Source: Tieghemostelium lacteum (Eukaryota; Evosea; Eumycetozoa; Dictyosteliales; Raperosteliaceae). From it: a stretch of DNA of 64,000 nucleotides. A program made the translations under genes and the position numbers. Shown here piece by piece: positions 1 through 64,000 of the stretch. Within the stretch, counting starts at the first letter, position 1. Each line of letters starts with the position of its first letter. Location of the stretch: NCBI GenBank assembly GCA_001606155.1, contig LODT01000031.1, positions 1-64,000 of the forward strand, read 5' to 3'. The notes beneath the pieces are model-generated. The model searched no databases. It saw only the letters and a list, made by a program, of their open reading frames with translations, and was not told the origin of the DNA.

Positions 1-99
1 CCTTTTACTTTTTTTTTTTTTTTTTTTTTTTAATTAATTTCTGTCTGTTGAAAACGTTTATGTGGATTTATTTAAAGGGGTTATCCAAAATAATATAGT

Positions 100-935
100 A
101 ATAATGTTAGTACCAACAGTTAACAAATCAACACCACCTAAAATATCATTTTCTCAAGCTTGTATGATGCAAGAAACCAATTCTTAAACAACAATGATAT
201 TGAATCCTCTACTATTACTGCATTAATACACTACAAACCAACAGAGGGAATAATAACGCCTACTCAATTAATGATATTTTACGGGAGCCAAACCTCTCGG
301 AGGAACAAGTTAGGAACGATACCACCAACACACCTTCTTTGATCCAACTTGACCAAAAAAAGCCTCAATTTTGAAACAAGACTTCTTAAGATGGCTTGAA
401 GATTCAAAAAAAAAGAAACTATATCAAGACAATGTCATATTACTCTCAAATATCTTTCACTCAAATGAGGAGGAAAACCACCCAGATTTCGATAAAGGTT
501 TATTGAAACTTTGAACATCATTTTCAAAAATAATGTGTAACTAGCTATTAAACAATTTTAATTCATTAAATTAACATCATTTCATAGATCTATATAATAA
601 TAGTAAGCAAGAAAAGAATTTCTCAAGAACAATAATATGAATGAAGAAGATTTGGTTTGGAATGCTCCAAATGAAACTATATTTAAAATATTCCCCTTTC
701 TTAACACTTCTCATCCAACCAAAACATTATTTGAAAAGTAAAACCATCTAACCTCAGTCCAGGATCCTTTTGACGAAACTTTGAATAGATTTGAAGAGTT
801 TGAGAGTTTGGATAATAGTTATAAACTTCAATTGGATAATTATTTTAAAATTTTTGTGCAGAAGATATCAAAAGAACAGACACAATTACTACAAAATGAT
901 AGTGATAATGATCATTCAAACAATTTTAAATAAAT
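100..935 (+). pseudogene. decayed unrecognised coding relic
   Basis: Coding-like stretches with host-like codon use lie in different frames of the plus strand, for example one beginning MLVPTVNKSTPP near 104, one with DFLRWLEDSKKKK near 382, and one beginning MNEEDLVWNAPNE at 637 and ending at a TAA near 933. The pieces do not form one open frame and no single convincing set of introns joins them. I do not recognise the family. It looks like one old gene with several breaks, or neighbouring fragments of it. Confidence 0.4.
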
Positions 936-1026
936 ACTGTATTTTACTTCCTTTAGATTTTTTAAATCCCTATTAATTAAAAATTGAGCCCTGCCCTTCA
1001 TGGACAAAAAACAAAAAAAAGACGTG

Positions 1027-1048
1027 GGGCAAAATCATGATTTTGCCC
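1027..1048. repeat. perfect 22-bp palindrome
   Basis: The bases from 1027 to 1048 read identically on both strands (arms GGGCAAAATCA and its complement). This is G/C-richer than the surroundings. The string TGCCCTTCAT occurs both just before it (about 988) and overlapping its right arm (about 1044). It may be the tip of a mobile element or an RNA hairpin; nothing else ties it to a function. Confidence 0.6.
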
Positions 1049-1445
1049 TTCATTTTTTCACCTATAATTGCCCTCATTGATTCCATTTTTCTAATTTTGC
1101 GATTCTATGTTTTTTTTGGCGACTAATATGATTCGTATTTGTATTATTTGATGATCCTGTATTATTTAACATAGAAATGTTGTGGACAGATATTTTTGAT
1201 AATTAAATTTCAATTGTGATAGTTTTGGTAAATTTGTATTTAGTCAAAAACATTCATTCATCATATTGGAATATAAAGTGTATTTATAGTGGGAAAAGTG
1301 TTGTAAATTTAGTAAAAATTCATTATAAATTCACAATAAGGAAAGAGAAGTAAATTTACTATTAATATATATAAATAAAATCAATGTATAGAAAATTATA
1401 TTGTTATTTTAGACTGTTATTAATAGAATTTTGTTAAAATTCTAA

Positions 1446-1477
1446 ATTTAACCGTGGAAATCACTTATGTTTGTAGT
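1446..1477 (+). repeat. left terminal inverted repeat
   Basis: Left arm of the 32-bp inverted repeat, one mismatch (position 20 of the arm) to the right arm. Confidence 0.7.
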
Positions 1478-1572
1478 TGTATATAATTATACTTGAATGT
1501 TTATTTAAATAGTGTAAAGATAATATAAACAAGAATTTAATTTATTTTCTTCTTTTTACTTTATCATTAGAG

Positions 1573-1990
1573 TTAGTGATCAACTGTGATTAGTTTACTA
1601 AAATATTGTTTACGTATATTAATAGTAAGGTTGCGAAATATACACACACAATATTTTTCAATGGTACCATGCAATGGAAGACCAGAGACTATATTGATTA
1701 AAACCTGAATATCTGTTTCGGTGTATGAATAGTATTCTGCTTTGATAAAGAGTCTTTGACTAGTATGCATTTGTAATAGTTTCAATTCTTTTGTCCCAAA
1801 ACTCAACTCTTTCACTGGTGTGGTAAATGACCTATCATGTGAGGAGTTTTAATTACTATTGGGTTGCCAAAATGGGTAGGTTTAGTCAAACAATATAATC
1901 CTCTGATCAACATCATCATCTGCACCTGCATTACCAATATGAAATACATTTAAAATTGTCTCTCTCAACTTTTGTAAAATGAAAGAAATG
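1573..1990 (-). pseudogene. coding-like fragment inside the TIR element
   Basis: On the minus strand an 80-codon open frame (1573-1815, begins MKELSFGTKELKLLQ) and, further upstream at about 1875-1990, a second coding-like piece (KLRETILNVFHIGNAGADDD) suggest the remains of a gene carried by the 1.39-kb element. No domain is recognised. It could also be chance open frame. Confidence 0.25.
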
Positions 1991-2469
1991 TATTAAATAT
2001 AGGAAAGATTGTATATTAGTTAGGTAAAATTATATTGGAGTTGCGAAATAAATTTTCTATAGTTGTGAAATTAAATTACCATTGTCAATGTATTTTTCCT
2101 TTATAAAAGTTGGGAAATGTGGTGGAGATATTCCTAGATTTGTTTATTAATACACTATAAATTTATCTTTTACAATAATAACGTATTCCCACGTTTATTC
2201 CTCATTCAAATTCCTAATTTTGGAAATTTAATAAATGCATGTGTGGTAACAAGTGTGGAATGTTAAAAATTATGAAAATTAAGTTAAAAAAACAAAAAAA
2301 AACATTATTTAAATGAACTTAAAATTCTAACCCAATTAAAGGAGTCTTACTAAGTAGTGAAGATAGGATGTACAATTATGTAATCAATTTTAACAGAGTA
2401 ACTACAATTACATTAAAGAGTTTAGAGCGTTTTATACACTTGACAAGCTTTTAGAGCTCCAGATTAAAA

Positions 2470-2745
2470 CACAAAATTTTTACTATGTGTATATCTCACT
2501 AATCTGGATATTAAAGAGAAACCATTCCATGTAGATCTTCTCAAATGTAATAACCAGTATTTAGGTCTTAATGAAGATTCAAAAAGTGATTCTGAGAATA
2601 TAAAATATCTGATTGGATATAGGTATGATGAATAAGTGGTGAATCTTTATCTAGGGATGAAGATGATGAAGATGATGAAGATGATGAAGATGATGATTCA
2701 TATTCAAGAAGAGCATTATACTCAACTGATAATGAATATAAATAA
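2470..2745 (+). pseudogene. fragment with acidic DDE-rich tail inside the TIR element
   Basis: A coding-like stretch (YLTNLDIKEKPFHVDLLKC) runs into the repeat (GATGAA/GATGAT)n and ends at TAA near 2743. The two halves join in frame if a 32-bp GT..AG segment around 2622-2653 is removed, which is unusually short for an intron, so either this is a mini-intron or the gene is broken. The encoded tail is strongly acidic. The family is not recognised. Confidence 0.3.
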
Positions 2746-2799
2746 ACAGTTTACAGTTTAATACATATTTTAAACAACTTTCATGTATAGATATACACC

Positions 2800-2831
2800 A
2801 CTACAAACATATGTGATTTCCACGGTTAAAT
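2800..2831 (-). repeat. right terminal inverted repeat
   Basis: Right arm of the 32-bp inverted repeat. It contains an in-frame stop at 2827-2829 that marks the upstream limit of the open frame of the neighbouring gene. Confidence 0.7.
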
Positions 2832-4362
2832 ATATCTATCACATACATACAATATAATACCACTTGTTAAAAAGTTAATAATTGGTAAATATCTTCTCTC
2901 TTGGTTGGACTACTTTGGACCCAAAAGCTCTTCTCAAATTGAAAGTCTGGAAATTCAATATAAAGAGGATAGAGGTGAAGGATTTGAGAAATATCTCTTT
3001 GAAAATACTCCTTTCCCAATTTCACCTGATCATTTACAAACACTAACCATTGCCAGTTACAACGATTTAGATGTTGATCCAATATCACAAATATTCCAAG
3101 GATATCATCATTTAGAGAAACTCATCTTTAGTTATCGTGGTAATTATCGCTGTGGTCCAGAACTCAATAAATTTGAAAAACTCTCAGTTCTATCTCATCT
3201 ATCTCATCTGGAATTAGATAGAGTAATAATATCACCAAATGAATTTATTGAATATTTATCAACAACCACATCAAACATTGAAACTCTCATTCTAAACTCT
3301 ATAAAACTAAAAGATATCATCGACAATAATAATAACGATATCAATAATAGTAATAATAATAATAGTAGTAGTATTGGATTGGAAATTATAATTGAACAAA
3401 TATCACATTCAAAAACGATAAAAACTTTAAAAGTTATAAATCAACATGGAGTAACTTTTCCTTCTATTGATATCAACAGTATCATTGATTTGATAAACAG
3501 AAATTCAACTTTAGAAACTATAATCTATGATACTATTAATAACAAAGATAAATATAATCCATCTCCATCTCCATCTCCAACAATAACATCAACAACATCC
3601 AATGATAAAGTTAATATCAACAATCAAACTCTTAAACATCTAAAAATCAATCAATCTCCGATTGATATTCACACATTATGGATATCAAATTCAAATTTAA
3701 GAACAATTAGAATATTGAATGAACAACAACCAATATCATTATTTGAAAACCCACAAACATTCCATCACCAATCCATTCGAAAATTACATTTTCTATTCAC
3801 AACAACTTTGCAATCTCTGATTGAAATAATACAACTCCATCTTCCAACTCTCACCACCATAAAAATCAGCACCCAGAATAATAGAAAACAATATGATATT
3901 GACTTTGAAACAATATTTACAGCAATTTCCAATAATAATAATATTGATTCAATTTCGATTAAATGTTCAATTAAAATCAAACAATTTCTAAGATTAATCA
4001 AAAGAAATATCAAACATCTCAGAAAGATTCATGTAAATTTAAGATTAAATGCAAAAGGTATTGAAGTTATTGGAAGTAAACTTAACCAAAACACCAATAT
4101 TCAAGAATTTTCATTAGAATCATGGAGCGATTATAGTTTAATTATTGATATGGTATTAGTACTTTTAGAATGTAAACATTTAACATCAATTAAATGTCAT
4201 GGGTATGGACCCTATACCAGAACTAACAGTGTACATGAATTTCCATATGTTTTAAATTTAAATTTAGATCATTTATTAAATGTTCAAATATATTTTCAAC
4301 ATCAAAAACAATGTGAAAACATTTTAGATAAATATTTTTACTCAATTCAAAATAACAAATAA
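2830..4362 (+). pseudogene. 5'-truncated LRR/F-box-type protein gene
   Basis: An open frame of about 510 codons runs from a stop inside the right TIR (2827-2829) to TAA at 4360. It has no usable ATG: the first in-frame Met lies close to the C-terminus. The product has irregular leucine-rich repeats (for example HLEKLIFSYRG, NIETLILNSIKLKD, NSTLETIIYDTINN) with an Asn/Ser insert near residue 140 and a Pro-Ser run (SPSPSPS). This is the style of the large dictyostelid F-box/LRR-like family, whose N-terminal F-box is missing here. The simplest reading is that the adjacent DNA element removed or separated the 5' end. An unseen upstream exon is the alternative. Confidence 0.55.
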
Positions 4363-4516
4363 AAATGATAACTATTGGGTTCTATTTTCGAAAAAATAAG
4401 CAAACATCTTATACCTATTTTTAATAGCTCGGAATAATAAATAGTTTTCCCACTATAAATTTCCGACCTAATAAATTTATAAAATCGGCAAAAAATAAAT
4501 AATAATTTTCGTTATC

Positions 4517-5610
4517 ATGTTAATTATGATACAGGTAGTATTTATAGTCTTATTATTAAATATAACTCAATATTTAACAAATGCAACAGGTAAATATTTA
4601 TTTGTTAATCGATATGAAATTAGATAAGTTAACATTATCTAACTTTATCAAATTTTCCAAAGAACCAATAATTCTTAGATACACCGAACCTGAAAGAATA
4701 TATGAAGACGAACCAAACTATTGTTATGTTAATTATTATATGGAATTTGAAAAATTTAAGTTTTCTAAAATTTCAGGAAAATACTATGAAACTCATACAG
4801 CTGAAGGTTTGACTCGGAGCCCTATAACAAAGATTAATTTAGAATTTAAATTCCCTTTAAATCTTGATATTGAAAAATTTTATTTTTCTTTTGATGATGG
4901 AAAAGAAATTGAAAAGTATTACCCTGAGTATTTATGTAAAAGTGAATATTAAATTAGGTTTATTATAGTAAAATATCGAAATAGATTTCTAATTTAATTA
5001 AATTATAGTACAACCAAAATGTATTGGATATAATAGTAAATACACTGATTGGTGGTTTATTTTTGCAAAATCATATAACCCAACTAATCCACAAGAAGGT
5101 CCAGCTAAAGGAGGTTACATTTATGCTGATTCAAATGGAATGATTATGGTAAATATAAATTTTAATTATTAATTTATTATTATTCTAACTCTTTATAAAC
5201 AGGAGCTAAATGATAAAGTTAATACAGTTCAAGATTTTTCTACTGATACTAAAAGAATTAATGATATGTTAAATATTCACATTTCCTCAGCATTTAATTA
5301 TAATGAAAAATTGATTAGAGAATGTGCTGAATGTCCAGATGAATATCATGTTAATTTTAAAACTTCTGAATGTAATGAGAACATGTATGCTCAAACTTGG
5401 TATCATGACACAATATATAGGAAAAAGGACAATTCTATATACCAAAAACATTTAGATTATAGACATTCTCACTCAAAAGTAAGAATAAGATCAAAAATAT
5501 ATATTGATTTAAATATTTATATATTTTTTTTAAAATAGTATTTAATAACTGTAAACACTGAAAATGGTGATGGTTATCACTACGCATACTTTTTTTTCAT
5601 TTATTATTAA
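4517..5610 (+). CDS. secreted DNase II-like protein, five predicted exons
   Basis: Predicted exons are 4517-4589, 4663-4935, 5009-5148, 5203-5478 and 5539-5610; all junctions are GT..AG and keep frame. The first acceptor is uncertain because one at 4623 also keeps frame but would give a 34-bp intron. Exon 1 encodes a signal peptide (MLIMIQVVFIVLLLNITQYL), so the protein is probably secreted or lysosomal. Exon 3 carries CIGYNSKYTDWWFIFAKSY followed by GGYIYADSNG, which resembles the N-terminal DWWF..YK and Y-Y-D block of deoxyribonuclease II. The end of exon 4 has HSHSKY, resembling the catalytic DHSKW motif. It is shorter than typical DNase II (about 350 residues), the region holding the first HxK motif is not evident, and about 100 residues precede the DWWF block. 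It may be a divergent or inactive member. Confidence 0.5.
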
Positions 5611-5974
5611 TAAATCGATCATATAATTATAATTTGTCCTGTAGATAAAAATATACTTTTATTTTCTATTTTAATATTAATAAATGGATGATTTATTGAC
5701 TACAAATGATAAATTTAATAGTTGTATATTTTTTAATTTATTAGTGATTAAAAAGTTCATTAAAAATTAATTTAGGAAAAATTAAAAGTCAATAAAAAAT
5801 ATCATAAAATTTGAATTTATCGGTTAATTTATTGATATTAAAAAATTCATAAATATTGTTTTTATGACTCATCATAAAAATAACTCAAATCTTTAAAAAA
5901 AAAAAAACACTTAAAATCCAATTTCATTTTACATTTTTTAAAATTTTTGATAAGTGTCATTAAAAAAAATCTGA
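5611..5974. other. intergenic, AT-rich
   Basis: Only T- and A-rich spacer with short near-repeats (ATTAATAAAT at about 5605 and 5674; TCATAAAAA). I see no terminal inverted repeat matching sequence behind the 5975-9523 gene pair. Confidence 0.5.
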
Positions 5975-6878
5975 ATGTTTAAAAAAAAAATTTTTTGTAA
6001 AGTATTAGAATGTTTTAATTCACACGACTTAAAAGATGATGTAGATGTAGGAAGACATGGTGTACTGCACAAGTTGGGATGTATAATGTGTGGTGCACCA
6101 TACACCAATGAGAAGTCATACAGATCTCATTGTACTACCAAATCACATTGTTCAAAATTAATTGATGGTTAGTTGAAAGGAGACTGTTACTTTAAATAAA
6201 TATTAAAATCATTTAATTAATTAACTCAAAAACAATTGTTTTATTTTTTTTGTATATTTAATTTTAATTTCATTTAGAATCTACATTAAAGAATTCATTA
6301 GCAATATTTTTAGATATAAATAATATTGAAGAAGTTATTAAAGCAATTAAGTTTAAACATACAACATTTTTAGAAAAAGATCAAAAAAAAAAATCTCAAG
6401 AGGATCTAGAAATCCAAATATTGGACTCCAATAATGAATTAGAATATTTAAATACTCCAATAGTTTTAAATGAAAACATTATCGAAGATGAAAACAAAGA
6501 AGAAGAAAACAAAGATGACCTTGAGATAGGTGATAATAATAATGAAGGTAAAAATTAATGCTCTAGGGATTGTGTATTGAAAGTTTTATTAATTATTATT
6601 TTATATTTTATAGATTTTATCAATTTGGTTAAATTAGGTTATAAATTTAATTTATCAAAAAAAAAAATTGAAAAATTAATTGATTTTTTTAGCACAGTCC
6701 AGTTTGAAAATTTAAAAAATTTTAACAGAAGAGAAAAAAATTATATACAGGCAATTTCAGAAATATCTTCATTAAAAATAGGAGAAGATATTATATATTA
6801 CATTGACCCAACTATTTATATAAACATTTTTTTAAATCAGTTTGGATATGATAGTTTTGTGTATACCAACAGCAATAA

Positions 6879-6936
<58 letters not shown>

Positions 6937-8454
6937 TGCATACACCACAGATTTATTGATGGTTCAATATTTAAATATAGTAATAATAATACAATATGGG
7001 TACAAATTCATTTTGATGGATTAAACCTTGGTAATCACAATTCCCCCACTGGATGTCAACTATCATTTCTCAATTCAAAAAATCAATTCTTTAATAATAA
7101 TAGATTTTTGGTATCATTGATCCCCAAAAATGTAGATTTCCATCATGTTTGTTACAAAATATTCCAAAATTTTCGAAAATATGAAGAATCACCTCTTAAG
7201 GTGGGAGAAAAGATGGTTTATTTTAAAATTGGAAACTCAGTTAACGATGCACCTCAGAAATCAAAAACTGCTGGTGTCAAGCAATTTAACCACAAACTGA
7301 AACCATGCATCAATTGTAATATAAATCTTCAAGAGATTTTAAAAATTGGTCCCAGTAATACACCTAGGTGTATTGAAACCACAAAAGAATTTTATATTTC
7401 CCTTAATAATAATATTAATCAACCCAACTTCAACAAACAACATTTTCAAGATCAAGCCGAACAATTAGGACTCAACTTCAGACCCTCTTTCCTAATTTCA
7501 CATTCATTCAATATACACACCCAACTACCAGTGGATATACTCCACTCAGAATTATTAGGTGAATTGAAAAAAGAGATTAGTTTTATAATTCATGGTATCA
7601 AAAAAGAAGATTTAGAAACATTTAGAAACAGAAGTAAAAAGTTTATAAATTCTAATCTATTTGAAATTGATAATTTCTTTGCAAGAGAAATTATTAATGT
7701 ATCGGAGTATATATTAGAAATTATTTATGGTCTGGTACCAATTGAATTTTATCAATGCTTGTCATTGCACATTAAATATGTGTTTATTTTATTACAAAGT
7801 AAAATATCACAATATCAATTAGAAGACTGTAGAGTACTCATTAATAGACATCATTCTCAATATCTAGAATTGTATGGTATTAGTAAAATTGGAAATAGTT
7901 CTAATTTTCATAGTATATACCATTTACTTGAAGATATCACAAGACATGGTACCCCTATCCATTTCTGGTCGAACGTATACGAAAAAAACAACAAGCTTAT
8001 AAGAAATATAAAGAATAGTTTAACAAATCATCAAAACTACGAAAGAATACTGAAAATAGAAATGGTTTTGATGAAAGAGAAATTAAAACTTTATAAAGAC
8101 CCACCCAATAATAATACAACAGGTATTTTTACAAAAGGAAGGCGAATCAATAGTAATAAGAATTTAATTATCAATACAACTTCACCACAATTTTATAGTA
8201 TTTCAAACTTAGATGGTGAATATTATAAAATTAAAGATTCCATTGAACTAAATAGCCCAAACAACACAAAATGGTATGGATTAATTGTTGCTATTTTAGA
8301 AGAAAATATAATAATAAATTGGTATGAAAAGAATATAACTTTGGATTTCTATTCACTGACTGCCAGACATGAAATCCTCCCATTCTCTAATATAATTCAT
8401 AGAGTAAGAAAAGTTTATTTAGGTGAAAATAAATTTATATTCTATGAATTTTAA
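5975..8454 (+). CDS. Tnp2/CMC-like transposase-related protein with zinc finger
   Basis: Exons 5975-6167, 6278-6547 and 6614-8454 join in frame to 767 residues. Near the N-terminus is a C2H2 finger (C36-x2-C39-x12-H52-x5-H58). An acidic linker follows, then an AAC-encoded Asn run (6880-6935). The core has the order expected of CACTA/Tnp2-related transposases: a first acidic motif QIHFDGLNLG (Asp about residue 289), a second LPVDILHSELLG (Asp about 462), and a C-terminal block SNFHSIYHLLEDITRHGTP (about 585-605) that resembles the conserved region downstream of the catalytic core in Tnp2-like proteins. The frame is intact over 2.3 kb with spliced introns, which suggests recent activity or retention as a host gene. 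No flanking inverted repeats were found. Family placement is from motif memory, not a search. Confidence 0.6.
6880..6935 (+). repeat. AAC microsatellite encoding poly-Asn
   Basis: An (AAC)n run within the transposase-like frame encodes about 19 Asn. The other Asn runs in the window use AAT, so this one differs in codon. Confidence 0.9.
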
Positions 8455-8542
8455 AATTAAATAAAGTAATGTGCAAAATAAAGTATTATATATAAAAATA
8501 ATTTTTTTTTTTTTCTGTTAGCTTTTTGTGACATTAGTTGCA

Positions 8543-9523
8543 ATGACCAACATAAATTGCACAAATTTATTCGAGGAGAATATTTATCCTGATGATACTA
8601 CTACCTTTTCACCATTATCTATCAGAAATATAAATAATAATAATACATCATACAATATTGGAGCACCGTTAAATATTAATATGCAATACCCACACACTCC
8701 ATTAAATAATGTAGAAGTAAACACATTACCTACTCCTATTTTAAATCCTAATATTATTCCTATAGATCCCAATTTTTTATCAACCACAGTAAACAACAAT
8801 ACACCACTAAATATTCACCCTTCCCAAACTCCAATCAACAATTCAGCCAACGCATTACCGAGAACACAAGTTAATAAATCCGATTTAAATAATATACACG
8901 AAATCTTGAAAGATATACAAAAAAGAATTAAAAATATTGAACACAATCAATACAAATATATTTTAGATTTATCAGAAAGAGAGATAAAAAATGATCTATT
9001 GGATATCTTATTTAATTCAGCATCAATGGAAGTCACAATAGCAGAGTTAAGACTTGTATTATTAAAATATACAACGTCTATAACTGAGAGTTCAATTACT
9101 ATTTTTATTAATTTTTTATCTAACAAAAAAAACAATTATAACGATAGGATCAAAAATTTTTATGATAAATTGGTGGATATTGATGTAAATATAGTTATAT
9201 AATATAATTTAATTTAATTTAATTTCTAAATAATTGGAACTAATTTTTTCACATTAATATATCTATAGAAAGAAAATATAATTAAAGAACTTAGAGATGG
9301 TCTAAATAGACATCCAAAAACATTTTCAACATTACTACTTGATGACAAAGACAATAGGTATCCTAACTTAACAAAATTTATTAAAGAGCTATATAATTAT
9401 AAAAAAGATCTGTCAGTCAACCATATCGATTATATTATCCAAAGGTTAAAATCTAAAAAAAATAGAAATAAAGTAAAAAGAAATAGAATTGAGTTTGAAA
9501 ACTCAAATGTTGAAGATGATTAA
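8543..9523 (+). CDS. second gene behind the transposase-like gene, unrecognised
   Basis: It starts 88 bp after the transposase-like stop, on the same strand. Exons 8543-9184 and 9269-9523 join in phase 0 at GT..AG ends to give 298 residues. The first in-frame ATG is at 8543. The N-terminal half is low complexity, rich in Asn, Thr and Pro (APLNINMQYPHTPLNN). From about residue 105 it becomes predicted coiled coil and helical (EILKDIQKRIKNIEHNQYKY), and the C-terminus is basic (RLKSKKNRNKVKRNR). No domain is recognised. Two-gene CACTA elements carry a transposase plus an accessory DNA-binding protein, and the position and basic tail would fit such a role, but this is inference. Confidence 0.55.
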
Positions 9524-9699
9524 TTGATTAAATGAGGTTGTTGTTTTATATTATAGTTTATTTTGTTTTCACCATCACAATTATTTAATGTAAATAATTA
9601 TTTACACAGGTGTGAAAGCAAAGATTAAAATTTACAATTTATTGATTTTTTTAAATTTTTTTTTATTTACATTTGGTATAAGTAAGTGATGGACAAAGA

Positions 9700-10190
9700 G
9701 AAAAATGATAGTTGGTATTAATAGATATTGAATTTTGTAGCCAGGTGAGGATATTGAGTTTTTGAAGTTTCAGACTTTGGTTTCTAGATATTTAACAAAG
9801 ATGGAAGTGGTTTCTGCAACTTCAGAGTATCATATGAATGGAAAACACTGTTTGGAAAATAATAGATTTTGATTCTGCAACTAGGTGAAGTTGAATCTAT
9901 TGCAATGATGAAACTGATGAAGAGAATCAAGGACAAGATGAAGATATTGGATTATTTTGGAGAGATTTTAGGTTCAAGAAGATTTGTAGAGGATTTTGAC
10001 CTTAGAGGTGATAGTGATGAAAAAAGAATTGAAAAAATGAACAGATTAAAGATTGTTGAAAGAAACAGATCAGGCAATGCAATTTATTAATTAAATTATA
10101 GTATTAATACTGAGAATGTAATGAACAAAAATCTATATAGATTGCACCTTCAGAAGCCGAGAGAAAAGAAAAGTTAACAAAAAGTGAAAT
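9700..10190 (+). pseudogene. gene relic, copy A of an inverted pair
   Basis: Coding-like pieces in different frames include EDIEFLKFQTLVSRYLTKME (about 9747) and RIEKMNRLKIVERNR (about 10027), then ENVMNKNLYR (about 10111). The same order, with similar DNA (TTTGGAAAA, ATAGATTTTGATTCT), recurs on the minus strand at 12060-12905. The two therefore descend from one source. The family is unrecognised. The part after 10190 runs into histidine-kinase-like sequence. Confidence 0.45.
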
Positions 10191-10780
10191 TAGATGAACA
10201 GTTGATGAAGCATCGTAGTGGTCATGCAGTTATTATTGTCTCTGATAATGGTAGAGGTATTGATCCACAATTTATTTCAAAAGTTTTTGATTGATATAGT
10301 CAAACTGAGACTCCAAGAAACTTTGGTTTGGGAATTGGTTTATATTGATTGAAGAATCAGTCCCTTATCACCTACCAACACTATTTTAAGTTAAGTAGTT
10401 TAAATAATGAAATCAGAGACCTCGTGGTGGTTCCTATGAAGATGAAATTTACCTGGGCTCTGATGATAGTTCTAGATTTACAATGTAACCAAGTTCATCT
10501 CCTTTCCAAACTGCTTCTTCTATAGGTAGTAGTATTATAACACCTAGATCTGATGATGACTTTGGTAGTAGTGAAGATGACAATCATCAGAATCATACAC
10601 AACCAATTAAAGAACCTCAAGAAGAAGAGGATTCCGATGACGAATTGAAAAAACTTATACAACAAAAATTAAAACAATCGAACAACAAAAAGAAGGTACT
10701 GCAACAACTTCAAAAGACTCATTTAAAAAAGTATTTGGTTATCTAAAGCAACTATCAGAATACTTGAAATATGTCACATA
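10190..10780 (+). pseudogene. histidine kinase ATPase-domain fragment
   Basis: From about 10206 the frame reads SGHAVIIVSDNGRGIDPQF followed by ISKVFD, then an in-frame stop, then QTETPRNFGLGIGLY. These match the N/G1 box (DNGRGI), F box and G2 box (GLGIGL) of the HATPase domain of hybrid sensor histidine kinases, a large dictyostelid family. Further down is a Ser/Asp/Glu-rich low-complexity tail (IITPRSDDDFGSSEDDN) typical of the linker in such kinases. Frames change and stops interrupt it, and the dimerisation and receiver domains are missing, so it is a broken remnant. Confidence 0.6.
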
Positions 10781-10814
10781 TAGATATTGAAAATAAATAA
10801 AATATAAATGTTAT

Positions 10815-11025
10815 TTTTACAAGTCATAAAATAGTTTTTAACAAGTCATAAAATTGGCATGTATGATTTAATATTTTATATTTTTAAAAGTCATAAAATA
10901 AATTTTTAACAAATAATAAAATTGTCATTTATGATTTAATATTACATATTTTTAAAAATCATAAAATAATTTTAACAAATAATAAAATTGTCATTTATAG
11001 TTTAATATTTTATATTTTTATTACG
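10815..11025. repeat. about three tandem copies of a ~67-bp AT-rich unit
   Basis: Successive units contain TTTTTAACAA, (G/A)TCATAAAAT and ATTTATGATTTAATATT in fixed order, starting near 10838, 10903 and 10969, with a partial unit (ACAAGTCATAAAATAG) before them. Copies two and three are closer to each other than to copy one. Confidence 0.7.
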
Positions 11026-11209
11026 AAATAAATAGCTGATTTATTAAACTTTTATTTATAATAAAACATATCATTACAATTATTTAAATTAAATTTTTAT
11101 TATATTTATATCAAATCATTAAATATTCATTTGATAGTAAGGACAAATGAATCATTTATGACTCATTTAAAGTTTATTAATGTCAATAAAAATATCATTT
11201 ATTTATCAA

Positions 11210-11905
11210 TTAAATATCATATATGATAAAAATGTATGCGTAGTGCACATTATCCCAATGCTCTTTACTATCTATTGAACTTTCATTTCCAGACATAAAA
11301 TTATAGAGTATAGTGAGATCAGTAACTGAATCTGGTATTGATCCTTTTACTAATGGGTATTTTAAATTGCTACCCAAAAATAATATTTCAACTGTAGGTG
11401 GTACTCTAATTGTCTCTTGCCAAAAATCCAATTCTAATTTTACAACATAATCCATTTTCATTCCCAATATTAATGTTTTTAATGTATTGGGAAAACTATT
11501 TAATAATAGTGGTGGTTTGATTCGTTGTATTAGTGCATGTGTTTTACATTGTATTTGAAGTTGTTGAATATTTATTGTTGTTGAGCATTCTAATTTATTT
11601 ACTAAATCTATAAAGATTTGGTTTTGTTCCTCATATTGAATATTGATATTTTCAAATTTAATAGAAAATATATATTTTATAATATTATTAATTTTTAATT
11701 CATTATTATTAGTCTTTTTAAATAGTTTAAAAATTGATTGGTATTTGCTGGCTTGTTGACTTTTGTATATATAATCTATTGGAAATTCTTCAAATGTAAA
11801 CTTTTTAATTTGTTGATTTAGTGTTTTACATGTTGATAGATATGATAATTTATCATTATCATTTAATTGTTGAAAAATTATTTTTAAAACTGTTAGTGGT
11901 AACAT
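11210..11905 (-). CDS. F-box / FNIP-repeat-type protein, short
   Basis: The frame encodes 231 residues. The N-terminus (LPLTVLKIIFQQLNDNDKLS followed by YLSTCKTLNQQ) has the LP..(I/L)L..I...L pattern of an F-box, which binds Skp1 in SCF ubiquitin ligases. Near the C-terminus VKGSIPDSVTDLTILYNF is a FNIP-type repeat (IP.SVT.L), a motif massively expanded in dictyostelids. Family members usually have many FNIP repeats and 400-700 residues, so this is a short or truncated member. It lies alone among relics. Confidence 0.6.
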   Translation of the reverse strand: MLPLTVLKIIFQQLNDNDKLSYLSTCKTLNQQIKKFTFEEFPIDYIYKSQQASKYQSIFKLFKKTNNNELKINNIIKYIFSIKFENINIQYEEQNQIFIDLVNKLECSTTINIQQLQIQCKTHALIQRIKPPLLLNSFPNTLKTLILGMKMDYVVKLELDFWQETIRVPPTVEILFLGSNLKYPLVKGSIPDSVTDLTILYNFMSGNESSIDSKEHWDNVHYAYIFIIYDI

Positions 11906-12059
11906 TAAAATATCAAAAAAAAAAAAATTTTTAAAAAATCTGATTTTAAATAATTTGATTTTGTTTTATTAACATTGATACTTTTTGATTTGGTGGTGAG
12001 ATATTACTAATAGAGTTACTACCACTATAGCTATTTAAGTGTCATAACTTCTGCAGAAT

Positions 12060-12905
12060 TCTTTAGTCTATTTGTTGTTGAAGTTGTTGAACTTCACCTT
12101 TACTCAAAATGGTCTCTAACTGCTTCTCTTCATCCACCAATTATAGCCTTCTTCTCCAATGCAGATTGATCACTTTTAGCTATAGTCGCATCCTTAATCA
12201 ACTCATTAAAGATCTTAGTCTCCTGTTTCAAATGACTTTCATGTTCCTTCAACTGTTTCTTCATATACACTACGATCCATCTTCAATTATACATCTAATT
12301 TAACTTTTTGTTTGAGTAACTTTTCTTTTTCTCTCAGGTTCTGCAATCTGATAATATAGACTTTTGTTCATTACATTCATTCTCGGTATTAATAAATTGC
12401 ATTGCCCATCTTTTCCTTCAACCAATGCATCCTTCTCTTTCTCTGCAATCTTTAATCTATTCCGTTTTTCCCTTCTCTTTTCAATACTATCATCAATATA
12501 TTTTCCTGTACGATCTATAGCCATTATTCAATTTCACCTTTTAGAATCAAAATCTATTTTTCCAAATCAATACCCTTCCCTTTAGAATAGGTCTCAAATC
12601 ACCCAATGTTGTCTTTTTCAAATTATACTGAAACATTTACAAAATGGTCCATGGTTCTAGAACACCTGCAGGTAATTTAAAATTTCCATTACAATCTTTG
12701 TAATCATAAGTCTTTGTTGGTGTGACATTGATAGATTTCCAAATAGTAACCACTCCATCATTGCAACTACTGGAGGTGTAGCATTTTTTTTACTAGTTTG
12801 TGAAGAGGAACTTTGTGATGACCTTATTTTCCTTGACTTGGTACTTCAGGTTCCATTCTAATATTCCAAAGTACACCCTCTGTATTTGATCAAATGAATT
12901 CTATT
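12060..12905 (-). pseudogene. gene relic, copy B of an inverted pair
   Basis: Read on the minus strand: NVTPTKTYDYKDCNGNFKLP (about 12690-12750), LKKTTLGDLRPILKGRVLIW, a 74-codon piece MAIDRTGKYIDDSIEKRREK ending at 12300, then coiled-coil-like pieces KKQLKEHESHLKQETKIFNE and LVDEEKQLETILSKGEVQQL down to about 12060. They lie in shifting frames with stops between, so the gene is broken. The block with RNRLKIAEKEK and NVMNKSLYYQIAEPERK parallels copy A at 9700-10190. The host protein is not recognised; helical Lys/Glu-rich segments suggest a coiled-coil protein. Confidence 0.45.
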
Positions 12906-13495
12906 TACAAAAAAAAAATTTTTGCAGTTATTTTTTATATTTTACAGTTCATTATTATCAATTATAATATTTACTTGTATTTCACCATTCTATTATACAA
13001 CATTGAAACTAAATCACCAGATTTGATATAATCCAAATTTATTTCAAATAAAATGTCATGAATTAATATTTAACTCCTGATAAAACAAATTTTTAAATGT
13101 AATTAAAATAACCCAATGTGGGTAAACTGTACAGTTTGATTACTTTTTGAAAACCACAGCTTACGCATTTAAAAATAGTGTTTCAATAAAGGGGTAATTT
13201 CAATTTAACAAATTTGACAACATTTAAATCGCCATATTGAATTAAATTTGTTTTTACTTAATTACAAGTGTTTTTATATAAGTAATTTGGAGACGATAAT
13301 TTTATTTTAAATTTGCCAATTATTTGTATAAATAACAATATTAAAAAATACAATAAATTATTTTTTGAACTTAAATTACCTATAATGGTGTAATCATAAC
13401 AGTTATGTAAAAAGATGAAATGAAAAATGTAAAATTCCTTCAGAAATTATTTGTATATAAACCTAAATTAATTTTCATTTTTTTTATTAATTAAA
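12906..13495. other. intergenic, nothing recognised
   Basis: AT-rich spacer upstream of the lysozyme gene. T-tracts precede the ATG at 13496. I see no gene or RNA here. Confidence 0.5.
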
Positions 13496-14272
13496 ATGAA
13501 AATTATTTTATTACTATTTATTTTAGCTATATTTAAGGCAACAAATGCAACTTTAGGTGTAGATTTATCATCCCTTACGTCTTCTTCTTCATTTGGATGC
13601 TTAAAATTAAATGGTTTTGAATTTGCAATTGTTAGATGTTATCAGTCATTTGGTAAATTTAATTTCATAAACTATTCAATTGTAACTATACAATAAATTA
13701 AGTTCTAATATAATTATTAATAATATAGGTAGAGTTGATCCAAATTGTGCATCTTCAATTCTTAATGCATGGAATGCAGGAATGAATCGTGTTGATGCAT
13801 ATATGTTTCCATGTTTTTCGTGTGGTAATCCTGCAGGTCAAGCAAATACCTTGGTTAGCTACTTAAAAACTAATAATGTCAATTATGGAATGATTTGGAT
13901 AGATATAGAGGGTCCAGGAACATATTGGGGATGTAAGTTAAAACTTTGCTTTCTATTTATAAAACATTCTACTAATTCTGTTTTTATATAGCTTCCCAAA
14001 GTGCTAATGCAGCTTTTTTTACTGATTTGGTCTCAGCTTTTGAAAAAGAAGGAGTTAGTATAGGAGTATACACATCAATTTCTCAATGGCAACCAATTAT
14101 GGGTAGTTATTCTGGTGGATCAAAATTCCAACTATGGTATGCCCATTATGATGGGGTCACCTCATTTAATGACTTTACAGAATTTTCTGGTTGGTCTAAA
14201 CCTAATATTAAACAATATCTTGGTGAAAATTCATTATGTGGGGCTAATGTAGCTCGTAATTGGTACCCATAA
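13496..14272 (+). CDS. GH25-type lysozyme of the Entamoeba/nematode class
   Basis: Exons 13496-13652, 13729-13932 and 13992-14272 join in frame to 213 residues. A signal peptide (MKIILLLFILAIFKATNA) precedes GVDLSSLTSSSSFGC, which starts the barrel. The catalytic DxE motif is in MIWIDIEGPGTYWG. C-terminal QLWYAHYDG and NIKQYLGE are usual for GH25 lysozymes. The family cleaves bacterial peptidoglycan; in D. discoideum the Entamoeba-homologue lysozymes act in phagocytic digestion of bacteria. Length and all key parts are intact, so it is likely functional and targeted to phagosomes or secreted. Introns of 76 and 59 bp are typical. Confidence 0.88.
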
Positions 14273-14329
14273 ATAATACTTCATATATTATATAATAATA
14301 TAATATTTAAAAAATACTTTTCCTTAAAA

Positions 14330-14480
14330 ACTAATAAACTTAAATTTTACAGTGTCACTCAGATCTCTATTATCATTATATCTATCTCTGTCTCTATTAT
14401 AGTCTCTATTGGTATCTTTTGAAGGTGTTTTGAAATCATTACGATTATGTATAAATCTGTTACCATCCTTGGGTTATTAT
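14330..14480 (-). pseudogene. Arg/Asp-rich coding fragment
   Basis: On the minus strand one frame reads NRDYNRDRDRYNDNRD and then DTVKFKFISF before a stop. This RD/NR repeat resembles the tails of RNA-binding proteins. No start or other exon is evident, so it is either a last-exon remnant or chance. Confidence 0.25.
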
Positions 14481-14494
14481 AAAACTAATTTTAG

Positions 14495-14920
14495 AATATG
14501 ACACCAACTAGTCCACCTCCACCACCACAAACAACCACAGTTTCATCAGGAGGAGCTACTACACCAACAACCACAGCAGGAAACAGTAATGTAAATAGTA
14601 TTTCTGGTGTGGTGATAGTACAAGTGTATCACCCACCATCGGACTAAATAACACAAGTAATAAAATAACAACACTTCTGCTAATTCTACCACTACTACCA
14701 CTTCTACAACTACAACTACAACTACAACTACAACTACAACTACAACTACAACTACAACTACTACTACTACTAGTAAATCTATTCCAACACCAAATGATGA
14801 TATTGATGATGACACTTTACCCAAAGGTCAAAAGGTTGCTACCTATGTTCATTATTTTTTAAAGCACACTGGTGTCTATCCACTAGAGATGATTATAAGA
14901 TTACATCCAGGACTATAATG
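14495..14920 (+). pseudogene. Pro/Thr-rich coding relic
   Basis: The plus strand carries MTPTSPPPPPQTTTVSSGGA, an interruption, then a long Thr run encoded by the ACT/ACA microsatellite, then SKSIPTPNDDIDDDTLPKGQ and VATYVHYFLKHTGVYP. This looks like a low-complexity dictyostelid protein gene with a broken frame. No family is recognised. Confidence 0.35.
14690..14772 (+). repeat. (ACAACT)n / (ACT)n microsatellite
   Basis: An uninterrupted hexanucleotide run of ACAACT, flanked by ACT/ACC triplets. On the minus strand it makes an artefactual poly-Val frame; on the plus strand it encodes poly-Thr. Confidence 0.9.
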
Positions 14921-14929
14921 GTGATCAAA

Positions 14930-15125
14930 GATTCACAAGAAATAGTTGTTAGTCTTCTCCGAGTTTGAATCCTCACTATTCTCCTCTCTGTTTATCATCT
15001 CATTCACTATAAAGTCTCTAATATCTGCTATTTGTGAGACTAGACAAAAGTAACCTAACTTCATTTCGTCAAACTCATTCGTCTCTTGGGCTTTATCATT
15101 ATCAGTAATCCTATCATTCACTTGC
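14930..15125 (-). pseudogene. short coding-like fragment
   Basis: A 62-codon minus-strand frame (MNDRITDNDKAQETNEFDEM, then REENSEDSNSEKTNNYF). Composition is coding-like, but it stands alone with no recognisable domain or partner exon. Probably another relic of this zone. Confidence 0.25.
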
Positions 15126-15375
15126 TGTGAATTTACAAAACTCTAATTATAAATACTGGAGCAAAGAAATTTAGTTTAGTGTTATGTAAAAAATAGATAC
15201 GCTCATATTGGATAGAAAAAAGATTTTTTGGATATTTTTGATTTTTACAACAGAATAAACCAAATTTTTGTATTTCGTATTTTTACCATATAAATACACA
15301 CAACTGGGCATTCCAGGAGCAAAACTCCAAAAATTCAGAGGTGAGGGTCAGAGGCAGAAAGAAAAATAAAAAACA

Positions 15376-15447
15376 CTCCCCTTCCGGGAATCGAACCCGG
15401 GGTATCAGTGTGAGAGACTAATGTGTTACCGACTACACCAAAGAGGA
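15376..15447 (-). tRNA. tRNA-Glu (CUC)
   Basis: The minus strand folds as a 72-nt cloverleaf. The acceptor stem TCCTCTT pairs with AAGGGGA, with discriminator G at 15376. The anticodon stem TTAGT/ACTGA encloses a CTCTCAC loop, giving anticodon CTC (Glu, GAG). The T arm CCGGGTTCGATTCCCGG is canonical. There is no intron and no encoded CCA. The D arm contains the A box (TGGTGTAGTCGG) and the T arm the B box for RNA polymerase III. Confidence 0.93.
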
Positions 15448-15482
15448 TATATGCCTTTGAGAAAAAATTTTATTTTAGTTTT

Positions 15483-15493
15483 GTACTTATGTC
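15483..15493 (+). repeat. left copy of target-site duplication
   Basis: GTACTTATGTC, identical to 15943-15953, flanking the retro-insert. Confidence 0.7.
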
Positions 15494-15942
15494 GGCACTC
15501 ATCAAAAACACAGCACTCAAAATCAATACCATCCGCTACAAATCCCTGAATCATGACACAACTGCAAACCAAAAAGATGCCTCCCCAAATATAGAGAGTC
15601 CGGAATCTCTATATAAAAGGTACAGATCATCTCATAGGCTACAACACTACCCAAGATACCAATCAATTCAAAATCATTATTCTCCATAGTTCCCCACCTG
15701 ACTCAAACTCACCACCAAATAATCAAAACAAGTCATCACTAATCCACAAATCCAAACAAACCATGCCCTTACAAATATATTTCAATCAAACCAACTTCCC
15801 CTACCCATTTAAAGCCTAAAAACCTTTGTCTACACCCCATGAACATCATAAATCCACACCCACTATTCCAAAACCCAAATTCAATAAACTTCTAATTTTG
15901 TTACAAAAGGAAATTCCTTTTGTAGACCTCTAAAAAAAAAAA
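15494..15942 (+). mobile_element. 449-bp poly(A)-ended retro-insert upstream of the tRNA gene
   Basis: An 11-bp direct repeat GTACTTATGTC lies at 15483-15493 and 15943-15953. The enclosed sequence ends in an A11 tract directly before the right copy, as in a LINE-type or SINE-type insertion with a target-site duplication. Near the 3' end a perfect 10-bp inverted repeat (15903-15912 / 15914-15923, arms ACAAAAGGAA and complement) could form a hairpin. The strand is C-rich and G-poor, unlike the surroundings. The insertion lies 36-46 bp upstream of the 5' end of tRNA-Glu, close to the spacing used by the tRNA-gene-targeted non-LTR TRE5 elements of Dictyostelium. It is likely a 5'-truncated or non-autonomous copy; no long ORF. 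Confidence 0.6.
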
Positions 15943-15953
15943 GTACTTATGTC
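15943..15953 (+). repeat. right copy of target-site duplication
   Basis: GTACTTATGTC immediately after the A-tract that ends the retro-insert. Confidence 0.7.
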
Positions 15954-16099
15954 CCTTTTCACTGTGTAGCTACATATCTATCTTATAAGTACTTCATTAT
16001 TTATTAGTACTTTACACCAAAATGTAGGTTATTACAAGCTTGTTGTAAGAATCCATCTTATTACTTAAGGAGGAAATCCAGAGTTGGAAAATTAGAGAC

Positions 16100-16294
16100 A
16101 TGTAAAATTGGTTAGAGCTGAATTATCTGATTTGTTGCTTCTTTGGCCAAGTTTATTTCTCCACTGTGTTGAATCTGAATATTCAGACCATCTGAAGAAG
16201 AGATTGCTAAAGACAGAGAAGCCAAGAGAATGGAATTGGAAAGAAAATTACAAGAACTCAAAGAGCAAAAAACAAAAGTACTTAAACTATAGAT
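16100..16294 (+). pseudogene. terminal coiled-coil fragment
   Basis: A frame reading SEEEIAKDREAKRMELERKL and then QELKEQKTKVLKL ends at TAG near 16290. It is highly charged helix with good coding composition. No start is visible, and upstream sequence in other frames is only weakly coding-like. It is probably the tail of a lost gene; it ends just before the convergent ankyrin-type gene. Confidence 0.35.
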
Positions 16295-16303
16295 CCACCT
16301 TAT

Positions 16304-19300
16304 CTAGGCCCTATCAAAAAAAATTGTTTTGAATTTATTTTTATAAAAATATTTTTTTAATTGTTTAATCAAAAGAGAGACGGAATAACTTTTAATTTGA
16401 TCTTGTGATTCTTTAGAAAATTGAATAGTTCGAATATAATTAATATTATCAATTATTCCAGGTACAATACCATCATCAAATAGTAAAACTTTTAGAGCAT
16501 AGTATTTAAGTGACCAACCAGGTAGTGATGGGTCAATTCTAGGACCAGAGTATTCAAAAACCTTTTCACTTTTTAGTATCAAGTCTAATATGTGTACAGT
16601 TTTAGTAGCGGCTTGTAAATAGGTAATCTTGTTCTTTTCTAAATAGATTTGAACTTTAGGATCACATTGTGACAATGATTCAAATGTTTGACAAGATTGG
16701 TCAATTTGATGAATCCATTGATTAATCAAATCCAATTTTAGAGAATCTGGTAAATCTTTGAGTAGTAGATGATCATAACCACGGAAATTTGGTTGTTCTA
16801 GTGGTAGAGGTAAAATCTCAGTTTTTATGAGATTATATAGTTCACATTGATGTATATCCAAAGGTACCTCTATAAAATTCCAACAATCTTTCCAATTTTT
16901 AAATGGTATATCTAAAAAGATGGATAAATCCAACTTGAAGTTTTCTTGTTGTAATTCTTGTTGGTAGTTTTTAATCAACTTGACAATGGTTGGTATCAAA
17001 TTGTGACTAATTGAATATATACTATTACAATTATCTTTTAACCATTTAATTAATAATTTTCTAAATTCCAAATTAGCAATAATACAACTAGTAATATCTG
17101 CTGACAAATGAGAATGATCCAAAGTAAAGAAATTAAAAAATTCCTTTCCATCAAAATCCTTTCTATGTACTAAAGAATTAAGATTGCCTAAATTCCAATT
17201 TCTAGAATAACTCCTTTCCTTCATAATTATTTGAAATAAAAATTCATTTGGTTTAATATTACTATATCCAAAAAGATAATAATATTTTGCAAATATTTCT
17301 GGACATTTAACTTGATAGAAATACTTTTTTTCAATTTCATCTCTCATATCTAATAATTTACATTTCCAAAGGAATTTTAATTCTTTACATGATATATTTT
17401 TATAATTTACTATATCATAATCATCAAATTCTTCTTCCTCTGTATTATCTTCATTACTATAAATAATTTCTTCTTCTTCTTCTTCTTTTTCTTCTTCTTC
17501 TATTTCTTCTATTTCTTCATCTTCTTTACTATTATTATTATTATTATTAAAATTATTAATATATTGAATGTCAAAATGATTTAAATCAAAATTATTAAAT
17601 GAAAATATTATTTGTAGAATATTTAAATTATTTTGAGATTGAAAATATCTAATCCATGGTGAAAGTTTACTAGAAGATATTAGATTATATTCAATACAAT
17701 ATTCCATCATTTCAGTTGGATTTTGTAATTCTGAAATGGTAATTTCTACTACTATTTTAAACTTTTTATGAACCAAAACCAACAAACTATCTTGATTGAA
17801 TTGATAATTATTATTTAGATATTGTAACATGTGAAGGAATTTAATTTGTACTATACCATTTCTTTGATAGTCTTGATATAGAGGCATTTTATCAACTAGA
17901 AATTCAAACATTTCAATAGATCCTTGACCAATAGCAAGTTTTAAAACTTCAAAACCAAAATTTACCAATTTAGAACTACTAGATCTATACTCAACAAGTA
18001 ATCTAACAATTTCATATTGTTTAAATCCCATTGCCAACTCAAGTAATGAGTGACAACGATGAGGAATAAATCCAATACTTCTAACTAATGATACATTTTC
18101 AATTAGATATTTAAATACTGGTATCTTAAAACTACATAGATTATCTAAATTCTTATTGGTGGCTCTATGTTTATAGCTACATTCAACTGAAATATCAATT
18201 GTTACATTTAGTTTTTTTAACCAATCCAATACCAATTTTACCAATGAAAAATCAGCTTTAACTAATGATTTACCAAATGTTTGATTATCAAATGATTCTA
18301 TTACTGAAAATAAACCACTACTAAATAATTCCTCTACTGATTCTCTATCATTATTTTCCAAAAAGTTAAATAATAACTTTTGACCATTAACCATTTCTTT
18401 TCTAATTAATTGTTTTTCAATTAAAAACTTTAACATTTTAATTGATTTTATAATATTACTTAATATAATTGGTTTAATTCTATTATTAATTTCTATCTTT
18501 TCTTCTTCATGACTGACTTCATCTTCATCTTCTTCATTTTCATCATTTTCATATTCTTCATATTCTTCATATTCTTCATATTCTTCATTTTTGGTATTAT
18601 TATTATTAATATTATTAATAAATTGATCTATTAAATTATTATTATTATTATAATTATTAAAAATGAAATTAAAAATTTCAAATTGATTAAATTTAATTGA
18701 AGTTATTAATGGTAAAATGGAATAATCTTGATTACAAAGTTTTGATTGATATAAAAACTCTACCAAATCATTATAACCTTTAGAAACAGCTAATGATATC
18801 CATTTCTCTGGAAAATTCTTTAGATATTGTTGATGATTTTCCATTAAATAATTTATCATTTGTAAATTACCACTGAGAATCATTGATTCCATTACCTTAT
18901 TAGAAGGTTTAACACTTTTAAATCTCTTTAGATATTGTAGAGAATCTAAAAATTTTAATAATTGTAGATTACCATTGGCTATAGCAATCATTCTTGATTG
19001 ATTACTGATTGGGAATTTAAATGGTATTGATAATAAATGTTCAATTATCTTTAGATTACCACTAAAAGATACCAAATCCAATAATGTAGATTTCTTGTTT
19101 TTATGAATTCTTCTTTGACTTGACTGATGAAATATCTCTGGTCTATGTTGATATAGTTTTTTAAATAGTTGATAATCACAATTACCTCTTAAAAAATATT
19201 CAATACTTTCATATGACAATGAAAATGGATATCCATGATGAATAGAATGTTCAATTTTATCTACTAATAAATAAAAATAACCTTGTTTTGATATCCATGT

Positions 19301-19456
19301 TGATGTCATGCTAACATCAAAATAATAATGTTTTCTAGATTCCCTTTCCATTAAAAAAACATCTGGACTAATTCTAAATGGTTTAGTTGATAGAAAATTT
19401 AAAACTTTCCTTTTTAAATGTTCTATTCTCCATATTGCTAAAAATGTTAAATCCAT
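16304..19456 (-). CDS. large ankyrin-type repeat protein
   Basis: A single uninterrupted frame of 1050 residues. After a unique N-terminal region the protein has many degenerate helix-loop-helix units of the ankyrin type: TLLDLVSFSGNLKIIEHLLS (about 125-145), AIANGNLQLLKFLDS, MILSGNLQMINYLMEN, LAVSKGYNDLVEFLYQ, LAIGQGSIEMFEFLVDK. Two acidic inserts (EEYEEYEEYEEYE near 295 and EEIEEEEKEEEEEE near 660) and Asn runs interrupt the array. Dictyostelids have many such intracellular ankyrin proteins of unknown role, often read as adaptors. Some units lack the consensus TPLH, so structure prediction would define the count. The start Met opens the longest frame. Confidence 0.7.
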   Translation of the reverse strand: MDLTFLAIWRIEHLKRKVLNFLSTKPFRISPDVFLMERESRKHYYFDVSMTSTWISKQGYFYLLVDKIEHSIHHGYPFSLSYESIEYFLRGNCDYQLFKKLYQHRPEIFHQSSQRRIHKNKKSTLLDLVSFSGNLKIIEHLLSIPFKFPISNQSRMIAIANGNLQLLKFLDSLQYLKRFKSVKPSNKVMESMILSGNLQMINYLMENHQQYLKNFPEKWISLAVSKGYNDLVEFLYQSKLCNQDYSILPLITSIKFNQFEIFNFIFNNYNNNNNLIDQFINNINNNNTKNEEYEEYEEYEEYENDENEEDEDEVSHEEEKIEINNRIKPIILSNIIKSIKMLKFLIEKQLIRKEMVNGQKLLFNFLENNDRESVEELFSSGLFSVIESFDNQTFGKSLVKADFSLVKLVLDWLKKLNVTIDISVECSYKHRATNKNLDNLCSFKIPVFKYLIENVSLVRSIGFIPHRCHSLLELAMGFKQYEIVRLLVEYRSSSSKLVNFGFEVLKLAIGQGSIEMFEFLVDKMPLYQDYQRNGIVQIKFLHMLQYLNNNYQFNQDSLLVLVHKKFKIVVEITISELQNPTEMMEYCIEYNLISSSKLSPWIRYFQSQNNLNILQIIFSFNNFDLNHFDIQYINNFNNNNNNSKEDEEIEEIEEEEKEEEEEEIIYSNEDNTEEEEFDDYDIVNYKNISCKELKFLWKCKLLDMRDEIEKKYFYQVKCPEIFAKYYYLFGYSNIKPNEFLFQIIMKERSYSRNWNLGNLNSLVHRKDFDGKEFFNFFTLDHSHLSADITSCIIANLEFRKLLIKWLKDNCNSIYSISHNLIPTIVKLIKNYQQELQQENFKLDLSIFLDIPFKNWKDCWNFIEVPLDIHQCELYNLIKTEILPLPLEQPNFRGYDHLLLKDLPDSLKLDLINQWIHQIDQSCQTFESLSQCDPKVQIYLEKNKITYLQAATKTVHILDLILKSEKVFEYSGPRIDPSLPGWSLKYYALKVLLFDDGIVPGIIDNINYIRTIQFSKESQDQIKSYSVSLLIKQLKKYFYKNKFKTIFFDRA

Positions 19457-19726
19457 CTTTGATATTTAATTAAATTTGTTATTAATTAAAACACAAAATT
19501 ATCTATTATTGTGATAGTGTTGATTGTGGATAGGACATAGTTTTAAAAAAAAATTTTTTTTTTAAAAAAATTAATAGTCATTATAATTGAGTATAAGTAA
19601 TCAAATTAATTGATTGTGCATCCTATAGACACCCATAAATTTCAGAATATATATTTTTGTTAAGATATATGTATATATATTTATATTTACAAAATTATTG
19701 TTTACTTTTTTTTTTTAATTTGTGTT

Positions 19727-20425
19727 TTATCTATTTTGAGGAGGATAAGGAGGTCTATTTGGATTTTGAGGTGGTGGTTGTGGAGCTCCAGTTGGGAAAG
19801 GTATACCTGGAGGGAAAGGGAAACCAGGTGGAAATGGTGGTACTTTTCCAAATGGTGGAATTGGGAAAGCTCCAGGTGGAACTTTTCCAAAAGGTGGTGG
19901 AACACCTGGAAATTGTGGAAATGGTGGTTGTTGTGGCATACCTCTTCCAGGTGGTTGTGGAACAACACCTGGAATCATAGGCATCATACTACCAGGTGTA
20001 GGACCACCTACACCTTTAACTGGTCCTGTTAGACCTGAGAATCCCATTGGACCTCCTGTAGAGGCACCTTGTGGATTCATTGGTGGAGGTACACCTCTAC
20101 CTACACCTCTTCCAATACCAGGTCCTCCTGGTATCTGTGATGGCATTTTTGAAGTCACTTTTGACATATCAGGTGGTGCTTCAACTGACATTGAAACTAC
20201 ACTTTCACCTCTAATCAATACCATACCCAATGATCTCTTTTCCTCTCTATCTTCTTTACCTTTTTGTTTAATTCTTCTAAATTCCTCTGCATCGCAAATG
20301 ACAACATTCATATGTTTATCAAATGCTAAAAATCTACCAACTATAATTCTACCATCTTGAATGGTAACTTTCATCCTATAGTTTATATATTGAAGAATTT
20401 TACTAGATTTTGGTAATGAACTCAT
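19727..20425 (-). CDS. snrpb: Sm core protein B/B' (SmB)
   Basis: The frame encodes 232 residues. The N-terminal Sm fold has Sm1 ([20 protein letters not shown], Met-Asn-Val-Val, residues about 18-45) and Sm2 ([17 protein letters not shown], about 66-83), preceded by the SmB signature [12 protein letters not shown]. The C-terminal half is the Pro/Gly/Met-rich tail ([25 protein letters not shown]) typical of SmB, which recruits WW and GYF proteins. It is a subunit of the heptameric Sm ring on U1, U2, U4 and U5 snRNAs and acts in nuclear pre-mRNA splicing. No intron. It shares a 161-bp divergent spacer with the Arp10 gene. Confidence 0.93.
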
Positions 20426-20586
20426 TTTTCTTTTCTAATCTATCTAATCGATTATAATAGTTTTTTTTTTAAAGATAGATGTTGGATTCAGAAAAATGAT
20501 TAAAAAAAAATAAAAAAAAAAATTCTGTATTTTCATTGTTGAACTTTTATTTTTTTAGTTTTTTTTTTGATCAATATCACTAAAAA
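20426..20586. promoter_or_regulatory. bidirectional promoter spacer, snrpb / actr10
   Basis: 161 bp between two divergent start codons, with T-tracts reading towards each gene. Both 5' UTRs and promoters must lie here. Confidence 0.5.
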
Positions 20587-21341
20587 ATGGATAAATCATC
20601 AATCATTTTAGAAATTGGTAGTAAATATACAAAATGTGGATTTTCACCTGAATCAATACCAAGATTTATAATAGAAACAGATTTATCACCATTAAATTTA
20701 AAAAGCTATTTATCATCAGGCATATCTTGTGATAAATCTGATAGAGTTAATAATGAAACTATAATTTTACCAACTTTTCAACAATTATATGAATCTTTAT
20801 TTTCTTTTATAAATCAATTATATTTTAAGTAAATATAAGATAATATATTATCATTCTTTATTATTATATATTAATATATCATTAAAGATTTTTATTATGT
20901 AAACCAGAAGATAGAAAAGTTATTATCGTTGAAAATTTAAATTTACCAAGAATATTTAGAGAAGCATTAGTTTGTGTACTTTTTGAACAATTTAAAGTAC
21001 CATTAATTGTATTTATGAATCCTACAAGTTGTTTAGTACCATTATTAAAGACAACAGCATTGTTAATTGATTGTGGTTATTCAGAGACTAGAGTTTTACC
21101 AATTTTCGAAGGTGTTGGTATGATGAAATCTTATAATACCATTTCATTAGGTTTTCAATCATTAGAATTGAAATTAAATCAATGGTTTCTAAAACAAACT
21201 GAAGAAACTTCACCATTAATTAGTAATACAAATTATCAAAATCCACCAAATTCATGTAAACTATTAGAAGATTTATTAAATTCAGATAAAAATCAATCAT
21301 TACTTGAAGATATTATTATAAAAACTTGTTTAGCTTTACCA

Positions 21342-21385
<44 letters not shown>

Positions 21386-22067
21386 ACAACAACAACCAAT
21401 AATATCAAATACTAGATATAGAGTTAGTAAACAATATAGTTTAATGATACATAATACAGTTAGATCCAATTTAGTAGAGAGACTTTTTCAACCAAATTTA
21501 GAGATTGAAGAAAGAGATGAAAAACAACAATTGGAGGAATCTTATCAAGAAGGAAATTTAGCAACTACAGTTTTGGATAGTTTATTATCAGTTGATGTAG
21601 ATTCTCGAAAAGCACTATGTCATAATATGTTAATAGTAGGTGGTACCTCGCAAATTTGTGGTTTTAAAACACGTTTAATTTCTGAAATTAAAAAGCAATT
21701 GGAAATCAATTCAAAGTATAGTTCATTATCAGGTTTGAAAAATCATTTTAACTATATTAAACATAGTTATCAATCAAATTATATAATGTGGTTAGGTGCC
21801 TCTTTATTAGCAACTGTTATTGATCACATTCCTTCAAAAATTACTTTGGAATCATTTTTATCTTATCCTATACATCCTGATACTCTGAGAAGACAAATCA
21901 TCTTACCGGAATGGGAAAAAGTTTTACCAATACCATCACCTTATCCCCAAGTTACAAGTAATTTTAATCCAATGCAATTTTCTTCCTCTTCTTTATTTTC
22001 ACCTGTAACTTCTTCAACTGATCTTTCTCATTATTTAAAAAATAAACCACCTGTATCAACATCTTAA
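20587..22067 (+). CDS. actr10: actin-related protein 10/11, dynactin pointed-end subunit
   Basis: Exons 20587-20828 and 20888-22067 join in frame (59-bp intron) to 473 residues. The start IILEIGSKYTKCGFSPESIP matches the phosphate-1 region of the Arp10/Arp11 family (DLGEAFTKCGFAGE type). The second phosphate region is ALLIDCGYSETRVLPIFEG, close to the LDCGYRESLVLPIYEG form of ACTR10, and a late MLIVGGTSQICGFKTRL corresponds to the actin adenosine-binding GG motif. An AAT-encoded Asn run (21340-21383) interrupts subdomain 2. The protein caps the Arp1 filament of dynactin with p62, p27 and p25 and serves dynein cargo binding. Arp identity is from these motifs; another divergent Arp is possible. 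Confidence 0.75.
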
Positions 22068-22176
22068 GATATTAAAAAGATAACTTCAATTAAATCAAAA
22101 TCTGCAGAATCATCTAATTTTTTTTTTTTTTTAATTTTTTATTTGAAGAAATTAGAACAACATAGATATTTTTTTA

Positions 22177-24612
22177 ATGGGAAATATAACATCTAATAAT
22201 TATACGAATAATATACCACAAAATGAAAATGATAATATAAGTTTACCATTACCAGTTGGTATAAATAATGCATTAGATGTAGATCCAATATCAATGTCAA
22301 GTAATTGGTCAGCATTTGGAATACATAGTACATTTAACGATGAATTTAAACTATTGATATCAGAATTACCTATACCAAGTGATGATAGTTTAGATTCATT
22401 TATGGAAACCATGTTATTTAGTTTAAATTTCTCAGAGACATCGAATCAGTACTATTTAGAGTTTATCATTAATCAACTCTCTAAACGATTAGCAAAAAAC
22501 AATAGAGTTTCAAAAAACTTTAATAGAATTCTATGTCATTTCATTCAAAAGATTAATATATTCAATGAACAACTTTTGACCTTATCAAAATATCAAACAC
22601 CATCAATGAAAATGGATCATTCTGTTGAGGTACAATTGTATACTCACCAACAATTCCTCATCAATTATACCATTCTATTGAAATCTTTTATAAAATATCT
22701 CATTGAAAATATGGATACTATAAATCTATTAGAACAATTCACTTCACCTGATGGCTCCTTTAAATCATTACCTTCTGATTTAATTTTATCAATTTTAAAT
22801 TTTTTATCAAATGAATCAAAGTTTGTATTTTTAATTTATAATATTTAATATTTAAATTTCTAATCTTTTTTTACCTCAATATATAGAGATTATTCTTATG
22901 ATTTACATTATATACTATTAAATTTTTTATTAATATTATTTTCAACAGAATTGTATTTACCACTACAAAATCAAATTAATAATCAAGAAAGTAATAATAA
23001 TAATAATAATAATTTGTTTTTAAATATATTAATGGATATTGTATATAGTAATCCAAACTCACCAATAGTAAGAGGATTTATAAATAATTTATTCAACTCT
23101 ATAACAAATAATAAACCTAGACCCAATACAACACATGGCATACTTAGTAAAATAGGTACAGCAGCATCCTATATATTACTATTGCCATGGAATGCATATA
23201 AATATTTTTTTCCACAAACTAATAATCTAGATTCAACAATCTCTGATATATCACTATATAATCTATTGGTTCTAATTCAATATAATTATCCAAAAGGTAA
23301 TACTTTTAGAAAAATTTTATCAGAAATTCAAGATAAAGATTGTATGTATTATTTTAATATTTTTTAATATTATATGAAATATATTAATATATTATTATAA
23401 AAGTTGAAAATGATGATGTTAGTAAAATTAATAGATTATCAATACAATTTTCAATGTCAATGTTGTATGATTTTATTAATAGATCACCATCATCTGATAG
23501 AAATTTATTGTTATTATATTATCTATTACAAGAGAATACTAGTTTTTTTAAATATGTACAGAGTAAAACGGATTTGGATGGTTTATTATTACCAATGATA
23601 AAAGTGCTCTATCTATCATTTGAAGAGAAACCTCAACAAGTCTATATGATATTGATTATTATATTGATACTCAGTCAAGATCCACTATTTAATGAAAATG
23701 TTCATTCTCTGATATTAAATCAAGTACTATGGTATAAAGAGAGACTTTTAATTGATATCTCTTTAGGTGGTTTATTAATGGTAGTTTTGATTAAAGCAAT
23801 AATGATAAATTTATCAAAACTAAGAGATGTACATTTACATACCAATTGTCTAGCTATTCTAGCAAATCTCTCTTCTAACATTTCAAATATCCATCCATTC
23901 GTTTCCAATCGTTTAGTTAAACTTTTGGAAATTCTTGGTAAAAGATATTTAAAAATTAAATCAAATTTATTAAATACTCAACAAGATATTAATAATAATA
24001 ATAATAATAATCAAAATCAAAAAGAAATAATAGAAGAAGAGTTAACAACACATTCAGATTTTATATATATAGTTTTACAAATAATTAATAATACATTAAC
24101 ATTTAGATCACATTCCAATCCCAATTTAATCTATTCACTATTACATCAAAAAGAATATTTTCCAATATTTTTAAATGATGAAAATTTATCTGCAATAAGT
24201 AATAATATTCTAAATATATTGGAATATTTTAATGGTGAATTAAAAGAGGCTAGTATTCATATTAATCAACCAACTTCGGAATGGTCAAGTGAAATGATAC
24301 TAAAGTTAATTGAAACCAAATCTAAAGCTCTAGTGATACCACCACTAGATCAGGAATCCATTTTACGTTTTAAATATGAAGAAGAGGAAAATAGTAGCGA
24401 ATTTATTACTCCCTATGTTTGGGCAATCATTTATAATTTCTCTGGTGAAAAATGGTCAAATTCTGAAAAGATTTGTCTATTTCCAACTGCTAATTCAACT
24501 ATGGCTCCAACAAACATTAATTCTGGTAATAATATAATTGAAAAATCAACAAATGATTTATTAATTGAATTAAATTTAGTTGATAATGATGATAAATCAT
24601 CTTTAGTTGATG

Positions 24613-24687
<75 letters not shown>

Positions 24688-24734
24688 CTCCACCAAAATC
24701 ACCAATTAATAAAGAATCAACAATGATTGTTTAA
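22177..24734 (+). CDS. dym: dymeclin
   Basis: Exons 22177-22820, 22887-23341 and 23404-24734 join in frame to 809 residues; the first donor is GTTTGT, chosen because it alone keeps frame. The N-terminal MGNITS is a likely N-myristoylation signal, as in human dymeclin (MGSNSS). The C-terminal half matches the dymeclin core: QENTSFFKYVQSKTDLDGLL, PMIKVLYLSFEEKPQQVYMI, LIDISLGGLLMVVLIKAIM and DVHLHTNCLAILANLSS. Dymeclin cycles on Golgi membranes and supports secretory traffic. The tail bears a 24-residue Asn run encoded by AAT (24610-24682). The C-terminus is 81 bp from the next start codon on the same strand. Confidence 0.92.
24610..24682 (+). repeat. (AAT)n microsatellite encoding poly-Asn
   Basis: About 24 uninterrupted AAT triplets near the 3' end of the dymeclin frame. 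They lie outside the conserved core and are likely length-polymorphic. Confidence 0.95.
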
Positions 24735-24815
24735 ATCTAAATATTAAAAAACTTTTTTTTTTTTTTTAAATCATTTTTGCACAAATCGAGTCGACTTGAA
24801 AAAAGAAATGAAATA

Positions 24816-26963
24816 ATGATAAAGAATACAATTACAAAATTAAAAAATGTTTATAATTTTAATAGAATATCATCAATAAGATCTTTTTATTATAATAATA
24901 ATTATAATAATAATAATTATAATAATAATAATTATAATATAAAAATTCAAAATAGATTTTATTCAAATAATAATATAGAATCAATATCAAAAGAAAATAG
25001 TAATAATTTAATTCCAAAAAATTCATCTATAGTTTCATTACATTTTAAATCACCATTAAAGAATAAAGAAAACATTGAAAGTTATGATGTAATTGTTATT
25101 GGTGGTGGACATGCAGGTACAGAGGCATGTGCAAGTTCAGCTAGAGTTGGTTCAAAAACTTTGTTAATAACACAGAGTATAAATACAATTGGTGTAATGT
25201 CATGTAATCCATCAATAGGTGGTATTGGTAAAGGTAATTTAGTTTGTGAAATTGATGCCTTGGGTGGTTTGATGGGTTTGGCTGCTGACGAATCTGGATG
25301 TCAGTTTAAGGTACTTAATCAATCTAAAGGTTCAGCAGTTCATGGTCCTAGAGCTCAAATTGATCGTGAATTATATCAAGAATCCGTTCATAGATTATTA
25401 TCACAACAAGATAATTTAGATATACATGAAGGAATGGTAGATGATTTGATTTTAAATGAAAATAATCAAGTTATTGGTATAAGACTTGACAATGGAAAAG
25501 AGATTAAATGTAAAAAAGTGGTAATTACAACTGGTACTTTTTTAGGAGGTGTTATTCATATAGGCTCAAAGAGAGTTGCTGCAGGTAGAATAGGTGATAA
25601 AGCTGCAACTGCACTCTCAAAGACATTAGATAGACTAGGTTTTGCATTGGGTAGATTAAAGACTGGTACTCCACCTAGAATAGATGGTAAATCTATTGAT
25701 TATAGTGGACTTGTAATTCAAAATGGTGATAGTATACCCAAACCATTTAGTTTTTTAAACTTAAATGTCAGATCAGATTACAAGGAATTGTTATGTCATA
25801 TGACTAGAACAACAGAGAAATCACATCAGATTATTATTGATAATCTAGATACCAGACCTGAATTGGATTCAGGCGATGGTAAAGGACTTGGTCCTAGATA
25901 TTGTCCTAGTATTGAAACCAAAGTAGAGAGATTTGAAGGTAGAAGTCATCAGGTTTGGCTAGAACCTGAAGGCTATAATACCGATGTAATCTATCCCAAT
26001 GGTATTAGTATATCTCTTCCTGAAGATGTTCAAATTGAATTTTTAAAATCAATTCCAGGTTTGGAAAACGTTAAAATGTTAAGACCTGGCTATGCAGTGG
26101 AATATGATTATGTAGATCCACGTGAACTAATGTATACATTAGAAACTAAAAAGATTGGTGGTCTTTATTTAGCTGGTCAAATTAACGGTACTACTGGTTA
26201 CGAAGAAGCAGGCGCACAAGGAATTGTTGCTGGTATTAATGCATCTCTATCAGCACTCAATAGAGATCAAGAATTTATAATTGATAGATCACAAGGTTAT
26301 ATTGGTGTACTCATTGATGATCTTGTAACTCTTGGTGTTACTGAACCTTACAGAATGTTTACAAGTCGTTCAGAATATAGAATATCATTAAGAGCCCATA
26401 ATTCAGATAAAAGATTAACAGAAATGGCATATAAAGTGGGATCAGCATCCAAAGAACGTTATCAAGAATTTCAAAAAAAACAAAATCTCTTGGATAGTGT
26501 GGTTGATAAACTCAAAGAACTTAAATTCTCACCTTCTGAGTTCCTATCGATAAACATTGATAATGTTAAAGAAAGAAAGTCACTTTATGAAATTTTAAAA
26601 AGACCACATGTTACATTTGAACAAGTTTGTCAATTGATACCTTCCGATCAAAGATCACTCATTGACAATCTACCTAAAGAACTTATACCCATTGTAGAAT
26701 CTGAATGTCAATACTCTGACTATCTGTACAGACAACAATCAGAAATTGATAAATTCAAAAGAGAAGAATCCAGAAAATTACCATTAGATCTAAACTATCA
26801 TGAAATTACACAGCTCTCTACAGAACAAAAACAAAAACTATCTCAAGCTCGTCCAATGACACTAGGATCTGCTTCAAGAGTACCTGGTATAACTCCAACT
26901 GGTCTATTGGCAATTTTATCTCATTTAAAAAAACAAAATAAAGAACTATCCAATCAACTCTAG
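24816..26963 (+). CDS. mto1: mitochondrial tRNA wobble-uridine modification protein MTO1 (GidA/MnmG)
   Basis: 715 residues from the first in-frame ATG at 24816; the open frame extends a little further upstream without an ATG. The N-terminus is basic and Asn/Tyr-rich ([20 protein letters not shown], then IRSF), suiting mitochondrial import. The GidA fold begins with the FAD motif [19 protein letters not shown], followed by [16 protein letters not shown], the signature [12 protein letters not shown] and [18 protein letters not shown], and ends with the helical domain [20 protein letters not shown]. With MSS1/GTPBP3 (MnmE) it installs the carboxymethylaminomethyl-type group at U34 of mitochondrial tRNAs. 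All conserved blocks are present. Confidence 0.95.
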
Positions 26964-27198
26964 AGATGGTATTTAACAAAAACCATCAATTGAAATCACT
27001 GAAAAAAAATGGCGGTTTTATTTGATTTATTTTTATTTAAATTTTTGACGGTTTTTTTTTTTGGTTTAAAAAATTCTAGTGGGAAAAATTTTCAGATATT
27101 TTTTGTCCTCATTTTGATATCATAGTTTTGTTGTATATTTTTAACAGAATTTATTTATAATTTTTTTTTTCTAAGTGTAATAATATTTACAAAACAAC

Positions 27199-27698
27199 AT
27201 GGAGCCCAACACATCAGAAACTACCACCACCACCATTGCTACTTTGAATCACTCAGTATCCAGTGCCAATTTGACTTCAAATGTCGAAGCCAATTTCAAA
27301 GAACGTTTAGAAGGTCCAAACTGTCTATTATGTAACGGTGCCTTAAAAGGTTGTTCAGTTTACAGTCATTACATTAACTGTTCAAGTAACTTCCTTAAAG
27401 AATTACAAAACAGTTTTGTTCCAAGTTCTATTCTCTCTTATTGTATTGATAGAGTAATTATCATAAAAACAAACTATATAATATATATATATATATATAT
27501 TAAAAAAATAATTTTTATTAACATGTTTATAAATAGGAACTTTTGGAAAAAATTTACCATTCTCCAGAACAATTGGGTCAATTACAAGCAGTCATCAGTC
27601 ATTTACAAGCTATTCAAGCTAACATTACTCAAGGTCAAAATAAACCAGTAGAACAACCATCAACTCCAACTCAAACTAACCAAAAGAAAAAGAAATAA
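27199..27698 (+). CDS. small conserved-looking protein with a Cys/His motif
   Basis: Exons 27199-27453 and 27537-27698 join in phase 0 (83-bp intron containing an AT dinucleotide run) to 138 residues. Codon use is strongly biased (ACC, GCC, TTC forms), as in highly expressed genes. The centre has CLLCNGALKGCSVYSHYINC, with a Cys pair, His and Cys that could bind zinc. The C-terminal half is helical (EQLGQLQAVISHLQAIQANI) and ends in a basic KKKK. I do not recognise the family. Confidence 0.7.
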
Positions 27699-27815
27699 AC
27701 AAATCACTAAAAATAACCAAATCTAAAATAAACAATATCGGAGGCAATTATTTATCTTTTTTTTAAACTAATCGACACCTCTTCATCTTTTTTTTTTTGA
27801 ATGATAAATGATATT

Positions 27816-29214
27816 TTAAATATTAGTATCTAATTTTATTTGTTTTGAAGGTCTATTTTCAGGATCTAAATCTTCTTCAATATCATCATCTTCAATTAAA
27901 TCATCTTCGACCATTTTATCATCACCATCTTTTCTTTGTTTTCTTTCGTCTGTTCCTGAAATGTATTTACGATATTGTTTCTTTTCAATAGTGTGAAGAT
28001 AGGTTTTGAAAATGGTGCTATCTGTAAATGTTGGAATTGATAGATTATTAATCAATTGAACAATTGCAGAATCAGTTTCAACTTGCCAATTGGTAGTATT
28101 GATTGACAATACAAAGGGATCGGTAGTCTCCATTGTGACTAGTGATACTAAATATTGATCTTTACCAACTAAATCAATAGAAATTGGTTGTGATCCAACT
28201 GGTAATGTAAGCGATTGACTTAGAGTCAATTGGTTTTCTGAAAGTTGATAGAATTGAATAATATTAAAATTCTCAATGCTAACTGCCAATAGATTAGTGT
28301 TACTGTTGTAGTGTTGAGGAATTACAGTGGCATCTTTTGATAAACTGTTTAAATCTAATTTCTGTAAGACTTTACCTTCTAACCAATTCCATAGATATAA
28401 ATGACCATCACCAGAACCACTGATCATCAATGATGGTTTGTTTAGTGGCATTAGTAACTTGGTTACATATTTTTCACTGGCTAAACAGAATACCTCAATA
28501 TCATAGGCATTTGGGTAGTTTGAAACTCTAATCTTTTCATCACGATCACTTGTCAATAGATATTTAAAATCTCTTGAGAATCTAATATCTGTGATACTAC
28601 TGTAATGTCCCAATATCAAATTCTTATCTTGTTCTCTTAAATCTTGTTTAGATTGTTTGTTAACTGTTAAATCTACAATATGATTCTTTGAATCGTCAAC
28701 CAAAGAATATTGTAAAACATCACCACATTTATCAGCAACTAAAATTTCATCCTTATCTGATAATGCTGTATATATAATTTTTTTATTGGTATTGCTATTA
28801 TAAATAGAATTAGTATATTTCATTGAATACTGATATAGAAGTGTGAGAGTGGGTGTGTGTTGATTATACATACAATGATTTAACTAATTTAATAGAAGTT
28901 AATTCATTATTAATTTCCCAAATTTTAATATGTCTATCGTGTGATGTAGTAATTAATGTATTATCTTTTTGGAATTCTATTGAACTTAGAATCAATTGAT
29001 GTTGTTGAGTGGCATCTATAGTAAGGAATTGTTTTGATTCTAATGCTAAAACATACAATAGATTATTCATTGCAAAAGCTAATAAACTACCATTGTTATT
29101 TGTAGCCAATAGATTCAATGGAATCTTTTTTAGTGTAATTTGATTTGGACTTGTATCTTTATATCCAGGTGAATTCTTTTTAGCTTTTCCACCTCTTCCT
29201 TTTCTACCACCCAT
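27816..29214 (-). CDS. wdr4: WDR4/Trm82, non-catalytic subunit of tRNA m7G methyltransferase
   Basis: Exons 29214-28870 and 28829-27816 join in phase 0 across a 40-bp intron to 452 residues. WD-type blades include TTSHDRHIKIWEIN in exon 1 and, in exon 2, LGHYSSITDIRFSRDFKYLL, TSDRDEKIRVSNYP, FCLASEKYVTKLL and ISGSGDGHLYLWNW. The TSDRDEKIRVS and FCLG-like blocks are characteristic of Trm82/WDR4. The partner is METTL1/Trm8, and together they form m7G46 in tRNAs. The N-terminus is basic (GGRKGRGGKAKK) and the C-terminus acidic and basic with a DDLIEDDD stretch. Confidence 0.85.
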
Positions 29215-30436
29215 GACTTTCGGCTTAGTTGTTCAAATAAAAAATTTTTTGCTAATTTAAAAAAAAAACTATTCTAAATAATAGTAATTTATTCTAAAAT
29301 CGATAGTGTGATCGTTCATTTTAATAATTTTAGTTTATTATAAATTTAGAATAAATTCAATGATTATTTACAATGATGAATCTAAATCTAAATTACCATC
29401 CGATCGAACCTATTTATTTTTTTGAAAATTTTTCAAATGGCAGTTAATTTTTTTTTATTTTTCTCAAATTTTCAATCACTAATAATATGAAATCAATTAT
29501 TACTATTAATTAAAAAATATATACAAATAATAAAAAAAGACAGAAAAAGTAAGGTTTTTATTTTTAGGTTAAATTTTGATCAAATATAGCTATTATATAT
29601 CTCATATCAAATAAACAACATTTTTTATAAATATGTTCAACTACCAATTTTGGAATTTATAGGGAGGGTAGAGAGAATATTTTACTATTATTATAAACAA
29701 CAATACCCACATAACTTTGTGTTTGATTGCTTTTAAAATTTGAATTTAAACACAAATTTTCCAAAAACAAAAAAATATAGAGGGGAGATAGGGAATAGTT
29801 ATAATAATACATCAAATCAACACAACAAAGAACCCACCACTCATATATTTTTTTTTTTTGCTTGTGTTTTTGATCTTTATTTGATTTAACGGTGATAACA
29901 ATATTAATTTTGTGTATTTCAAATTTTAATAATAATAATAATAATTATTTTTATAAAATCAATATATTTTTTTTTATAACCTCCTACTCCCTCTTTTGAA
30001 GATTATATTATTTATAAATTACAACTTGGATTTGTAGTTGTATAGTTTTTTCACCAAAACTCCAAAATTCGTTTTCATTCTAAAGTTGTTGAAAATAGTG
30101 GTGGTGGGTGAACAAATTAAAGGTTAACCAGCAGTAATTATTGGAACAGACAACCAACCCACTCTCTCACTCTTCACTTTTCCTTCAAAAAGGAAAAAAA
30201 ATATCAACAAAATATCAATTTCAAATATTTTCTTTGTACAAAGGTATTTAAATCCCGGTTATAATATTTAAACCAAAAATAACAAAAATACCAATATTAC
30301 CCATTTAATTAAAATCAATATATATATTTTAAATTGTTTATTTGTTTTAAATTCATTTCATTCTCAAAAGTCATTTATACTAATTACTTTAAATAATAAT
30401 AATTTTATAATAATTATTAATATTAAAACAAAAAAA
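29215..30436. other. long intergenic region, likely promoter and 5' UTR of the next gene
   Basis: 1.2 kb of AT-rich sequence with T-tracts, poly(A) tracts and AAT repeats. Several CAAC/ACCC-bearing patches (for example around 29755-29840 and 30150-30190) break the AT monotony. No ORF, tRNA or RNA gene is evident. The size is several times the usual spacer here, which suggests a developmentally regulated promoter. Confidence 0.4.
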
Positions 30437-32428
30437 ATGAAGTTAATGATTCAATGCTCAAAATTTCAAGAGAATAGGTGGAAACCCAATCAATGTTCAA
30501 ATTGCTTTTTATATCATAAATCAACAACGACCACAATTAACAGTATCAACAATCAAGAGATTGCAGATAATTTAAAATCAGATTATTTATTATTACCATC
30601 TAAATCTGCAGAATTAAATAATAGTATAGATTCTGTAGAAACAGTAACCAGACCTCTCCTTAGAAAATCTATAGAGATTCATAAAAAACCCATAGAAAAG
30701 ACATTACCTCTTTTATTGTACAAAGAAACTAAAATTACACCTAAGAAAATGCAAATTGTTCAGTTTAATGAAAATCAACAACAACAACAGGAACAATGTA
30801 AAAACATACAAAAACCAACAAGAGTTTTATTATCCAGTGATTCACAATCGCAATTATTACATAATAATATGAATAGTAGTAGTAGTAGTAGTACTATAAC
30901 TACTAATAATACTCACATGTGTAAGGAATTTGCACAAAATCAATGGAGACCCAATATATGTACCTATTGTTTTTTGCCAAAATCCAAACATACAACAACT
31001 ACAACTACAACTACAACAACTACTATGTCATCACCATTACAAAGTACTACTATATCAACAACTACAACCATTACAACTACAAGTTCTCATAAATCACCAA
31101 ATAATATAGCTCCCCTCCTTAGACACAAATCAAAATCATTACCACCAAAACTTTTACCAAAACTTTCACAAGCCTCTTTAGAATTATATTCAACTACTTT
31201 TCAACTATGTAAATTCACCATTATACCACCAATTATTTTATCTTCTGATTATTTGAAAAAACCAATTTTAATTGAAAAACATCAACAACTACAACCTACA
31301 GATAATATATCAACAACAACAACAACAACAACAACACCCACAATTACAACAATTACAACAACACAACCTATAGAAACTCAACAGCAGAATAATATTAGTA
31401 ATAATAAAATAGAAGATAAAAGTAAAAATAGATATTCAATAACATTTTCAACAAGCAAACAAGAACAACCAGAGTTGTTATTGGATGATGAACTACCAAA
31501 ATCCAGAAGAAATAGTGGAACTATACAACCATTACGTTTGAAATCCTTTTCATTTTGTAATAGTCATAGTAATAGTTTAAATTCATTTGATGATGATCCA
31601 TTTAGAGATTTTGAAGATTTAGTTGACGATGATGATAACGATGAAAATAATGTTAATGGTGATATTGATTCTACAAAAAATGAAACATCATTGACTATTA
31701 CAACACCATCTCAAACTACAATGCTAACGAGCACTACAACTATACTTCAAAGTCCAAGATTAATTGAAACAACTACCACTACAACATCTAGTATCATTCC
31801 ATCATCATTAAAAGAACCTACAGTTACAGCTAGTAGTACCAGTAGTACAACTAGTACAACAACCAAAAGAAAATCACTAAAAATGGATCAATACAAGGAA
31901 AAAGAAGATGAGTGGGACCAAGGTGTGGATTTATCAACATTTCTCAGTGTACAAAGAAAAAAGAATTCGCGATCCAATACACCACGTTCCAAACTTGGTG
32001 CCATGTCATCACTGATGGAAGATTTCTCTTATTGTTCTAATAAGTTTATGGAGATCTCCAGTGTCAAAGAGGAGGCTCAGAGACAGTCTATTGACTTTGG
32101 TGGTGGTATTCATCCAAATGCATTTGAGGCATTCATTGGCATTCTAGAAGCCAAACAAAAACAAATTGAAAAGGCATTCCAAAGACAAAAAATTGACAAG
32201 AGTGATTGTGATATGCTCTCTGTAGAATTAAATTCTGTAAAGGATCTCCTAAATAATCTAATGGAGAATTTCAATAGAAATCCTCCAGTTATCCCACTTC
32301 AAAACGCCAAAGAAGTGAAACAAGATATCAAATCACATTCTACACAAAGACTTTCTGCCAATTTATCAACAAGTATTTGTGTTAGCGCTATTAGTCAACC
32401 TTCAAATGATTTTATTGAAACTCAATAG
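30437..32428 (+). CDS. Ser/Thr-rich protein with duplicated PEAK1-like Cys motif
   Basis: A single 663-residue frame. Two copies of a short Cys motif are seen: CSKFQENRWKPNQCSNCF at residue 7 and CKEFAQNQWRPNICTYCF at about 160, followed by a basic patch and His. The form C..F..n.W.P..C..CF resembles the N-terminal motif of PEAK1-like animal proteins, and it probably binds one zinc. Between and after them are long Thr/Ser and Gln runs. From about residue 530 the sequence is ordered: SLMEDFSYCSNKFMEISSV and FEAFIGILEAKQKQIEKAF, a probable coiled coil. Role unknown; scaffold or signalling adaptor is a guess. Confidence 0.65.
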   Translation: MKLMIQCSKFQENRWKPNQCSNCFLYHKSTTTTINSINNQEIADNLKSDYLLLPSKSAELNNSIDSVETVTRPLLRKSIEIHKKPIEKTLPLLLYKETKITPKKMQIVQFNENQQQQQEQCKNIQKPTRVLLSSDSQSQLLHNNMNSSSSSSTITTNNTHMCKEFAQNQWRPNICTYCFLPKSKHTTTTTTTTTTTMSSPLQSTTISTTTTITTTSSHKSPNNIAPLLRHKSKSLPPKLLPKLSQASLELYSTTFQLCKFTIIPPIILSSDYLKKPILIEKHQQLQPTDNISTTTTTTTTPTITTITTTQPIETQQQNNISNNKIEDKSKNRYSITFSTSKQEQPELLLDDELPKSRRNSGTIQPLRLKSFSFCNSHSNSLNSFDDDPFRDFEDLVDDDDNDENNVNGDIDSTKNETSLTITTPSQTTMLTSTTTILQSPRLIETTTTTTSSIIPSSLKEPTVTASSTSSTTSTTTKRKSLKMDQYKEKEDEWDQGVDLSTFLSVQRKKNSRSNTPRSKLGAMSSLMEDFSYCSNKFMEISSVKEEAQRQSIDFGGGIHPNAFEAFIGILEAKQKQIEKAFQRQKIDKSDCDMLSVELNSVKDLLNNLMENFNRNPPVIPLQNAKEVKQDIKSHSTQRLSANLSTSICVSAISQPSNDFIETQ

Positions 32429-32660
32429 TTTATTATATAACAAACAATAGGATAAATAAAATCAATTATTAAACCACCAATATTTGTATATATTTAATAA
32501 TTATTTTGTTCTATCATATTACTATTTTATAAATGTTATACAATATCAACCACAGCACATTGATGTTGAAGATAAATAAAAATGTGAAGGGAAAAAACGA
32601 AGTGTTTAATTTTATTTTTTTTTTTTTACATATATTATGCATTAAAATTTCACATTTATT

Positions 32661-34454
32661 ATGCCATTCATTCAAGAAAACAATACAAATAATAATGGCT
32701 TTGAAAAGAAATCAATAAAAACATGGGATCTCAGAGATGTAGAGAATTGGATACTATCATTTAATAACTTTCCTGAAAAATATAAACTATCTCTGTCAAA
32801 ATGTAAAAATGTACTGGAGTTAATGAATTGGAGCAGAGATGATTTTAAACAAATATCCTTTGAATTGGCTGATTCTCTCTATTTACATTTTCAATCTAGA
32901 TTATTTTTAGAAGATAAAGAAAGTATGTTCAAGAATGTTTGTTTTATATAAAATTATGAGAAATAGTATTAATGCGAATAATAATTAGAAACAATATTTA
33001 GTAGAGGATTACCAATATTGTACCCAATAAAGTTTGAAAAAAATAGAGTATATTTTGAAAAGGAATTAAAGTATTTATTACCACAATGTAAATTAATAGA
33101 GAGACCATTAAAAGATCCTTATAGTGGAGTGGAAAGGTGGCCATTGAATAATAATAAGATTAGTTATACATGGTTGGAAAAGGATACAAAATCATGTCAG
33201 AATTTCTTTGAAATATTTCAATCCACTCAACAGTTTATATTAGACGTTATATATTCAATAATGGAGGAAGATTGTAAACATTTTACTATATCATGTAAAA
33301 CTGGTATCTCTATAAATGGTATTGATCAAGGTTTTATATACATTTATAGAACCAATGATTTTATACCTATCGGTGTGATTGAACTGGATAACCCCAGTGA
33401 TGTCTCATCAAAATGCACCAACTATGAAATGAATAGTTCAGTAATTCATGGTATACTCTATGAGGAAATGAAAAGACTAAAATATGATTATGGTCAGAGA
33501 AATTGTTTTGGAATCTATACAACCTATCATCAATGGAGGATCTACTCTGATCATGATAATATAATATCATCACTAGATATAGAAAATGATAGTAATAATA
33601 ATATTAGTAGTAGTAGTAGTAGTAGTAGTACAATTACACCAATAATATTACCAACAACACCACCAAAACAAGATTGTGGAGTTAGAAAGTACTCTAAAAT
33701 CTTTGAAACAACTGCGGAAAAAGAAAGATCCGTTTATGGATCACAGGTATTTAATCATAATGACCCTGAATTGGCATACCATCTAAGAAATACAATATTA
33801 AAGATGATGAATAGTCCAAGATTGGATGTTGATATAAATAATAGATTAGAATTTATTCAACTGACTAGAGAATCCTATAAATGGGTACAATTTGAGGAAA
33901 AACCTCAATTCAATTTCAATTTGATTAATCATACCAATATACTAAAGAAAGCAAGACATCTCTATTTGATTGAGGATCTAGGTAAAGATGTTAATGGTAA
34001 AGTTTGGTTGAGTTTTACCAATCAGGGTCAAGTGTTGGTACTGAAATTCTATATAAATAATAGATATGACAGAACAGATTTACAATTGGAACATAGAATT
34101 TGGTCAAATGTTTGGAAACTTCCAGTATATATTAGAGAGTGGAATCATAATCAGGCATTAATGATGCCATATGTACAGACGATAGCATATGATTCACCTC
34201 GTTGGAAAGACCAAACTTTTATCAATATGGTATTGAAGGCCATTGATAAACTTTTAAATCACGGTTATTCTCATGAGAATATGAAAAGAGATCATATTGG
34301 CATCTATATAGGGTCAAATGGTCATGAAAAAGTTTTATTATTTGATCTATCAGAATGTAAGAGAATTGATAAATCCAATCAAAAACTAGTGGAAAAGAAA
34401 AGAAATGAAATGATTCAGGATTTATTTCCACCCGATCCACCACCTGCAATTTAA
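32661..34454 (+). CDS. kinase-like protein with N-terminal SAM-like domain
   Basis: Exons 32661-32922 and 32989-34454 join in frame (66-bp intron) to 575 residues. Residues about 18-80 (KTWDLRDVENWILSFNN...) resemble a SAM domain (W....V..WL). The C-terminal part looks like a divergent protein kinase fold: DLGKDVNGKVWLS as a Gly-loop, VLVLKFY with the lysine, an LEHRIWSNVW helix, ALMMPYVQ as hinge, GYSHENMKRDHIGI in place of HRD...N, and VLLFDLSEC for DFG. The catalytic loop has HEN rather than HRD, so activity is doubtful. Similar kinase-like tails occur in dictyostelid and oomycete proteins of uncertain role. Poly-Ser (33610-33630) is a linker. Confidence 0.6.
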
Positions 34455-34492
34455 TTTTGAATAAAAGAGAAACACACCATTTGTGTGTTTTT

Positions 34493-35494
34493 TTATTGAT
34501 CAAATACAATGACACCTCTGAATCTAGCCTTGTTAATCTCAGCAAGTGCCTTTGGAGCCTCTTCTAGTTTATAGGTTTGAATCATTGGTACTACATTATG
34601 TAGTTTGGAAAAGTTATAGGTATCTTCAACATCAAAGTTATCACCACTGCTTGAACTATGGATAGATCTATTGGCAATGAGGTTAATTGAGTTTACTGGA
34701 ATTGGTTCTGTCATTGGAGCTAATATTAAAAGTTTACCTCCACGACCTGTACAATATTGTAATTCAGTGGCAACGTTAACTGAGGGAGCAGTGGCAACAA
34801 TCAATTTGACTGAACCTAGTTTTGCTAAATCCTCTTTCCATGTTGCTGTACTGGTATCAATGTAATGATGAGCTCCCAATTGTTTGGAAAGCTTTTCTTT
34901 TTCCATACTAGTTGAGAGAGCAACTACTTCATAACCCATTTTATTACAGTATTGAACTGCCAAATGACCAAGTCCACCAATACCAGATACTGCTACTAAA
35001 CTTCCAACTGGAATATTCAGATTTCTAATACCATTAAAAGTGGTAACACCAGCACAACCAAGACAAGCTGCCAATTTGGGATCATAGTTTTTTGGTACAA
35101 CTGCAAAGGCATCTTCTGGAGCAACCATATATTCAGCATATCCACCATTATAGGATAAACCACATACTTGAGATTTTGAACATAAAACCAAATCACCATT
35201 TCTACATTCTGAACATTGGTGACATGCATTACCACCAAACCAACCAACGCCTACAAGATCACCAATTTTATGTTTAGTTGAACCTTCTCCGATTTGATCT
35301 ACAACTCCAATTACTTCATGACCTGGTACAATTGGTAATGGGTTATGTAATGCTTGAAGTCCTACAAAAATGTCAGTGTGACAGATACCACATGCTTTAA
35401 CTTTAATTCTTAACTGATTCTTTCCGGCATTTGGAATTGGTAATTGAACTATTTCCAATTTACCTTTCTCTTTATACTGTGCAGCTTTCATCAT
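34493..35494 (-). CDS. zinc-dependent alcohol dehydrogenase (MDR family)
   Basis: 333 residues, a full MDR alcohol dehydrogenase. Catalytic zinc ligands are in ACGICHTD (Cys about 38) and VPGHEVIG (His-Glu about 60). The structural zinc Cys quartet is CHQCSECRNGDLVLC. The Rossmann motif GIGGLGHLAVQY binds NAD(P). The sequence is nearest to the cinnamyl-alcohol/AdhA-like branch (YNGGYAEYMVAPEDA), so aldehyde reduction is as likely as ethanol oxidation. Its stop is 38 bp from the stop of the convergent kinase-like gene. Bacterial-like similarity is possible, but codon use matches the host. Confidence 0.92.
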   Translation of the reverse strand: MMKAAQYKEKGKLEIVQLPIPNAGKNQLRIKVKACGICHTDIFVGLQALHNPLPIVPGHEVIGVVDQIGEGSTKHKIGDLVGVGWFGGNACHQCSECRNGDLVLCSKSQVCGLSYNGGYAEYMVAPEDAFAVVPKNYDPKLAACLGCAGVTTFNGIRNLNIPVGSLVAVSGIGGLGHLAVQYCNKMGYEVVALSTSMEKEKLSKQLGAHHYIDTSTATWKEDLAKLGSVKLIVATAPSVNVATELQYCTGRGGKLLILAPMTEPIPVNSINLIANRSIHSSSSGDNFDVEDTYNFSKLHNVVPMIQTYKLEEAPKALAEINKARFRGVIVFDQ

Positions 35495-35912
35495 TTTTGG
35501 TTTTTTAGTTTTTTTAATTTAATTTTTCTTTAATAGAATTGCAATGAATGTTCATGAAAAAAAAAAATTATATTTATAATGTTTTTTAAACCCGACACGA
35601 ATAAACATTATCTCTGATTTGACAAAAAAATTACGAGTATATTATTACCGTTAAAATTCTATTCTAGAAATTTAAATATATTCTCTCGTTCTTTCAATTG
35701 TTTTGTCCCACCACAGATAAGAAATCTAGATTTAGAATATTTTTTTGTTTTTACAATTTTTAAATTAAAAAAAAAAAATATTATAAATCTTATAAAGTGT
35801 ATTTTGTGTAATTTGGATTAACAAATCATCATATTCTATTCTGAATTTAAAATATCTTGAATGATTGATTTTGATTCTTTTTTTTTTATAAATTTTTTGG
35901 GTGAATAAAATA
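35495..35912. other. intergenic between divergent genes
   Basis: 418 bp of AT-rich spacer with A/T tracts. It presumably holds promoters for ADH (minus) and the F-box/LRR-type gene (plus). No other feature seen. Confidence 0.4.
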
Positions 35913-37715
35913 ATGAAACTACCAACAATAATAATACGAGATGTAATATTAGAACTATTTAAAATCTTTAATTCATTAGATTATTTGGAATTTATTTGTG
36001 ATTTGATAGGGCAAGTTTGTAAAGAATGGAGAAATGTATTACCAAAAGTATATTTTCAATCATTGGTTAGAATAGAATCTTTACAAGATTTGAAAAGACT
36101 CATAAAGATAAGGAGAAACTATCGCGTAACGATACTGGCATACCAATTCAATATGAATCTATCAGAGGTGTTTAACATGTCACCAGAGAATATTGATTAT
36201 GTTAGAATTGAAATTGCACCTTCTGTCACTCAGGTTCAGAATAATAAACACAATAACAAAATTGAAGAACTTTTAGAATGGTTTCCAAATATAAGACAAT
36301 TGTATTTAGGTGTAGTCTACCAAAATCACATAAATGTTCTTGATAAAGGATTTCATTCAGAGAGTAGTCCATATAGACATTTACTTCCTAAACATTTGGA
36401 AGAGTTAAAACTTTCTATTGAATGTTCTATCAATTCATCAATGTACAATGTCTTTGATAATATCTATCAATTGGAGAGTTTGGAGACTCTGAATATAGTC
36501 AGCATAGTCAGTAGTTGGAATTGGAGATATGAATTCAGAGAGCTTCCTAGACAATGTCGAGATATTTCACTTAACCTCACACTAATAACAGACCAAAGTC
36601 TAATCAGTCTTTTTAAAAACAATCAACATTTATCAAGATTTTCAATTGCAGTCTCCAATGGTAGTAATAATAAATTGGATCTTCTATTACAATACTTACC
36701 AGTAGATTTAGAGTTCATCAGTGTGAGTATTCTAAATACCCAGTTTCCAGTTCAACAATCTTCTCTATCAGAATATCTAAGTTTGAATAAAAGTTTAAAA
36801 CAATTCTCTCTAAATTGCTTAATTGCAAAATTAGATCCTACAATATCCTCTTCCTCAAAAATACCAATGAGACATCAAACCAACTCTGTTCTCTCCAAAT
36901 ACACAATCAAAGAATCAATGAACAACCATTACCTACCTGAATTCCTCACTGGATTAAAAACATTATTTGTGCACTACCTAAGTGGTTCCAATCAAATAAT
37001 GAATCAAATTCAATACCACTACATTACCACTCTAAAAAAACTATTTCTAATTGACACAGTACTCACCTGTAACAACATTTTATTAATCTCCGAAACTATA
37101 AAATCAAGTAAATGTATCCAGCTATTGATGATTGTTGAATATCCAAATTCAAAATCAGCCAATGGTTATTTTGAAAGTGCATGGACAGAATTTTGTCAAT
37201 GTCTATCACAAAACAGCTCTCTGACACAACTATATATTGACACTTACTCAACCACCAGTGATGTTATTAATTGTATACTGGGTCTCAAATCGCACCCTTC
37301 ATTAGTGCATTTTGGTTGTAGATATATAAAACAACTTCAACAATCCTATCAATCAGTATTTGATGCCATTTGTACCAATTCCACATTAACCAGTCTAAAT
37401 ATCTCCACTCTATTTAGATTCCTAAAACCTCAACAAAATTTTGATTTACTAATCTCTGCAATTAATGGAAATTCCACACTCAGACATTTAAACTTTAGAG
37501 AAAATTCTTTACCAAATCAATTGGATCGCTTTCAACTTGAAAAATTAAATAGAACCCTATTACAATCAAAAATGATATCAATTGATTTGGGTTCTAAATT
37601 CCTTCTATCAAATCCTCGAATTTATTCAACTTTTAAATCAAAACTAATTTCTTTAGATTTTATGCCAAATGAAAAATATAATTCTTTTCATTTACAAGCT
37701 AGTTTTGATTATTAA
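35913..37715 (+). CDS. F-box/LRR-like protein
   Basis: The first in-frame ATG is at 35913, giving 600 residues; an upstream GTG-started extension of four codons is not a eukaryotic start. The N-terminus MKLPTIIIRDVILELFKIF and the VCKEWRNVLPKVYFQSL block have the F-box-like layout (LP..I...I......C..W). The body contains irregular leucine-rich repeats: LPKHLEELKLSIEC, LESLETLNIVSIVSSW, NSTLTSLNISTLFRF and NSTLRHLNFRENSLP. Such proteins are numerous in dictyostelids and presumably act as substrate receptors, but partners are unknown. It is similar in plan to the genes at 41983 and 2830. Confidence 0.65.
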   Translation: MKLPTIIIRDVILELFKIFNSLDYLEFICDLIGQVCKEWRNVLPKVYFQSLVRIESLQDLKRLIKIRRNYRVTILAYQFNMNLSEVFNMSPENIDYVRIEIAPSVTQVQNNKHNNKIEELLEWFPNIRQLYLGVVYQNHINVLDKGFHSESSPYRHLLPKHLEELKLSIECSINSSMYNVFDNIYQLESLETLNIVSIVSSWNWRYEFRELPRQCRDISLNLTLITDQSLISLFKNNQHLSRFSIAVSNGSNNKLDLLLQYLPVDLEFISVSILNTQFPVQQSSLSEYLSLNKSLKQFSLNCLIAKLDPTISSSSKIPMRHQTNSVLSKYTIKESMNNHYLPEFLTGLKTLFVHYLSGSNQIMNQIQYHYITTLKKLFLIDTVLTCNNILLISETIKSSKCIQLLMIVEYPNSKSANGYFESAWTEFCQCLSQNSSLTQLYIDTYSTTSDVINCILGLKSHPSLVHFGCRYIKQLQQSYQSVFDAICTNSTLTSLNISTLFRFLKPQQNFDLLISAINGNSTLRHLNFRENSLPNQLDRFQLEKLNRTLLQSKMISIDLGSKFLLSNPRIYSTFKSKLISLDFMPNEKYNSFHLQASFDY

Positions 37716-37860
37716 ATAAATTTGAAACATATATTCGCAAGTAATTCGCATTTTTATAATAATTTTATTCAATTAAACTTAAATTTCAGAGATTGAAAAG
37801 ATATTTTAAATTTTTTTTCAAATATCTTTTTGGTAACCATTTGGTGAATTTAAAGAAATA

Positions 37861-38472
37861 ATGGCACATATACAAACATCATCAGTAACAGTTACACATA
37901 ATTTAAGTCATTCTGGAGTTTTAATTCATGATAAAGAAGATCAAGCAATTACAACTGGAGTATTATTAGCAATATGGTTTCATCGTCATCCACAAGCAAC
38001 TGTTGAAGAGGTTTCACAAATTAGAGGTATAATAGGACCTACAATTAGCCAAATGATTGATAACTATTTGAAAACATTTCAACCAAAAGAAGCACTTTCA
38101 CAAGGTGCAATCAATGCAAGATTAGCTATGTATAAACAATGGGGAATGAAAACTTTATCACGTTGGGTAATGTTAAAGGATTTCATTTTATATTCACCAT
38201 TGGTTGTGGTTTTAAGTGATGATGAATGCAGATCAAGTGATGGTCTTGTAACCATGGTACACAAAGTAACCATTGAAAGAAATGATAAAAAACTTTCCAT
38301 AATGGTAGGTCAAAAATATGATGCCTTATTAGCACGAATGACTTCAACATCATTCTATATTATGGCAGTATCAATGCAACAATTTAATAATTTAATGTAT
38401 ATAATAAATAAACCATCATTGCCACCACCTTCATCAACATCAAATAATGATAGTGGTTGTAAATTAATGTAA
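37861..38472 (+). CDS. unrecognised 203-residue protein ending in a CaaX-like box
   Basis: A single frame, 203 residues, with a globular composition (AITTGVLLAIWFHRHPQATV, LSRWVMLKDFILYSPLVVVL) and a short Pro/Ser/Asn linker before the end. The last four residues are CKLM. Cys followed by three residues with terminal Met fits a farnesylation CaaX box, although Lys at the first a position is unusual. I do not recognise the fold. The stop is 52 bp from the stop of the convergent TBC gene. Confidence 0.6.
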   Translation: MAHIQTSSVTVTHNLSHSGVLIHDKEDQAITTGVLLAIWFHRHPQATVEEVSQIRGIIGPTISQMIDNYLKTFQPKEALSQGAINARLAMYKQWGMKTLSRWVMLKDFILYSPLVVVLSDDECRSSDGLVTMVHKVTIERNDKKLSIMVGQKYDALLARMTSTSFYIMAVSMQQFNNLMYIINKPSLPPPSSTSNNDSGCKLM

Positions 38473-38524
38473 AATAAATAAATATATTGTGTCTCTCTTC
38501 TCCTTCTTTCCACTTTGACCCCTT

Positions 38525-39900
38525 TTATTTTTTTTGTAATAATTGATCAAACTTTTTCTGATCCAATACAATTGAGGAAATTTCATCAAAAAGTTTATCT
38601 TCGCTAACTTTTCTCTGAGGTAATCGAGTAAAAAGATCAATGGATTCATCATAGGTTGCATGTTGTAAATCCGCTATAAAATATCTGAGAATTGCTAAAC
38701 TTGTTCTGTAAATAAATATTTCGCCTTCTATAAACACCAGATCCCAAATTCTAGTGGCAATATCAAGAGGTAGTGCTTTACTAAATAAGGTAGTTATCCA
38801 ATCGACTAGATAATTCTTTGAACTTATACCAATCTCTTTGAAATGTCTATCGAGATTTGGCAGCAGTGCCTCCACAGTAGCATCCATTGCGTTGAGATAT
38901 TTTGGAATTCCACTAGGATCCTGTCTGAAAAAACTGAGATAACACACTGAATTAATGTGGTTACTCAGACACTGAAATGCATCGGCTTTCTCCATATTCA
39001 GTAAAAACATTGCACCTAGAAAAGTCATTCCAGGTACATACCCGATATCAGGTCTATAGCATATATAAGCTCCCAAAACATCAATCAAATCGTTATGTAA
39101 AGGACCACCTTTTTGAAAAATCATCAATTGAGGAAAAGTATCTTGAATATCCTGTAAAATCAAACCCATAGAGGTAGTCTCTAAATCCAATACATCACCT
39201 GTTATATCATCTTCTGAAGTTCTAATTCCACCACTTCCAGTCTTTATATTATTATTAGCATTTCTTAGATTGATTACAGGTTTGTTGGTAGGTGTTGTTA
39301 CAGGTGATTGGAATAGTTCTAGATTTCCTAAAGTTTTTCCATTTTTTTGAGTGTGTTCCTTATTAAACGCCATCTTTGCATTGTTGGCATGACCTAAAAA
39401 TATTTTAAAAAGTTCCTCTGTAATTCTGAGATCATTTGGTATGGCTAATTTCCAAACTTTCCCTCTGACTGCTGGTGGTAGTCCTCTCCATGTGATATCT
39501 TTCATTCGCTTACTATCTTTTTTCTTTTCCCAATTGGGAATCAGGTCTTCTTCCCATATCTTTCTAGCCTCTATTAATGATTTCTCTTTATCCTTTCTAA
39601 TTTGATCTAATTTTTCTTTCTCTTTTGCCTTCTTTTTCTAAGGTTTTTTTTGCCTTTTTTTGTATTTCCTCAAATTCTCTTTGATGTTTTAAAATTTCCT
39701 CTTGTGATTTTGGTGGTAAAGTTCTTTAATAATGTTAGAATAACCTGTTGTTCTCCTCAAATTCAATGAAATGATTCTACTTACTTCGGTCTATCTGCTT
39801 GTGCATTATCATTTAATATTAATTTATCAACATTTCCACTCTTTACCAACTCTTTATATTTCTCTGGTAAACTTTCTTCACTTTTATTGTTATTAGACAT
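38525..39900 (-). CDS. TBC-domain RabGAP with a reading-frame break near its N-terminus
   Basis: Exon 1 is 39900-39785 (MSNNNKSEESLPEKYKELVK) and exon 2 starts at 39723, with a 61-bp intron. The TBC domain spans from ITWRGLPPAVRGKVWKLAIP to near the end, with the catalytic Arg block (IQDTFPQLMIF in place of the usual I..D..RT..) and the Gln region YRPDIGYVPGMTFLGAMF; YVPGM replaces the usual Y.QGM. An Arg/Gln-finger test is therefore needed before assuming GAP activity. It resembles TBC1D12/14-type proteins. Between exon 2 start and the TBC domain the frame shifts at an A5 run (39633-39637): one base fewer would join EEILKHQREFEEIQKKAK to KEKEKLDQIRKDKEKS. This is either an assembly error or a real lesion. 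Confidence 0.75.
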
Positions 39901-40099
39901 TCTAAACACTAATATGATTTTTTAAATAACAAACTGAAAAATGAAAAAAAAAAGTTTGATTGCAAATCTGATTAAATTAATCAAACTAATAAAAAAAAAA
40001 TTAATAAAAAATAAAATTTTGTGGATCATTGTGATGGTTAGTTATTATAGAAGGGTTATATTATATAATAAATAACTTATATCTGGTAAGATTATTTAT

Positions 40100-40765
40100 T
40101 TAAAATAATAATACAGAGAGCATAATGAAAAACAATAGAACGAATGATGAGGCAATGGATGAAGCTGAACCAGTAGTACCATCAGTAGTAGTGGAAGTAG
40201 TAGTGGAAGTGGCAGTTGTAGAAGCACCTGGGGTAGTATTAACAATAGTTAATTGAGCTCTGGCAACCATAGTAGGAGTTGCTACATTTTCAAATCTAGA
40301 TTCGAGTTTTACAATTTCATAACCAGTGAGGTAGGCAATGAATTGACCGTTACTAGGATTGGAGATTGTTGATGAAAGCAATTGTTTAATTGCTGTTACT
40401 TTAGCTGGATTAGCTTCTTCATTGAACTCTTGGGAGGTATTGCAAGTGGAATTGTCACATCCGTTCATTTGTGTAGTGAATCCATTTGGACTGCCTGGTG
40501 GATTTTGATTTGGTTTGGCAAGACCACCAATGTATAATGCAGCAAAATCGTAATTACCTAAATTGACATTAGTGAGTGCAATGGATACCAAAATACTGGT
40601 ACCATTAAGTATAATTCCACCACTAACTGTACCATTTACACCATAGTCTGTTGGGTTTGGTAGAGTTGAGTATCCAAGTGTACCAGTGAAGGTATAAGTT
40701 GAAACTTGACCTTGACAAAATGTAACACCAATAATTAAAAGTACTGCTAACAAGAAATTTTTCAT
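40100..40765 (-). CDS. secreted GPI-type surface protein, copy 1 of a tandem pair
   Basis: 221 residues. A signal peptide (MKNFLLAVLLIIGVTFCQGQ) is followed by a beta-rich domain (STYTFTGTLGYSTLPN, NGTVSGGIILNGTSILVSIA, NYDFAALYIGGLAKPNQN) with a Cys pair in NGCDNSTCN and several N-glycosylation sequons. A Thr/Ser-rich stalk and a hydrophobic C-terminus (SSFVLLFFIMLSVLLF) suggest GPI anchoring. It is a clear paralogue of the next gene on the same strand (shared GLAKPN...PPNGF, VARAQL.IVN). Family unrecognised; the central domain recalls CHRD-like beta domains only loosely. Confidence 0.75.
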   Translation of the reverse strand: MKNFLLAVLLIIGVTFCQGQVSTYTFTGTLGYSTLPNPTDYGVNGTVSGGIILNGTSILVSIALTNVNLGNYDFAALYIGGLAKPNQNPPGSPNGFTTQMNGCDNSTCNTSQEFNEEANPAKVTAIKQLLSSTISNPSNGQFIAYLTGYEIVKLESRFENVATPTMVARAQLTIVNTTPGASTTATSTTTSTTTDGTTGSASSIASSFVLLFFIMLSVLLF

Positions 40766-40991
40766 TTTATAATTATTATTATCACAATATTTATATTTTT
40801 ATTTTTTTTTCAGAGTTTTAGTTCTAAAATTTTTGATAAAAATAAAAATCTGAGAAAAAAAAAATAGAGTTTCAGATAAGTTGCGCAACTTCAATTAAAT
40901 TAAGAAATCGGGTATTTTAAAAAATAATAACAAAAAAAAAAAAATAATTTTAAAATAAATATTAATAATGATCAATTTATTTGGAGAACAT

Positions 40992-41795
40992 TCAAAGTAA
41001 AATACTGAGAATAATAGAGAAGATTAATAAAAATACAGAAATTGATTTAGTTGAGAGAGTAAAACTAACTGAGCTGTCTTCTTCTGAGGAGGTTGAGTTA
41101 CCATTTTGATTAACAATATCTAATTGAGCTCTAGTAACAGGTGTGAATGCAAAATTATTTCTTAGTGATTTTTTATTAAGGTCATATGCAGAACCACTTG
41201 TGCTACTTGTAGAGAGAATCTCTTCAAGATTTGTAGTGGTGACAGATGGAGCTGCTGGAGCTGCCAAACCAGTAATTGCTGGAATACCAATCACTGGTGT
41301 ACCAGCTGGACCAATTGGACCAATTGCTGGGCCCATGATAGAAATTGGAGCGATGGTAGGTTGTCCCATAATTATTAAATAAAAAGTACCGGCTGTTGGA
41401 GATGCTTTTGCTGCTAGTGAAATAAGTAATGGAATGATTTGTGTATTATTAGTTTCATAGGAAACTGAACATGTACTATTTAGACAAGTATCTAAAGTCA
41501 ATTGGAAACCATTTGGTGGTGATGGAGCATCTTCATTTGGTTTTGCCAAACCTGCAATTATCAATGAACTAAAATCATAGTTTGCCATTGAAACATTTAA
41601 AGTTAACTGCAAAGAAGCTAATGTTGGTGTAAGTGTGATTGATCCTTTAACCGTTCCTGTAATTGAATTGGATGTTGGTAATGATAATAAACTAGTATTA
41701 AATGTGCTCTCAAAGTTATAAACAGTGGCACTGACATTTAAACATAGTGATAATGCACATAAAATAAATATTAAAATTTTTGAGTTGTTTATCAT
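40992..41795 (-). CDS. secreted GPI-type surface protein, copy 2 of a tandem pair
   Basis: 267 residues, head-to-tail with copy 1 (226 bp between them). The signal peptide is KILIFILCALSLCLNVSA. The domain (TVYNFESTFNTSLLS, TGTVKGSITLTPTLASLQLT, YDFSSLIIAGLAKPNED, CLNSTCSVSYE) follows copy 1. It has an extra Pro/Gly/Ala/Ile-rich insert of about 30 residues (PAIGPIGPAGTPVIGIPAIT) that copy 1 lacks, then an acid-Ser stalk and hydrophobic tail (SISVFLLIFSIILSILL). Probably GPI-anchored on the cell surface. Function unknown. Confidence 0.75.
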   Translation of the reverse strand: MINNSKILIFILCALSLCLNVSATVYNFESTFNTSLLSLPTSNSITGTVKGSITLTPTLASLQLTLNVSMANYDFSSLIIAGLAKPNEDAPSPPNGFQLTLDTCLNSTCSVSYETNNTQIIPLLISLAAKASPTAGTFYLIIMGQPTIAPISIMGPAIGPIGPAGTPVIGIPAITGLAAPAAPSVTTTNLEEILSTSSTSGSAYDLNKKSLRNNFAFTPVTRAQLDIVNQNGNSTSSEEDSSVSFTLSTKSISVFLLIFSIILSILL

Positions 41796-41982
41796 TTTAT
41801 TCTTATATTAAAAGTACAGAAAAAAAAAAATTGTCAGTGATCGAAACTTTGTGATTTCTAAAAGGTAGATTTCAAATTTGATGCAGATATTTTTTCTATT
41901 CCTTTAAAACCATTTTTCAAATTATATTTTTAAAAATAGCTAAATCTTTTTTTCAAAATTATTGAACAGTTTTTTTTTTTGA

Positions 41983-43527
41983 ATGATTTTACCAAGACTA
42001 GTATTAATTAAAATTTTGAGATACCTTGGTAACCTTAGACAATATTTAGGTTTTTGGAAACGAATATCAATACTTAGATTAGTTTGTAGAGATTGGAAAA
42101 ATAATGTAGTACCAAAGATTTTCGAGTTCTTGGGTACAATTACTAGCACAAAGGACTATAACCACTATATTAGTATACCAATATCCAATGATAAAAGTAA
42201 TTTTAATTTGTGTTTACAATTGGATGAACGTAGTTATTTTGGAGATATTGATGACATGAAACTATTTGATCAAGTCTGTAAGGTAACATACAATACACTC
42301 GCAAATTGGGATACGATACCTTGTGATCTCAAATCATTAAAAGAGATTGAATATTTTGAGATACTAAATCAAAATTCATTTTTATTACCGAAATACTGTG
42401 GTAACATTCACACTATCACTATAACTAATATACACGCGAAAATGGAACTTGATATTGAACAACTATCACAACTAATGAATCTGGAAAATCTTTCATTTGA
42501 TCATGTTCATATACTACTTGAATCATTTTCCAAGTTTATAAAGTCACAGAAATCATTAAAAACTCTAGATGTTATATTTCATCCACGTTCTGATCAACTG
42601 TTTGAATCAATCAGGGGAACCAATCTAGAGAAACTCTCTATTACAAGCTATAACAAATACCCAATACCTTTAGATCACTTATTATCAATTCTGAACTCAA
42701 ACTCATCACTAAAAAAATGTAGATTATTTGATTTTTTAGTGCAAATTGATAACAGTGTCTCTCAAATATCTCTTAAAAATAGATTCTCCAATCTATATTG
42801 GAGAGAGTTTGATAATTTTCTGGGTAAATGGACTCCAAGTTACAAGGGTCTGAGTAAGATGACACTGGATTTAAGTAATTACAATGACTATGTTAGATCA
42901 AGAAAATACATAGAACATTTATCTCAATGCCACCCTAGTTGTGAAAAGTTACTTCTACAATTTATATATCCATATGGAAATTTAAGTTTTTTGTATTTCC
43001 CAAAACTTAAAATTTTAAGGGTGTATACTATCACATCTAAATTCTCATTGGAATCTGTTGATAATTCTGTAAGCTCACTACTACTCCGACACCAAAATCT
43101 AACTAGATTGACACTAAGTTCTACCATTTCATCATTTGGTGATTGGAGTGTTATTACAAATCTAAGAAATCTTAGAAATCTTTCTGTTCAAGGTATATCT
43201 TCTTTTGATATGAAAAAGTTTAGTAACTGTATTATAAATCACCCAAGTATTAGTGTAGTAACAATTGATTATATAGACAATACTGTCAGAGAGACTGTTG
43301 ATAAATTTATAAGTTATTTATCAAAAATTATATTAAACAATCATAGAATTACTTATTTACAGATTCCACCACCTCCATATAGAATCATTCAAATGGAGAG
43401 TGTTGAAAAACTAAAAGAGGCTCTGCAATCCGATCATAATCTACTTGAACTACATGTAAATCTTTATCATTCTCAAATTCAAATCCTAATGAAACAATAT
43501 AATCTTTTTAATGAATATGTAGATTAA
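41983..43527 (+). CDS. F-box/LRR-like protein
   Basis: 514 residues from the first ATG. The N-terminus MILPRLVLIKILRYLGNLRQ followed by RLVCRDWKNNVVPKIFE fits an F-box (LP..L...IL.YL......V.R.W). The remainder has irregular leucine-rich units (MNLENLSFDHVHILLESF, TNLEKLSITSYNKYP, NLRNLRNLSVQGISSF, HNLLELHVNLYHS). The most likely role is an SCF-type substrate adaptor, inferred from family resemblance. It shares 187 bp upstream with GPI-type copy 2, so the two are divergently transcribed. Confidence 0.65.
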   Translation: MILPRLVLIKILRYLGNLRQYLGFWKRISILRLVCRDWKNNVVPKIFEFLGTITSTKDYNHYISIPISNDKSNFNLCLQLDERSYFGDIDDMKLFDQVCKVTYNTLANWDTIPCDLKSLKEIEYFEILNQNSFLLPKYCGNIHTITITNIHAKMELDIEQLSQLMNLENLSFDHVHILLESFSKFIKSQKSLKTLDVIFHPRSDQLFESIRGTNLEKLSITSYNKYPIPLDHLLSILNSNSSLKKCRLFDFLVQIDNSVSQISLKNRFSNLYWREFDNFLGKWTPSYKGLSKMTLDLSNYNDYVRSRKYIEHLSQCHPSCEKLLLQFIYPYGNLSFLYFPKLKILRVYTITSKFSLESVDNSVSSLLLRHQNLTRLTLSSTISSFGDWSVITNLRNLRNLSVQGISSFDMKKFSNCIINHPSISVVTIDYIDNTVRETVDKFISYLSKIILNNHRITYLQIPPPPYRIIQMESVEKLKEALQSDHNLLELHVNLYHSQIQILMKQYNLFNEYVD

Positions 43528-43668
43528 AATAAAATTTAATAGGGCACACTTGATTTTACAAGATTCTTAAAGATTATTCGTGTTTGTTTATTTTTTGTTA
43601 TAGAGGTTTATAAAATTATTTTTATAAAATTTTATCTATGCAATTCAAAATATATAATTCAAATTGTT

Positions 43669-43764
43669 TTAATGATGTTGCTGTTGTTGATGTTGGTTAT
43701 GTTGTTGGTATGGTTGATTAGGATATGGCATACCTCTATTATCGTTCATCCATTGTTGAGGGGG

Positions 43765-43799
<35 letters not shown>

Positions 43800-46700
43800 G
43801 ATTATACATTGGTGGTGGTTGTGGGTATGGTTGATTAGGATAAGACATAGGTTGATTTGGACGTGGACCACCATATGGCTGTTGTTGTTGATATGGTTGA
43901 TTTGGTTGATTTGGTTGTGGTCCTTGTTGGTATGGTTGATTTGGACGTGGTCCACCATATGGTCCTTGTTGATATGGTTGATTTGGTTGTGGATATTGTT
44001 GGTATGGTTGATTTGGTTGTGGATAACTTGGTCTCTGTGGTGGATATTGTTGTTGTGAAAGTGGAATTTGTGGTTGTTGTTGTTGTGGTGGTGGTTGTTG
44101 ATATTGTGGAACAAATGGTTGTTGTTGTGGGTTTTGTGGTTGTTGTGAGTAAGCTTGTTGCATTGGTCTCTGTGGTTGTACAGGTGGTGGTTGTTGTTGT
44201 TGTAATGATTTTTGATGTTGTGTGTAAGCTGATGGTCTTTGTGGTGGATATTGTGTATTTTGATTGGAGTTTGTATTACTACTGCTATTTGTAGGTAATC
44301 TGACATTATTAACAACATTTTGGTTGGAAGTCGAAGAAGATGAAGAAGTAGAAGATGATGGAGCTCTACTCTGAAGTAACTGAGCATAATTAGTTTTAAA
44401 ATATTTAATAAGATCATTCAAAGAGTGGAAAAGTTTCTTTCTCAGAAGGAAACCATCACTTTTGATGAAAATATGTTCATGTCTTGGGGTGGAAGTTGGT
44501 ACATGATATAAAGTAACAAATCCAGGATGACTCTGATTAATACCAAAATAGTAAGGAATTCTCTTTGGATTATTAATCTTTTCCTGACGAATAAGTTGAT
44601 CAATCTCCTCTTGAGTTCCATTCTTCCAGTACTGATGTGACTTGACTTCATTTAGATTGTTAATGAGATATTCAACATGTCTTGCTAAAATTTCATCAAG
44701 ACTGTCGTATTTGGTCTCACCCATAAAGAAACTTTTACCTAGAGATACAGCATTAGGTTTATCAGCTTCTTTGATATCATGATGCAGGATAATTCCATCC
44801 CAGAATTTAAATGTAACTGTAATGTGATCAAAACCTTTGCTAGAAGGTCTGAGAAGGGCTTCACCAACTGGTTTGTCTTTAAGGTATTTTTCAGCTTCCA
44901 TGCAACTATAACTATGCCAAAGTGGATGAACAACAGTTCTCTTGATACGTCTCTCCCTTTTGGTTGGTAATGGTTTCTTTTTGACTTCTTGTGGTCTTGG
45001 TACCTCATCACCAGTTAGAAGATATCTATTTTCATTGTCCATTTTAATGTCAAAACTTAATTGTTGTTCCCACTTATTGACATCCAAATCCGATTGTTTG
45101 CAAGACAAATTGACTTGGAATCTATCTTTATCAATAGAGAGAATTCTACAATTTAGAGTGGTACCTCTTGGAATGGTCTTTTGATCATTTTGATCAGAGA
45201 TATCATTGGTGGAGATACTACCCTCCAATCCATTTTCCAAACGTACTTTGATAGCGTTATCAAAGGTTCTGTTGGTAGTTACACTCACCAAAGTACCTTT
45301 TCTGAATGTATGATCAGACTCACCAGTTAACCAATTAAATATCTGGTCATTGGAAGGTTGTTGATAAGGAGCTCTAAAATCTTGGAATGGATTTGTAAGC
45401 TCCTTTCTAATGAATGCCAATGTTCTTTTCATTGGTCTTCCAACTTGTCTCTCAATGATATCAGAGAAATGATCGTAATCCAAACGATCCAATTTAAATG
45501 GTGCCTTCATAACCTTTTCAACATAATCTATGAGATTGTCATCAATCAAAGGTTTGTCTAAAGCCTCTGCAGCAATTCTATAGGCAATCGAGTAGTTATC
45601 TGGATGGATTCTAGTGTCATCTAATCGGTTTACTTTATATCTCTGATGACCAATATACTCTTTACGAATCTGAATGAAACCACAACAGTTTTTGAAAACT
45701 ACATCTTGGTCAAGAAGTTTACCAATACTAGCACGAGAGATAATGTATCCACCTTTTCTAGTTACCATATTGAGCAGCATTTGTGCTTTTCTAGATCCCA
45801 AACCACTGATAAACTGTAGAGTCGATGATGTGTATTTATTCTTTACCATACGATTGATATCAACACCAACTGCATTTACAATATTCATAAAACAACGGTG
45901 TAGCAATTTAACAAGGTAATCTTTACCAATCATATCTTGTAGAGGACTTAACTTTAGATATAGAATATCATTGGCATCGTTACAGAGATTGGCATACTCA
46001 GTCAAAGGATCTAAAAGAGATCTACCAGTAATGATTGCATGCTTCAAAGGTAGAGAAAAATCTGGAAACTCTTCTTGATACTTTAGTGAATTTTGCAAAC
46101 TGTTTCCAATCTCAGGTCCACAATATCTAATATCCAAAGACTTTTTGATATAACCATCTTGTTTGAGTCTTTGAACAAGTTCTGTAATCTCTTCATAGAG
46201 TCTCTTGCAACCAAGTTCAGAAGCCGATACACAAATGAGACGTGGCTGTTGTTCACGTAACATCTTTGAAAGTGAGTCGATATCTTTAGTTTTTCTATCT
46301 GCCAAAGTATCGCCCATAACCCTGTCACAAAGGAACTCTAGTTTGATATGAGTTACAACCTCACCCTCTTTATCCAAAACAACACCCAAAGTAGATGTCT
46401 GATTGGTTCCATTTACAAACGACATGATTTTAAAGTTTCTATTACCACCACGTTTCTTTTGTTTCAGACCTCCATCTTCAGTATCTGATTCATCTTCGTA
46501 TTCGTCTTCATTTTCAGATTCCTCATCTTCATCATCATGGTTTTTATCCGACTGAGCAGGAGGTTCCCAAGGAGCAACTCTCAATTTTTGCTCTAATTTC
46601 TTTGCACATTCAAAAGCCACCCTATTCGAAGCGTCAGTCAATAATTTGTTTTTAAACTCCTTTTCAAAAATGGGGTATAAAAACTTTTGAAGTGATTCCC

Positions 46701-48768
46701 TAATGATTAGTTTTCTCTGTTCATTCCACTGATGTGAAATGTTACTTGTACCATTGGAAAGATACAAATTCTCCATATAAGGCACAATATCCAATTCATG
46801 CTTCGAATCTGGAATCTCCATAGTAACCTTAATGAACCCTTCTCTCTCAGCCTTGAGAATCAACAAATACTGAGATGTGGCAAACTCTTGAATTGGCTTC
46901 TCCTTTATAGCCTTTACAGTATAGTACTGATGGAAAATATCAATTTCCTTGTAACCTTTAGCAGTTGGAATTGTACTAACTCTAGCATGTTCCCTGTAGA
47001 ACCCTCTAACTGATTGTCTGACCATTGGATCATAGCCAATCTCGTGTGCCATCATATAACGACCTGCTTGTAAAACTTTACTCACATCATCGGCTTCCAG
47101 ACAAATGTGATGAAATGCAATAGAACTGGTATCTGCCTCTGGATCAGTTTGTTTGGTAGTTGTAAATGTATCATTAAGATTTATACCAAAATCCTGAGCA
47201 CTCATACCAAATTTCTGTACAAATGATTTCAAACCAGCTTTTACATAAATTGTATATAAATCTCTTTTAATAGCTCTTTTTTGTTTCTTTTGTGGTGCGT
47301 TATTATTGTTGTCATCTAAAGATTCAAATATACTTCCACCATTGGTTTCAGATGGGTTATTTGATTTTGGTTTAGAGGATGTAATCATTTGGAATAGGTC
47401 ATAGAGATCGGATATAGTCTCTTCTGAACGACAGTTATTTAAAGTGACTCTATAAGTCTCTAATTCCTCTGGATGTTGAGACAATATATTTTCCAAATTT
47501 CTCTTACTGACAACCAAATGACTCCACTTCTCGTCTAGATCTAGTATCTGCCAGAGATCAGCCATAGTAAAATAAGGCTCAAAAACATCCTTTTCATAGG
47601 TATGGATATATGGAATTTCCAATTGATCCTTTTGAATCAGTTTGAGAACAGCTGCAATAGATTCAATCACTTTGTTGTCTCTTCTCTCACGAGTATTGAA
47701 TGCTTGGTCATAAATCCATTCAGCTTCTTCAATAGTCTGTCTGTCACCTACATATGAGGTACCTTTACGATTTTGATAACGTTCTGGTACATTCTTTTGA
47801 CGAATTTCCTCATCGGCATCTGTAAAATGTTTCTCTTCAAGAATCGATGGTTCATATTGTTCTCTAATCAGAGCCATCTTATCCTTTACAGGTTCAATCT
47901 GTTCACCCTCTTCATCGACTTCTTCCATCAATTCATCGATATCTTCATCACCAAAGATATCCGAAACTCTACCACCTGAATAACTTTCTTGTCTCTCTAC
48001 AACCCTCTTTTTATAGATAGGTTTATTATGTGAATCAACTACAAAATCATCATATTCCTCATCTTCATTAGTTTTACTAACCGTCAATGCTTTACTGTTT
48101 TCACCATCTTCATCAAAAATATCTAAATTCCCAAAATTAAAAAAAAATAACCACACATTAGTTATAGTGCTATATTGGTGTGTTTAACCTATAATGCATA
48201 CCATCTGCAGAGTTGTTTTCATCTTCTGGTCTATCTGCTTTCAGAGTTTTGAGACGAATATATTGTTTAGGTTGAGAAGAGTTCTTTTGCTTCTTTTTTA
48301 ATCTTTCTAAACGTTTTTTTCTACGGGCCAATCTTCTTTGTTCTGCAACTTCAGGGTCCTCTTCTTCCTCCTCATCATCATCGTCATCAAATACATCGTC
48401 ATCGTCGTCATCGTCCTCTTTGTTTTCCTCTTCCTTATCATCGTCTTCATTAACTACGAAACCATCAATTTCATAGTTATCATCACCTTCATCTTCCTCT
48501 TCACTACTATCTACAAAGTCTTCGTGTGTATTGTCACCTAGTTCGTCATCTAATGTCTTTTTTCTTTTCTTATTAACACTACCATTGCCATTTGAGGTCT
48601 TTTGGTTTGTTTCTGTCATCTCCTGATCCGAACTATGTCTGTTTTCATTTTCTTTCTCTATCTCATCATCACTATAATTACCTAATTTTATAATACACCT
48701 GTTATTAACTCAAATTCTCAATAGTTTCTCAATAGATATCTAAAATCCTAAAAGTAGTACCTACTCAT
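43669..48768 (-). CDS. spt6: transcription elongation factor Spt6
   Basis: Exons 48768-48761 (8 nt, ATGAGTAG), 48671-48202 and 48122-43669 join in frame to 1643 residues, beginning MSSDDEIEKENENRHSSDQE. An acidic N-terminus (DDDDDDDVFDDDDDEEEE) is followed by the helix-turn-helix and YqgF-like core (IRYCGPEIGNSLQNSL), a HhH part (LQFISGLGSRKAQMLLNMV), the death-like and S1 domains (KVRLENGLEGSISTNDISDQ) and the tandem SH2 (SYSCMEAEKYLKDKPVGEAL, LRPSSKG). The last 250 residues are Gln/Pro/Tyr-rich repeats (PNQPYQQ type). Spt6 is a histone chaperone that binds elongating RNA polymerase II through the tandem SH2. Divergent from importin alpha. Confidence 0.93.
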
Positions 48769-49053
48769 TGTGTGAAGTGACCAAAAAGATAAAAAATGAA
48801 AAAAAAAAAAATAAAAAAAAAAAATTAATATTAAATATTTTTTTTTTACCAAATATATTTGGTAACGTTAATTGATGAAATAGTATCAATGATAATATTC
48901 TACTCTTATTTTAAAAATAGTAATAATCAATATTCAATTATCATACAATTTTATTATAAAAAAAAACATTAAAAATATTTTTTTTTTTTATTTTTTTTTT
49001 TTTTTTTTATTTTTTTTTTCCTCACAATATTAGTTAACAGAGAGACCACAACC
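48769..49053. promoter_or_regulatory. bidirectional promoter spacer, spt6 / importin alpha
   Basis: 285 bp between divergent start codons, including long A- and T-tracts (about 48798-48850 and 48960-49019). The T-rich segment before 49054 is on the plus strand, as is usual for dictyostelid transcription starts. Confidence 0.5.
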
Positions 49054-50959
49054 ATGTTAAGCAGAAGTACACAAACATCAGAAAGAAAAGGTCAATATAA
49101 AAAGTCAGTAGACCAAGAAGAGTCAAGAAGAAGAAGAGAAGACCAAACAATTTCAATTAGAAAGCAACATCGTGAAGACCACTTGAATAAAAATAGAAAA
49201 ATTACTACACCAACCCATGAAAACAAAAAAGGTGATAATATAATGTCCCAAAGAGTAGGTTATTATAGATTTCAATACAATGTACTAGCTATTACACCTC
49301 TACCTTCTTTTTCCCTCCTCACTCCTCTTAATTCGTCCAACTCGTTTTTTGTTGAAGTTCAAAAAAAAAAAAAAATATTTAGACAGAGAGTAAAGGGTTG
49401 GAATAAGGGGAAAGGAAAGTGGGGGTGTGGTATTCAACTTTACATAAATATACTAACGTTATCTATTATTACATAAAGTTGGAAAATTTACAACAAATGG
49501 TAGACCAAATCAAATCAGAAGAACCAGAACAAATCTATCACGCAACAGTCGCTTTTAGAAAATTATTATCTATTGAAAGATCTCCACCAATTGAACAGGT
49601 AATTGAAACAGGTATTGTTCCACTACTTGTTAAGTTCCTCTACTGGCATGATTTTCCACAATTACAAGTAAGTATATGGACTACACTTTCGGGTAGTAAA
49701 AAAAATTTTTTTATTATTATCTGAATACTAATTTTTTTAATTTTTTATTATTTGAAAAGTTTGAAGCTGCATGGGCATTAACCAATATTGCATCTGGTAC
49801 ACCAGAACAAACCAGAGTAGTTATTGAAAATGGTGCAATTTATGTATTTGTTTTATTATTAAATTCACCATTTGAGGATGTCAGAGAACAATCAGTTTGG
49901 GCATTAGGTAACATTGCTGGTGACAGTTATGTTTGCAGAGATTTGGTACTACAACAAGGCGCCCTACAACCATTACTCCAACAGATTAATACACAATTGA
50001 GTAGCAACAAGGCTAAATTATCAATGGTTAGAAATGCCACTTGGACTCTATCCAATTTCTGCAGAGGTAAACCATCACCACCATTTGAAGCTGTTCGTCC
50101 ATCTCTCCCAGTTTTGGCTAAACTCATTTACTTCCCAGATGAAGAGGTACTCATTGATGCATGTTGGGCTCTTTCTTATCTCTCTGATGGTAGCAATGAG
50201 AGAATTCAAGAGGTTATCAATGCCAATGTCTGTAGAAAAATGGTTGAATTACTTGGACACAATGCCATTGCAGTACAAACTCCAGCTCTTAGAACTATTG
50301 GTAATATCGTAACTGGTGATGATCACCAAACTCAAGTGGTACTCTCTGTTAGTGCTCTTCAACTATTGTTAAACTTACTCTCTAGTAGTAAAAAAACCAT
50401 TCGTAAAGAAGCTTGTTGGACAATTAGTAACATTACAGCAGGTAACCAAACTCAAATTCAGCAGGTTATTGATGCCAATATCATTCCAACTTTAATTAAT
50501 CTCCTCAGTACTGCTGAGATTGATATCAAGAAGGAAGCAGCTTGGGCCATTTCAAATGCAACTTCTGGAGGAAGTCCACAACAAATTCAATATCTTGTTC
50601 ATAATGGATGTATCAGACCACTCTGTGATCTACTGAGTTTCCCAGATCCACGTATTGTCAATGTTGCTTTAGAAGGTTTGGAAAACATCTTGGAGTCTGG
50701 TAAAAATGAAGCCAAACTCAAGGGAACTGAAAATGAATACTGCAAATATGTTCAAGTTGCAGAAGGTGTTAAGAAACTTCAACATCTCCAACAAATCAGT
50801 CATTTGGAAACCTTTGAAAAAGCCAATAGAATTCTTGGTAAATACTTTAATGATGAAGATGATGAAGACATTCAAGTTCTCATCCCAGAAGCCACTGGAA
50901 ATCACTTTGATTTCAAAAATGACATTTCTGGTAAAACATCACATTATGATGACATCTAA
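49054..50959 (+). CDS. importin subunit alpha
   Basis: Predicted exons 49054-49254, 49479-49667 and 49760-50959 give 529 residues, normal for the family. The first donor (GTAGGT) was chosen because it joins in phase to [20 protein letters not shown]; another donor is possible. The N-terminal IBB is basic ([20 protein letters not shown]). Ten ARM repeats follow with the W..N array that binds nuclear localisation signals: [84 protein letters not shown]. The end has the acidic ARM10/CAS-binding region. It carries cargo with importin beta. The first intron (224 bp) is long for this genome and contains an incidental open frame. Confidence 0.92.
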
Positions 50960-51883
50960 AACATCACAATACTTGTGTTTGGTGAGTTATCTCTCCCAAC
51001 TAAAAAAATCCATTCCCCACACAAACAAAAAAACATATATTTCCGATTCTATCCTTATAAATTACCTCCCCTTTCCTTTCCTTTCCTTTCCACTCAACCG
51101 ATTCTATCCTAATTACTCTTTTCACTCTTTTTAAAGGTACCACTAACTAGTGGTATTTTACAATCATCTAAATATTTATTTGATAAATAATACCAATCAA
51201 AATCATAAATTATATAATTACACACAATCACCGATCCTATCCTCCAATTACACAAATGATCATTTATGCGCTTTTTTTTCAGTTCATTTGATTTTGAATT
51301 TCCATACCAAACAACAGTACAATCCCTCTCATAATAAAATCAAATATATACACTCCCCCATCCCGTTACTATCAATTCACACAGATCCTCACTACTCATT
51401 AACTTTTTTTTTTTACTTCTTTACTTTGACTTCATTTACTATGACTGACTTTACATGACTTTAATTACCTGACATTACATAACTTGACTTTATTTACATC
51501 ACACTTACTTTTCATTACTTTACATGGCATGACTTTATATATTTCAATTGTAAAATTTATAAATAAAGATTTCTTTACCCTTTTTTTTCCTAATTTTTTA
51601 AAACAAGTGAAAGTTGGTTACATTTGTGAACTTGAAATCAAATGATTTTCTAATAGTAATAACACGTCTTTTAAAATTGAGTCATGACTCCATATTTTGA
51701 TCTTATATTTTTAGGTGATTAAATCAAAATGTTCTCAAAAAATTCTTTTTTTCTTTTTTTGATTTAAATTTTTTCTTGTTATTTATTATTTTTAGACAAT
51801 TACTATTGATAATTTATTTATTTATTTTTTTATTTGTTTAAGTATAATATATATATTTTAATTGTATATATTAGATCAAAAGA
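50960..51883. other. pyrimidine-rich intergenic/3' region with short repeated motifs
   Basis: The plus strand is T/C-rich and G-poor. CCGATTCTATCCT occurs at 51043-51055 and 51098-51110, with a one-base variant at 51231-51243. A CCTTT microsatellite lies at about 51067-51091. Between about 51428 and 51540 degenerate TGACTT/ACTTTA units recur. No gene is recognised. It may be importin-alpha 3' UTR plus promoter of the gene at 51884. Confidence 0.5.
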
Positions 51884-52370
51884 ATGAATAATTTTGTAGA
51901 TGTGAAATTATTTGTAGTTGGTGATGAAGATGAGAATACAGAATACAATGAAGATATTATCACTAATAAGATATTAGAAGGTCTGAAAGATTTCCCAATC
52001 ACCAATGAAACTGCACAGAATCTTCTCAATCAAATTCAGCTTCAACCACCATTACCAGTTATCACCAGAGAAGTTGAACAAAATCTCAATGAACTATCAC
52101 TTGAAAGAGATATGGAAAATCACTTTTTCAACAGTGACGATGATGTCGATGATGATGATGATGATTATGAGGATGTTCATGATATGGATGATACAACTGA
52201 AGAGGAAGAACAAGAAGAAAAAGTCAAATTGATCAATAACTCTCAAGATGACCTTGACTTTTCATTTGAATCACCAAAATTACCAGCTACAGATAACAAA
52301 GATAATGGTTATTCATTTAGTAATTCTCTTCTTTTAAAACCATATGAAGGTAACCATTTATTAACATCTT

Positions 52371-52430
<60 letters not shown>

Positions 52431-53686
52431 AAACTAGTGCTATTCCAACTCCTCCACCTCCTCCACCACTTACATTAGTTAGTCAAACCAAATCTTTATC
52501 TATATGGGATAATTTAAGTTCACAACCAAAATTACCAACACCTAAACCAGTTCCCAAAAGAGATTTTAATGGATTAAATAATAGTTTATCTAATATAATT
52601 GATGATAATATGTTAATTGGTTTCTTGACCAGTCAAGATATAAACAAATGTTATCAGTTTGCACTTATTGAGATTGCACCTGGAATGCTTGAAGATGAAA
52701 TGGAAACACAGTTTCAATTCTATCAGGATATGATCAGAACATCATTTAAAACTGATCTTGTGGAGTCTAATAACATTGAACAATTTCAATGTCTATTGAA
52801 AGTTGGATACTATACTTATAATCTAACATCATACTCCTCATGTTATGTAATTCAAGGTCTGGGTGAAGATGATGAGTCTTTCCTAAAAAGTAGAAATATC
52901 TTGACACTAGATCACTTGGTAAAGGCTATTGACATGCCATGGGTTGTTACCAGTCCAAGATGGGAGATATTTTGTCTAATTGCCAAACGTATACTCGAAC
53001 TTGTAAAACAAAGTAACACACTCCCACCCATTATTCAACCAGTAAAAGAGACATTGGTATATGTCTACCACTACACTACATTCCAAACACTAGCTGATAT
53101 TGCCTACAGTCATGGAGTCAAATCACCAAAAGCTCTCTTTGAAGATTTTATAAAAACTGATGTCTCAACTCGTTTTAATCATCCATGGAGAAAACTATAT
53201 TTCAGCTACCAATCTGAAGCCGCCAAACACTGTAATGTATCTAACCCAACTGACTTGGACGTCTACAGTTATCTAGTATGGAGATCAAGTAACTCCACTG
53301 GACTCTCCAGTCAAAATTGCTTGGGAGGTGTTAAAGCCATTTTCTTTTTCTGGAAACCTATACCACAACACCACAAACTAGGTATCTATGAAAAAGAGAT
53401 GGAAGCTAAAGTAACTATCAATCTCAGTGAACTCATTGCCGATAACCACCAAATTATGCACTGTAGAAAATCACTCTTAAACTCAAAATATGTTGACAAG
53501 GATTGTTGGTATCAAGTTGATAAACAAACACTCTCCTTTGAAATGGATCAAAATTATTGGAATGATTATGTAGACTATTCTGATCCAAAATCAGTAATCC
53601 CACATGGTTGCATTATTCTTCCAGATGGTATTCTTCCTGAAAAATATTTTTCCTATAAACTCACCAATAATCAACCTCAAAGATAA
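51884..53686 (+). CDS. unrecognised 600-residue protein
   Basis: A single frame. The N-terminal 230 residues are low complexity: an acidic block (DDDVDDDDDDYEDVHDMDD), an AAT-encoded Asn run (52375-52423) and a Pro run (PTPPPPPPLTL). From about residue 235 the sequence is ordered and well supported by composition: NMLIGFLTSQDINKCYQFAL, LKVGYYTYNLTSYSSCYVIQ, HLVKAIDMPWVVTSPRWEIF and CLGGVKAIFFFWKPIPQHHK. No transmembrane segment or signal peptide is seen. I do not recognise the domain; it may be lineage-specific. Confidence 0.65.
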
Positions 53687-54389
53687 ATCAAATTCTCCCC
53701 AAATCCTCACACCCTTTTTTAAATTTGAAATCCAACTGTAAAAACTTCTCATTATCATTTTAAATAAACATGTAAACAAACAACTTCTTTTTTTTTTAAT
53801 AATAATAATATCCAAGTGATCTGATCTATTTTTTAGTGTGAGTCATCTATCTTCATTTTTTTTATTATTTTTCTACAAAAAAAAAAACACTTCCCATCAT
53901 GTTTTTATTTAAATATTAAATCATTTTATATTTCATATCTTCATTTCCATTATCAGTACCCATTGTATTGTCCAATATCAGTATTATTAAAATTGTATAG
54001 AACATAATTTAATTTCAATTATTCAAAATGAACAAACATATTTTTAAACAAAATCAAAATCAAATGTATACTCTTTTATTAGCAATTCAAACTGAAATTG
54101 TACAATTGATACCAAATTCCAATGATCTGGGTCTCTCATCACTGATAAAAAATAATTCAAAAGAATTAAAAAAATGGAACAAAAATCAAATAAACAATAT
54201 ATCAACACCCAAGTATTTTTGTAAATTGACTGACAGTAATAAATCAAATAATTTTAGAAAAAATAAAAAATATCACTATTAATTATTTAAGATTTTTTAT
54301 TTTCAATGAGTCATTTTAAATCTTAAATTTTTAAGAGGAAAAAATTATTTTAGTAAAATTTTTTTTGGAATAGAGAACAGTCAAACAAA
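53687..54389. other. intergenic, AT-rich
   Basis: Spacer between two same-strand genes, with an A-tract near 53876 and one possible small ORF (54028-54282). Nothing else recognised. Confidence 0.4.
54028..54282 (+). CDS. possible small protein, 84 residues
   Basis: An ATG-initiated frame (MNKHIFKQNQNQMYTLLLAI) with helical, basic, Asn/Lys-rich composition (ELKKWNKNQINN). Third-position usage is host-like, and such lengths are uncommon by chance in this AT-rich spacer. It has no recognised domain and no intron. Could be a real small gene or chance. Confidence 0.35.
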   Translation: MNKHIFKQNQNQMYTLLLAIQTEIVQLIPNSNDLGLSSLIKNNSKELKKWNKNQINNISTPKYFCKLTDSNKSNNFRKNKKYHY

Positions 54390-55552
54390 ATGTCATCAAT
54401 TTTTCAAGAGCCAACAGTAAATGCACATAGAAGAGGTGAAGCTGATAAGATATTGCAATACATTAAAAAAGAGTGTCAGAAGAAAGGTATAAAAAATGTA
54501 ACCCTTATGTTACTAGGTCTCAAAGGTAGTGGAAAAAGTAATATATACTCTCTGTTACATGCTCTCCAAACTCCTTTATTACATGTACTGAGAAACAATA
54601 CAATATCTGGAAATGTAAAATCAGGAACAATGGTAATCTCTAGGTCACCTGTACCTCAACTCTATCTTGATCCAATTGATTTTCCTGGTGATATAGATCA
54701 TCTAATTGGTAATATTATATTATTACAAACATTACAATTTTAATTTATTCTAATTTAGATTTTTTTTTTACCTAAACAGATGTTTTTGTGGAGAACATTG
54801 GAACTATGTTTTATCAAAAAAGCATTCCACCACAATTATTTAATGAAGATGAAATGACTGTAAAAAAAACTTTTGTTAGTAAAGGAAAACATAATATTAC
54901 TGGTACTAACGTTGTAGTGTTGGTTATTGATTTTAGAACATTGCTCCTTGACCATAGTAGTCTTGCTAAATTAGTTAGAATAGCTAAAGCTATGAACTCC
55001 TCTGATGTTCCCTACATGATTATTGTAAATAGATTTGATGCAGATCCAACTGAACTAGCTGATGGTGCTGGTGCTGGTGAGGTTGTTAACAATGACAACT
55101 TGGGAGACATTCATAATCATGGTGGAGATGTAAATACTCAACATTTTAATTCATTAACTGACCCCAAAGCCATTCAAATTAGACTTCAAGAGATTGAAAC
55201 TAAAATTGAAAATAATTTTGGACGTGTTTCAGTTTGTTTGTTCCCAAACATACCAGGTCGAGTTCCATTTGTACCAAATCATGATATACCTGATTTGGCA
55301 TGGAATTTCTTTGTCTCACCAGACACCAGATTTTTTAGTCATTTAATTTCAACAGCTCGTGCTTCTGATCCAGAACATGATTATGTATCTCCACTAATCG
55401 TTAAACACCATACCACCAAACTTGCAAAGCGTTATTACATTGAAATTATAATGGTAACAGCTGTTGTCGTTGTGATTATATCAGTTATATACTATATCTC
55501 AAAGTTAAAAAGCGAATCAGAGGCTTTAAAGAATCTAAGAAATAAAATGTAA
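54390..55552 (+). CDS. tail-anchored P-loop GTPase-like protein
   Basis: Exons 54390-54708 and 54780-55552 join in frame (71-bp intron) to 363 residues. A P-loop MLLGLKGSGKSNIYSLL (Walker A GxxGxGKS) at residue 43 and a DPIDFPGD motif at about 100 (DxxG-like) suggest a GTPase fold; MIIVNRFDADP may be the NKxD-like base motif with Arg in place of Lys. A glycine/Asn/His insert precedes helical sequence, and the C-terminus has one membrane segment (IIMVTAVVVVIISVIYYI) followed by a short basic tail, so the N-terminus faces the cytosol. The layout resembles membrane small GTPases such as SRP receptor beta, but with the anchor at the other end. Function unknown. Confidence 0.65.
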
Positions 55553-55805
55553 AATTGTATTTTTTCCTCATATAATTATACCTATACTTATTACTTTGCT
55601 TACTTTGTCACCCAAAACTTTTACTGAATCTATAGAATCCTATCAAGCATTTGTGTATTTAAGTATATATATATTTTAATTTTATTGATGCTAAAGTGTG
55701 TGTGAGATAATGAAATACAATTTGCGAAATAATAACTTTTTATCTGTAATTTGTTAAAGAGTGTTAATAAAATATGATTGTTATTCATAGTTTTTTTTAA
55801 TTATC

Positions 55806-56233
55806 CTACCTTCCGTATTTTTGGAATTCCCAATCTCTATTATCTAAAGGACACACTTGTCTGGTTTTTAACCAACGTGAAATACAATGGAAATGGAAAG
55901 CATGATTACAAATACCCCATGCAACTGTACACTCTTCACTAGTATTTGAAGCTTGATTAGCTTGACATTCAATGCAAATCTGTATTATAATATAAAATTG
56001 TAATGTATAACAATACAAGTTTTGTTGTATGTTAGAATTCACTGTTAATTTACCTATAGACCTATTAATTAATCTAAATTTCAAATAATACGCACTTCCA
56101 TAATATGATTTCTACAAATAGCACAATTATCTACAACAATATCCCAAATCCAAAGGGCAACTGCATTCCATCTCTTTACTTCAAACTTCTTTTTACTACC
56201 TTTAGAACTTGATGCTGTTTCAACCTCTGCCAT
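55806..56233 (-). CDS. rbx1: RING-box protein 1 (Rbx1/Roc1)
   Basis: Exons 56233-56096 and 55979-55806 join in phase 0 to 103 residues. The donor reads GTGCGT. The spliced protein has the invariant N-terminal strand ([20 protein letters not shown]) that enters the cullin and the H2-type [24 protein letters not shown], then [20 protein letters not shown] and [16 protein letters not shown]. Near identity to animal Rbx1. It recruits E2 to SCF and other cullin-RING ligases, so it is functionally tied to the F-box proteins in this window. Confidence 0.95.
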
Positions 56234-56794
56234 TATGTATCGTTTATTCTAAATGTTTTAAAAAGTTATATTTGGTATTAATAGTCAAAATTAAACAACT
56301 TAAATAAAAGAGGTAGATATTTACTACACTGTATATATATTGAAAATAAAAATAACAAAAAAAAAAAAAAAAAATAAATTTTCAGGAATTTTTTTTGAAT
56401 GATGATCAAGCTTTTCATTTTTAATATTTCAAATTCATTGAAAATTATATGTATTTTATATAATATTAAATACTAAATGTATATTTAAGATAAAACTCTG
56501 TGTTTATTAAACCAATACAAATCTTATTACGATATCGTAATATGAAAATGAATAAAAAAATGCAAATATTCGATTTAGAATATTTAATGTAAAAATATTA
56601 ATTTAGATGATTAAAAATTCTTCTTTTTTGAAATTTAAATAATAAAGGTTGAACTCACTGTTGATGAAAAGTATATAAAAAAAGAAAATTTGAATTTGAA
56701 AATTTTGGTTCTTTTAAATTTTTTCATTTTGAATATATATAAGATCCTTTTCATTTTTTTATAATTATTACAATATTGTTAATAGTTTAAAAAG
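56234..56794. other. divergent spacer between rbx1 and rae1
   Basis: 561 bp, AT-rich with A-tracts (around 56354) and T-tracts before 56795. Contains both promoters; nothing else seen. Confidence 0.45.
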
Positions 56795-57877
56795 ATGTTT
56801 GGACAACAACAACAACAACAACAACCAAAAGCTAATCCAAATAATGATTTTGAATTACCACAACCACCTAGTGATGGTGTTTCATGTTTGAAATTCTCAC
56901 CACCCAATGTCGGTAATTTCATTATAGCAGGTTCATGGGATCAAAAAATTCGATGTTGGGAATTAAATGTTACAAAACCACCTCAAGGAAGTACCAATAT
57001 AGCACCAGTTATCAATGGTGTTATTCCCAAGGCCATGACAAGTCACGATGCACAAATACTCTGTTGTGACTGGTCTGGTGACGGTCAAAAAGTATTTACA
57101 GGAGGTTGCGATGGTAAAGCAAAGTGCTGGAACCTTGCAACCAATCAGATGTTACAGGTAGGACAACACAACGAACCTATTAAAGAACTATTTTGGATAG
57201 AGGATAAACAGGTTCTAGTTACAGGCTCTTGGGATAAAACTATAAAATACTGGGATTTACGTCAACCAAATCCCGCTTTAAATGTAGATCTCTCTGAGAG
57301 AATCTACGCAATGGATTGTAACAGTCCTCTTCTAGTCGCAGCAACCGCAGATAAAAAGATTGTAGTTTACGATCTAAACAACCCCAGTAGAGAATATATG
57401 AAGAAAGATTCACCACTACCTAAATTCCAAGCACGTTCTCTGGCATGTTTTCCAGATCACACTGGATATGCTTTGGGTACTATAGAAGGTCGTGTCGCTA
57501 TTGAGTATTTTGATGGACCACAAGAAAACAAGTTTACATTTAAATGTCATAGAGAAAACGATACCACAGCTTACTCTGTCAATTGCATTCAATTCGCAGC
57601 TCCTTATGGAACCTTTGCAACCGCCGGTTCAGATGGTGTAAATAACTTTTGGGATAAAGATAACAGAAATAGACTCAAGCAATTTGCAAAATGTCCACAA
57701 ACCATTTCAGCTGCAGCCTTTAATTCAGATGCCACTTTATACGCATATTCAACTTCCTACGATTGGTCTAAAGGTCACCAATTTTATGATCCTTCTGCTA
57801 CCAATTATATCTTTGTTCATCCAGTCATGGTAGATGAAATTAAAAAGAATGGCTCAAGACCTGGTAAAAAGAGATAA
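56795..57877 (+). CDS. rae1: mRNA export factor Rae1/Gle2
   Basis: A single frame of 360 residues. After a short Gln run comes DGVSCLKFSPPNVGNFIIAG and WD-type blades GSWDQKIRCWEL, GGCDGKAKCWNL, GSWDKTIKYWDL and ATADKKIVVYDLNNP. The distinctive Rae1 segments LGTIEGRVAIEYFD and FKCHRENDTTAYSVNCIQF are present, and the C-terminus (YDWSKGHQFYDP) is the usual closing blade. Rae1 binds the Nup98 GLEBS motif at the nuclear pore and mRNPs, and has a mitotic role. Length and motifs are as in other eukaryotes. Confidence 0.96.
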   Translation: MFGQQQQQQQPKANPNNDFELPQPPSDGVSCLKFSPPNVGNFIIAGSWDQKIRCWELNVTKPPQGSTNIAPVINGVIPKAMTSHDAQILCCDWSGDGQKVFTGGCDGKAKCWNLATNQMLQVGQHNEPIKELFWIEDKQVLVTGSWDKTIKYWDLRQPNPALNVDLSERIYAMDCNSPLLVAATADKKIVVYDLNNPSREYMKKDSPLPKFQARSLACFPDHTGYALGTIEGRVAIEYFDGPQENKFTFKCHRENDTTAYSVNCIQFAAPYGTFATAGSDGVNNFWDKDNRNRLKQFAKCPQTISAAAFNSDATLYAYSTSYDWSKGHQFYDPSATNYIFVHPVMVDEIKKNGSRPGKKR

Positions 57878-58105
57878 AAAAAATATCAATCAAGACCAAA
57901 ATACAAATAAACTAGATAGTTTTTATCATAATCTTGTATAAAATCATCACAATATCAAAAAAGGAAATTTCACATAATTTTACAAATTTCAGGATATTTG
58001 AAGTTCTCATTACTGTGAATTTAAAAATTTTTTTTTTATTTTTTTTTATTTTATTTAATTTAATAACTTTGTCGGAGTACGGAGAAGTGATAATCACATT
58101 TAAAA

Positions 58106-59437
58106 ATGTCTGCTAACAAAATTGGAAATAAATTATCAATTGATAAAGTTGATTTAAAAGGTAAAAGAGTATTGATTAGAGTTGATTTCAATGTTCCACT
58201 TGATAAAAGTGGTAATATCACCAATGGTCAAAGAATCAATGAATCTTTGAAAACTATCAACTACTCTTTAGAACAAGGTGCAAAATCTGTAGTTTTAATG
58301 TCACATCTTGGTAGACCAGATGGTTTAGTTAAACCAGAATATTCATTAGCACCAGTTGCTAAATATCTCCAAGATAAATTAAATAGGTAAATATATATGA
58401 AAAACTTGTATTTAAAAATGAATGTAATATTAATGAAACATATATATTATAGACCAATTAAATTCTTAAATGATTGTGTTGGTGAAGATATTGAAAAAGA
58501 ATGTTCTAATCCAGCTGAAGGAACAGTTATTTTATTGGAGAATTTGAGATTCCACATTGAAGAAGAAGGATCAGGTGTTGATAAGGATGGTAAGAAAGTT
58601 AAAGCCGATGCTGAAAAGGTTAAACAATTTAGAGCCTCTTTGACTAAATTAGGTGATGTCTATGTTAATGATGCATTTGGTACTGCTCACAGAGCACATT
58701 CTTCAATGGTTGGTGTTGAACTTCCACAAAAGGCAGCAGGATTCTTAATGAAGAAGGAATTGGAATACTTTGCTAAAGCACTTGAAACTCCAAAAAAACC
58801 ATTCCTTGCCATTTTGGGTGGTGCTAAAGTTAGTGATAAGATCAAGTTGATTGAAAATCTACTTGGTAAAGTTGATGAGATGATCATTGGTGGTGGTATG
58901 GCTTTTACCTTTAAAAAGTATTGTGATAAGAGAGAAATTGGATCCTCTCTATTGGACCAATCTGCTGAGCAATTGACTCACGATATCATCGAGAAGGCCA
59001 AAAAGAATGGTGTCAAATTACATTTCCCATTTGACTATGTCATTGCTGATAAGTTTAGTAATGATGCCAACATCAAAAATGTCACTGAAGAAGAAGGTAT
59101 TCCACAAGGATGGATGGGTCTTGATTGTGGTCCAAAGACCAATGAAGAAAACAGAGAAACCATTCTAAGAGCTCATACTATTGTCTGGAATGGACCAATG
59201 GGTGTCTTTGAAATGTCCAATTTTGAAAATGGTACCAAATCAGCAATGAATGCTGCTATTGAGGCTACTACCAAAGGTACTATTACCATTATTGGTGGTG
59301 GAGATACCGCAACTGCCGCTGCAACATACAAAGCTGAAGATAAAGTCAGTCATGTTTCAACTGGTGGTGGTGCTTCCTTAGAACTCCTTGAAGGTAGAGA
59401 ATTACCAGGTGTCACTGCATTATCCAATTTAAATTAA
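58106..59437 (+). CDS. pgk: phosphoglycerate kinase
   Basis: Exons 58106-58386 and 58453-59437 join in frame (66-bp intron) to 421 residues, normal for the enzyme. It catalyses 1,3-bisphosphoglycerate + ADP to 3-phosphoglycerate + ATP in cytosolic glycolysis. The signature [19 protein letters not shown], the substrate-binding [20 protein letters not shown], the ATP-binding [20 protein letters not shown] and the nucleotide [13 protein letters not shown] are intact. Codon use is strongly optimal (GGT, GCT, AAG), fitting high expression. Confidence 0.97.
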
Positions 59438-59681
59438 TCCTAAAAAGTAATTATTAAATCCACCTTCAAAACAAGTGCTTGTATAAAAACAATTATTCAA
59501 CTTTGATTTTGCTTTTTTTGATGGTTCCCAAGGTGTCATCCACAAACAATCTAATCTAGAATTACTTTTTTCACTTATTTTTCCAAAAACAAAAAAAGCA
59601 TATGATGTACATAACCCCTCTTTAATACATTCTTTATATTTCTTTTTTTTTTTATTAATTGATTATCTATCTTTTCATTCT

Positions 59682-60173
59682 TTAATGATAAGACATTTCT
59701 TCTTCTTGTTTATTTTGTTCGTGTTGTCTTTGCATATCTTCCATTTGTTCTCTCATTTGTTGTTGTTGTTCAATACGTTTCTGAATCATTTGTTTCTCTA
59801 ACATGTGTTGTACAGCTTCAATGACACCAATAAACATACCACCAACAACAGCAGCTTGAACTGAAGCCTTCCAACCTGATCTAGCAGCCAATACACCACC
59901 AGTCAGTGTACCTGCAATAATTGGATTCACTTTATCCTCTTTCTTTCTAATATAGATGAGTGCACAATCAAAACTTGAAAATAATGTACCCCAAATGGCG
60001 AAATTACCTCCTAATCTTGGTGATTTCTTTCTAATCTGTGAATATGTACGCACTAGTGTATTTGGTCCTTTTTTAAATGCTGAAAAGGATCCTTTTAATG
60101 TAGATAAAACTGCTCCGATACCAAATGCTGCACCTGAATCAGCCCATAGTTTTTCTGGGCATGGTAATTCCAT
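59682..60173 (-). CDS. timm17: Tim17, inner-membrane translocase subunit
   Basis: 163 residues. The N-terminal CPEKLWADSGAAFGIGAVLS and the block PRLGGNFAIWGTLFSSFDCA, then IRKKEDKVNPIIAGTLTGGV and LAARSG are the Tim17/Tim22/Tim23 family signature with four membrane helices. The RKKEDxxN loop and conserved Cys in SSFDC point to Tim17 (or a Tim17-like homologue). The C-terminus is a Gln/Glu/Met-rich coiled tail (KRIEQQQQMREQMEDMQRQH) longer than in animals. It acts with Tim23 in the presequence translocase. The gene is convergent with PGK. Confidence 0.9.
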   Translation of the reverse strand: MELPCPEKLWADSGAAFGIGAVLSTLKGSFSAFKKGPNTLVRTYSQIRKKSPRLGGNFAIWGTLFSSFDCALIYIRKKEDKVNPIIAGTLTGGVLAARSGWKASVQAAVVGGMFIGVIEAVQHMLEKQMIQKRIEQQQQMREQMEDMQRQHEQNKQEEEMSYH

Positions 60174-60771
60174 TTTCTATAAATTATCTAATATATATTC
60201 AAAACTTATGTACAATTTGTTTAAAAAAAAATATCTTGATTTGGAAATCTAAAAACCCTTGTGTGATATTTCGTGTGGTTTTTAAAATGTTATAAGAATA
60301 TAATCAATAATGAATTGATTTGATTGCGTATGTGGGATTCGAATAAAATATGAACCAAATAAAGAGTTAGTTCTTGAAATTATGCAATCAAAAAAAAAAA
60401 AATTTTTTTTTATTCGTTTTTTGATTTTAAATTTAAAAGATGTAATCATTATTTCAATTTTTATACTATACAATTATATTCTCAAAAAAACGTGAAGATG
60501 GTTATTTTTGGATATCTACTTTGACATCTCTAATTTTTGGGTTGCCAATAGAAAAATTATAAAAACAAAAAAAGAAATAGGATTATTCCTTTTTAGAAAC
60601 CACAGGGTTTTAACCCTTTTGTTTTTTTTTATTTCCTATTTATTTATTACTTGAACATCTTTTAAATTGATAATTAAAGTGTTCCTACATTTCTTTTTTG
60701 AAATCTTTATATTTTTTTATATATTATAAAAAAAATAGAGATAAAATAATAAATATATAAAAAAATAATTA
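60174..60771. other. divergent intergenic region, Tim17 / CNOT9
   Basis: 598 bp, AT-rich with A/T tracts (around 60391-60410). A perfect short inverted repeat (AGGGTT/AACCCT, loop TT) lies at 60604-60617. No gene seen. Confidence 0.45.
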
Positions 60772-62619
60772 ATGTTACTCCATCAACAACAAAAGAGAAC
60801 TGAATACCAGAATCCATTTGACCAAGAATTCATTGATTCAATTCCCAGTTATAATTTTGTGAACCCAAATCATCGTTCTATACCATTCAATAATGCAAAC
60901 TTAAATAATAATAATAATAGTAGTTTTAACAATGTAGATCAAAATCAATTAAAATTTGATTTCCAATCTACTACTAAACAACAAAAAAATGTTGCACCAC
61001 AATCAACTCAACAATTTTGTTTAGAAAAAGATTTAAAAAGTAGTATTAATAATAATTCATTTTTTTCAAGTAATACATCAAATATTTTACAACCATTACC
61101 TCAACATAAAATTCCACCAAGTTTAAATATTTTTCAATCTATATCACCTGATATAGAAGTTTCAAACAAAATTAATAACAATAACTCTAAACCAATCAGT
61201 AATACAAAAATTCAATATTCCAATTCAACTTTTATACCTTCTAGAAATAGCATCTTTAATAACAACAGTAGTAATAGTAAAAACACTTCTATCTACAGTA
61301 ATAATACAAAACCTACAAATGCCACAACTAGTTCTCTTATTAGTTCTTCTTCTTCTACAAATTCATCAACTCCACCTACAACTAATACAACATCCATTGA
61401 AAGCATTAATTCACTGATTCAAAATCAAAGTTTGAATAAAACCCCAATCAAGAGTTCAGTAATTACACCATTTCCACAAAATAGTCCATCCCCATACTCA
61501 ATAATTTCAGATTCTGTTGAAGATTCCTATCTAATTGACAACTCTCCACCATACTCTTCGAGTACATCACCTACATTACTGTCACCATTGTCTTTAGATG
61601 AAATGAGTACTGAATTTTCCATTTCCAGAACTCCAACTCCTCAATTATCTACCTCTATTCAACCTAAAAGCACATTTAAATCATCTCCAAATCAACAAAG
61701 TCCTTCTAATGTACCAAAATCTAGAACCTATGTACCTGCAGTTCAAAAATCCACTCAACAGTTAATCACTGATCTCGTACAGAATGAAAGACGTGAAGAC
61801 ATACTAAATGAAATTGTTAATAGATCCAAAGATGACGAAAATATTCCCACTATTTTATGGTATAGTCCAAGTGTAGTTTCCATTTTGGTTCAGGAGATTG
61901 TTAGTATTTACAAATATATCACCAATCAAAATCCAAAATTGAAAGCTAGGGCATCCAATAGAGTATCCAATACTCTAACTCTCTTACAACTCATTGCATT
62001 CAATAGTAGTACCAAAAAACCATTTTTCAAGAGTAACATTGTCTGTTTTATTCACCCATTTCTCAAGACAACTTGTGATTCTAAACCATTCGAATATCTT
62101 AGATTGGCAAGTCTAAATATCATAGGTTCATTGATTGAATCCAAAAATGAGGATAACTCCATTCTAGCTTTTATTGAATCTAAAATTATCCCATTTCTCA
62201 TTGAATCTGAAATATTTTTACCATGTCTAAGCATAATGGAAGTTGGAAGTGAACTCTCAAAAACAGCAGCAACACTCATTATCAAAAAAATATTAAACGC
62301 CAATGTAGGTTTAAATTATTTTACCCAACCATCTATATTACCAACAGTGTTGTCTAGTTTGAAAAAAATGGTTGATTCCATGTACCCAGCTCACATGTCA
62401 TCTAGACTTCTCAAACACATTGTCAGATGTTATCTTCGTTTGTCAGAAAATGTTAAAATTCGTTATACCCTTAAAGATTCCATCTCTGAATGCTTCTTTG
62501 ATGGAAATATTGAGGCATTTATATTCAACCAAGGTGATGTTATTGTAAAAAGATGGTTTACACAATTTAAGAATAACATGCCATTTATTTATACTGATAA
62601 AAAAAAGAGCAAACATTAA
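60772..62619 (+). CDS. cnot9: CCR4-NOT subunit CNOT9/Rcd1/Caf40
   Basis: A 615-residue frame. The N-terminal 320 residues are Asn/Ser/Pro-rich and poorly conserved. The last 280 are the ARM-like CNOT9 core: LITDLVQNERREDILNEIVN, IPTILWYSPSVVSILVQEIV, KARASNRVSNTLTLLQLIAF, KPFEYLRLASLNIIGSLIES, IMEVGSELSKTAATLIIKKI and SSRLLKHIVRCYLRLSENVK. Usual homologues are about 300 residues, so this protein has a large extra N-terminal region. CNOT9 docks repressors onto CCR4-NOT, which deadenylates mRNA. Confidence 0.93.
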   Translation: MLLHQQQKRTEYQNPFDQEFIDSIPSYNFVNPNHRSIPFNNANLNNNNNSSFNNVDQNQLKFDFQSTTKQQKNVAPQSTQQFCLEKDLKSSINNNSFFSSNTSNILQPLPQHKIPPSLNIFQSISPDIEVSNKINNNNSKPISNTKIQYSNSTFIPSRNSIFNNNSSNSKNTSIYSNNTKPTNATTSSLISSSSSTNSSTPPTTNTTSIESINSLIQNQSLNKTPIKSSVITPFPQNSPSPYSIISDSVEDSYLIDNSPPYSSSTSPTLLSPLSLDEMSTEFSISRTPTPQLSTSIQPKSTFKSSPNQQSPSNVPKSRTYVPAVQKSTQQLITDLVQNERREDILNEIVNRSKDDENIPTILWYSPSVVSILVQEIVSIYKYITNQNPKLKARASNRVSNTLTLLQLIAFNSSTKKPFFKSNIVCFIHPFLKTTCDSKPFEYLRLASLNIIGSLIESKNEDNSILAFIESKIIPFLIESEIFLPCLSIMEVGSELSKTAATLIIKKILNANVGLNYFTQPSILPTVLSSLKKMVDSMYPAHMSSRLLKHIVRCYLRLSENVKIRYTLKDSISECFFDGNIEAFIFNQGDVIVKRWFTQFKNNMPFIYTDKKKSKH

Positions 62620-63028
62620 TTTTCGTTAATTCTGTTTCAACTTTACAAAACCACCACAAATAAATATCTGTTTTTTTTTCTTTTAGTTAAAGAAAAGACT
62701 CAGGGTATACAATTTTCAGATCCAATCTGTTTATTTCAACGCTTAGCGTTATAAAATTTTATTGTAACTTTATAAAAATAAATTTTTTTATGAAATTTCA
62801 TGATTAGAAAATTGGCTCCTTAGAATTTTGATATTTATTCGAATCACGTCTGACTCAAACAGCAACAGCAACTAGTACCAATTTCGAATATTTTTCACTA
62901 ATCTTCTTAATAGATACCAATTAGCTGTTTATTTTTTTTTTCTTACTTAAACTAAATCATTTGCTGTTCAATTTTTTTTATAAATAAAAACAATAATAAT
63001 CAAGTTTGTAACTGATCACCAAAACGTA
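62620..63028. other. intergenic with a small hairpin
   Basis: 409 bp. AACGC/GCGTT arms around TTA form a short hairpin at about 62739-62751, 120 bp downstream of the CNOT9 stop. T-tracts at 62930-62980 lie upstream of the next start. No gene recognised. Confidence 0.4.
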
Positions 63029-64000
63029 ATGGAACCAAAGAATGAATTAAATATTAAAGGTCAAGTTGTTTATAAAAGTAAATCACTTGCTGAATATGAA
63101 GAATTAAATGCAAGATGGAATATAGATGCTGTTAATAATCCATCAGTTATTGTTGTACCTAATGATACTGATGATGTTGTTTCCGCTGTAAACTATGCTA
63201 GAGAGAATAATTTGGAGATTGCAGTTAGATGTGGTGGTCATTCAACTCAATCTGTTACCGAAGGTGGTTTGATTGTTGATCTACGTAGATTGAGAACAGT
63301 TAAAGTTGATACTGAGACTGATACTTGTTTGGTAGAAGGTGGTTGTCTACTGGGTGATGTTGATAGGGAGACTGCCAAATATGGCAAAGCTATCCCATTT
63401 GGTCATGTTTCTCACACAGGTGTTGGTGGATTGGTACTTGGTGGAGGTATTGGAAACCTTTCTAGAATCTATGGTCTATCTGTTGACAATCTTTTGAGTG
63501 TTGAAATGGTTTTGGCAACTGGAAAAGTTGTTAAAGCTAGTAATGATGAAAATTCTGATCTCTTTTGGGCCATAAGAGGTGGTGGAGGAAACTTTGGTGT
63601 AGTTACCAAGTTTTGGTTTAAATTGAATCCTTGTAAAGATGTTTTGGTTGGAACATTTGTTTATCCAGTTCCAGTTGCCAGAGAGGCTCTTTTGGAAATT
63701 GGAAGACAACAAGATGCCAATGCTATACCAAATGAACTCTCCTACGCAGTTTCTATCACACCTAACGGTGTTGTAGTTATGCCATTATGGATAGGTGATG
63801 TTGACCAAGGTAAGGTTTATCTTGAGGCATTTTCAAAGATTGGTAGCCCAGTCGTTAGTGTTATTCGTACTGCTCCTTTTGTTCAAATTCAATCACAAAT
63901 TGATGATAAAGCTCCACATGGTTTGAGATATTATCAAAAAGGTCCATTTTTAAAGTCAAATCTAACTGCTGAGATTGTTGATAGTATCTTGGACAGTTAC
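63029..64000 (+). CDS. FAD-linked oxidoreductase (BBE/PCMH type), 3' end beyond window
   Basis: The start ATG is at 63029 and the frame stays open for 324 codons to the last base. The PCMH FAD domain is clear: PSVIVVPNDTDDVVSAVNYA, AVRCGGHSTQS (His for covalent FAD), TCLVEGGCLLGDVDRETAKY, GVGGLVLGGGIGNLSRIYGL, DLFWAIRGGGGNFGVVTKFW. No Cys is present at the second attachment position, so single-point attachment is likely. The family oxidises sugars, alkaloids or polyketides; the substrate is unknown. Bacterial-type homologues are common and transfer is possible, but codon use matches the host. No intron seen so far. Confidence 0.93.
   Translation, partial: MEPKNELNIKGQVVYKSKSLAEYEELNARWNIDAVNNPSVIVVPNDTDDVVSAVNYARENNLEIAVRCGGHSTQSVTEGGLIVDLRRLRTVKVDTETDTCLVEGGCLLGDVDRETAKYGKAIPFGHVSHTGVGGLVLGGGIGNLSRIYGLSVDNLLSVEMVLATGKVVKASNDENSDLFWAIRGGGGNFGVVTKFWFKLNPCKDVLVGTFVYPVPVAREALLEIGRQQDANAIPNELSYAVSITPNGVVVMPLWIGDVDQGKVYLEAFSKIGSPVVSVIRTAPFVQIQSQIDDKAPHGLRYYQKGPFLKSNLTAEIVDSILDSY

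What the first reader, a model, noticed from the sequence alone, without database searches (positions are those of the whole stretch)
5975..9523. Intact two-gene module: spliced transposase-like gene plus accessory gene
A 767-residue protein with a C2H2 finger and the FDG / LPVDILH / FHSIYHLLEDI motif order of Tnp2/CMC-like transposases is intact across three exons, in a zone full of broken genes. An intact second spliced gene follows 88 bp later with coiled-coil and basic regions. The pair could be an active DNA element or a captured host system.
Basis: partly seen in the sequence, partly recalled or inferred. Interest (0 to 1): 0.75.

Follow-up and report, generated by a model that had tools for sequence, protein, structure and literature searches.

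The report
Recently mobile CACTA-like transposon in amoeba
The two intact genes sit inside a complete 5.7-kb cut-and-paste transposon of a social-amoeba-like genome; it has matching inverted ends and three near-identical copies, so it moved recently, and one insertion split a nuclease-like gene whose halves now lie on different contigs.

Summary
Gene A (767 aa, 3 exons) and gene B (294-301 aa, 2 exons) are intact inside a 5,668-bp element, window 5578-11245, bounded by perfect 12-bp inverted repeats CACTACGCATAC...GTATGCGTAGTG. The own genome holds three full copies, identical over 5,214 bp and differing only in AT-rich subterminal repeats; a contig end cuts through a fourth. Gene A carries the motif order D-D-C(2)C-H-H(3)H-E described for CACTA/Mirage/Chapaev/Transib ('CMCT') transposases (PMC12730594). 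Profile support is weak: Pfam Plavaka E = 0.005, below cut-off. Codons around D2 and C(2)C show dN/dS of about 0.09 against one relic. A paralogue on contig C34, unbroken at this site, shows one original target and a 2-bp AT duplication. That site's two flanks now lie on different copies, so copies have exchanged flanks by recombination or misassembly. The element also carries a broken histidine-kinase-like host fragment. It is a new family of a known kind, not a captured host system; my literature searches, seen as listings, showed no CACTA-type element of dictyostelids.

The parts
5578..11245 (+). Whole transposon (5,668 bp in this copy), bounded by 12-bp perfect inverted repeats
   Evidence: blastn against two other copies, C23:1757355-1763024 (+) and C29:860186-854524 (-), with unrelated flanks
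5578..5589 (+). Left terminal inverted repeat CACTACGCATAC; imperfect pairing continues for about 58 bp (78%)
   Evidence: 7 exact occurrences in the genome against 0 for the reversed-pattern control
11234..11245 (-). Right terminal inverted repeat GTATGCGTAGTG
5975..8454 (+). Gene A, transposase-like: exons 5975-6167, 6278-6547, 6614-8454; 767 aa; N-terminal C2H2-type finger; D289, D366, C386/C389, H465, H587/H591, E594
7186..7560 (+). D2 - C(2)C - VDILH segment of gene A; weak match to Pfam Plavaka transposase (E = 0.005, profile 214-311 of 325)
   Evidence: one reversed and five shuffled controls hit nothing; two relics of the same region also hit nothing
8543..9523 (+). Gene B, accessory protein of unknown family: exons 8543-9172/9184/9193 and 9269-9523; coiled-coil-like stretch and basic C-terminus read by eye
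   Evidence: no Pfam match above cut-off; exon 1 found in this genome only in the three copies of this element (E up to 0.1)
9700..10770 (+). Cargo: broken fragments resembling a host histidine-kinase-like gene (with stops and a deletion relative to C42:62006-62500)
   Evidence: the C42 gene has a HATPase_c domain (E = 2.9e-17); pieces of 60 bp or more match genomic loci at 68-90% DNA identity
10812..11020 (+). Right subterminal tandem repeat, 68-bp unit x 3.1, AT-rich, with TTTATGA/TCATAAA words
4517..5577 (+). Left flank: 5' part of an interrupted DNase II-like gene (exons 4517-4589, 5009-5148, 5203-5478, 5539-5577), last two bases AT = target duplication
   Evidence: the remainder of this gene lies beside the right end of the C29 copy
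11246..11911 (-). Right flank: truncated F-box/FNIP-repeat gene, not the original partner of the left flank
   Evidence: F-box E = 1.2e-4, FNIP E = 1.5e-4, both above cut-off

Best explanation
[quoted passage not shown] Shown: the element's ends, its copies, its two intact open genes, and one empty target site with a 2-bp duplication. Inferred: gene A is a DDE transposase that recognises the CACTA-type inverted ends, perhaps through its N-terminal C2H2-type finger. It would cut both strands with D289, D366 and E594 and join the ends to target DNA with a 2-bp stagger. Gene B would assist, most likely by binding the AT-rich subterminal repeats, as the second protein of En/Spm elements does (recalled). 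Copies moved recently enough to be identical over 5.2 kb. The broken histidine-kinase-like stretch is passenger DNA taken up before the copies spread.
For: Three full copies on different contigs, both orientations, unrelated flanks. Perfect 12-bp CAC...GTG ends, 7 exact sites against 0 control sites. No difference among the three copies over 5578-10791. Paralogue on C34 running through the junction, 88% protein identity; gap-free alignment best when exactly 2 bp (AT) are counted once. Motif order D-D-C(2)C-H-H(3)H-E as described for CMCT transposases (PMC12730594, section 16 and passages). Pfam Plavaka E = 0.005 over the D2-C(2)C segment, 0 of 6 scrambled controls. dN/dS 0.09 over 65 codons against one relic. 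TTTATGA words, chosen after looking at the counts, 4 and 6 in the two subterminal regions against 0.5 and 0.6 expected, and 1 in the 4.8-kb middle.
Against: No transposase profile reaches its cut-off. Whole exon 3 had no transposase hit in Pfam; genome-wide Transposase_21 and Plavaka searches found nothing here, not even gene A (Transposase_21 rang in 0 and Plavaka in 1 of 14 control genomes, none above cut-off, so these searches say little). Two relics did not hit Plavaka. The fold prediction failed (pLDDT 32.5). The left end of the C23 copy (..AC) has no 2-bp match to any of the four right flanks. Gene B has no known relative and no tested function. Identity of the copies could be inflated if the assembler collapsed them.
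Confidence: 0.85

Rival explanations
1. Flank exchange is real: homologous recombination between identical copies, or transposition using ends of different copies, moved chromosome arms so that the DNase II-like gene's halves ended on different contigs.
For: The C34 paralogue shows C26-left and C29-right were one gene. C29-left and C23-right share CA at the ends and, judged by eye, keep one reading phase. The element is 6 kb from one contig end, about 24 kb from a second and 102 kb from a third.
Against: A 5.7-kb identical repeat is where assemblers misjoin, and contig C20 stops 369 bp inside a fourth copy. No read data were available.
Confidence: 0.35
2. Flank exchange is an assembly artefact: the contigs are chimaeric at the repeat, and the window's right-hand 53 kb does not belong beside its left 5.6 kb.
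For: Mismatched flanks in an assembly that breaks inside the same repeat; a random pairing of identical repeats explains it without any biology.
Against: The copies carry a few copy-specific differences in the subterminal repeats, which an assembler might have used; contigs are otherwise long (up to 2.0 Mb among those listed).
Confidence: 0.65
3. The element belongs to the Plavaka lineage rather than to CACTA/EnSpm or a separate lineage.
For: The only transposase profile that rang is Plavaka; Plavaka makes 2-bp or 2-3-bp duplications (PMC12730594, passages).
Against: Score is under the cut-off; termini CACTA..TAGTG are neither TGT..ACA nor CATCA..TGATG as reported for Plavaka A and B.
Confidence: 0.25
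4. A domesticated host gene pair: the two genes serve the amoeba and were merely duplicated.
For: Intact frames and purifying selection on the relic comparison.
Against: Three copies bounded exactly by inverted repeats in unrelated flanks, one of them shown to sit in a gene; selection on a transposase in a mobile element gives the same signal.
Confidence: 0.03

Closest known systems
CACTA/EnSpm elements
   Same: Termini CACTA...TAGTG; D-D-C(2)C-H(3)H-E order; AT-rich subterminal repeats; a second, unrelated protein gene (En/Spm tnpA, recalled); passenger host fragments (recalled for plant CACTA).
   Different: 2-bp rather than 3-bp duplication at the one proven site; no match to Transposase_21; gene B has no detectable relative in the searches made.
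Plavaka (PF18759)
   Same: Weak profile match over D2-C(2)C (E = 0.005); 2-bp duplications.
   Different: Below the curated cut-off; different termini from those reported (PMC12730594, passages).
Known Dictyostelium DNA transposons (Tdd-4/5; DDT and thug elements)
   Same: DNA elements of the same host group; Tdd-4/5 are cut-and-paste elements with a Gypsy-integrase-like transposase (PMC2836005, abstract opening in the listing); DDT-A/DDT-S are called putative DNA transposons (PMC4559204, passages); thug recalled.

Membership tests
CMCT clade (as defined in PMC12730594) | Three acidic catalytic residues D, D, E | tested here: inconclusive
   D289, D366, E594 in the expected motif context; D2 kept in two relics; no usable structure and no relative covering D1 or E
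CMCT clade (as defined in PMC12730594) | C(2)C and H(3-4)H between second D and last E | tested here: met
   C386-IN-C389 and H587-SIY-H591, E594 follows
CMCT clade (as defined in PMC12730594) | 5'-CA..TG-3' termini | tested here: met
   CACTACGCATAC..GTATGCGTAGTG at 3 of 3 full copies
CMCT clade (as defined in PMC12730594) | 2-5 bp target-site duplication | tested here: met
   AT at the C26-left/C29-right site, checked against the empty paralogue; CA at C29-left with C23-right or C26-right; C23-left unmatched; 0 of 3 copies as assembled show 2 bp
CACTA/EnSpm | 3-bp duplication | tested here: not met
   2 bp at the one proven site
CACTA/EnSpm | Transposase_21 (PF02992) profile | tested here: inconclusive
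   No match, but the genome search rang in 0 of 14 control genomes
Plavaka | PF18759 above its cut-off | tested here: not met
   16.6 bits against 26.3; 0 matches genome-wide
Plavaka | Termini TGT..ACA or CATCA..TGATG | tested here: not met
   CACTA..TAGTG; Plavaka termini from PMC12730594 passages
KDZ (Kyakuja-Dileera-Zisupton) | 7-8 bp duplications | tested here: not met
   2 bp; KDZ values from PMC12730594 passages

The most novel reading that the evidence does not exclude
A separate, so far undescribed CMCT lineage of Amoebozoa: CACTA ends, 2-bp duplications, a finger-bearing transposase plus a private second protein. It is still mobile, and its copies have actually exchanged chromosome arms among three or four contigs, splitting genes such as the DNase II-like gene.
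Probability: 0.25. Interest if true: 0.6.

Novelty: new member of a known kind. Interest (0 to 1): 0.45.

Why it matters
It gives a complete, apparently intact and recently mobile CACTA-type element in a compact dictyostelid-like genome, where the DNA transposons I found discussed are Tdd-4/5 (integrase-like) and the putative DDT elements. It links the CMCT group to an amoebozoan with ends, genes and a target site in hand, and a two-gene transposition test in laboratory Dictyostelium would be straightforward. It also warns that this window's contig may be chimaeric, or marks a real chromosome exchange, at 5578-11245.

Tried and rejected
Profile search of whole exon 3: no transposase. PDB sequence search of exon 3: 10 matches up to E 10, best 0.0013 over the poly-N tract (a fusion construct), no transposase named. 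IMG/VR scan: 113 pattern stretches, 0 relatives (the tool warns that records near the window's genome may be left out). AlphaFold on exon 3 without an alignment: pLDDT 32.5, not used and not searched by fold. Non-autonomous copies with these ends: the 7 exact TIR sites all belong to 4 copies; with up to one mismatch 25 sites against 33 for the control, so no excess. Intron loss in the kinase-like cargo (a retro-capture) was rejected: the roughly 110 bp missing from the element are coding in the C42 gene, so it is a deletion. The joined DNase II-like protein gave no DNase II match in Pfam at E up to 1 and nothing in PDB at E up to 10; only the right half did, E = 0.0019, 17.9 bits against a cut-off of 23, so the name is tentative while the pairing rests on the C34 paralogue. 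Paralogues did not prove the C29-left/C23-right pairing: the C29 piece's only weak relatives (29%) lie in long frames on C31 that are not among the MACPF matches. Rfam: 0 matches in 5400-11400.

Full report
What is there. Gene A (5975-8454, 767 aa) and gene B (8543-9523, 294-301 aa) are intact as described, with AT-rich introns. The window is contig C26:1-64000 of a 23.3-Mb genome in 43 contigs.

The mobile unit. Searching the own genome, exon 3 of gene A and exon 1 of gene B each occur three times at 100%: C26, C23 and C29. Alignment of the three regions shows that similarity starts at window 5578 and ends at 11245 (C23 shares two further bases by chance) with unrelated sequence outside. The ends are CACTACGCATAC and GTATGCGTAGTG. 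The 12-mer occurs 7 times in the genome and its reversed control 0 times; six sites are the ends of the three copies and the seventh is a right end on C20, whose contig (226,900 bp) stops 369 bp into a fourth copy. Between 5578 and 10791 the three copies do not differ at all; the differences are a few gaps and shifts in the AT-rich repeats at 10792-11015.

Protein A. The motif order is D289, D366, C386-x2-C389, H465, H587-x3-H591, E594. [quoted passage not shown] all three hold here. Sequence profiles are weak: of six overlapping sub-segments scanned, one hit Plavaka at E = 0.005 and one hit an unrelated DUF at 0.018; four hit nothing. The Plavaka hit repeats, where one reversed and five shuffled versions hit nothing and two relics also hit nothing. 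Assigning catalytic residues is therefore inference from motif and context.

Relics. Old related pieces are scattered: C23:703273 (about 82% protein identity), C23:1120231 (37% over 41 aa, D2 kept), C35:24259 (43% over 37 aa), C19:707k (112 bp, 94.6%), C11:774k (57 bp, 94.7%), and weaker ones on C21 and C23:1132k. Over the 65 gap-free codons shared with C23:703k, which include D2 and C(2)C, I count 16 synonymous and 8 non-synonymous differences, dN/dS 0.09. This is one short comparison.

Target sites. The left flank in the window is the 5' part of a gene (176 aa when spliced) cut at the element; a DNase II-like sequence (weak Pfam match) begins at the right end of the C29 copy. A paralogue on C34 runs through the junction in one frame at 88% identity (residues 162-336 of the joined protein), and at DNA level the two flanks abut there. 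Counting 2 bp (AT) once gives the best, gap-free alignment (score 340, against 330, 333, 335 and 336 for 0, 1, 3 and 4 bp). So this insertion originally had C26-left and C29-right as flanks and made a 2-bp AT duplication. Of 12 possible left-right pairings, 4 share 2 bp (C26L with C29R or C20R; C29L with C26R or C23R), and 0 of the 3 pairs as assembled do. C29-left with C23-right (a MACPF gene on the C23 side) keeps the reading phase by eye, which is suggestive only. C23-left has no 2-bp partner and remains unexplained.

Recombination or misassembly. Both explain swapped flanks; the contig break inside a fourth copy favours misassembly, so I put 0.65 against 0.35. The element itself does not depend on this.

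Other contents. 9700-10770 is a decayed copy of a histidine-kinase-like host gene. Two pieces of it gave no Pfam match, but its close relative at C42:62k, 89% identical in DNA, has a HATPase_c domain (E = 2.9e-17). Pieces match 17 genomic places outside the element's copies, a lower bound because candidates were capped. It is shared by the three full copies, hence taken up before they spread. The right end has a 68-bp tandem repeat; TTTATGA words are enriched in both subterminal regions (a word chosen after looking). This resembles the subterminal binding arrays of CACTA elements (recalled).

Novelty. Searches for dictyostelid+CACTA (0 papers), Dictyostelium+CACTA+transposase (19 papers), amoebozoa+EnSpm (2 papers), Dictyostelium DNA transposon names (5 papers), dictyostelid+transposon+lacteum (4 papers) and Tieghemostelium lacteum with assembly and transposable elements (0 papers) showed no description of this element in titles and abstract openings. 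Beyond those I saw only passages of PMC4559204 and PMC5006619. Most subscription papers are not held. DDT and thug elements could not be compared. I therefore call it a new family of a known kind.

Noticed in passing
window 1-5577 versus 11246-64000: The two sides of the element are not original neighbours; the contig may be chimaeric here or mark a real exchange.
   Followed up: partly
window 12268-12527; C29:861143-861651; 15 other places listed: Broken or diverged pieces of the same histidine-kinase-like family as the element's cargo lie about 1 kb outside the C26 and C29 copies and at other loci.
   Followed up: partly
L054 (C34:641381-644893): A segment about 92-96% identical to the window's 2828-4378 gene plus the DNase II-like gene: a segmental duplicate, with pieces of the 2828-4378 gene on both sides.
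   Followed up: partly
C19:707150-707600 (L059), C11:774150-774750 (L058): Very short (112 and 57 bp) but 95%-identical fragments of the element alone in other DNA; how such small pieces got there is unexplained.
   Followed up: no
L023:5608-6996 and L025:66-629: Another copy of the element appears to have cut a MACPF-domain gene (Pfam E = 9.3e-24 for the C23 part); its 300-residue tail has 34 matching places in this genome, itself included.
   Followed up: partly
window 4578-4952: A 124-codon open frame lies almost wholly within the predicted first intron (4590-5008) of the DNase II-like gene.
   Followed up: no
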